From contig JAKAPH010000009.1 of assembly GCA_021807265.1 (NCBI GenBank), positions 1 to 32,528 of the forward strand: a stretch of 32,528 bases of DNA. Reading direction: 5' to 3'. The translations under genes were made by a program, and so were the position numbers. The DNA is from Actinomycetes bacterium. GTDB taxonomy: Bacteria > Actinomycetota > Acidimicrobiia > Acidimicrobiales > RAAP-2. Within the stretch, counting starts at the first letter, position 1. Each line of letters opens with the position of its first letter. The notes beneath the pieces were generated by a model, which was not told where the DNA came from, searched no databases, and saw nothing but the letters and a program-made list of their open reading frames with translations. Below, piece by piece: positions 1-32,528 of the stretch.

Positions 1-675
1 GGTCTGAAAGATGTCGACGCCCTCGCGCGCGTTGGGGGCCGTCGCCACGAGCCGTTCGACGTCGGGGTCTCGGTCGGGGCCGGCTCCGAGCAGGATTGCG
101 ACCAGTTCGTCGAGGTACGCCGTCGCGGCGCGGTAGGCGAGGCGCGGATCATCGCCAGGTTCGAGGATGACGTTGACGACCGCGGTCGTCGAGTAGCGCA
201 GGTGGTCCACGACCAGGACCGCTGACGGGAACGAGAAGTCGACGTCGGGCCACTGGGGCTCGTCGTCGCGCGTGAGACGCTCGAGGCGGCGCACGTAGTC
301 GTAGGTGATGAAGCCGACGGCGCCGCCGAAGAAGTCCGGCAGGTCGCTCGGGCGAAACGTTCGATAGCGCTGGAGAATGGCGCGCACGGTCTCGAGGGGT
401 CCGCGCGGGTCGGGCTCGACCGCGAGGCCCGTCACGACCGTTTGACCGTCGGCGACGTGCACGCGCCAGCGCCGGTCCAGTCCGATGAATGAGTAGCGAC
501 CGGTGGTCTCACCGACGGCGGCGCTCTCGAGCAAGAAGACGGCGCGGGCGCCGAATCGGTGGAAGAGCGACACCGGGGTATCACGGTCGAGCTGCAAGGT
601 CACCGCGAGCGGAATGACGCTGAAACCCCGCCGGTGGAGTTCGAGGAACGCGGTTTCATCCATCGTCGTCGTCAC
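1..675 (-). CDS. trpE: Anthranilate synthase component I (TrpE), 3' end cut off by the window
   Basis: Component I of anthranilate synthase converts chorismate and ammonia to anthranilate, the first step of tryptophan synthesis. Reading the minus strand gives about 225 residues of the N-terminal domain, including RDTPVSLFHRF, FLLES, GRYSFIGL and GGAVGFITYDYVRR, all typical of TrpE. The LLES element is part of the tryptophan feedback site in this family, which favours TrpE over the related PabB. The catalytic C-terminal domain lies outside the window. I prefer the GTG at 675 because GAGG sits 8 nt upstream; the in-frame ATG at 663 has no such site. The gene diverges from trpG with only 33 bp between the two starts, although trpE and trpG are often in one operon. 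Confidence 0.85.
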   Translation of the reverse strand, partial: MTTTMDETAFLELHRRGFSVIPLAVTLQLDRDTPVSLFHRFGARAVFLLESAAVGETTGRYSFIGLDRRWRVHVADGQTVVTGLAVEPDPRGPLETVRAILQRYRTFRPSDLPDFFGGAVGFITYDYVRRLERLTRDDEPQWPDVDFSFPSAVLVVDHLRYSTTAVVNVILEPGDDPRLAYRAATAYLDELVAILLGAGPDRDPDVERLVATAPNAREGVDIFQT

Positions 676-696
676 CGTGGGCGCCTCACGGCACCG

Positions 697-703
697 TAGG
701 ATA
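697..703. promoter_or_regulatory. Symmetric bidirectional -10 element between trpE and trpG
   Basis: TAGGATA reads as the -10 TAGGAT on the plus strand and as TATCCT on the minus strand. On the plus strand the trpG ATG follows after exactly 6 nt, so the mRNA is probably leaderless. On the minus strand the hexamer would give trpE a leader of about 16 nt carrying GAGG. No convincing -35 box was seen. The promoter role is inferred from position and pattern. Confidence 0.5.
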
Positions 704-708
704 GTCCC

Positions 709-1380
709 ATGTCGTCGGGTCCTTCGGTACTGGTCATCGACAACTACGACTCATTCGTCTACAACCTGTACCAGTACCTCGCCGAATTGGGCGCATCACT
801 ACGGGTCGTGCGAAACGACGAGGTCACCGACGCGGACCTGGCCGACGACTCGCTCGACGGTGTGCTGATCTCGCCCGGACCCGGCCACCCGCGCGACGCG
901 GGACGCTGTCGCGAGGTGATCGAATCGTGCGCGGCGGCCGAACGGCCCATGCTCGGTGTCTGCCTCGGACATCAGGCCCTCGCCGACGCCTTCGGCGGGT
1001 CGGTCGTGGCCGCGCCCGCCATCGTGCACGGGCAGGCGAGCCTCGTCGAGCACGAGGGCCGCGGCGTCTTCGCCGGGATGCCCCAGCCCTTCGCGGCCGG
1101 TCGCTATCACTCGCTCGTCGTGGACGCGACCACGCTGCCGCGCGACTTCGAGGTGACCGCGCGCACGGGTGGCGTCGTCATGGGGATTCGCCACCGCGAG
1201 CTGCCGCTCGAGGGCGTGCAGTTCCACCCGGAGTCGGTGCTCACCGAACGTGGCTACAGCCTGCTCGCCAACTGGCTCGAGGTCTGTGGGTCGAGCGACG
1301 CGCGCGAGCGGTCGCACTCGCTGAACGAACGAAGCAGCGACGTGCGCCGGGCTCTGCCGGACCTGTCGCGGATCAACTGA
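709..1380 (+). CDS. trpG: Anthranilate synthase glutamine amidotransferase subunit (TrpG/PabA)
   Basis: A class I glutamine amidotransferase that supplies ammonia to component I. The protein opens with VLVIDNYDSFVYNL and carries ISPGPGHP, the nucleophile motif GVCLGHQ with Cys85, and the FHPES motif with His173 and Glu175, so the Cys-His-Glu triad is complete. The same subunit may also serve aminodeoxychorismate synthase in folate synthesis. At 223 residues it is about 30 longer than usual; the extra C-terminal tail is polar and without motifs, and overlaps the convergent peptidase gene by 8 bp. The ATG is 6 nt behind a TAGGAT -10 box, which suggests leaderless translation; an AGGA at 698-701 is the alternative ribosome signal. 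Confidence 0.9.
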   Translation: MSSGPSVLVIDNYDSFVYNLYQYLAELGASLRVVRNDEVTDADLADDSLDGVLISPGPGHPRDAGRCREVIESCAAAERPMLGVCLGHQALADAFGGSVVAAPAIVHGQASLVEHEGRGVFAGMPQPFAAGRYHSLVVDATTLPRDFEVTARTGGVVMGIRHRELPLEGVQFHPESVLTERGYSLLANWLEVCGSSDARERSHSLNERSSDVRRALPDLSRIN

Positions 1381-2032
1381 CCCGGCCCGACACGCCCAGG
1401 CGCGTCTCGATAACGCTGTTCCCGACGCGCTCGACCCGGTAGGCGGCGGGGCCGGCTTCGGGATCGACGGGCTGGTCGGCGACCACCCCCGCGAGCTCGG
1501 TGTCGTGGTACCAGACGCCAACGTGGTCGTCGGTCGCGTAGGCGAGCGACGGCAGCGAGCCGTCGCCGACCAGTTGGTGCAAGAGGGGCCGGCGCTGGGC
1601 CTCGGAGTCGTAGTGGACGCCATTGGCGTAGGGAACGAGAGCCAGCCCGTTGGTGACCGGGCGCAGTGTTGGGCCGTAGGAGTCCGTCGTGCCGCCCACG
1701 TGCCAGCAGAGGCTGCCCGCCGAGACGCCGGCGAGGATGACGCCGGCCTCCCACGCCGCACGCATCGCGGTGTCAACGCCGTGCAGGCGCCAGAGCTCGA
1801 GGAGGTTGGCGACCGATCCGCCGCCGACCCAGACGAGGTCGCTGCCGAGGAGCCGCTCCTCGGGCGCCGCGGTCGGCTGGGGGAAGAGGCGCAGCTGGGT
1901 GACGTCACAGCCCACGGCGTTAAAGCATTCGTAGAGCATCGCGTAGTAGGCGTCCGCGTCGCCGCTCGCCGTCAAGACGAGGCAGACCCGCGGCCGGGTC
2001 GAACCGGTCAACGCGAGCGCGTCGAGCAGCAT
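1373..2032 (-). CDS. Peptidase E-like serine peptidase (family S51), N-terminus displaced by an apparent frameshift
   Basis: Family S51 enzymes hydrolyse Asp-Xaa dipeptides or related small substrates in the cytoplasm. The 219-residue frame shows WVGGGSVANLLELW, the nucleophile region GVSAGSLCWHVGG and NGVHYDSEAQRRPLL, all characteristic of actinobacterial peptidase E-like proteins. The first strand of the fold (usually RRI..SGGF) is missing from this frame but is encoded just upstream in another frame, starting at a GTG at 2109. In-frame sequence just before the ATG reads RPGA, which also fits the family, so conserved sequence continues past the apparent start. The gene is therefore either a recent pseudogene, a sequencing error or a start-truncated protein. 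Its 3' end overlaps trpG by 8 bp. Confidence 0.8.
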   Translation of the reverse strand: MLLDALALTGSTRPRVCLVLTASGDADAYYAMLYECFNAVGCDVTQLRLFPQPTAAPEERLLGSDLVWVGGGSVANLLELWRLHGVDTAMRAAWEAGVILAGVSAGSLCWHVGGTTDSYGPTLRPVTNGLALVPYANGVHYDSEAQRRPLLHQLVGDGSLPSLAYATDDHVGVWYHDTELAGVVADQPVDPEAGPAAYRVERVGNSVIETRLGVSGRVS

Positions 2033-2109
2033 GGCGCCCGGGCGGACCGTTGTTGTACTGGACCGGGCAGGAAGCCACCGGAGGTGGTGAGGATGCGTCG
2101 AATCGTCAC
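2033..2109 (-). other. Out-of-frame 5' part of the peptidase E gene
   Basis: From GTG 2109 the minus strand reads VTIRRILTTSGGFLPGP, which matches the N-terminal strand and glycine motif of peptidase E-like proteins. The frame then departs from the family. The downstream frame resumes with RPGAMLLDALALTG at about 2044. Joining the two requires one missing base between roughly 2045 and 2068. A G-run lies directly before the GTG. I saw no classic slippery heptamer, so programmed frameshifting is unlikely. Confidence 0.65.
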
Positions 2110-2150
2110 CCCCCCGTTTCTAATCGACAGGCGGCTCGTAGGGGACTGCG

Positions 2151-2157
2151 TAGGATA
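2151..2157. promoter_or_regulatory. Symmetric -10 element between peptidase E and acyl-CoA dehydrogenase genes
   Basis: TAGGATA, the same 7-mer as between trpE and trpG, lies between the divergent peptidase E gene (GTG 2109) and the acyl-CoA dehydrogenase gene (ATG 2192). It reads as TAGGAT forwards and TATCCT backwards, giving leaders of about 30-40 nt on both sides. The promoter role is inferred. Confidence 0.4.
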
Positions 2158-2191
2158 CGTGCGACGAGACCGATGGACTCCGGGGAGGACT

Positions 2192-3388
2192 ATGCCAAGC
2201 ACGGCGATGATTGACGAGCGCATCGACCAATTGCTCGAGGAGTTCCCGCCGGCGACGACTGACGCCGTCACCTTTCTGCGTGCCCAGTTCGATTTGGGCA
2301 TTGCCTGGACTCACTTCCCCGAGGGCGACGGTGGTCTCGGTGGCACGCCGGCCGATCACCTGCACGTGCTGCAACGCTTGGCCCGCGCGGGCGCGCCCTC
2401 GGCGGCGATGCGCAACGTCATCGGCTACGGCATGGTCGCACCGACCCTCGTCGTGCACGGCACCGACGCGCAGCGCAAGCGTTACCTGCGCCCGCTGTTC
2501 ACCGGCGAAGAGATCTGGTGTCAGCTGTTCTCCGAGCCCGGCGCCGGCAGTGACGTGGCGGCCCTGGCGACTCGCGCCGTTCGCGACGGCGACGAGTGGC
2601 GACTCGACGGTCAGAAGGTCTGGACGACGCTCGCGCACGTGTCGGCCTTCGGACTGCTCATCGCGCGCACCGATCCCGACGTCGCCAAGCACCGCGGGAT
2701 GACCGCGTTCCTCGTCGACATGCACGCCCCCGGCGTTGAGGTGCGTCCGCTCTACCAGATCACCGGTGAGGCCGAGTTCAACGAGTGCTTCTTCAACGAC
2801 GCCCGAGTCGCCGACGACCAGCGCCTGGGCGACGTGGGCGACGGATGGCGGGTGGCGCTCACGACGCTGATGAACGAGCGGGTTTCGATCGGCGGCACGG
2901 TGCCGTCGCGCGGGACCGGACTCATCGGCGAAGCGATGACCATCTGGCGCGAGCGGTGGGCGGCGCGCACGGACCGCCACGCCACGGCGCTACGCAGCGA
3001 CCTGCTCGCGGCCTGGGTGCGCAACGAAGTGGCTCGACTGACCAACTGGCGGGCGAGCGACCTGCGCCAGGCCGGGACCCCGGGGCCCGAAGGTTCGGCC
3101 GCGAAGCTGGTCTTCGCCGAGGAGAACCAGCGCACGAGCACGCTGTGCGTGGACCTGCTCGGCGCTGACGGCATGCTCTACGGCTCGAATTTTCCACTGG
3201 TGCGCCCGACGGAGTCGGCCTTTAACAGCGCCGACCCGCGCAAGGCGTTTCTGCGGATGCGCGCGAACTCGATCGAGGGTGGCACCAGTGAGGTGATGCG
3301 CAACATCATCGGCGAGCGGGTGCTCGGGCTGCCCGGCGAGCCCCGCGTCGACAAGGATCTCGCCTGGAAGGACGTCCCGCGCAGCTAG
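2192..3388 (+). CDS. Acyl-CoA dehydrogenase family protein
   Basis: An FAD-dependent enzyme of about 398 residues that introduces a trans-2,3 double bond into an acyl-CoA, passing electrons to an electron-transfer flavoprotein. Visible family marks are CQLFSEPGAGSDVA (flavin and substrate contact), the KVWTT strand, and near the C-terminus IEGGTSEVMRNIIGERVLGLP, which contains the position of the usual catalytic glutamate. The substrate cannot be told from sequence. The open frame runs further upstream, but family similarity begins only after 2192. The ATG at 2192 follows GGGGAGG at very short spacing; ATG 2207 is an alternative. The stop TAG shares the tetranucleotide CTAG with the stop of the convergent hydrolase. 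Confidence 0.85.
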   Translation: MPSTAMIDERIDQLLEEFPPATTDAVTFLRAQFDLGIAWTHFPEGDGGLGGTPADHLHVLQRLARAGAPSAAMRNVIGYGMVAPTLVVHGTDAQRKRYLRPLFTGEEIWCQLFSEPGAGSDVAALATRAVRDGDEWRLDGQKVWTTLAHVSAFGLLIARTDPDVAKHRGMTAFLVDMHAPGVEVRPLYQITGEAEFNECFFNDARVADDQRLGDVGDGWRVALTTLMNERVSIGGTVPSRGTGLIGEAMTIWRERWAARTDRHATALRSDLLAAWVRNEVARLTNWRASDLRQAGTPGPEGSAAKLVFAEENQRTSTLCVDLLGADGMLYGSNFPLVRPTESAFNSADPRKAFLRMRANSIEGGTSEVMRNIIGERVLGLPGEPRVDKDLAWKDVPRS

Positions 3389-4092
3389 CCGCGCGCGGCG
3401 AGCGTTTCAGCGAAGAAGCGATACGTTCGTGCCGTGGCGTCGCGCGCCGCGGCCTCGTTGTAGACGGCGGGGCGGGCGTCGCAGTTAAAGCCGTGCTCGG
3501 CGTCGGCGTAGCGGACGATCTCGGCGCCGTAGGGCGAGGAACTGGTCGCGGCGCGCAGCGCCTCGACCTGCTCGACGGGGATGCCCTTGTCTCGATCGCC
3601 GTAGAAGCCCTTCCACGCACAGCGCAGGTCGCCGGCGAGTTCGAGCAGCGACGGCAGGCCGAATCGGCCGGTCTCGACGCCGCCACCGTAGAAGCTGGCG
3701 GCGGCACCGACGCTGCCGAGGGTGGCCGCGTAGAAGGTGACCGAACCACCCATGCAGTAGCCGACGACACCGGTCGAGCCAGCCTCGTAGCCCGCTTCGA
3801 CGAGGAAGCGGCTCGCCGCGACCAAGTCGTCCGTGAGACCCTCGCGGGTGAGTGATCCCACGGCGGCCATGGCGTCGGGGAACTGGTCGTAGGGGATCTC
3901 CGGCGAGCCGATCCGGTGGAACAGCTCGGGCGCGACGGCGTAGAAACCCTCGTCGGCGAAGCGCTGGGCGACTGAACGGATGTGGTCGTTGACGCCGAAG
4001 GCCTCCTGGATCACGATGACGGCGCGGGGTGCGGTTGCCTCGCCGGCTACGTCGATGGGCGTGCCCGAGGCCAAGAGGTGGCGGGTCGTCAT
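3385..4092 (-). CDS. Dienelactone hydrolase family protein
   Basis: An alpha/beta hydrolase of 235 residues with a cysteine nucleophile. The motif GYCMGG places the nucleophile at Cys113; QEAFG gives Glu30, which in dienelactone hydrolases activates the cysteine; GDRDKGIP and DAEHGFN supply the acid and the histidine of the triad. Classical members open dienelactones in chlorocatechol breakdown, but most actinobacterial paralogues have unknown substrates and no other catechol genes are visible here. It is the last gene of the lysR operon. Its ATG overlaps the stop of the preceding gene as ATGA (4089-4092), implying translational coupling. Confidence 0.85.
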   Translation of the reverse strand: MTTRHLLASGTPIDVAGEATAPRAVIVIQEAFGVNDHIRSVAQRFADEGFYAVAPELFHRIGSPEIPYDQFPDAMAAVGSLTREGLTDDLVAASRFLVEAGYEAGSTGVVGYCMGGSVTFYAATLGSVGAAASFYGGGVETGRFGLPSLLELAGDLRCAWKGFYGDRDKGIPVEQVEALRAATSSSPYGAEIVRYADAEHGFNCDARPAVYNEAAARDATARTYRFFAETLAARG

Positions 4093-4691
4093 GAGAAATC
4101 TGGTCCTTTCGTCCGACTGCGCTTGAGCTCGAAAAAGCCCGGCGTGCCAGCGACCGCCAGCACGCCGTCAAAGAGTCGCCCGGCCGCTTCGCCCTTGGGC
4201 GCGGGCGTGACGACGGGTCCGAAGAAGGCGACGTCGCCGACGTGGATGACGGGCGTGCCCACCTCCTCACCCACGGGGTCCATGCCTCGGTGATGACTCT
4301 CGCGCAACAGCCCATCGAAGGTGGTGACCGAGCCGGCCTCGGCGAGGTCCTCCTCGAGACCAACCTCGGCGAGCGATTCGGCGATGATCGCGTGCTCGTC
4401 CGTTACTCCCGCGATGTGACGACGGCGTCCCATGGCGCTGTAGAGCGGACCGACGATGTCATTGCCGTGGCGCGCCTCGGCCGCGATGAGGACCCGAACA
4501 GGGGCCCACGCGCGCGACAGGAATTGCACGTAGTCGTCGCTCAGGTCGCGGCCCTCGTTGAGAACCGACAGGCTCATGACGTGGAAGCGGACGTCGAGGT
4601 CGCGAACCTCGGCCGCCTCGAGCAACCACCGTGAGGTCATCCACGCCCACGGACAAGCCGGATCGACCCAGAGGTCCACGGTCTGGGTCAT
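4089..4691 (-). CDS. Rv2466c-like DsbA-family protein (mycothiol-dependent reductase family) with CPWA active site
   Basis: A thioredoxin-fold protein of 200 residues. The start DLWVDPACPWAWMTSRWLLE, the stretch FHVMSLSVLNEGRD, the GTPVIHV cis-proline loop, AFFGPV and the closing FELKRSRT follow the mycobacterial mycothiol-dependent nitroreductase Rv2466c nearly motif for motif. Rv2466c carries CPWC; here the second cysteine is alanine (Cys13-Pro-Trp-Ala16), and Cys13 is the only cysteine in the protein. That leaves a monothiol site that could form a mixed disulfide with mycothiol but no internal disulfide. The presence of mshC in the window makes a mycothiol partner plausible. It overlaps the M20 peptidase gene as ATGA (4688-4691). 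Confidence 0.85.
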   Translation of the reverse strand: MTQTVDLWVDPACPWAWMTSRWLLEAAEVRDLDVRFHVMSLSVLNEGRDLSDDYVQFLSRAWAPVRVLIAAEARHGNDIVGPLYSAMGRRRHIAGVTDEHAIIAESLAEVGLEEDLAEAGSVTTFDGLLRESHHRGMDPVGEEVGTPVIHVGDVAFFGPVVTPAPKGEAAGRLFDGVLAVAGTPGFFELKRSRTKGPDFS

Positions 4692-6094
4692 GCGTGCGCC
4701 TTCGCGTCGACGTAGGACTTCAGCACCGCGGACACCACGTTCGTGACCCGAACCGTCATCGGCAGGTCCAGCATCTCGTCGATGCCGTGGGCGTTCGAAT
4801 GCGGTCCAAGGACGCCCGTCGCGACGAACTGGACACCGGGGTACCGACGACCGAGGGACGAAAGGAAGGGGATCGATCCGCCCTCGCCGGTAAATCCGGC
4901 GGTCCGGCCGAAGGCGTCGAGCGACGCCTTATCGACGGCTTCCGCGAGCCACGGCTCCAGGTCGGGCGCGACCCACCCGTGGGCGGTGTTCGTGCCGCGC
5001 AACTGGATATGGGCACCGTAGGGCGGGTCGGTCAGGAGCGTTCGCTCGATGGCCGCATAGACATCGTGGGGGTCAACGGTGGGCGGTAGGCGCATGGAGA
5101 GCACCGCGGTCGTCTGGGGGCGTACGACGTTGCCCGCGATGGAGGGTTCGGGTACGCCGCCGATGCCGATGATCGAGAGCGCCGGGTACCACGATTGGCG
5201 TACGATGCGCTCGGCGTCCGTGTCACCCATGAGTGCCACCCCGTCGAGCGTCGGCATCTCCTTGGCGATCAGGTCCTCGAACTCGTCGGCGAGGGCCGTG
5301 GCCGCCGCGTGGACCTCGGCGGGAATCGCCGCGTTGGCCTCGGGCACGAGGATCTCGCCCGTCTGGGCGTCCTCGATGCGGTCGAGGAGTTGGCGCAAGA
5401 TTCGAAACGACGAGGGCACGACACCGCTGCCGCTGCCGCTGTGGATACCCTGCTCGAGCACGCCGACTCGAACCTCGGTGTTGACCAGACCCCGTAGAGA
5501 CGTGGTCACCCACAGGCGGTCGTAGCTCAGTGCCCCCGAGTCGAGGCAGACGAGCAGCGTGACGTCGCCGAGGGTGTCTTTCAGGTGGTCGAGGTAGGCG
5601 TCGAGGTCCTCGCTGCCGCTCTCTTCACTGGCTTCGATGACGATGGCGATCCGCGGGTGCGCCACCCCGTCGGTCACGAGCGCCGCCACGGCGAGCCCGG
5701 CGCTGAAGGTCGAATACCCGTCATCGGCGACACCACGCGCGAACACCTGGTCGCCGCGGCGCACGGGGACATAAGGGTCGAGGCCCGTCGACCAGTCGCC
5801 GAGCGGCGGCTGCTTGTCGAGGTGCCCGTAGATCACTACGGTGCCATCGACCGGGGCGGTCGCTTCGACGATGGCGGTCACGAGCGGGGTCCGACCCTCG
5901 AGGTGGTTGACACGTACCGTCGCGGTGGGAAGGGTCGCGGTGAGCCAGTCGGCGAGCAGCGTGGCTGCCCGGTCGAGCTCGCCGTTCGTGGCCCACGCCT
6001 CGTCAAAGGAGGGTGAGAGGCAGGGGATGGTCGCGTAGTCGAGCAGCGTTGGCAGGGCCAGGCGCTCGAAATCTTCTAGGGAGAGTTCCGGCAC
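4688..6094 (-). CDS. M20 family metallopeptidase (dipeptidase-like)
   Basis: A zinc peptidase of 468 residues. Metal and catalytic motifs are all present: YGHLDKQPP, FARGVADDGYS, the general-base region EASEESGSED, DSGA, HSGSGSG in the dimerisation domain, and the C-terminal GPHSNAHGIDE. The arrangement matches the M20 dipeptidases that cleave small peptides or peptide-like amides in the cytoplasm; no signal peptide is visible. Start is GTG 6094, 10 bp after the AlkA-like gene, with no clear ribosome-binding site. The operon context could point to a thiol conjugate or a detoxification substrate, but that is inference. Confidence 0.88.
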   Translation of the reverse strand: MPELSLEDFERLALPTLLDYATIPCLSPSFDEAWATNGELDRAATLLADWLTATLPTATVRVNHLEGRTPLVTAIVEATAPVDGTVVIYGHLDKQPPLGDWSTGLDPYVPVRRGDQVFARGVADDGYSTFSAGLAVAALVTDGVAHPRIAIVIEASEESGSEDLDAYLDHLKDTLGDVTLLVCLDSGALSYDRLWVTTSLRGLVNTEVRVGVLEQGIHSGSGSGVVPSSFRILRQLLDRIEDAQTGEILVPEANAAIPAEVHAAATALADEFEDLIAKEMPTLDGVALMGDTDAERIVRQSWYPALSIIGIGGVPEPSIAGNVVRPQTTAVLSMRLPPTVDPHDVYAAIERTLLTDPPYGAHIQLRGTNTAHGWVAPDLEPWLAEAVDKASLDAFGRTAGFTGEGGSIPFLSSLGRRYPGVQFVATGVLGPHSNAHGIDEMLDLPMTVRVTNVVSAVLKSYVDAKAHA

Positions 6095-6104
6095 GCAGTC
6101 GAGG

Positions 6105-6737
6105 TTAGCGGTCGGCTACTGGACCGTCGACGACGCGCCAGCAGTAGTGGGCGACCGCGGAGCGGTACCCCTCGAAGGCGGCTCCGGCGTCACGCAACGC
6201 CCGTTCATCGATCATCTCATCGAGCCCGTGCAGTTGGCTCCAGCCGTTTCGCACGCCGAAGTCGGTCGCGGGCCAGACGTCGCGCCTCGCCAGTGTGAAC
6301 ATGAGGTACATCTGGGCGGTCCACGGCCCGATGCCGCGCACGGCGGTGACCTCGCGGATGACCTCGTGGTCACTCATGCGGCCGTGGCGCTCCAAGCGGA
6401 TTCGTCCGTCGTCGACGTGCTTCGCCAGTTCGATCATCGCTTCGGCCTTCACCCGAGAGAGTCCCGCGGAGCGCAGTCGGGCGACGTCCATCGTGAGCAG
6501 GGTCGGCACCGAGGGTTCGCCCTCGCACACGTCGACCACTCGACGATGGATCGTGGTGGCGGCGGCAGTCGCGAGGAGTTGGAAGCTGATCGAACGCACC
6601 AGGCTCGGGAATCGGTCGCGCACAGGTGCCGGCCGCGGCCACGGCGGCGGCCCGACGCTTCGCACCAGTGTGCGAAACGCCGGGTCGCGGCGCGCAATCA
6701 GTTCAGCGATCTCATGTCGGTTTGGCTTCACGGTCAC
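6105..6737 (-). CDS. DNA-3-methyladenine glycosylase II family protein (AlkA-like)
   Basis: A helix-hairpin-helix GPD-fold DNA glycosylase of 210 residues that should remove alkylated bases by cleaving the N-glycosidic bond. Family marks are LVRSISFQLLATAAATTI, the GLSRVKAEAM helix, the hairpin VRGIGPWTAQMYLMF and DVWPATDFGVRNG, where the aspartate of ATD is the catalytic residue. It lacks the extra N-terminal domain of E. coli AlkA, as many actinobacterial versions do. The GTG at 6737 starts only 3 nt after the lysR stop; a second GTG at 6731 has better spacing from AGGG. It is surely cotranscribed with lysR. Confidence 0.85.
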   Translation of the reverse strand: MTVKPNRHEIAELIARRDPAFRTLVRSVGPPPWPRPAPVRDRFPSLVRSISFQLLATAAATTIHRRVVDVCEGEPSVPTLLTMDVARLRSAGLSRVKAEAMIELAKHVDDGRIRLERHGRMSDHEVIREVTAVRGIGPWTAQMYLMFTLARRDVWPATDFGVRNGWSQLHGLDEMIDERALRDAGAAFEGYRSAVAHYCWRVVDGPVADR

Positions 6738-6740
6738 CCT

Positions 6741-7649
6741 TTAGGACGGAACGAACACATTCTCGGGGACACTGGCGGTGCGCACGACATCTTGAAGCAG
6801 CGCGTGGATCGCTCGCACCGGTGCCGCGGGGAAACCGAACCGTCGGCCGACGAGGCTGACACGGCGTCGCGCGATGCCCTCGACGAGGATCGCGACGAAG
6901 TTGGCGCGCAGGTGCTGCGACAGCATGGTGGCGGGCAGGATCGATGGTCCGTACCCGTCGAAGGTCAGCGACGCAATGGTGCGAAGCCCGTCCAGCTCGA
7001 TGATGGGTCGCAGCGTCACACCGTGGGCGTCGGCGGCATCGTCGATCTCTCGTCGCAAGGGCGTGCCCTGGAGGGGGAGTAGCAACTCCAGTCCGGCCAG
7101 CGTGGCGAAGTCGACGCTTCGCCGCTCGGCGAGTGGGTGGTCGCGCGGGACGATCAGCACCAGGTCTTCGCTAAAGAGATCGACGTCGCTCAGCTCGGGC
7201 GTGAAGACCGGCCAGGCGAGGACGGCGAGGTCGAGCTGGCCGTTCACCACGCGCGGCTCGAGCGCCGAGTTGGTCCCCTCGCTGATTCGAATCGCGATAT
7301 GGGCGTAGGACCGGCGCTGTGCCTCGATGAGCAGCGGCACGATCCATCGTCCCGCGGTGCCGATCATGCCCAGGTTGACCTCGCCGCGAATGTCGGCGTT
7401 GAGCTCCGAGACGTCCGCGGCGATCGCGTTGAGCTCGATGAGGATTCGCCGGGCCCGGTGCAGGACTACCGAGCCGGATTCGGTGATCGAGCCCGACGCG
7501 CGGTCGACGAGCTCGGAGCCGAGCTCGGACTCGAGACGGGCGATGCGGCTGGAGATGTTGGATTGGACCGTGCCCAGCGCATCGGCGGCGCTGGAAAAGG
7601 TCCCGTGATCGGCGATTCCAACGAGCGCCTCGAGCTGACGGATTTCCAC
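6741..7649 (-). CDS. LysR-family transcriptional regulator
   Basis: A 302-residue LysR-type regulator. The first 60 residues form the winged helix-turn-helix (EIRQLEALVGIADHGTFSSA, then SNISSRIARLESELG), followed by a linker helix and the effector-binding domain (VNLGMIGTAGRW, VLIVPRDHPLA). I chose GTG 7649 because a perfect TATAAT ends 6 nt before it and the domain begins there; the longer frame from 7682 adds 11 residues without homology. Unlike most LysR genes, which diverge from their target, it heads its own operon with alkA-like, M20, Rv2466c-like and hydrolase genes, so it is probably autoregulated. The inducer is unknown. Confidence 0.88.
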   Translation of the reverse strand: MEIRQLEALVGIADHGTFSSAADALGTVQSNISSRIARLESELGSELVDRASGSITESGSVVLHRARRILIELNAIAADVSELNADIRGEVNLGMIGTAGRWIVPLLIEAQRRSYAHIAIRISEGTNSALEPRVVNGQLDLAVLAWPVFTPELSDVDLFSEDLVLIVPRDHPLAERRSVDFATLAGLELLLPLQGTPLRREIDDAADAHGVTLRPIIELDGLRTIASLTFDGYGPSILPATMLSQHLRANFVAILVEGIARRRVSLVGRRFGFPAAPVRAIHALLQDVVRTASVPENVFVPS

Positions 7650-7655
7650 GTATCG

Positions 7656-7676
7656 ATTATAGAGATAGGAGGTATC
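7656..7676 (-). promoter_or_regulatory. lysR promoter and possible LysR site
   Basis: TATAAT (7661-7656 on the minus strand) lies 6 nt before the GTG of lysR, predicting a leaderless transcript. Just upstream, 7664-7676 reads GATA-GGAGG-TATC, an interrupted dyad placed between the -10 and -35 regions, where a regulator could bind. The dyad is short and may be chance. Confidence 0.45.
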
Positions 7677-7768
7677 CCTCATATCGTGTTGATGTATGAC
7701 GCCACGGTTGGCATACTGGTCTCAGCCTGTTTACAACGAATCCCCCCTCGAAGTAAGCCAAGGTTTTG

Positions 7769-7804
7769 CAAAAGGACCAACCACCCCCCCGGTTGGTCCT
7801 TTTG
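7769..7804. terminator. Strong hairpin terminator, usable in both directions
   Basis: A perfect 14-bp stem, CAAAAGGACCAACC pairing with GGTTGGTCCTTTTG, around an 8-nt loop of A and seven Cs. On the plus strand the stem ends in TTTT and continues GTGTATT; on the minus strand it ends TTTTGC. It is the only classic intrinsic terminator I found in the window, and no gene obviously ends at it. Confidence 0.75.
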
Positions 7805-8220
7805 TGTATTCCGGCACGATTTCTCGTCGTGCTGGGCGCGATTCCTGATGCCAACCGACGGCTCTGACCAGGAACGACATCGCGGAAGCTAAATCGTCTC
7901 GACTGGTCGTCGATGGTCGTTTCCCTATTGATTTCGCCATAGGAGGCGACATCCGACTGGTGGGTATCGACTTTGGTGTGTTCGTGAACGAACTGTTCGG
8001 CGTATCCCGATCGTGTACCAAGCCACGACGCGCCGGTAGCGTGCTGCGGCCATCGAGCGGCCGCGCAAAACGAGCAGCGAGACGTGCGGATCACTGCCGA
8101 GCCCGTGGCCCCGAGTGGCGCGACGTTGCCCGAACGTTGCCCACGCGAGCCGACTGCTGCACGTGCTGCGCTTCCGGCGATCGCGCGCTCGCATCGAGTG
8201 GCTCAGGCGGGTCGGATTGT

Positions 8221-8226
8221 TAGCGT
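8221..8226 (+). promoter_or_regulatory. -10 element of leaderless murT-gatD operon
   Basis: TAGCGT followed by 6 nt and the murT ATG at 8233. This spacing puts the transcription start at or next to the ATG. No -35 box was seen. Confidence 0.5.
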
Positions 8227-8232
8227 GAGTGC

Positions 8233-9444
8233 ATGGCTTGGTGGCGCGCAGTTCGACTACGAGTTGCGGCGTCAGCGGTGCGCGCGGTCAATTGGGTCTC
8301 GCAACGCAGTGGCCGCGGCAGCGGGACGGTGATTGGGGGGACAGTCGGGCTCTTGCTCGCACCCCACTTGCTCGCCTCGCTGGCTGAGGATCGGCGCGTC
8401 ATCCTCGTGACCGGGACGAACGGCAAGACCACGACGACCGCGCTCGTTGTCGCGGGCTGGGATGGCGACGTCGCCTCCAATGACACCGGCGCCAACATGC
8501 CCGCTGGCCACGTGGCGGCGCTCGTGCGCAGCGGTGCGTCGCGCGTGGTCCTCGAGACCGACGAGGCGTGGCTGGGGGCGAGCGTGGAGGCGACGCGGCC
8601 GGCGGTCATCGTGGTGCTCAATCTGTCGCGAGACCAGCTCGACCGCGCGAGCGAGGTGCGTCAGATGGCCGAACGGTGGCGCGCTGTCTTTGCCACGGCG
8701 CAAGCGCAGGACGCCGTGATCGTTGCCAACGCCTTGGACCCCCTGGTCGTCTACGCCGCGAGCGAGGCGAGGAACGTCCGCTGGTGCGCGACACCCACGG
8801 CGTGGACGGCCGACACGATGTCGTGCCCGCGGTGCACGGAGCCACTGATACGTACCGCCGAGCGGTGGTGGTGTGGGTGTGGACTCGCCCAGCCGACTAC
8901 TGACTCGTACCTCGACGGCGACGACGCCGTTATCGGGTCGGCGCGCGTCGCGATATCGCTCGCGCTACCGGGTGCCTTCAACCGGGGCAATGCGTTGATG
9001 GCGCTGACGGCGCTACATGAAGTCGGCGTCGACCTCGACCGGGCGGCATTGCGCCTGACGTCGGTGGGTGAGGTGGCCGGACGCTACGGACTGCGCCGCA
9101 TCGACGGTCAGGTCGTGCGGCTGTTGCTCGCGAAGAACCCCGCTGGTTTCGCGGCGATGTTCGAGGGATTGGGCGGCGGCGACGAGGTCTGGGTCTCGAT
9201 CAACGCGCGGGTGGCCGACGGTCACGATCCGTCGTGGTTGTACGACGTGCCCTTCGAACAATTGCGCGGCCGGCGCGTGCGCTGTCTGGGCGATCGGCGG
9301 CTCGACGTGGCCACGCGGCTCTGGTACGCCGGCGTGGCCGCACACGTGGATGACGGCCCGCCGGTGGTTCAGGACCGGGTCGTTGACGTGATCGCGAACT
9401 ACACCGCCTTCAGTGATCTGCTCAAGGAGTCACAGCCGTGCTGA
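8233..9444 (+). CDS. murT: Lipid II isoglutaminyl synthase subunit MurT
   Basis: A Mur-ligase-like subunit of 403 residues which, with GatD, amidates the alpha-carboxyl of D-glutamate in the lipid II stem peptide using ATP and glutamine-derived ammonia. Marks include the P-loop VTGTNGKTTTT near residue 60, SNDTGANMPAGH, ETDEAWL, LNLSRDQLDR, and a zinc ribbon inserted in the middle domain (Cys198-x2-Cys201 and Cys214-x-Cys216), as in known MurT proteins. The C-terminal DUF1727 domain shows LLLAKNPAGF. The ATG is 6 nt behind TAGCGT. The stop overlaps gatD by 7 nt, so both subunits are made together. Confidence 0.93.
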   Translation: MAWWRAVRLRVAASAVRAVNWVSQRSGRGSGTVIGGTVGLLLAPHLLASLAEDRRVILVTGTNGKTTTTALVVAGWDGDVASNDTGANMPAGHVAALVRSGASRVVLETDEAWLGASVEATRPAVIVVLNLSRDQLDRASEVRQMAERWRAVFATAQAQDAVIVANALDPLVVYAASEARNVRWCATPTAWTADTMSCPRCTEPLIRTAERWWCGCGLAQPTTDSYLDGDDAVIGSARVAISLALPGAFNRGNALMALTALHEVGVDLDRAALRLTSVGEVAGRYGLRRIDGQVVRLLLAKNPAGFAAMFEGLGGGDEVWVSINARVADGHDPSWLYDVPFEQLRGRRVRCLGDRRLDVATRLWYAGVAAHVDDGPPVVQDRVVDVIANYTAFSDLLKESQPC

Positions 9445-10130
9445 GGATCGTGCAGGTGTATCCCGAGCTCCTGGGCACGTACGGCGACGGCGGTAACGGG
9501 CTCGTGCTCCGCGAACGCGCGCGGCACCGGGGCATCGAGGTCGAACTCGTTCGCGCGAGCATGGACGCCGACCTTCCCGACGGCGACCTCTTCCTGTTGG
9601 GCGGTGGCGAAGACGGCCCCCAGCGGCTCGCGGTCAGCCTGCTCGCGAAGGCTGGATTCTCGCGCCGGGTGGACGACGGCGCAATGGTCTTCGCGGTCTG
9701 TGCCGGCCTGCAGATGCTCGGGACGAGCTTCAGCGTGCAGGGCGATGACCGGTACGAGGGACTCGGGCTGGTGGACGCGGTAACCACGCGCGCGCGGACC
9801 CGTGCCGTTGGCGACCTGGCGACGACGGTCGACGGGGTCCTCATGGTGGGATTTGAGAACCACGGCGGCGAGACGAGGATCGGCCCGGGAGTCACGCCCT
9901 TCGCCACGGTGGTCCGCGGTCGGGGCAACGACGGGCTCGTCGACGGGTTTCGAGTCGGACGGGTGTGGGCGACCTACGCCCACGGCCCGGTGCTCGCCCT
10001 CAATCCGTGGCTCGCCGATGCCGTGCTGAGCGAAGCGCTGGGAGGCTGGGATCTCGCGCCGCTCGAGACGGTGGCCGACCGCCTCTACGACTCGCGCTGC
10101 CGTGCGCTTAGGACTCGGTCGGCCGATTGA
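9438..10130 (+). CDS. gatD: Lipid II isoglutaminyl synthase glutaminase subunit GatD
   Basis: A class I glutamine amidotransferase-like subunit of 230 residues that delivers ammonia to MurT. The nucleophile is Cys88 in AVCAGLQMLG and the catalytic histidine is His182 in TYAHGPVL; GFENHGG is also typical of GatD. There is no third-triad glutamate motif, as expected for the CobB/CobQ-like group. Translation starts at GTG 9438 inside the end of murT. The 3' end overlaps the convergent acyltransferase by 23 bp. Confidence 0.93.
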   Translation: MLRIVQVYPELLGTYGDGGNGLVLRERARHRGIEVELVRASMDADLPDGDLFLLGGGEDGPQRLAVSLLAKAGFSRRVDDGAMVFAVCAGLQMLGTSFSVQGDDRYEGLGLVDAVTTRARTRAVGDLATTVDGVLMVGFENHGGETRIGPGVTPFATVVRGRGNDGLVDGFRVGRVWATYAHGPVLALNPWLADAVLSEALGGWDLAPLETVADRLYDSRCRALRTRSAD

Positions 10131-10845
10131 TGCCGAGGTCGGGGTTACCGCTCACGGCCTGACCCAGTTGCACGACTGCCTCTTCGATGCGGGCCCCGAA
10201 ACGCCGAATCGACTCGCCGTCGCCACAACTGATCGATGTGCCGAAGGCAACGACCACGTGGTGTCGACGGCGGTTCGGCGCGTTGACGAATCGAGGCGCC
10301 TTGGCGTACTTCGGGCCGCGCAGCAGGCCGGCCTCGTGGACGTAGGTCGGGATGACGGTCGCTCGGGCGCGTTCGGCGAGATACGCGGCGCCACCCTTGA
10401 ATTCCTGGATCGCGCCATCGGGCGTCCGGCCGCCTTCGGGGTAGATGAGCAGATTCCAGCGGTCCTCGACGAGCTCGAGCGCCTGCTGGGCGCTGCGGCG
10501 ATTGACGCGCTGGCGATCGATCGGAATGGCGTTGAATACGAGCACGGTCTTGAACGCCGTTCGTCGGTCCATGAAGAAGCTGTCCATGGCCGCGGCGACC
10601 ACGGTCCGACGGCGAACCTTGGCGGGCAGGGCACTGAGAATGAGGGGGGTGTCGAGGTTGCTCGTGTGATTGGCGACGAAGATGAACGGCCCCGAACCGG
10701 TGATGTTCTCGGCGCCTCGAGATTCGAGTGTCGACATGTAGCGCACGTAGGGACCGAGGAAGAACCGATGGATGCATTCGCGAACCAGTCGGGTGCGGTA
10801 GCGCCTTCCCCACGCCGTTGAGTAATCGAGTCCGAGTTCCACCAT
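10108..10845 (-). CDS. 1-acyl-sn-glycerol-3-phosphate acyltransferase family (PlsC-like)
   Basis: A membrane-associated acyltransferase of 245 residues. It has the acyltransferase block I NHTSNLD (the H-x4-D motif, about residue 59), the block for phosphate binding YPEGGRTPDG, and VIPTYVHEAG. Such enzymes add a second acyl chain to lysophosphatidate in phospholipid synthesis, although related proteins act on other lipids and the exact acceptor is unknown. It begins 3 nt after the upstream membrane-protein gene, so both form an operon. The downstream end overlaps gatD on the opposite strand by 23 bp. Confidence 0.85.
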   Translation of the reverse strand: MVELGLDYSTAWGRRYRTRLVRECIHRFFLGPYVRYMSTLESRGAENITGSGPFIFVANHTSNLDTPLILSALPAKVRRRTVVAAAMDSFFMDRRTAFKTVLVFNAIPIDRQRVNRRSAQQALELVEDRWNLLIYPEGGRTPDGAIQEFKGGAAYLAERARATVIPTYVHEAGLLRGPKYAKAPRFVNAPNRRRHHVVVAFGTSISCGDGESIRRFGARIEEAVVQLGQAVSGNPDLGINRPTES

Positions 10846-10848
10846 GGA

Positions 10849-11478
10849 CTATCGGCGACGGGGTCGCTGCTTAGGTGTGTACCGCTTGGACGGGGCGGGC
10901 AGGTCTCGGCTCGGCGTCTCGCCCTTGGGCGTCCGCGCGCCCTTGGCGCGGGCGGCCTTGCGCTCCTGGGCCATTTCGCGCGCCCGCTTGGAAGAGCCGG
11001 TGAAGGACGGGTCACCATATTTCTGGAGGCGGAACGCGCGCACGACCAGCCAGCCGCCCAGGAGCAGGAACGGCAGACCGGCGACACCGAGGGCGAGCCC
11101 CATGATGAGTGCGGCGGCCGCGACACCCGCGCGCTTGCGCCGATAGGCGAAGAACGCCACGGCGGCGCCCAAGATAACGATCTCGAGGAACTGGGGCAAC
11201 CAATCGATCGGGTGCGTGAGGTGCGTGTACTGGCAAACGTTGTGTACGAGGTGATAGTTGGTCGGACAGGTCTTGGCCGACGTCAGTTTGGCGGTGTCGG
11301 TAACGAGGGTGTTCTTGAAAAAGTGCGGCACGATGACCGCCGCCAGGGCGGCGGCGACGAAACCGCCCACGTAGCCCACTTTTTGCTCGAGTGCGTCAAG
11401 GCCCAAGATGACGCTGCGCGGAACGGCGGAAGGACGCCGTGGTCGACGCTGTGGAGTGGTCTCGGCTGAGTCGGGCAC
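10849..11478 (-). CDS. Membrane protein of unknown function with basic C-terminal tail
   Basis: I do not recognise a named family. The 209-residue protein has a basic N-terminus, a likely transmembrane helix around residues 37-52 (YVGGFVAAALAAVIVPHFF), an extracytoplasmic stretch with two cysteines (TCPTNYHLVHNVCQY) that may form a disulfide, then two or three hydrophobic segments between about 93 and 148. The last 55 residues are rich in Arg, Lys and Pro and probably cytoplasmic. The start is GTG 11478, 6 nt behind TAACCT, which suggests a leaderless mRNA. The gene lies just upstream of the PlsC-like acyltransferase, so a link to membrane lipid is possible but unproven. Confidence 0.75.
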   Translation of the reverse strand: MPDSAETTPQRRPRRPSAVPRSVILGLDALEQKVGYVGGFVAAALAAVIVPHFFKNTLVTDTAKLTSAKTCPTNYHLVHNVCQYTHLTHPIDWLPQFLEIVILGAAVAFFAYRRKRAGVAAAALIMGLALGVAGLPFLLLGGWLVVRAFRLQKYGDPSFTGSSKRAREMAQERKAARAKGARTPKGETPSRDLPAPSKRYTPKQRPRRR

Positions 11479-11484
11479 AGGTGC

Positions 11485-11490
11485 AGGTTA
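11485..11490 (-). promoter_or_regulatory. -10 element of the membrane-protein/PlsC operon
   Basis: TAACCT on the minus strand is separated by 6 nt from the GTG at 11478, the same geometry as at other leaderless starts in this window. Confidence 0.45.
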
Positions 11491-11532
11491 CAACGCAGCG
11501 GAATCCTGAACTGTCTGAACTGGTCGACGCAG

Positions 11533-11538
11533 TAGCAT
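11533..11538 (+). promoter_or_regulatory. -10 element of the tRNA-Val gene
   Basis: TAGCAT lies 9 nt before the mature 5' end of the tRNA, leaving a short precursor leader. No clear -35 box. Confidence 0.4.
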
Positions 11539-11547
11539 GGAGCGTCC

Positions 11548-11621
11548 GGGCCCTTAGCTCAGTTGGTTAGAGCGCAGCCTTCACACGGCTGAGGTCACAG
11601 GTTCGAGTCCTGTAGCGCCCA
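11548..11621 (+). tRNA. tRNA-Val (anticodon CAC)
   Basis: A full cloverleaf can be drawn: acceptor GGGCCCT/AGCGCCC, D arm GCTC-GAGC, anticodon arm CAGCC-TTCACAC-GGCTG with anticodon CAC, five-base variable loop AGGTC, and T arm ACAGG-TTCGAGT-CCTGT. The discriminator base is A11621; CCA is not encoded. The acceptor stem has one mismatch, C5 against C68, where GGGCGCT would pair perfectly. An insertion sequence starts 13 bp downstream and leaves the tRNA intact. Confidence 0.9.
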
Positions 11622-11626
11622 CTCCG

Positions 11627-11634
11627 GGATTGCG
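11627..11634. repeat. Left copy of 8-bp target-site duplication
   Basis: GGATTGCG directly abuts the left inverted repeat of the insertion sequence and is repeated exactly at 13055-13062. Confidence 0.9.
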
Positions 11635-11657
11635 GGTTCATCGGATTCTGGCGGGGT
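11635..11657. repeat. Left terminal inverted repeat of the ISL3 element
   Basis: Begins GGTTCATCGGATT and ends GCGGGGT at 11651-11657; pairs with 13032-13054 at 19 of 23 positions. It lies 5 nt beyond the transposase stop codon. Confidence 0.88.
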
Positions 11658-11662
11658 CGACG

Positions 11663-12976
11663 TCATCGGACCACGATCGAGCCGAGCACCCGCCAGTTCG
11701 GCTTGCCGGCGTAGAGAAGGGCTCGGACGCGGTAGTTCTCGAAGTTCCGGAACCCGAAGCCGATCCGCTTGATCCGTTTGATGAGGTTGTTGAGGCTCTC
11801 GGTCGGACCGTTGGTGATCCTAGCTAGGTGGAAGTTGCAGAGCTTGGCGAACCAGGTGCGGATCGTCTTGCCAAGTCGGCGGATCTCGGGTGGCATGGCC
11901 TTGTGCAGACAGCGGTCGCGCAGGTCAGCGAGGATCGCTTCGGCGACAACGGGATCGCTCTCGCGGTAGAAGTCGCGCAGGCGCTCTTTGACCCGGTAGG
12001 CAATGGCGACCTCGGCCGTGGGGTCGCCTAGCTCGAGCAGGGACGCAAGTCGCGCGGCGGCCTCGTCGCTGAGCCTCTCCTCGCCGCGCAGCAGCAGCCG
12101 CCTTGCGCGGTAGAGGGGGTCGTCTTTGCGCCCGCGGTGCCCGAGCTGCTCGATCTGCACGCGCCGACGGATCGCGTCAAGGGCCCGGTTGGCGAGCGCG
12201 ACCGCGTGGAAGGGGTCCACGACCTGGGCCGCTGCCGGCAGCATCGCCGAATAGACCGCGGCGTAGGTGGGCGACATGTCTAACGCCCCGTAGGTGATGC
12301 GCGAGCGCCAGTCGAGTCCCTGGTCGGCCACCCACTTCGCAACCTCGACGAAGTGCCGGGTGGGCAAGATGTCGATGATCTGGTGGTTCGCGACGTCGCA
12401 CACCGTCGTGGCGTAGCTCGTGCGCTGCTCGACGCGGCGAACGAAGTTGGTCTCGTCGAGCCCGATCGCCGTGGTCTTGGTGAGCCGCTTCGTGTCGGCC
12501 TCTAAGAGCGCGGTGCCGTAGGTGAGAACGGCGTCGTTGATCGTGTGCCACTCACAGCCGAGCTCCCTGGCGACTTCCTTCACCGAGCGGCCCGTGCCCA
12601 CCTGCTCGGTCGCCCACTTGGCCGCCCGGGTCGTGAGCAGGCAGCTCTTGGCCGCGATCCGGTGGTCGGCCAGCACCCAGCTCTTTCTCGCGCAGTTCGG
12701 GTTGCCACAGCGCAGGCGGTGCTTCTTCCAGGTGAGGTGCATGGGCGCACCAAAGACGGGCAGGTCGACGTAGGTGACAAGCGGTCGCTCCTTCACCCGG
12801 GCGAGCGCCCCGCAGCTGGGGCAGCGGATCTCGGCGAGGACCTGCTCGATTACGAGCGAGACGTCGGGCCCGTGACGCTGGTAGGCGAGCACGCGGACGT
12901 CTTTGAGCCCCACCAGGGCCTGGACGATCTCGCTAGGGTCAGTGATGACGAAGGTGCTTCTGGATTGTTGGCTCAC
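11663..12976 (-). CDS. tnp: ISL3-family transposase
   Basis: A DDE transposase of 437 residues. An N-terminal zinc-binding region has CPSCG (about 52-56) and CGNPNCARK (about 90-98), followed by a helix-turn-helix (GRSVKEVARELGCEWHTI). The catalytic core shows GLDETNF, DMSPTYAA and VVDPFHAV, and the C-terminal NGPTESLNNLIKRIKR motif with GFGFRNFENY is diagnostic of ISL3. Length is normal and the frame is unbroken, so the element may still move. The start is GTG 12976. A small hairpin (CCTCA-AGCC-TGAGG) lies just upstream of the start and could limit translation. Confidence 0.93.
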   Translation of the reverse strand: MSQQSRSTFVITDPSEIVQALVGLKDVRVLAYQRHGPDVSLVIEQVLAEIRCPSCGALARVKERPLVTYVDLPVFGAPMHLTWKKHRLRCGNPNCARKSWVLADHRIAAKSCLLTTRAAKWATEQVGTGRSVKEVARELGCEWHTINDAVLTYGTALLEADTKRLTKTTAIGLDETNFVRRVEQRTSYATTVCDVANHQIIDILPTRHFVEVAKWVADQGLDWRSRITYGALDMSPTYAAVYSAMLPAAAQVVDPFHAVALANRALDAIRRRVQIEQLGHRGRKDDPLYRARRLLLRGEERLSDEAAARLASLLELGDPTAEVAIAYRVKERLRDFYRESDPVVAEAILADLRDRCLHKAMPPEIRRLGKTIRTWFAKLCNFHLARITNGPTESLNNLIKRIKRIGFGFRNFENYRVRALLYAGKPNWRVLGSIVVR

Positions 12977-13031
12977 ACCTCAAGCCTGAGGCACCTTCGT
13001 CCTTCATGCAAGCACCACCACGGCGGGCGTC

Positions 13032-13054
13032 ACCCCGCTGAAATCCGATGAGCC
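13032..13054. repeat. Right terminal inverted repeat of the ISL3 element
   Basis: Reverse complement begins GGCTCATCGGATT and ends GCGGGGT; see the left repeat at 11635-11657. Confidence 0.88.
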
Positions 13055-13062
13055 GGATTGCG
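13055..13062. repeat. Right copy of 8-bp target-site duplication
   Basis: GGATTGCG, identical to 11627-11634. Confidence 0.9.
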
Positions 13063-13199
13063 TGGCGACGAAGCTTCGCTTGAGCCCGCCGAGACGTGCG
13101 ATGCCGTCACAATGCTGCTCGTTGCGTGGTGTCGCGACGAGCGACGACAGCGTTGCAGCGGTCGCGGATAGCAAGCGCTCGGCAATCGAACGAGGCAAT

Positions 13200-14663
13200 T
13201 CAGGCCGGCACGGGCGTGACATCGTCGAGTCCGCCGCGCAGGTGTTCGATGACGTCAGCGGCGTGGTAGGTCGAACGTCCCTTGAGCAGCGTGCGGATCT
13301 CGTTCAGACAGTCGCCGCTGGTCACGATTGGAGGTTCCACGTCACCCGAGGCACGGACCTGGCCGAGCCCGCAGGTGGCCATGAGCCCGTTGCACAGACA
13401 CGTCGAGTCGATGGTCGGTTCGACCTCGCCGCCCTTGCGGAGGTAGGCCTTCACCGGCTCGGCGGCGCAACGGTACCCAATCGATCCGTCGTCAGTGCGG
13501 TAGGCCTCGCGAAGGTAGCCCAGGTCGCATCGACGCACGCGACCGTCGTACACCGCTCGCTCCGAGATCGTCCCCTCGAGGTTCACGACTTTGAACGGGT
13601 AGCCGGTTGACGAGGCGCGAATCGAGGTGCGCACGTCGATGTCACCAGTCTCGAGGCTCGCGATCACCTGGCCCCGTAGCGACGCGTCCATGCCTGATTC
13701 GTCGCAGTAGGCGAACAGGGTGCCAACTTGCACACCGGCGGCGCCGAGTTCTCGGGCGGCTCGAACATGGTCGGCGCTCGTGATACCGCCACCAATCCAG
13801 AATGGACGGCCGAGGCCCGCCAGCGCTTCGAAGTCGACTTCGTCGCGCGGGCCATAGATCGGAGACTCGTTGGCGTCCAGGGTCAGCGGGCCGCGCGGGG
13901 GAGCGTTGTGGCCGCCCGCGACGGGTCGCTCGACGACGAAGCCGTCAACGGGACCCTCGCTGCGCTTGATGAGCGCGTTCGCCAAAACGTTTGACGAGAT
14001 GATCCCGATGAACTTCGGCCGGTTCAACTCGGTCGCCCCATCGAGGTAGGGAGTCGGGTCGAAGTGCATCGTCGGCGACTCCTCGGTCGTCGCATTGGCG
14101 AGGACCAGCTTGGTGTCCACACCGAGGCCGTGGCGCAAACGTTCGAGGACGCCGGGAATGTGGGTGGGCACGCCCGCACCCATGAGGACATAGTCGACGC
14201 CCGCGAGCATGGCGCCACAGAGCAGCGCCACTGTTGGGATCTGTACTTTGGTCAGGAGATTGATGCCAACGATGCCGGAGTGTCCCGCCTTAGCCATGGC
14301 GACCTCCGCAAAGGCCGCGAGCACGAGCAGGTCGGTGGAGCGTCGCTTGGATCGGTGCGTCAGCATGAGCAGGTTCTGATAGGGGGCATTGGCCCGACGG
14401 CGCACGGCCGTGAATTGGCGCACGACGTCGTCGACGATCGAGCGGACGGGAAATCGGTCGAGCACGGAACGGAGCGCGTCGTCAACGCCAAACTTCTGGA
14501 GTCGACGGGCGAAAACGGCGTCAATCGCGGTTCCCGAGACGACGCCGAGCTGGCCAGCCGTCGACACGCTGCGGGCCAGGCGCCAGTCCGACACGGCAAT
14601 GCCCATGCCGCCCTGGATCAGCCACGGTACGCGCTTTGACAAAGGGAGGGCGGTCTCGTTCAT
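13200..14663 (-). CDS. Nitronate monooxygenase-like flavoprotein
   Basis: A 487-residue TIM-barrel FMN protein of the 2-nitropropane dioxygenase/nitronate monooxygenase superfamily. Supporting features are PWLIQGGMGIAVSDWRLA at the N-terminus, LTKVQIPT, VLMGAGVPTHIP, the VAGGHNAPPRG motif and the phosphate-binding IGGGITSADHVR/GAAGVQVGTLF region. The C-terminus has a cysteine-rich segment STCLCNGLMATCGLG shared by a long actinobacterial subgroup. The substrate is not known; true nitronate oxidation is not implied by sequence alone. It lies next to an ISL3 insertion but is complete. A 14-bp palindrome upstream may control it. Confidence 0.8.
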   Translation of the reverse strand: MNETALPLSKRVPWLIQGGMGIAVSDWRLARSVSTAGQLGVVSGTAIDAVFARRLQKFGVDDALRSVLDRFPVRSIVDDVVRQFTAVRRRANAPYQNLLMLTHRSKRRSTDLLVLAAFAEVAMAKAGHSGIVGINLLTKVQIPTVALLCGAMLAGVDYVLMGAGVPTHIPGVLERLRHGLGVDTKLVLANATTEESPTMHFDPTPYLDGATELNRPKFIGIISSNVLANALIKRSEGPVDGFVVERPVAGGHNAPPRGPLTLDANESPIYGPRDEVDFEALAGLGRPFWIGGGITSADHVRAARELGAAGVQVGTLFAYCDESGMDASLRGQVIASLETGDIDVRTSIRASSTGYPFKVVNLEGTISERAVYDGRVRRCDLGYLREAYRTDDGSIGYRCAAEPVKAYLRKGGEVEPTIDSTCLCNGLMATCGLGQVRASGDVEPPIVTSGDCLNEIRTLLKGRSTYHAADVIEHLRGGLDDVTPVPA

Positions 14664-14681
14664 GTGACCCGTCCTTGCCGC

Positions 14682-14695
14682 GAGACGATCGTCTC
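14682..14695. promoter_or_regulatory. Perfect 14-bp palindrome, possible operator
   Basis: GAGACGATCGTCTC is a perfect dyad 19 nt before the ATG of the nitronate-monooxygenase-like gene. On the minus strand a TAGAAT -10 candidate (14717-14712) precedes it, so the palindrome would sit just after the transcription start, a common place for repressor binding. No regulator gene is adjacent. Confidence 0.45.
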
Positions 14696-14711
14696 AATCT
14701 GGCCTCGGCAG

Positions 14712-14717
14712 ATTCTA
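14712..14717 (-). promoter_or_regulatory. -10 candidate for the nitronate-monooxygenase-like gene
   Basis: TAGAAT on the minus strand, about 50 nt before ATG 14663. It leaves a leader that contains the 14-bp palindrome. Confidence 0.35.
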
Positions 14718-14936
14718 GTGTCCGAAACGGTCGATGAAGAAATTTCAGTCACCGCGTCGCGCCCGAGTCCGTGCCTCGAGAAGCCTCGCGCGCGGCGGCG
14801 CGCTCTCGTACCTGATTGAAGGCGGTGCGCGCGAGGTTTTCCTCGCTACCATGGGCCTAGAGACGGGCACGTGCGTTCGAATCGGTGGTGCGGGTTTCGC
14901 AGCGGCGGCCCGGTGCCCGCCTCGAGAGGAGGCGCG

Positions 14937-15374
14937 ATGCGTAGTGCAGCCATCGTCCGAGGGGCCATCGGTTGCGCCCTGTTACTTGCGACCTACGTCA
15001 CCGGCGGCGCGGCGAGCGCGGGCACGGTTCATCCCCACATCATCGTCACCCCGTCGATCCGGTTGCACAACGGCGAAATCGTCAAGGTCCGAGGCGCGGG
15101 CTTCAAGCCCCGAGACTCAGTCTTTCTCGTCGAGTGTCTGGTGGTCGCCAAAGGCGGATCCCAGTGCAATATCTCGAAGGTCGTGGGAGCCACCATCACG
15201 GTGAAGGGTCTGCTGCCCGTAACCAAGTTCAAAGTCATGACCGGCAAGATCGGTTCTGGTCGGTGCGGCACGACGGTGAAAAACCTCGGCGCGTGCGCGG
15301 TGAGTGTGGGCAACGCGATGGGCAAGGACACGGCATCGGCGCGGATCATCTTCGTTCGACCAGCAGTTTCCTAG
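14937..15374 (+). CDS. Secreted neocarzinostatin-fold protein
   Basis: A 145-residue protein that starts with a clear signal peptide (MRSAAIVRGAIGCALLLATY, cleavage likely after ASA near residue 28). The mature part reads VTPSIRLHNGEIVKVRGAGF followed by FLVECLV, a small immunoglobulin-like beta-sandwich pattern shared with neocarzinostatin-type apoproteins and many actinobacterial secreted proteins of unknown role. Four cysteines in two close pairs fit the two disulfides of that family. The ATG at 14937 has a strong GAGGAGG 4 nt upstream, which decides against the longer frame from 14871. It lies 48 bp before an exporter gene and may be cotranscribed. Confidence 0.72.
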   Translation: MRSAAIVRGAIGCALLLATYVTGGAASAGTVHPHIIVTPSIRLHNGEIVKVRGAGFKPRDSVFLVECLVVAKGGSQCNISKVVGATITVKGLLPVTKFKVMTGKIGSGRCGTTVKNLGACAVSVGNAMGKDTASARIIFVRPAVS

Positions 15375-15422
15375 TGAGCGGGCGTCGGGCGGAGTTGCGG
15401 ATTCCCAGCGCCGTCGGCGGTA

Positions 15423-17081
15423 GTGGCGGGTCGGATGACCAACGGGGAGGCGAGTGACGTGTGGGGCGATGAGCCAGTCGCGGTGAGCGATTCCTCGGCG
15501 CTCGTTGCGTCTCGGACCCCGCTGTCCTCTGCGCTTTCGCATCTGAGCTTCTTCGCATTGATGTCCGTGCTGTTCCTTACCTTCCTCGACAACACCGTCG
15601 TCAGCCCCGTGCTGACCAATGTCCAGTCCGAACTGCACGCGGGCGTGCCCCAGCTGCAGTGGGTCGTCGGTGCCTACGCGCTTGCGTTCGCGAGCTTGAT
15701 GCTGGTCAGCGGCTCGCTCGGCGACCTGCTCGGCAGAAAGCCCGTGATGCTGGCCGGCGTCGCGATCTTCATCGCGGGCTCGATACTCAGTGCCATCGCG
15801 CAGGATCCGACGTTTCTCATCGCCGGGCGCATCGTCATGGGTGTCGGCGCCGCGGGGAGCGAACCCGGCACGCTGTCGATGATTCGCCACATCTACCCGG
15901 AGCGTCAGCGCCGCGCCCGCGCCCTGGGCGCGTGGGCGGCGGTGTCGGGACTGGCCCTCGCCGCCGGCCCGGTCATCGGCGGCGTCCTGGTCGGACTCTG
16001 GTCGTGGCGCGCGATCTTCTGGTTCAACGTCCTCTTCGGCGGGGTGGCGTTCGTGGTCGCGCTGGTGGCGCTGCCCAACAAGCCACCCGAGATTCGGGCC
16101 CCGCTCGACGTCGCTGGCTTCACGCTCAGCACAATCGCGCTCGCCACGGCGACGTTCGCCACCATCAGGGCCGAGTCAATCGGCTACGGCGCGTCGTCCA
16201 TCATCGCGCTCTACGTGATCAGCCTGGTGGCGTTCGTCGCCTTTGTCGTGGTGGAGTCTCGGGTGCGCAGCCCCATGATCAACCTTCGCTACTTCGCGCG
16301 CCGAACGTTCCTCGGTGCCAACTTTGTTGCCTTCACGACGTACTTCGCCATCTTCTCCATCTTCTTCTTCGTCGCGCTGTACCTCGAGGTCGTCGTCGGG
16401 GTCGGCGCCTACCGGTTGGCCCTGGACTTCCTGCCGCTGCTCGCGGGGATGGTCGTCGCCTCGCTCTTTTCTGGCCGCTGGGTCGCGAAGACGGGTTCAC
16501 GCACGCCGATGATGGTGGGCAGCATGCTCGCGGCCGCCGGGGTCTTCTTGACCAACCTGGTGATCGGCACCCACGTCGGGCTGGGAACGCTCGGCTGGAC
16601 GATGGGACTCGCGGGCGTCGGGTTCGGCATCGTGGTCGTGCCGGTGACCTCCGACGCGCTCCAGGCCCTGCCCGCCGCGCACTCGGGCATGGCGGCGTCG
16701 ACGGTCAATACCGCCCGCGAGCTCGGCGCCGTGGCGGGCGTGGCGATCCTGGGCTCGATCGTGAACGGGCAGCTGACGGTCCACCTCACCCAGCGGCTCA
16801 TCCAGATCGGGGTACCCGCGTCCTACCGTGCCGAGATCATCGCCGCGCTGACGACCGGGACCATCGGCGCCAAGGCCAAGCAGTATCAAGGTGGAGGCGC
16901 CGCCATTCAGGCCATCATCGACAAGGTGGTTAATGCCGCCTACGGCGCTTTCACCAATGGACTGCACATCGCGCTGCTCGTCGCGAGTGGCCTGATGGTG
17001 GTGTCGGCGCTCACCGCGCTCGTCGGGGGCACCGGTGTCGAGGCGAACCGCGGCGCCGAGGGTTCGGAGGCGCTCGAGTAG
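15423..17081 (+). CDS. MFS transporter, DHA2 (EmrB/QacA) drug-proton antiporter family
   Basis: A 552-residue integral membrane protein predicted to have 14 transmembrane segments after a 40-residue cytoplasmic N-terminus. The first helix region ends in LTFLDNTVVSPVLTNVQSEL, typical of DHA2. Motif A reads SGSLGDLLGRKPVM and antiporter motif C reads LALAAGPVIGGVL. Such proteins export hydrophobic compounds or drugs using the proton gradient. The start is uncertain: GTG 15423 and ATG 15435 are both in frame and neither has a good ribosome-binding site. It lies directly after the secreted neocarzinostatin-fold gene. Confidence 0.88.
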   Translation: MAGRMTNGEASDVWGDEPVAVSDSSALVASRTPLSSALSHLSFFALMSVLFLTFLDNTVVSPVLTNVQSELHAGVPQLQWVVGAYALAFASLMLVSGSLGDLLGRKPVMLAGVAIFIAGSILSAIAQDPTFLIAGRIVMGVGAAGSEPGTLSMIRHIYPERQRRARALGAWAAVSGLALAAGPVIGGVLVGLWSWRAIFWFNVLFGGVAFVVALVALPNKPPEIRAPLDVAGFTLSTIALATATFATIRAESIGYGASSIIALYVISLVAFVAFVVVESRVRSPMINLRYFARRTFLGANFVAFTTYFAIFSIFFFVALYLEVVVGVGAYRLALDFLPLLAGMVVASLFSGRWVAKTGSRTPMMVGSMLAAAGVFLTNLVIGTHVGLGTLGWTMGLAGVGFGIVVVPVTSDALQALPAAHSGMAASTVNTARELGAVAGVAILGSIVNGQLTVHLTQRLIQIGVPASYRAEIIAALTTGTIGAKAKQYQGGGAAIQAIIDKVVNAAYGAFTNGLHIALLVASGLMVVSALTALVGGTGVEANRGAEGSEALE

Positions 17082-17102
17082 GCCGTTAGACTTTGGCGGC
17101 AA

Positions 17103-17753
17103 ATGCGCCTCAGCCACCGAATCCCGACGACGCCATGGCGGGCGGCGTCGACCTGGGGCGTGCAGCCGCGGATGATTGCGCCGCTTTTTACCGGACTCGC
17201 GTTGTTCGGCCTGGGCGAGGGGCTGCTCGTGCTCTCGCACCTGGGCGCGACGCCGTGGACGGTCTTCGCCCAGGGGGTGGCCAAGCACGCAGGGATCTCA
17301 CTGGGGTGGGCGACGGCACTGATCAGCGTCGTGGTGCTCGCCATGTGGTGGCCGCTGCGTGAGCGACCCGGCTTTGGCACGCTGACGAACCTCGCGGTGA
17401 TCGCCGTCGTGCTCGATCTCACCGCGACCTCGATCCCGGCGCCCTCGGGTGAGGTCGTCCGCTGGCTCTTCGTCGCCGGGGCCGTGTTCGCGATCGGCAT
17501 GGGCAGCGCGCTCTACCTGACGACGGGGCTCGGACCGGGCCCCCGAGACGGCTTGATGACCAGTCTGCACCGGCGACTCGGGGTGAGCGTGGTGTACATC
17601 CGCGTCACCTTGGAGATCGCCGTGCTCGTGATCGGGTGGTTCATGGGCGGCACCGTCGGCCTCGGGACGGCGGTGTTCGCCGGAACCATCGGTTTTTCGA
17701 TCGGGGCCTGCCTGCAGGGCCTCGAGTGGATCCTCGCGAAGACGGCGTCGTGA
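17103..17753 (+). CDS. YczE/YitT-like membrane protein
   Basis: A 216-residue membrane protein with about five or six hydrophobic helices. The sequence GLALFGLGEGLLV near the N-terminus and YLTTGLGPGPRDGLMTSLHR in the middle are characteristic of YczE/YitT-like integral membrane proteins, whose function is not established. A TAGACT hexamer 10 nt before the ATG is a promoter candidate. The stop overlaps the start of the LysE-type exporter gene as GTGA (17750-17753), so the two are translated together. Confidence 0.75.
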   Translation: MRLSHRIPTTPWRAASTWGVQPRMIAPLFTGLALFGLGEGLLVLSHLGATPWTVFAQGVAKHAGISLGWATALISVVVLAMWWPLRERPGFGTLTNLAVIAVVLDLTATSIPAPSGEVVRWLFVAGAVFAIGMGSALYLTTGLGPGPRDGLMTSLHRRLGVSVVYIRVTLEIAVLVIGWFMGGTVGLGTAVFAGTIGFSIGACLQGLEWILAKTAS

Positions 17754-18391
17754 TCGCCGGTGACCAACTGGCGACGTTCCTCGTCGCGTCCTTTGCCATC
17801 ATCATCGTTCCGGGTCCGAGCGTGCTCTTCACGCTCGCCCGAGGGGTGGCCTGGGGCCGCAGCGTCGCGGTCCTCACGGTGCTCGGCAACTCGGTGGGCA
17901 CCCTGCTGCTCTCGGTGATCGTCGCCCTCGGCCTCGGGCCGCTGCTCAGCCATTCACACCCCTTTTCAATCGTGCTGCAGCTGGCGGGCGGGTGTTACCT
18001 CGGGTGGCTGGGCGCCGACGCGTTGCGCCATCGCCACGAACATGCGCGCGCCATGACCACGCGCGAAGCGCAACGACCGCACCCGCGCCAGATCGTGCGC
18101 CAGGGGTTCACCGTGGGCATCTTGAATCCGAAGTCGTTGATCTTCTTTGCCGCCGTCTTTCCCCACTTCGTGGAACCCTCGCGAGGCAGCGTGACCGTCC
18201 AGCTGCTCGTGTTCGGCCTCATCTTCAGCGTGATGGCCTTCGCGAGCGACTCGACCTGGGGCGTGATAGCCGGGACCGCGCGCGAGTGGCTGGCCGGCTC
18301 GCCGAGGCGGCTCGTAGCGCTGCGCGCGACGGGCGGCTGCGTGATGATCGTGCTGGGCGCCCTGATCCTCATCAGCGCCATTCGAGGGTAG
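17750..18391 (+). CDS. LysE/RhtB family amino-acid exporter
   Basis: A 213-residue membrane protein with about six transmembrane helices. The N-terminus has IIIVPGPSVLFTLARGVAWG, the hallmark of the LysE/RhtB family, followed by GGCYLGWLGADALR and GFTVGILNPKSLIFFAAVFPHF. Members export amino acids such as homoserine, threonine or lysine; the substrate here cannot be assigned. The GTG start at 17750 overlaps the stop of the YczE-like gene. Confidence 0.88.
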   Translation: MIAGDQLATFLVASFAIIIVPGPSVLFTLARGVAWGRSVAVLTVLGNSVGTLLLSVIVALGLGPLLSHSHPFSIVLQLAGGCYLGWLGADALRHRHEHARAMTTREAQRPHPRQIVRQGFTVGILNPKSLIFFAAVFPHFVEPSRGSVTVQLLVFGLIFSVMAFASDSTWGVIAGTAREWLAGSPRRLVALRATGGCVMIVLGALILISAIRG

Positions 18392-18411
18392 GGAAACGCC
18401 AAACCCCTTCC

Positions 18412-18417
18412 TACACT
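18412..18417 (+). promoter_or_regulatory. -10 element before the ABC exporter
   Basis: TACACT, followed by 7 nt and an ATG at 18425 that opens a four-codon ORF. The main ABC start is 11 nt further on. Confidence 0.4.
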
Positions 18418-18424
18418 CGTCTCC

Positions 18425-18439
18425 ATGGAGCGACGATGA
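18425..18439 (+). other. Four-codon ORF (MERR) overlapping the ABC exporter start
   Basis: ATG GAG CGA CGA TGA lies at leaderless distance from a -10 hexamer, and its stop overlaps the ABC start as ATGA. The same bases hold GGAG 5 nt before the ABC ATG, so they may only serve as a ribosome-binding site. Coding use is unproven. Confidence 0.3.
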
Positions 18440-20304
18440 GCATGCACCCCGGCCGCGCGGGGATGCGGTCACTACAACGCGATCGGTCGCTGCTCGACCA
18501 TCGGATCACGCGCGGCACGCTGCGCCGGGTATTGATCTTTGCGAGGCCGTACCGCCGGATCCTCACGATCTTTCTGACCGCGGTGGTGCTCGAGGCCGTG
18601 GTGGCCTCGGTGTCGCCCCTGGTACTGCGGGCCATCTTCGATATCGGCATCGCCCAACGGCGCGAGGGCGTCATCATCGGGCTCGCCCTGCTCGCGGCGC
18701 TGCTCGCGATCCTTGACGCGATCCTCTCGCTCGCCGATCGGCGCATCTCGGCCACGGTCGGGGAAGGGCTCATCTACGACCTCCGGGCCCGCGTCTACGG
18801 CCACATCCAGCGGATGCCCATCGCGTTCTTCTCGCGCACCCAGACCGGGGCGCTCATCAGTCGACTGAACAATGACGTCATCGGCGCCCAGCAGGCCTTC
18901 ACCGACCTGTTCTCCAACGTCGTGGGTAACGTCGTGCTCGTCACCTTGATCCTCGTCACCATGTTCTTCCTCAGCTGGCAGATCACCCTGGTGGCCCTGG
19001 TACTGCTGCCGGTCTTCCTGATACCCGCGCGACTCGTGGGACGCCGGCTCGGGACCCTGTTTCACCGCGGGATGGAGCTCAACGCCGAGATGAATATGGT
19101 GATGACCGAGCGCTTCAACGTCGCCGGCGCGATGGTGGTCAAGCTCTTCGGCCGCCCTGACGACGAGCTCCGCACGTTCCGGCACCGGGCCGGTGAAGTC
19201 CGCGACATGGGTGTCCGACAGGCGACCTACCAGCGCTTCTTCTTCGTCGCGCTCGGGTTGACGGCCTCACTCGCCACCGCATTCGCCTATGGCTTCGGCG
19301 GGGTCGCGGTCTTGCGCGGCACGCTCGGGATCGGCACGGTGGTGGCGCTGACCATGTACGTGACGCGTCTCTACGGCCCACTCACCCAGCTGTCGAACCT
19401 CAACATCGACTACGTCTCGGCCATGGTCAGCTTCGAACGCCTCTTCGAGGTGCTCGACCTCGAGCCGATGATCGCCGAGAGCCCCGACGCGGTCGCTATT
19501 CCCGAGGGGCCCGTGACGCTGCGCTTCGACCACGTGTCGTTCTCCTACCCGGGCGCGGACGAGGTGTCGCTCGCCTCGCTCGAGGCGGTCGCCGTGCTCG
19601 ACGCCACGGCGCGCACGCCGGTCCTGCACGACGTGAGTTTTGAGGTGGCGCCAGGCACGATGACCGCGCTCGTCGGTCCCAGTGGCGCCGGCAAGACGAC
19701 GATCTCGCTGCTGGTCTCGCGGCTCTACGACGTGGACGAGGGGCGCATCACCATAAACGGCCTCGACCTGCGCGACGTCACCGTGGCGTCGCTCAACTCG
19801 ACCATCGGGGTGGTGACCCAGGACCCGCACCTCTTCCACGACACCCTGGCGGCGAACCTGCTCTTCGCGCGACCCGAGGCGACCGAGAGCGAACTCGAGG
19901 CGGCGCTGCGATCGGCGCAGGTCTGGAACCTCGTCTCGACGTTGCCCCAGGGTCTCGACACCGTGGTGGGTGAGCGGGGCTACCGACTGTCGGGCGGTGA
20001 GAAGCAGCGCGTGGCACTGGCCCGGCTCCTCTTGAAGTCCCCGCACCTGGTCGTGCTCGACGAGGCGACGGCGCACCTGGATTCTGAGAGCGAGGCGGCC
20101 GTCCAGCGCGCGCTCGACTCGACGATGGCCGATCGCACGTCACTCGTCATCGCGCACCGACTCTCCACGGTGCGAAACGCCGACCAGATCCTCGTGGTCG
20201 ACGGCGGGACCATCGTCGAGCGCGGCACGCATCGCGAACTGCTCGAGCACGGGCGGCTGTACCGCGTGCTCTACGAGACGCAGTTCGCGGACCAGGCGGC
20301 TTAA
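18436..20304 (+). CDS. ABC exporter, fused membrane and ATPase domains
   Basis: A half-transporter of 622 residues. Residues about 35-330 form the six-helix type I exporter domain (SRTQTGALISRLNND is the typical first cytoplasmic region). The ATPase domain has Walker A GPSGAGKTT at 414-422, the Q-loop VVTQDPHLF, the signature LSGGEKQR from 518, Walker B LVVLDEATAHLD and the switch histidine IAHRLSTV; all catalytic residues are present. It should act as a homodimer exporting lipid or drug. A 16-residue insertion with SLASLEAVAVLDA before Walker A is slightly unusual. The stop TAA shares TTAA with the convergent fabI stop. Confidence 0.92.
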   Translation: MSMHPGRAGMRSLQRDRSLLDHRITRGTLRRVLIFARPYRRILTIFLTAVVLEAVVASVSPLVLRAIFDIGIAQRREGVIIGLALLAALLAILDAILSLADRRISATVGEGLIYDLRARVYGHIQRMPIAFFSRTQTGALISRLNNDVIGAQQAFTDLFSNVVGNVVLVTLILVTMFFLSWQITLVALVLLPVFLIPARLVGRRLGTLFHRGMELNAEMNMVMTERFNVAGAMVVKLFGRPDDELRTFRHRAGEVRDMGVRQATYQRFFFVALGLTASLATAFAYGFGGVAVLRGTLGIGTVVALTMYVTRLYGPLTQLSNLNIDYVSAMVSFERLFEVLDLEPMIAESPDAVAIPEGPVTLRFDHVSFSYPGADEVSLASLEAVAVLDATARTPVLHDVSFEVAPGTMTALVGPSGAGKTTISLLVSRLYDVDEGRITINGLDLRDVTVASLNSTIGVVTQDPHLFHDTLAANLLFARPEATESELEAALRSAQVWNLVSTLPQGLDTVVGERGYRLSGGEKQRVALARLLLKSPHLVVLDEATAHLDSESEAAVQRALDSTMADRTSLVIAHRLSTVRNADQILVVDGGTIVERGTHRELLEHGRLYRVLYETQFADQAA

Positions 20305-21080
20305 CCCATCGAGTGGGCGCCACCGTCGACGTGGATGATCGAGGCGGTGGTGAGCCGCATGAGCGGCGAGAGCAGCGCGACGGTCGTGTCGGCGACGGCG
20401 CTGGCGTCGTGCACGTCCCAGCCGAGGGGCGCTCGCTCGCCCCAGGTGTCTTCGAAGTGCGAGAAGCCCGGGATCGACTTCGCGGCGACCGTGCGGATCG
20501 GGCCGGCCGCGACCATGTTGACGCGAATGCGATCGGGTCCGACCTCGCGGGCGAGGTAGCGGCCGAGTGACTCCAGCCCGGCCTTCATGACCCCCATCCA
20601 GTCATAGAGCGGATAGGCGCGCGAGGCGTCAAAGTCGAGCGACACCACCGACGCGCCGCCGCGCGCGGTGCTCGCCTGCAGGAGCGGGCGGAAGGCGCCG
20701 ACCAGCGTGGCCAGGGAGTACGTCGAAATGTGCATCGCGGTGGCGACGTCCTCGAAGGGGGCGACGAACATGCCCGAGCCGAGGCACGACGGCGGGGCGT
20801 AGCCGATGGCGTGTACCAGGCCGTCGAGGCGGCCGAAGCGTTCGCCCACCGCGTCCACCGCGGCACGAACCTGGTCGGGTTCGGTCACGTCGAGTTCGAC
20901 AACGTCGCCGACGTCGCCGAGCTTGCGCACGGTGCGCTTGGTCAGTGACAGGCCGCGTCCCGCGCCGGTGATGATCACCTCAGCCCCCTCGGCCAGCGCG
21001 TGCTCGGCGATGCGATAGGCGAGGGAGTCGTCGGTCAGCACACCGGTGATCAGGATTCGATGATTCGTGAGCAGGCCCAT
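20301..21080 (-). CDS. fabI: Enoyl-[acyl-carrier-protein] reductase, InhA-like
   Basis: An NADH-dependent enoyl-ACP reductase of 259 residues that carries out the last step of each fatty-acid elongation cycle. It begins GLLTNHRILITGVLTDDSLA and continues with LDVTEPDQV, LDGLVHAIGYAP, the active-site segment SRAYPLYDWMGVMKAGLES (Tyr-x6-Lys), RVNMVAAGPIRT and IIHVDGGAHSMG, aligning closely with mycobacterial InhA. I chose ATG 21080 because homology starts there; the open frame extends far upstream but only antisense to npdG. TACGCT precedes the ATG by 6 nt. It converges on the ABC exporter with stops overlapping in TTAA. Confidence 0.92.
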   Translation of the reverse strand: MGLLTNHRILITGVLTDDSLAYRIAEHALAEGAEVIITGAGRGLSLTKRTVRKLGDVGDVVELDVTEPDQVRAAVDAVGERFGRLDGLVHAIGYAPPSCLGSGMFVAPFEDVATAMHISTYSLATLVGAFRPLLQASTARGGASVVSLDFDASRAYPLYDWMGVMKAGLESLGRYLAREVGPDRIRVNMVAAGPIRTVAAKSIPGFSHFEDTWGERAPLGWDVHDASAVADTTVALLSPLMRLTTASIIHVDGGAHSMG

Positions 21081-21085
21081 CTTGT

Positions 21086-21092
21086 TAGCGTA
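21086..21092. promoter_or_regulatory. Symmetric bidirectional -10 element between fabI and npdG
   Basis: TAGCGTA gives TAGCGT on the plus strand and TACGCT on the minus strand. The minus-strand hexamer is 6 nt before the fabI ATG (leaderless); the plus-strand hexamer serves npdG with a leader of about 20 nt carrying AAGG. Confidence 0.5.
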
Positions 21093-21116
21093 GTTCCAGC
21101 ACTTCGAAGGACGGTG

Positions 21117-21773
21117 ATGATGGACGGCACGATCGGGATTATCGGTGGCACGGGACCGGCGGGGCGCGGCGTCGCCGCGCGCCTGGCCAAGGCCGGCTAC
21201 GACGTGGTGATCGGGTCGCGTGACGCCGGGCGCGCCGCCGAGGTGGTCGGTGCGATGGCCGCACCGAGCGAAGGATCGATTCGCGGGCTGTCCAATGATG
21301 ACGCGGCGCTGGCGGACGTGGTGATCGTGGCCACGCCGTGGGACTCGGCGGTCGCGACCGTGAAGGCGCTGCGCGACCAGCTGGCGGGCAAGATCGTCAT
21401 CTCCATGGTGAACGCGCTCGTGCGCGAGGGCCGTGAGCTCGTGCCGATCTACCCGTCGCGTGGCTCGATGGCCGGCCAGCTCGCCACGGTCCTGCCGGCG
21501 AGCCGTTTGGTCGGGGCCTTTCACCACCTGCCCGCCGCGCAGATGGAGGATCTCGCGAGCGGCCTCGACGCGGACGTGGTGGTGTTCGGCGACGACGCAC
21601 CGTCGCGCGAGGTCGTGGCAGCACTGATCAACGAGATGCCGGGCCTGCGCAGTGTGGTCGCGGGCACGATGTCCCTCGCCGGGGCGGTCGAGGCCTTCAC
21701 GGCGGTGTGCGTATCGATCAACATCCGCCACAAGGCCCACTCCTACGTGAAGCTCGAAGGGCTCGGGAACTGA
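21117..21773 (+). CDS. npdG: F420-dependent NADP reductase (NpdG)
   Basis: A 218-residue Rossmann-fold oxidoreductase that transfers hydride between NADP(H) and the deazaflavin coenzyme F420. It begins with GTIGIIGGTGPAGRGVAARLA and VVIGSRD, the NADP-binding motif with serine and arginine for the 2'-phosphate; later marks are VATPWDSAV, VGAFHHLPA and the helical C-terminus SINIRHKAHSYV. It implies that the organism makes F420. ATG 21117 has AAGG 6 nt upstream; 21114 (GTG) and 21120 are in-frame alternatives. The stop overlaps the mshC start as TGATG. Confidence 0.85.
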   Translation: MMDGTIGIIGGTGPAGRGVAARLAKAGYDVVIGSRDAGRAAEVVGAMAAPSEGSIRGLSNDDAALADVVIVATPWDSAVATVKALRDQLAGKIVISMVNALVREGRELVPIYPSRGSMAGQLATVLPASRLVGAFHHLPAAQMEDLASGLDADVVVFGDDAPSREVVAALINEMPGLRSVVAGTMSLAGAVEAFTAVCVSINIRHKAHSYVKLEGLGN

Positions 21774-22894
21774 TGCACCTCTACGACACCGCGCGACGCG
21801 GGGTCTTCCCGCTCGAGGTCGGTCCGACCGTGACGATGTACAGCTGTGGGATCACGCCCTACGACGCCGCCCACCTCGGCCACGCCTACGTCTACCTGAC
21901 CTTTGACGTACTGCAGCGGCGAATGCGCGACGCGGGCTACGACACGCGCTGCGTGCGCAACGTGACTGACGTCGACGACGACATCCTGCGCAAGTCGCGC
22001 GAGCTCGGCGTGCACTATTTGGACTTGGCCGCCGAGGAGATGGCGATCTTCGAGCGCGACATGCAGCTGCTGAACCTGCTGCCGTGCTTCACCGAGCCGC
22101 GCGCGACCGGGGCGATCCCCGAGATCCTCACGCTGATCGGCGAGACCTTCGACCAGGGGCTGGCCTACGAGGTCGACGGGTGGGTCTACTTCGAGGTCGC
22201 GAAGTTCCCGCGCTTCGGTCAGGTGAGCCACGAGTCGCGCGAGTCGATGCTGGAGTTGGCCGCCATCCACGGCGGGCGGCCCGAGGACCCGCGCAAGCGC
22301 GACCCGCTCGACTTCGTGCTGTGGCAGCCGTCCCTCGGCGACGAGCCGGCCTGGGAGTCGCGGTGGGGAGCCGGTCGGCCCGGCTGGCACATCGAGTGCT
22401 CGGCGCTGTCGCTGCGCGACCTCGGCGAGACCGTCGACGTGCACGGTGGCGGTCGCGACCTCGCCTTCCCGCACCACGAGTGCGAGGCCGCCCAGTCCGA
22501 GTCGGTGACCGGCGCGCCCTTCGTGAAGCACTGGCTCCACGTCGGCCTGGTCGGGTTGCACGGCACCAAGATGTCCAAGTCCCTGGGCAACCTCGTCTTC
22601 GTCTCCGAGCTCGTGCGCCGCGCCGATCCGAGCTCGGTGCGTCTCGCCCTGCTCGACCAGCACTACCGCACCGACTGGGAGTGGCGCGACGAGTTGCTGC
22701 TGCGCGCCCAGTCGCGGCTGGCGACGTGGTCGTCGACGTTGACGGCTGGTCGCGCGGGCGCGCTGATCGATGACGTGCGCGCGGCGCTCGACGACGACTT
22801 GAACACGCCCGCCGCACTGAGTCTTATCGACGATGCGGCCCACGCCGGCTACAACGTCGCCCCGGCCGCGACGTTGCTCGGCGTTACGCTGTAG
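21773..22894 (+). CDS. mshC: Mycothiol ligase MshC (cysteine:GlcN-Ins ligase)
   Basis: A 373-residue class I tRNA-synthetase-like ligase that joins cysteine to glucosaminyl-inositol using ATP, the penultimate step of mycothiol synthesis. MYSCGITPYDAAHLGHA (zinc ligand Cys25, HIGH-like motif) is the MshC form; cysteinyl-tRNA synthetases have CGPT. Other marks are NVTDVDDD, RPGWHIECSAL, GGGRDLAFPHHE and KMSKSLGN. It ends in LLGVTL, where mycobacterial MshC also ends, without the anticodon-binding domain of CysS. Length is a little below the usual 410. Translation is coupled to npdG. Confidence 0.88.
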   Translation: MHLYDTARRGVFPLEVGPTVTMYSCGITPYDAAHLGHAYVYLTFDVLQRRMRDAGYDTRCVRNVTDVDDDILRKSRELGVHYLDLAAEEMAIFERDMQLLNLLPCFTEPRATGAIPEILTLIGETFDQGLAYEVDGWVYFEVAKFPRFGQVSHESRESMLELAAIHGGRPEDPRKRDPLDFVLWQPSLGDEPAWESRWGAGRPGWHIECSALSLRDLGETVDVHGGGRDLAFPHHECEAAQSESVTGAPFVKHWLHVGLVGLHGTKMSKSLGNLVFVSELVRRADPSSVRLALLDQHYRTDWEWRDELLLRAQSRLATWSSTLTAGRAGALIDDVRAALDDDLNTPAALSLIDDAAHAGYNVAPAATLLGVTL

Positions 22895-22910
22895 CCAACG
22901 AAAGGGAGTC

Positions 22911-24893
22911 ATGTCCGAGCTGTCGGTGCAACTACCGGATGGATCAACGCGCACCCTGCCGGCGGGAACCACCGGCGCGGGTCTGGCCGCCAGCATCGGC
23001 CGGCGTCTCGCCAAGGACGCGCTCGCGGTGCAGGTGAACGGGCAGCTCACGGACCTCTCGAGCCCGCTGCCCGACGGTGCGGCGGTGGCCGTCGTCACGC
23101 CCGACAGCGACCTCGGGCGTGAAGTCCTGCGCCACTCGACCGCCCACGTGCTCGCTCAGGCCGTCACACGGCTCTGGCCCGGCGCGCACTACGCCATCGG
23201 ACCTGCGATCGAGAATGGCTTCTACTACGACTTCGAGTTGCCCGGGGACGCCCACTTCACCGACGACGACCTCGCGGTCATCGAGGCGGCGATGCGCGCG
23301 ATCATCGCCGAGGACCAGCCCTTCGCCCGATCCGAGTACTCGATCGACGAGGGTCTCGAGCTCTTCAAGGACCAGCCCTACAAGGTCGAGATCATCCGTG
23401 GCGTGGCCACGGGAACGGCCGCCGAGGAGGACCTGGACGAGGTCGCGAGCGGCTCGGTCGTGTCGGCCTACGCCAACGCCGGCGGGTTCGTGGACCTCTG
23501 CCGGGGACCCCACGTGCCCTCGACCGGACGGCTCGGCCACTTCACGCTGACCCGAGTGGCCGGCGCCTACTGGCGCGGCGACGAGCACCGGCCCCAGCTG
23601 CAGCGAATCTACGGGACGGCCTGGGAGTCAGACGCCGCGCTCGCCGCGCACCTGCACATGCTCGCCGAGGCCGAGAAGCGCGACCACCGCCGTCTCGCGA
23701 CCGAGCTCGACCTACTCAGTTTTCCCTCCGAGCTCGGCGGCGGCCTCGCGGTCTGGCACCCGCGCGGGGGCATCATCCGCAAGGAGATGGAGGACTATTC
23801 GCGTGCCCGGCACCTCACGGGCGGCTACGAATTCGTGGTGACACCGCACTTGACCAACAAGCGCCTCTATGAGACCTCGGGTCACTTGAGCTTCTACAAG
23901 GACGGCATGTACCCGCCGATGGAGCTCGACAACGGCACGTACTACATGAAGCCGATGAACTGCCCGATGCACTGCTTGATCTTCAAGAGTCGCGCGCGCA
24001 GCTACCGCGAGTTGCCCCTCCGACTGTTCGAGCTCGGCACGGTCTACCGCTACGAGCGTGCGGGCACGCTGCACGGCCTGATGCGCATCCGAGGCTTCAC
24101 CCAGGACGACAGCCACATCTACTGCACCGAGGACCAGCTCCAAGAGGAGATCGCGTTCCTGCTCGAGTTCGTGATGAGCGTGCTGCGCGCCTTCGGCTTC
24201 ACCGACTTCACGGCGAACCTCTCGACGAAGGACCCGAACAAGTACGTCGGCTCCGACGAGATCTGGGAGAAGAGCACCGACGCGCTGCGCCTGGCGCTCG
24301 AGAAGTTCGGGCTGCCCTACCAGATCAAGAAGGGCGACGCCGCGTTCTACGGGCCCAAGATCGACATCGACGTGCGCGACGCCATCGGCCGGACCTGGCA
24401 GCTGAGCACGATCCAGTGCGACTTCAACCACCCCGAGCGCTTCGAGCTCGAGTACGTGGGCGCCGACAACCAGCGCCACCGGCCCATCATGCTGCACCGC
24501 GCCCTGTTCGGCTCGATCGAGCGATTCTTCGGCGTGCTGCTCGAGCACTACGCCGGCAACCTGCCGACGTGGCTCGCGCCCGAGCAGGTCCGGGTCCTTG
24601 GCGTACGCGACGACCACGACGAGTACGCCCGCGCCGTCGTCGCCGAGCTGCGCGCGGCGGGCGTTCGCTCGGTGCACGAGGAGGCGAGCGAGCCCCTGGG
24701 CGCGCGCATCCGTCGGGCGAAGCTGGAGAAGGTGCCCTACATCGTGGTCGTGGGCGGCGAGGACGTGACGGCTCGGACCGTCGGCGTGAACGCGCGTGGC
24801 ACCAACGACCCCGACCGGGCGGTCGCCTTGGGTGACTTCGTCGCCGCGGTGGTCGACGAGATCGCCGCCCACGGCGCGCCCGAGGACGAGTAG
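22911..24893 (+). CDS. thrS: Threonyl-tRNA synthetase
   Basis: A class II aminoacyl-tRNA synthetase of 660 residues that charges tRNA-Thr. The N-terminal TGS domain (about 1-62) is followed by the editing domain with HSTAH near residues 75-79, then the catalytic core with MNCPMHCLIF near 350 (zinc cysteine), RGFTQDDSHIYC and LHRALFGSIERF, and the C-terminal anticodon domain (VRVLGVRDDHDEYA onwards). ATG 22911 is preceded by AAAGGGAG at good spacing. Its position upstream of the HIT and PIM genes is the mycobacterial arrangement. Confidence 0.96.
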   Translation: MSELSVQLPDGSTRTLPAGTTGAGLAASIGRRLAKDALAVQVNGQLTDLSSPLPDGAAVAVVTPDSDLGREVLRHSTAHVLAQAVTRLWPGAHYAIGPAIENGFYYDFELPGDAHFTDDDLAVIEAAMRAIIAEDQPFARSEYSIDEGLELFKDQPYKVEIIRGVATGTAAEEDLDEVASGSVVSAYANAGGFVDLCRGPHVPSTGRLGHFTLTRVAGAYWRGDEHRPQLQRIYGTAWESDAALAAHLHMLAEAEKRDHRRLATELDLLSFPSELGGGLAVWHPRGGIIRKEMEDYSRARHLTGGYEFVVTPHLTNKRLYETSGHLSFYKDGMYPPMELDNGTYYMKPMNCPMHCLIFKSRARSYRELPLRLFELGTVYRYERAGTLHGLMRIRGFTQDDSHIYCTEDQLQEEIAFLLEFVMSVLRAFGFTDFTANLSTKDPNKYVGSDEIWEKSTDALRLALEKFGLPYQIKKGDAAFYGPKIDIDVRDAIGRTWQLSTIQCDFNHPERFELEYVGADNQRHRPIMLHRALFGSIERFFGVLLEHYAGNLPTWLAPEQVRVLGVRDDHDEYARAVVAELRAAGVRSVHEEASEPLGARIRRAKLEKVPYIVVVGGEDVTARTVGVNARGTNDPDRAVALGDFVAAVVDEIAAHGAPEDE

Positions 24894-25405
24894 TGCCCCT
24901 CGAACGGTTCTCGGCGGCGTGGCGCGAGGCCTACGTGAGCAGCGACGACGTCGTCGCCAACACCCGCGAGGACGTGGCCTGCGTCTTCTGTGCGCTCGCG
25001 AGCGAGCCGGTGGGCGAGACGACGGGCGTGCTGTGGCGCGGGAGCTACACGTTCGTGGTGCTCAACGCCTTTCCCTACGGCTCGGGCCACCTCTTGGTGC
25101 TGCCGCTGCGACACGTCGCGGGGCTGGTGGACCTGCGTGACGAGGAGTACCTCGACTTCAGTCTGACGATCCGGCGCACGGCCCGCGCCCTCGATCGCGC
25201 CTACGGCGCCGAGGGGATGAACATCGGGATGAACCTCGGCACGGCCGCCGGTGCGGGGATTCCCAAGCACTTGCACGCGCACGCGCTGCCGCGCTGGAAT
25301 GGGGATACCAATTTCATGACGACCATCGGCGAGGTGCGCGTGCTGCCCGAATCACTCCTCTCCACCTGGAATAAGGTGCGTCCGCACATGGAAACCGAGG
25401 CGTGA
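24893..25405 (+). CDS. HIT family protein (Ap4A phosphorylase-like)
   Basis: A 170-residue histidine-triad nucleotide hydrolase or transferase. The triad motif HLHAHALPRW begins at His126, with the usual His-x-His-x-His spacing; CVFC near residues 30-33 is a likely zinc site. The M. tuberculosis protein at the same place between thrS and pgsA is an Ap4A phosphorylase, so the same reaction is likely. The GTG start shares one base with the thrS stop. Confidence 0.87.
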   Translation: MPLERFSAAWREAYVSSDDVVANTREDVACVFCALASEPVGETTGVLWRGSYTFVVLNAFPYGSGHLLVLPLRHVAGLVDLRDEEYLDFSLTIRRTARALDRAYGAEGMNIGMNLGTAAGAGIPKHLHAHALPRWNGDTNFMTTIGEVRVLPESLLSTWNKVRPHMETEA

Positions 25406-25418
25406 GCGTCGCCACCGA

Positions 25419-25424
25419 TAGAAT
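25419..25424 (+). promoter_or_regulatory. -10 element upstream of pgsA
   Basis: TAGAAT, 7 nt before an ATG at 25432 that opens a seven-residue ORF, and 23 nt before the pgsA ATG. It suggests that pgsA-patA-pimA can be transcribed separately from thrS. Confidence 0.4.
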
Positions 25425-25431
25425 TGCTTCG

Positions 25432-25455
25432 ATGATCCGGGGGATCAATGTTTGA
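25432..25455 (+). other. Short ORF (MIRGINV) overlapping the pgsA start
   Basis: ATG at leaderless distance from TAGAAT, seven codons, TGA at 25453-25455. It runs across the pgsA ATG (25448) in another frame. Whether it is translated is unknown. Confidence 0.3.
25433..25447 (+). promoter_or_regulatory. Hairpin abutting the pgsA start codon
   Basis: TGATCC-GGG-GGATCA is a perfect 6-bp stem with a 3-nt loop, ending at the base before the pgsA ATG. It would hide the G-run that is the only ribosome-binding candidate. Confidence 0.4.
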
Positions 25456-26113
25456 TGGCAACTTCCGTAAGTCGGTCGACACCACCACGGCGCCCGTGGG
25501 TCAGTGGCTCGTCCGCCGCGGCGTCTCCGCGGACGTCCTCACGGGCTCGGGACTCGTCTTCGCCGCACTCACGGCGTGGTCGATCGGCGTCGGCTACCAC
25601 TACCTCGCGATCGTGCTGCTCACCCTCACGGGTTTCCACGACATGCTCGACGGTGCCGTCGCGAAGGCGTCGCACCGGGCGAGCCAGCGGGGGAGCTTCT
25701 TCGACTCGGTGATCGATCGCGTGTCCGACGCGTTGCTCATGGGCGGCGTCGCGTACTACTTGACCGCGCACGGTCACGGCCAGCTCGTCCTGCTGCCCTT
25801 TGCCATCATGACTACAACGTTCCTGATCTCCTACCAGCGCTCCAAGGCCGAGAGTCTCGGCCTGAGCGCCAAGGGCGGGCTCATGGAGCGCGCCGAGCGG
25901 ATGATCTTGCTCGGCGTGGCGCTGCTCGCGAACCAGATCTTCCTCCCGGTCCTGTGGCTGATGCTGGCGCTCACCGCCATGACCGCCGGCGGCCGGTTCC
26001 TGCGGGTCTGGCGCGTCGCCGCGCGGCCCGAGCCGATGCAGCGCCCCGTCACCCGCCCGCACCGAAATGTCGGTCGGACGAGGCGGGCACTGACACGCGC
26101 GTCGCGTCATTGA
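25448..26113 (+). CDS. pgsA: CDP-alcohol phosphatidyltransferase, PgsA1 (phosphatidylinositol phosphate synthase-like)
   Basis: A 221-residue membrane enzyme with about six helices that transfers a phosphatidyl group from CDP-diacylglycerol to an inositol-type acceptor. The CDP-alcohol motif is D65-x2-D68-G69-x2-A72-K73-x8-G82-x3-D86-x3-D90; all four aspartates are present, but the usual arginine after alanine is lysine. In mycobacteria the gene at this place makes phosphatidylinositol phosphate, the base lipid of PIMs, and the acyltransferase and mannosyltransferase follow here as well. The basic C-terminal tail is longer than usual. Confidence 0.87.
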   Translation: MFDGNFRKSVDTTTAPVGQWLVRRGVSADVLTGSGLVFAALTAWSIGVGYHYLAIVLLTLTGFHDMLDGAVAKASHRASQRGSFFDSVIDRVSDALLMGGVAYYLTAHGHGQLVLLPFAIMTTTFLISYQRSKAESLGLSAKGGLMERAERMILLGVALLANQIFLPVLWLMLALTAMTAGGRFLRVWRVAARPEPMQRPVTRPHRNVGRTRRALTRASRH

Positions 26114-26115
26114 CC

Positions 26116-26994
26116 GTGGCCGGGCGCGCGCGCGTCGCGGTCTTCCGTTCCTTGGGCGCACTGATCGAGCGAGTGCCCGACTCCGTGGCGGTCTCGATCG
26201 GTCGTCGCGTCGCAAGTTCCCTGCGGTTGCCCGCAGCGCGGCGCAACCTCGCCGCGAATCTCGCGCACGCACTGGGTGAACCGGCCGACGTGCCCGAGGC
26301 GCTCGTCGAGCGCTTCGTCGGGCGCGCCCTCGCGAGCTACGGGCAGTACTGGGCCGAGGGTGCGAAACTCCCGGCGCTGCCGGCAACGACCATCTCGGAC
26401 CGGTTTCAGATCGTCGAGGGTCGCGGCTACCTCGATGCGGCCCACGACGCCGGCGCCGGCGTGGTGGTGGCGCTGCCGCACGTGGGCAGTTGGGAGTGGG
26501 GCGGCGCGTTCCTCGCCCAGATCGGCATGCCGATGACCGCGGTCGCCGAGGCGCTCGAGCCACCCGCGCTCTTCGACTGGTTCAAGGCCAAGCGCGAAAG
26601 CATCGGCATCACCATCGAGCCGCTCGACGCGCACGCGGGCACCGTGCTGCTCGACACCTTGCGTCGCGGCGGCGTGGTGGGGCTGCTCTGTGATCGTGAC
26701 CTCGTGGGCAACGGCATCCCCGTCGACTTCTTCGGCGAGCGCGTCACGCTGCCCGCCGGGCCGGCGACGCTCGCGCTGCGCACGGGCGCGACGCTCGTCG
26801 CCGCGGCCTGCTACGCCGGACCGGGCCGCGACCACTACGCGGTCGTCACGCCACCGATCCCCGCCGAGCGGCTCGGCCGGCTGCGCGACGACGTGGCGCG
26901 CGTCACCCAAGCGATCGCGGTCGAACTCGAGGGGCTCATCCGTCGGGCCCCCGAACAGTGGCACGTCCTGCAGCCGCGATTCGATCAGCCGTGA
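26116..26994 (+). CDS. PIM acyltransferase (PatA-like, LpxL/HtrB family)
   Basis: A membrane-bound acyltransferase of about 292 residues. The catalytic H-x4-E motif is visible as His122-VGSW-Glu127 in ALPHVGSWEWG; further marks are VAEALEPPALFDWFKAKR and LCDRDLVGNGIPVDFFGE. Lying between pgsA and pimA, as Rv2611c does in M. tuberculosis, it probably acylates the mannose of PIM1 or PIM2. The start is uncertain: GTG 26116 lies 2 nt after the pgsA stop, TTG 26110 overlaps it. It ends in a GTGA overlap with pimA. Confidence 0.86.
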   Translation: MAGRARVAVFRSLGALIERVPDSVAVSIGRRVASSLRLPAARRNLAANLAHALGEPADVPEALVERFVGRALASYGQYWAEGAKLPALPATTISDRFQIVEGRGYLDAAHDAGAGVVVALPHVGSWEWGGAFLAQIGMPMTAVAEALEPPALFDWFKAKRESIGITIEPLDAHAGTVLLDTLRRGGVVGLLCDRDLVGNGIPVDFFGERVTLPAGPATLALRTGATLVAAACYAGPGRDHYAVVTPPIPAERLGRLRDDVARVTQAIAVELEGLIRRAPEQWHVLQPRFDQP

Positions 26995-28094
26995 CGCGCC
27001 CGTCGGTGGTGCTCGTCAGCCCTTACGCGCTGAGCGTCTTTGGCGGCGTGCAGGAGCAGGCGCTGGCGATGAGCCGCGAGCTCGCCCGGCGCGACTACGA
27101 CGTCGACCTGATCGTGCCCGATTCGGCTGATCGGCGCGACTACGACACTCCCGCGCGCATCCACCGGTTCGGCCGGCTGCTCTCGCTACCGGCGAACGGC
27201 TCTCGCGCCCCGCTCACGCTCTCGCCACTCGCCGCGCGCGAGGCGGCCGCGCTGATCGCGCGACGCGCCCCGGACGTCGTGCACTACCACGAGCCCTTCG
27301 CGCCCCTGCTCGGCTGGGCGGCGCTGCGCGCGCACGCGGCCGCGTCGGTCGCGACGCTGCACCGAAGCGGCGACGGGCCGGCGACGAGACTGACGCGACC
27401 GCTGCTGCGCGCCCTCGCGCGCCACGTCGACGTGAGCGTTGCCGTGAGCCCCGCGGCCGCGGCGACCATGGGGCAGGCGGCCGGGCTCGTGCCCGACGTC
27501 CTGTTCAACGGCTTCGAGGTGGATCGATTCGTGGCTTTTGCCCGCGACGCGCCCGCAATCACCACGGTGCTCGTCGTGGGACGGCTCGAGGAACGCAAGG
27601 GCGTTCGCTTTGCTATCGAGGCCATGCGGCAGCACAACGCGCGCGCCGACTCGCCGTGGCGACTCGTGATACTGGGCGACGGGCCCGAGCGCGCTCGGCT
27701 CGAAGCGCTGGCGGCGGGACTCGACTGTGAGTTCCTCGGGTCGCCGAGTGACGACGAGAAGCGGCGCTGGCTGCGTCGGGCATCGGTCGTAGTCGCGCCC
27801 GCGCTGCGCGGCGAGAGCTTCGGTCTCGTGCTGCTCGAGGCGATGGCGAGCGAGACCCCGCTGGTGGCGAGTGACATCGATGGCTACCGCGAGGCGGCCG
27901 GCGGGCACGCCGTCATGGTGGCACCCGGGGACGCCGCCGCGATTGAGGCGGGCGTCACGCGCGCGCTCGAGCGCGGCGTCGACGTGATCGATGGCGCCCG
28001 GGCCCACGCGACGGCGTGGTCGATGAGTCGACTGATGGACGCCTACGAGGAGCGCTACGAGCTGGCTCAACGACGATTCGGGGGCGCACGGTAG
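26991..28094 (+). CDS. pimA: Phosphatidylinositol mannosyltransferase PimA (GT4 family)
   Basis: A GT-B glycosyltransferase of 367 residues that transfers mannose from GDP-mannose to phosphatidylinositol on the inner face of the membrane. The N-terminal domain opens VVLVSPYALSVFGGVQEQAL; VHYHEPFAP and VSPAA follow. The C-terminal domain has VVGRLEERKG, ILGDGPER and the GDP-mannose motif GESFGLVLLEAMASETPLV. These align well with mycobacterial PimA and gene order supports it. GTG 26991 overlaps the previous stop as GTGA. Confidence 0.87.
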   Translation: MTRPSVVLVSPYALSVFGGVQEQALAMSRELARRDYDVDLIVPDSADRRDYDTPARIHRFGRLLSLPANGSRAPLTLSPLAAREAAALIARRAPDVVHYHEPFAPLLGWAALRAHAAASVATLHRSGDGPATRLTRPLLRALARHVDVSVAVSPAAAATMGQAAGLVPDVLFNGFEVDRFVAFARDAPAITTVLVVGRLEERKGVRFAIEAMRQHNARADSPWRLVILGDGPERARLEALAAGLDCEFLGSPSDDEKRRWLRRASVVVAPALRGESFGLVLLEAMASETPLVASDIDGYREAAGGHAVMVAPGDAAAIEAGVTRALERGVDVIDGARAHATAWSMSRLMDAYEERYELAQRRFGGAR

Positions 28095-28097
28095 CCT
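28092..28097 (+). promoter_or_regulatory. -10 element of the M48-like gene
   Basis: TAGCCT followed by 6 nt and ATG 28104, directly after the pimA stop; predicted leaderless. Confidence 0.45.
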
Positions 28098-28103
28098 AGG
28101 ACC

Positions 28104-29003
28104 ATGGCCACGAAGCAAAAGTCGCGTAACCGGCGTCCCTCGACGCGTGATCGCGGACCGCGCTACGTCGAGCCCGTACTCGATCCCACCTGGCAGAGTC
28201 CCTACCTGCCGTCGGCCGAGGAGCGCGAGGCCAACGGCGACGCCGTTCGCCGGTACGGCTGGCGCCGGCGGGTCCCGGTGACCATCGCGGTGGCCGTGCT
28301 CGTCGTGGCGCTACTCGTTGGCGCCATGGTCTCGATCTGGCTGCCCGTGCTCGGCGTGGTGATCGGCGTTCTCTACGGCTTTGAGCTGTACCACTCGTTC
28401 GGTCGCCTGGACCGGCTCGGCACGGGCGCCGGTGAGAGCATCGCGCGCCTCGTTGGCGAAGGGGGCAGCGCGCATGACCGCCAGCGTCTCGCCACGGTCG
28501 TAGACCGGCTGAGCGCGACCTTTGGCGTCGATGGCGTGTCGGCCGTGATCATCGATGACGAGGGGTACAACGCGGCCCTGATGCGCCGCGGCGGCGGGCT
28601 CGCGCTCTACGTGACCAGTTCGCTGCTGCGCGACTTCGAACTGATCGAGCTCGAAGGCGTGGTCGCGCACTGCCTCGCGCGCCAGCGACTCGGCCTGGTG
28701 GAGCGCCAGTGCATCGCGGCCTCGGTGTCACTCGATGACGCCACGCGACGCTCGCTCGCCGGCATCGGGCAGTGCTACCGGGCCGACGAGGTCGCCGCGG
28801 CCGCCATCCGCTACCCCCTGGGACTCGCGAACGCCCTGCACCGCTGCGCTGATCAGGTAACGCCGCCGGGCTCGTATTTCGTGTCGCCGGCCTTTTCGAC
28901 GACGCGCTGGTCCTGGTTCAACCCCTTCGCCGACCGCTCGACGAGCGATCTCAGCGACCTCGACGACCCGCTGCTGCGCTCGCTCGCCCTCGAAGAGTGG
29001 TGA
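28104..29003 (+). CDS. M48 (HtpX-like) membrane protein with degenerate zinc site
   Basis: A 299-residue protein with a basic N-terminus, one or two transmembrane helices at about 58-95 and a cytoplasmic domain resembling M48 peptidases: LATVVDRLSATFGV, then DEGYNAALMRRGGGLALYVTSSLL, then IELEGVVAHCLARQRLG. In active enzymes the last segment holds HExxH; here it is His189-Cys190-Leu-Ala-Arg193, so the catalytic glutamate and second zinc histidine are gone. It is probably a pseudopeptidase with a binding or scaffolding role. It sits between the PIM and vitamin B6 genes with its own -10 box. Family assignment is by motif pattern and moderately sure. Confidence 0.65.
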   Translation: MATKQKSRNRRPSTRDRGPRYVEPVLDPTWQSPYLPSAEEREANGDAVRRYGWRRRVPVTIAVAVLVVALLVGAMVSIWLPVLGVVIGVLYGFELYHSFGRLDRLGTGAGESIARLVGEGGSAHDRQRLATVVDRLSATFGVDGVSAVIIDDEGYNAALMRRGGGLALYVTSSLLRDFELIELEGVVAHCLARQRLGLVERQCIAASVSLDDATRRSLAGIGQCYRADEVAAAAIRYPLGLANALHRCADQVTPPGSYFVSPAFSTTRWSWFNPFADRSTSDLSDLDDPLLRSLALEEW

Positions 29004-29013
29004 GTGCGCCCGG

Positions 29014-29019
29014 TAGGCT
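29014..29019 (+). promoter_or_regulatory. -10 element of leaderless pdxS
   Basis: TAGGCT followed by 6 nt and the pdxS ATG at 29026. Confidence 0.5.
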
Positions 29020-29025
29020 AGGGGC

Positions 29026-29922
29026 ATGACACTTTTATCTGACAGTTCGGTCGTCGGTTCAGCTCGCGTGAAGCGGGGCTTGGCGGACATGCTGCGCGGC
29101 GGGGTGATTATGGACGTGGTCAACCCCGAGCAGGCCAAGGTCGCCGAGGACGCGGGCGCGGTCGCGGTCATGGCGCTCGAGCGCGTGCCGTCGGACATTC
29201 GTCGTGACGGCGGCGTCGCGCGGATGAGCGACCCGCAGATGATCCAGGAGATCCAGGCCACGGTCACGATCCCGGTGATGGCCAAGGCCCGCATCGGCCA
29301 CTTCGCCGAGGCCCAGATCCTCCAGGCGCTCGACGTCGACTACATCGACGAGTCCGAGGTCCTCACGCCCGCCGACGAGGACAACCACATCGACAAGTGG
29401 GGCTTCACGGTTCCCTTCGTGTGCGGGGCCACCAACCTCGGCGAGGCGCTGCGGCGCATCGGCGAGGGCGCCTGCCTGATCCGCTCCAAGGGCGAGGCGG
29501 GCACGGGCAACGTCGTCGAGGCCGTGCGGCACCTGCGCACCATCAACGCCCAGATGCGCCGACTGACCTCGGCCGACGAGGCCGAGATCTACCGGCTCGC
29601 CAAGGACCTGCAGGCCCCGCTGCCTCTCGTGCTCGAAGTCGCGGCCACGGGTGCGCTCCCGGTGCCGATGTTCTGCGCGGGCGGCATCTCCACGCCGGCC
29701 GACGCGTCACTCGTCATGCAGCTCGGCGCCCAGGCGGTCTTCGTCGGCTCGGGAATCTTCAAGAGCGAGGACCCCGACCGGATGGCGCGGGCCATCGTCG
29801 AGGCGACGACCCACTACCTGGACCCGTCGGTCGTGGCCAAGGTGTCGACGGGCCTCGGTGCGGCCATGCGCGGCGCCGAGATGGCGTCGCTCGAGCAGCG
29901 ACTCGCCGAGCGCGGGTGGTAG
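29026..29922 (+). CDS. pdxS: Pyridoxal 5'-phosphate synthase subunit PdxS
   Basis: The 298-residue synthase subunit condenses ribose 5-phosphate, glyceraldehyde 3-phosphate and ammonia to PLP. The family sequence is nearly textbook: [79 protein letters not shown] and [20 protein letters not shown], including the two catalytic lysines. The ammonia comes from PdxT, whose gene overlaps the stop by 7 nt. The start lies 6 nt after TAGGCT. Confidence 0.97.
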
Positions 29923-30503
29923 CAGCGCCCCTCGGCGTCTTGGCGCTCCAGGGTGACGTGCGCGAGCACGTCGCGGTGCTGGCGGGACTTGACGTCGAGG
30001 TCGTAGCGGTGCGCACCGTAGAGCAGTTGCGCGCGGTGCGTGGCCTGGTGATCCCCGGTGGGGAGTCGACGACAATCGCGAGACTGCTCGAGACCTCGGG
30101 CATGCGCACCCTGCTCGCCGAGCGGCTGCGCGACGGCCTGCCGGTGCTCGGCACCTGCGCGGGGCTGATTCTCCTGAGCCGCTCGGTCGTGGACGGCCGT
30201 GACGACCAGTGGAGCTTCGCCACGATCGACGTCGACGTGCGCCGCAACGGCTTCGGCCGCCAGATCGCGAGCTTCGAGACCGTGGTCGAGGTCGAGGGCG
30301 TCGGCGAGGTGCCCGGGGTGTTCATCCGCGCACCGAAGATCGAGTCGTGGTCCGAGCAGGTCACCGTGCTCGCGACCCACGACCACGGCACGGGGCGCAC
30401 CCCGGTCCTCGTACGGCAGGGTGCCGCGTGGGGTTGTTCGTTTCACCCCGAGCTCACCGACAGCAGCGCCATCCACGAGCTCTTCCTCGCCTCGTTGTCC
30501 TAG
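29916..30503 (+). CDS. pdxT: Pyridoxal 5'-phosphate synthase glutaminase subunit PdxT
   Basis: A 195-residue class I glutaminase that forms a complex with PdxS. Motifs are [21 protein letters not shown], the nucleophile Cys81 in [14 protein letters not shown], and His177 with Glu179 in SFHPELT; the triad is complete. The start is GTG 29916, inside the last codons of pdxS; there is no separate ribosome-binding site, so translation is coupled. Confidence 0.95.
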
Positions 30504-30561
30504 CTCTGCGCCGTTAGGGGGGTCGGCGGTGCGCGTGACTCGGACTTTGCCCGTTCTCCGA

Positions 30562-30567
30562 TAGCAT
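30562..30567 (+). promoter_or_regulatory. -10 candidate of yebC
   Basis: TAGCAT about 28 nt before the yebC ATG, giving a short leader that carries GGAGG at 30587-30591. Confidence 0.4.
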
Positions 30568-30595
30568 TGCAACGCCCAATGGGGCAGGAGGAACT

Positions 30596-31345
30596 ATGTC
30601 CGGCCATTCGAAGTGGGCGACGACCAAACACCGCAAGGGCGCCAAGGACAGCGCCCGCGCCAAAGTCTTCGCCAAGTTGATCCGTCAGGTGGAGGTCGCG
30701 GCCCGCGAAGGCGGCGGTGACGCCTCGGCCAACGCGAGCCTTCGCACCATGTACCAGAAGGCGCGCGAGGCCTCGGTCCCGATCGACACCATCGAACGCG
30801 CGATCAAGCGCGGCACCGGCGAGCTCGAGGGAGCCCGCTACGAGGCCGTGACCTACGAGGGCTACGCGCCGGGTGGCATCGCGGTCATCGTCGAGACCCT
30901 CACGGACAACCGAAACCGCACGAGCGCCGAGATCAAGCACCTGTTCTCCAAAAACGGGGGCTCGATCGCCGAGCCCGGCGCGGTGTCCTGGCAGTTCGAC
31001 CGCAAGGGCATCATCGAGGTGAAGGGCCCCATCGACGAGGACCAGATGCTCGAGTGGGTCCTCGAGGCCGGGGGCGAGAACTTCACGGCCACGGCGGACA
31101 CCGTGTCGGTGACGACCGAGCCCCAGGACGTCGGGCGGGTTCGTGACGCGCTCGAGGGTTTCGGGGTGACGGTCACGAGCGCCGATCTGACCCTGGTGCC
31201 ACAGACGATGATCGAGGTCGCCGAGGAATCCGAGGCGAAGAAGATCCTTCGACTTGTCGACGCCATCGACGATCACGACGACGTCCAGAACGTCTACGCC
31301 AACTTCGATATCCCCGACGAGATCCTGGCGACCTTCGAGGAATAA
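30596..31345 (+). CDS. yebC: YebC/PmpR family protein
   Basis: A 249-residue member of the YebC/TACO1 family, conserved in bacteria as a DNA-binding regulator or a ribosome-associated translation factor. The start SGHSKWATTKHRKGAKDSAR is diagnostic, followed by NASLRTMYQKARE, YEGYAPGG, TDNRNRTSAEIKHLFSKNGG and a C-terminal DVQNVYANFDIPDE. Length is normal. It has a good ribosome site (GGAGG) before ATG 30596. In many bacteria, as here, it lies just upstream of ruvC-ruvA-ruvB; a separate promoter precedes ruvC. Confidence 0.95.
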   Translation: MSGHSKWATTKHRKGAKDSARAKVFAKLIRQVEVAAREGGGDASANASLRTMYQKAREASVPIDTIERAIKRGTGELEGARYEAVTYEGYAPGGIAVIVETLTDNRNRTSAEIKHLFSKNGGSIAEPGAVSWQFDRKGIIEVKGPIDEDQMLEWVLEAGGENFTATADTVSVTTEPQDVGRVRDALEGFGVTVTSADLTLVPQTMIEVAEESEAKKILRLVDAIDDHDDVQNVYANFDIPDEILATFEE

Positions 31346-31383
31346 CGCCCGCGAGGGTTCCGCCTCCGAAGGGCATCGGCCGA

Positions 31384-31389
31384 TACAAT
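31384..31389 (+). promoter_or_regulatory. -10 element of leaderless ruvC
   Basis: TACAAT followed by 7 nt and the ruvC ATG at 31397; no ribosome-binding sequence precedes the ATG. Confidence 0.55.
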
Positions 31390-31396
31390 CGAACAT

Positions 31397-31906
31397 ATGT
31401 TCGTATTAGGCATCGACCCGGGTCTGACTCGGTGCGGTTTCGGTCTCGTGGAAGGGTCGCTGCACGGCCCCGAGTCGTTTCGCGCCGTGCGCGCGGGCGT
31501 CATCGAGTCCGCGGCGTCCGAGGCGGTCGAGCGTCGGCTCGGCCAGCTGGCCGGCGAGCTCACCGCCCTCTTTGACGAAGTGGCCCCGGACGCGGTGGTC
31601 GTGGAGCGGGTGTTCTTCCAGCGCAACGCCAAGACAGCGATCCCCGTAGCCCAGGCGAGCGGGGTAGCGGTGGCGCTGGCGAGCGTGCGCGGCCTCGAGG
31701 TCCGCCAGTTCACCGCCCAGGAGGCAAAGCTCGCGGTCACCGGGTACGGCGCCGCGGACAAGCTCCAGGTCCAGGGCATGGTCGCTCGCCTGTGCGGGCT
31801 CCGCGCGATTCCCCAACCGCCCGACGCCGCCGACGCCCTAGCCCTGGCGATCACGTACTTCGCGACGCGGCGCACCGAGGTACGGCTCATCGAGGCCGTG
31901 TCGTGA
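31397..31906 (+). CDS. ruvC: Holliday junction resolvase RuvC
   Basis: A 169-residue endonuclease that cuts Holliday junctions symmetrically. The acidic residues are visible: Asp7 in LGIDPGLTRCGFG, the glutamate of VVVERVFF, and the aspartate pair in PPDAADALALAI. The loop VTGYGAADKLQV is also typical. The mRNA appears leaderless. Its stop overlaps the ruvA start as GTGA (31903-31906). Confidence 0.96.
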   Translation: MFVLGIDPGLTRCGFGLVEGSLHGPESFRAVRAGVIESAASEAVERRLGQLAGELTALFDEVAPDAVVVERVFFQRNAKTAIPVAQASGVAVALASVRGLEVRQFTAQEAKLAVTGYGAADKLQVQGMVARLCGLRAIPQPPDAADALALAITYFATRRTEVRLIEAVS

Positions 31907-32466
31907 TCGGCTTCGTGAGCGGCCGGGTGCTGGCGAACCTTCCCTCGGGCGCTTCGATCATCGACGTCAACGGCGTCGGTTACGAGGTGCAGGTGGCGAC
32001 CAATCAGCCGCCGAGCGTCGACAGCTCGGTTGACCTGGTGGTCTACACGGTCGTTCGCGCCGACGCCATCGTCCTCTACGGGTTTGACACTTTCGAGGAG
32101 CGCGCGTTCTTCGCCCAGCTGCTGGCGACACCGGGCGTTGGACCGGCCACGGCTCTGGCGGCGCTGCGCACCATGCCCATGGCCGTGCTCGCCGAGGCGA
32201 TCGAGTCCGGGGACCACAAGGCGATCGCCTCGATCCCGGGCATCGGGACCAAGACGGCGAACCGGATCGTGCTCGAGTTGGCTGGCAAGGTCGTGCTCGA
32301 CGCCGACGCGCGCACCCCCCAGAACTCCGTTGCTGGCTCCGTCGAGGAAGCATTGCGCCGACTGGGCTACGGCTCGGCTGAGATCCGTGAACTGCACGAC
32401 ATCGAACTGCCCGACGACGAAAGCGCCGCACTGCGCGTCGCGCTTGGCTACCTGGGGCGCTCGTGA
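31903..32466 (+). CDS. ruvA: Holliday junction branch migration protein RuvA
   Basis: A 187-residue protein that binds four-way junctions as a tetramer and loads RuvB. The N-terminal OB domain reads IGFVSGRVL and VNGVGYEVQV; two helix-hairpin-helix elements follow (LLATPGVGPATALAAL and IASIPGIGTKTANRIVLEL); the C-terminal three-helix domain (EALRRLGYGSAEI) contacts RuvB. Starts at GTG 31903 within the ruvC stop. Confidence 0.96.
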   Translation: MIGFVSGRVLANLPSGASIIDVNGVGYEVQVATNQPPSVDSSVDLVVYTVVRADAIVLYGFDTFEERAFFAQLLATPGVGPATALAALRTMPMAVLAEAIESGDHKAIASIPGIGTKTANRIVLELAGKVVLDADARTPQNSVAGSVEEALRRLGYGSAEIRELHDIELPDDESAALRVALGYLGRS

Positions 32467-32528
32467 GCCGGCGCGAGGTCGATCTCGAGGCCGAGCCGCT
32501 GGTGCGCGCGAGCGCCGACGAGCCCGAG
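32463..32528 (+). CDS. ruvB: RuvB ATPase, N-terminal fragment (cut by window end)
   Basis: GTG 32463 overlaps the ruvA stop as GTGA and opens 22 codons (SRREVDLEAEPLVRASADEP) before the window ends. The sequence is too short for motif proof; assignment rests on the ruvC-ruvA-ruvB order and a polar N-terminus like that of RuvB. Confidence 0.8.
   Translation, partial: MSRREVDLEAEPLVRASADEPE

Follow-up and report, generated by a model that had tools for sequence, protein, structure and literature searches.

Does a peptidase gene whose zinc-binding motif has been overwritten still encode something useful, or is it simply wasting away? The question is raised by an open reading frame (gene X) in a 32,528-nucleotide stretch of DNA, hereafter the window, from the genome of a soil actinobacterium, in which X lies between lipid-sugar and vitamin B6 genes. 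The original prediction, made from the sequence alone, described an M48-like protein with HExxH replaced by HCxxR and took it to be probably a kept pseudopeptidase. We conclude, with a probability of roughly 0.8, that X is an HtpX-type M48 orthologue which has lost its zinc site and catalytic glutamate, has kept its fold, membrane hairpin and genomic position, and most likely works without cutting.

An M48 protein with an altered zinc site

The frame begins with ATG and runs for 299 codons with no internal stop, and is thus as intact as had been claimed. Codons 189, 190 and 193 (CAC, TGC and CGC) encode His, Cys and Arg, such that the HExxH of active M48 enzymes is indeed missing and reads HCLAR; the flanking segments quoted in support of the family call are also present and line up with their counterparts in intact M48 orthologues. 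The HExxH motif, the zinc-ligating glutamate and the HPx4R active-site plug of M48 peptidases have been described (PMC7950410). Two losses that the original prediction did not include accompany the altered motif: Cys224 stands at the position of the third zinc ligand (the Glu of ExxxD), and the HP of the HPx4R plug is gone, its Arg being retained. The second of these is not decisive, because the plug is also absent from the examined intact copies of the window's own family. In all, three of the four zinc and catalytic residues are lost from the sequence. Members of the HtpX subfamily have two membrane hairpins, both of which are visible as hydrophobic segments in the copy L036, whereas the window protein has only the N-terminal one, with 34 residues between the second-His position and the Asp as opposed to about 80 in the long form. 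The features of the gene are as follows.

28104-29003 (+): pseudo-M48 (HtpX-type) gene, 299 aa, assigned by fold and profile evidence
28167-28205 (+): genus-specific N-terminal motif, residues 22-34, VEPVLDPTWQSPY, from the LDPxWxx[PA]Y comparison
28263-28394 (+): hydrophobic stretch, residues 54-97, probable transmembrane hairpin (model helices 38-75 and 79-107)
28668-28682 (+): H-C-L-A-R at the HExxH position, residues 189-193, from sequence and alignment
28773-28790 (+): residues 224-229, with C224 (zinc Glu position), D228 and E229, from alignment
28977-28979 (+): R292, Arg of the former HPx4R plug, from alignment

The N-terminal motif, LDPxWxx[PA]Y (around LDPTWxxPY), lies ahead of the hairpin; 76 of the 79 copies from the window's genus have it and none of 155 others does. 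It is possibly a docking peptide.

Membership of M48 is not apparent from the single sequence. A Pfam search with it gave no M48 match up to an E-value of 10, a PDB sequence search gave unrelated matches only (E above 1), and the best match to the NCBIfam HtpX models (1.3e-5, 24.5 bits) fell below their cut-off of 341. The Pfam miss is explained by the divergence of the single sequence, and one consequence is that a Pfam M48 search overlooks such copies, finding only an HtpX paralogue in the window's genome. Comparison of profiles does recover the homology to M48/HtpX: 20 genus members match 15 intact orthologues with 99.4% probability (E 1.1e-21), and a profile built from 64 relatives, some of them intact, reaches the HtpX domain structure 3cqb at 2.8e-7. 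The AlphaFold model of the window protein (mean pLDDT 89.5) is likewise predicted to have an M48 fold. Foldseek returned two matches under E 0.001, namely ZMPSTE24 and the M48 peptidase 3c37, and a second structural aligner ranked M48 structures at the top (3c37, Z = 11.9; BepA, 11.8; ZMPSTE24, 11.4; these span 141-155 residues at 2.9-3.7 Å), followed by Ste24p (11.2), BlaR1 (about 9), the HtpX domain (8.1 over 95 residues) and other zincins such as ERAP1 (under 6.2). The checks that had been proposed for the family call therefore gave an M48 fold with M48 proteins as best structural matches, and a divided outcome for the profile search, positive between profiles and negative for single-sequence Pfam. 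On the strength of the predicted model and the sequence profiles, the protein belongs to the M48 family and the earlier call is right.

Retention of gene X in its genus

The order of genes in this part of the window is threonyl-tRNA synthetase, HIT protein, CDP-alcohol phosphatidyltransferase, acyltransferase, pimA-like, X, pdxS, pdxT, yebC and ruvC, with X lying 9 bases after the pimA-like glycosyltransferase gene and 22 before pdxS, as expected from the predicted location between PIM and PLP genes.

25436-26113 (+): CDP-alcohol phosphatidyltransferase (pgsA-like), open frame, start not fixed
26104-26994 (+): lipid A acyltransferase-family gene, start approximate
26958-28094 (+): glycosyltransferase (pimA-like), true start may lie further in
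28092-28097 (+): TAGCCT, -10-like hexamer, leaderless-type promoter candidate, starting 12 bases before the ATG of X
29014-29019 (+): TAGGCT, matching -10-like hexamer, starting 12 bases before pdxS
29026-29922 (+): pdxS
29934-30503 (+): pdxT, stretch used as query, start not fixed
30596-31345 (+): yebC/TACO1 family

Elsewhere in the window there is an ISL3-family transposase gene (11663-12979, -) and, at 8224-10130 (+), a MurT-like ligase gene followed by one for a CobB/CobQ-like glutamine amidotransferase (GatD-like by position), which are probably a peptidoglycan amidation pair.

The promoter that had been ascribed to X stands in part. No sigma-70 type site was found upstream of the gene; there is, however, a conserved candidate of leaderless type, since TANNNT starts exactly 12 bases before X in 68 of the 70 readable genus copies (9 of 79, with no start codon within 8 codons of the preceding stop, were dropped), although part of this conservation has another cause, the TAG being the pimA stop codon. 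Before pdxS, TANNNT occurs at 12 bases in 56 of 65 readable genus copies and at 13 in 6. The two hexamers look like leaderless promoters inside a tightly packed cluster.

The arrangement acyltransferase-pimA-X-pdxS-pdxT-yebC is common to the genus and to other families of the order (Acidimicrobiales, judging from the relatives that carry names), and by this synteny X is a true, vertically inherited orthologue of the peptidase found in the same slot elsewhere. When 61 near genomes, some of them from other families, were searched, 53 had a match. Across the 99 searched genomes of the window's genus (g1), 92 have a long match, two have fragments (G008 and G015) and five, all drafts, have none (G022, G024, G406, G418 and G424). 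One genus copy (G015:C129:7784-8208) extends over two reading frames at a contig end and is either a broken gene or an assembly error. For the wider comparison the protein was extracted from 300 loci and aligned to one profile; 279 of these loci have pdxS or pimA on the same strand, and 234 copies were left after removal of near-identical ones, 79 of them assigned to the genus by code or, for L051-L104, by similarity (41-85% identity).

Within the genus the altered site is fixed. All 79 copies retain the first His, with the proviso that some came from a search with peptide patterns favouring it, and all have Arg in place of the second. The catalytic position is never Glu (Cys in 65, Leu in 12, Gly and Val in one each), nor is the third zinc ligand (Ala 45, Thr 20, Cys 5, Ser 4, Leu 3, Ile 1, Val 1). 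The dead motif is likewise present in every one of the 59 copies that were read from the 92 and had been located purely by genome search. The original prediction had asked whether the Cys and Arg are fixed in orthologues: the Arg is, and the loss of Glu is universal, but the Cys is not. It had also taken intact HExxH orthologues as the mark of a local mutation; these do exist in other genera, but a local mutation is not the explanation, because the change is genus-wide and under purifying selection. Among 52 genus pairs the 14 closest, which overlap and hence are not independent, have a dN/dS (Nei-Gojobori) of about 0.05-0.23, close to the 0.07-0.27 found for intact slot copies (14 of 78 pairs). 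In 8 of the 10 pairs that allowed the comparison the ratio is lower for X than for pimA from the same genomes, and in all 14 it is lower for pdxS than for X. Decay or a recent local change, which the intact orthologues and the split G015 copy might be taken to favour, is hardly credible in the face of a genus-fixed motif, these dN/dS values, the conserved -10-like element and the lack of internal stops in the other listed genus copies. Fixation of the dead motif together with purifying selection supports the view that X is a kept pseudopeptidase, as had been proposed.

Descent from an active form and repeated loss across the order

Of the 155 distinct slot copies from beyond the genus, 109 are intact, retaining both HExxH and the zinc Glu. 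In the copies read from the window's own family the intact genera are g26, g172-g175, g177, g178, g180-g183 and g189; the non-intact ones are g1, g188, g176 and g27, together with g179 and g185, which are altered differently. A FastTree phylogeny of the flanking genes (acyltransferase, pimA, pdxS and pdxT) was built from 176 loci, 22 drawn from the 79 of the genus and 154 from the 155 outside it. It places g1, g188, g176 and g27 in one clade (support 93; 81 in a second flanking-gene tree of 55 chosen rows) which adjoins the intact g26 and g175 (support 100). Both these sister genera and the intact syntenic orthologues are presumably active, and on this basis the pseudopeptidase descends from an active enzyme.

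The tips inside this clade look like successive steps of loss. L176 keeps HELAH and has changed only its zinc Glu, to Leu; in L161 and L162 (HGLAH) and L173, L174 and L182 (HLLAH) the catalytic Glu is lost as well, again with Leu for the zinc Glu; and in L166, L168 and L170 (HLLAR with variation in its first three letters, zinc Glu to Leu), in L171 (HLLAQ) and in all of g1 the second His has also gone. A Glu directly after Asp228 further marks the lineage, being present in 59 of 59 copies of g1, 2 of 2 of g27, 2 of 2 of g188 and 5 of 6 of g176; among 40 intact copies from the window's family it occurs just once. In g179, the close copies L198, L203 and L205 read QELVH, with the first His alone changed, and are possibly early pseudopeptidases or weak zinc binders.

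Loss of the active site is not confined to this clade. In total, 125 of 234 distinct copies are not fully intact; 46 of these are from outside the genus, three of them altered at the zinc Glu alone. The 298 genomes searched across the order (30 given loci and 60 fetched regions were read from this search, plus loci from other searches) are a non-random sample from which the better-scoring matches were listed, so altered copies are probably undercounted. The flanking-gene tree requires 20 changes between intact and non-intact states and contains 21 maximal non-intact clades, which pooling across branches with support below 70, 80, 90, 95 or 99 reduces to 19, 17, 16, 15 or 6; the 55-row maximum-likelihood tree requires 16 changes. 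The slot has therefore lost its active site repeatedly within the order, about 15-21 times, or 6 at the strictest support cut, a count which depends on the tree of flanking genes and the support demanded.

A single ancient loss spread into the slot by gene transfer would fit the recurrence of Arg at the second His, but is improbable: a single clade of all 26 altered rows is rejected on the 55-row tree (p-AU 1e-44, for a clade picked after the data were seen and under a simple model), dead and intact copies coexist within the single families f3, f14 and f16, and the dead motifs differ by lineage (HCxxR, HLxxR, HHxxR, RExxR, QLxxR, ALxxR, HExxR, QExxH and WLxxQ). As a control, another M48 gene was read in 20 genomes (10 from the genus and 10 from elsewhere in the order), and HExxH and ExxAD were found in 20 of 20, a set picked as strong Pfam matches, which favours intact genes.

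Several individual copies are of separate interest. L121 (HELSR, with the long spacing of the second hairpin) and L273 (HELAR) keep the catalytic and zinc Glu and have changed the second His alone to Arg, possibly as early stages of loss. In L252 and L248 HExxH is intact and a His or an Asp, either of which might bind zinc instead, stands where the zinc Glu was. All seven copies read from f35, g37 (L276, L281, L282, L286, L289, L295 and L296) have AHHLCR with the zinc Glu changed to Gly or Ser; in this dead lineage the gene evolves faster than pimA (dN/dS 0.15-0.26 versus 0.07-0.12 in the pairs shown).

The losses share a number of features. The second His, when lost, gives way to Arg in 16 maximal clades and to Gln in 4, never to anything else, and the Asp of ExxxD (D228) is kept in 234 of 234 distinct copies. 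The second membrane hairpin was scored as a spacing of at least 70 residues from the second-His position to the Asp. By this measure 48 of the 109 intact copies have it, as opposed to 1 of the 122 in which a His or the catalytic Glu has changed; of the 3 copies whose sole alteration is at the zinc Glu, 1 has it. Losses are almost confined to copies without this hairpin. Over 14 independent pairs on supported branches, an average of 6.2 differ in the expected direction and 0.1 against it, the remainder showing no difference (median p 0.03, range 0.008-0.22).

Other candidate triggers fared less well. Where both pimA and pdxS are in view, lemA accompanies 34 of 84 intact copies, none of them from the family of the window, 7 of 109 dead copies, and 2 of the 3 in which just the zinc Glu is altered. 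Its loss was not significant as a trigger: 3.1 of 11 independent pairs went the expected way and 0 the opposite way (median p 0.25). Neither was loss of the HPx4R plug (4.0 pairs for and 0.7 against, of 14; median p 0.25), and the motif is still present in 14 of 125 altered copies. Long open frames in g188 had hinted at a fusion of PimA with X, an idea that was discarded when the upstream part proved to be an out-of-frame reading.

Taken further, the slot may be a hot spot at which an HtpX-type peptidase has turned into a metal-free scaffold some 15-21 times (at least 6) by a common route with Arg (or Gln) in place of zinc, a reading that we put forward tentatively and at somewhat below even odds. 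The second membrane hairpin would be lost first and the zinc site afterwards; the second His would become only Arg (or Gln), and a positive side chain facing the invariant Asp would take over the charge and structural role of the metal. If so, the protein always had an important non-proteolytic job separable from catalysis.

What the retained protein may do

With zinc ligands and general base missing, M48 chemistry leads us to expect no peptide cleavage, and the product of X is probably free of zinc and unable to hydrolyse peptides. It retains the M48 shell, one membrane hairpin, His189, Asp228 and Arg292, and has gained Arg193 and, in this lineage, Glu229. At the former metal site His189, Asp228, Arg193 and Glu229 probably join the two active-site helices through charge pairs, such as Arg193 with Asp228 or Glu229, that would replace zinc. 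The His-Asp part of this arrangement cannot be universal, because the first His has also been lost in several other dead lineages (AQQLTR, ARELAR, AALLSR). The retained shell and hairpin and the N-terminal motif fit a membrane-anchored binding protein, and a zinc-free scaffold or adaptor at the membrane is its most likely role: the shell would bind partners or former substrates as scaffold, adaptor or holdase. Position weakly suggests a link to the PIM lipid or envelope enzymes. Proteolysis itself could be supplied by an intact HtpX paralogue, which is encoded elsewhere in the same genome and in 10 of 10 genus genomes read; by position and analogy, the PIM enzymes and this paralogue are the candidate partners.

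The most serious competitor of a general scaffold or adaptor is that X encodes an inactive partner which presents substrates to the HtpX paralogue or FtsH, or shields them from it. The presence of the paralogue in every genus genome read is in keeping with this, and pseudoenzymes sometimes regulate active cousins or scaffold complexes, according to one review (PMC11266112), but gene X and the paralogue are not neighbours, and we regard such a partnership as unlikely. Continued metal binding through new ligands such as H189, C190, C224, D228 and E229 is far less probable: the window copy does have two Cys residues in its site, but no more than 5 of the 79 genus copies have Cys224, with A, T, S, L, I or V taking its place in the rest. 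Slightly more doubtful again is a new thiol hydrolase or thiol switch built from Cys190, His189 and Asp228. His189 and Asp228 are invariant in the genus and Cys190 is the majority residue, but a catalytic nucleophile would not vary as position 190 does, both among the other 14 genus copies and in the sister genera g27, g176 and g188, which have Leu, Gly or Glu. A scaffold or adaptor that does not cut thus remains our preferred reading.

Comparison with known systems places X close to HtpX, including the Vibrio HtpX domain 3cqb, with which it shares the M48 fold, the N-terminal hairpin, ELEGVVAH, the Asp of ExxxD and the terminal Arg, and from which it differs in having no HExxH, zinc Glu, HP of HPx4R or second hairpin. 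The LemA-HtpX-type pairs of other Acidimicrobiales families occupy the same slot with an orthologous M48 gene, but have intact HELSH or HELAH, the second hairpin and lemA. A search for lemA in the window genome (82% complete) found none. Four of 37 genus genomes, the window's included in the 37, have lemA (G009:C102, G017:C22, G028:C51 and G029:C20), in each case beside another full-length Pfam M48 match and away from the X slot.

Well-studied pseudopeptidases are few and mostly eukaryotic. FtsHi of chloroplasts (PMC11266112) and the iRhoms are similarly inactive and retained relatives of membrane proteases, in families other than M48 (M41 and rhomboid, respectively). The E. coli M48 protein BepA combines protease and chaperone activities (PMC7950410) and so, in sharing the M48 domain with X, offers a precedent for a job besides cutting; unlike the product of X it is periplasmic (PMC8423444), has a TPR domain and has a complete zinc site. 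The text of the pseudoprotease review PMC11266112 contains no occurrence of M48, HtpX or Ste24. At the level of titles and abstracts, in mostly non-subscription papers, no inactive M48/HtpX protein was found, and the M48 passages of two papers containing both "non-peptidase homolog" and "M48" describe none. The suspected bacterial pseudoprotease CD1597 (PMC11460543) is another kind of case, because it retains HEXXH.

A single syntenic locus in close relatives thus holds the living enzyme, half-dead intermediates and dead forms, with the outcome repeated. It amounts to a natural experiment in the conversion of a protease into a scaffold, and bears on whether M48 membrane proteases conceal a non-catalytic role and whether arginine can replace zinc in a zincin core.
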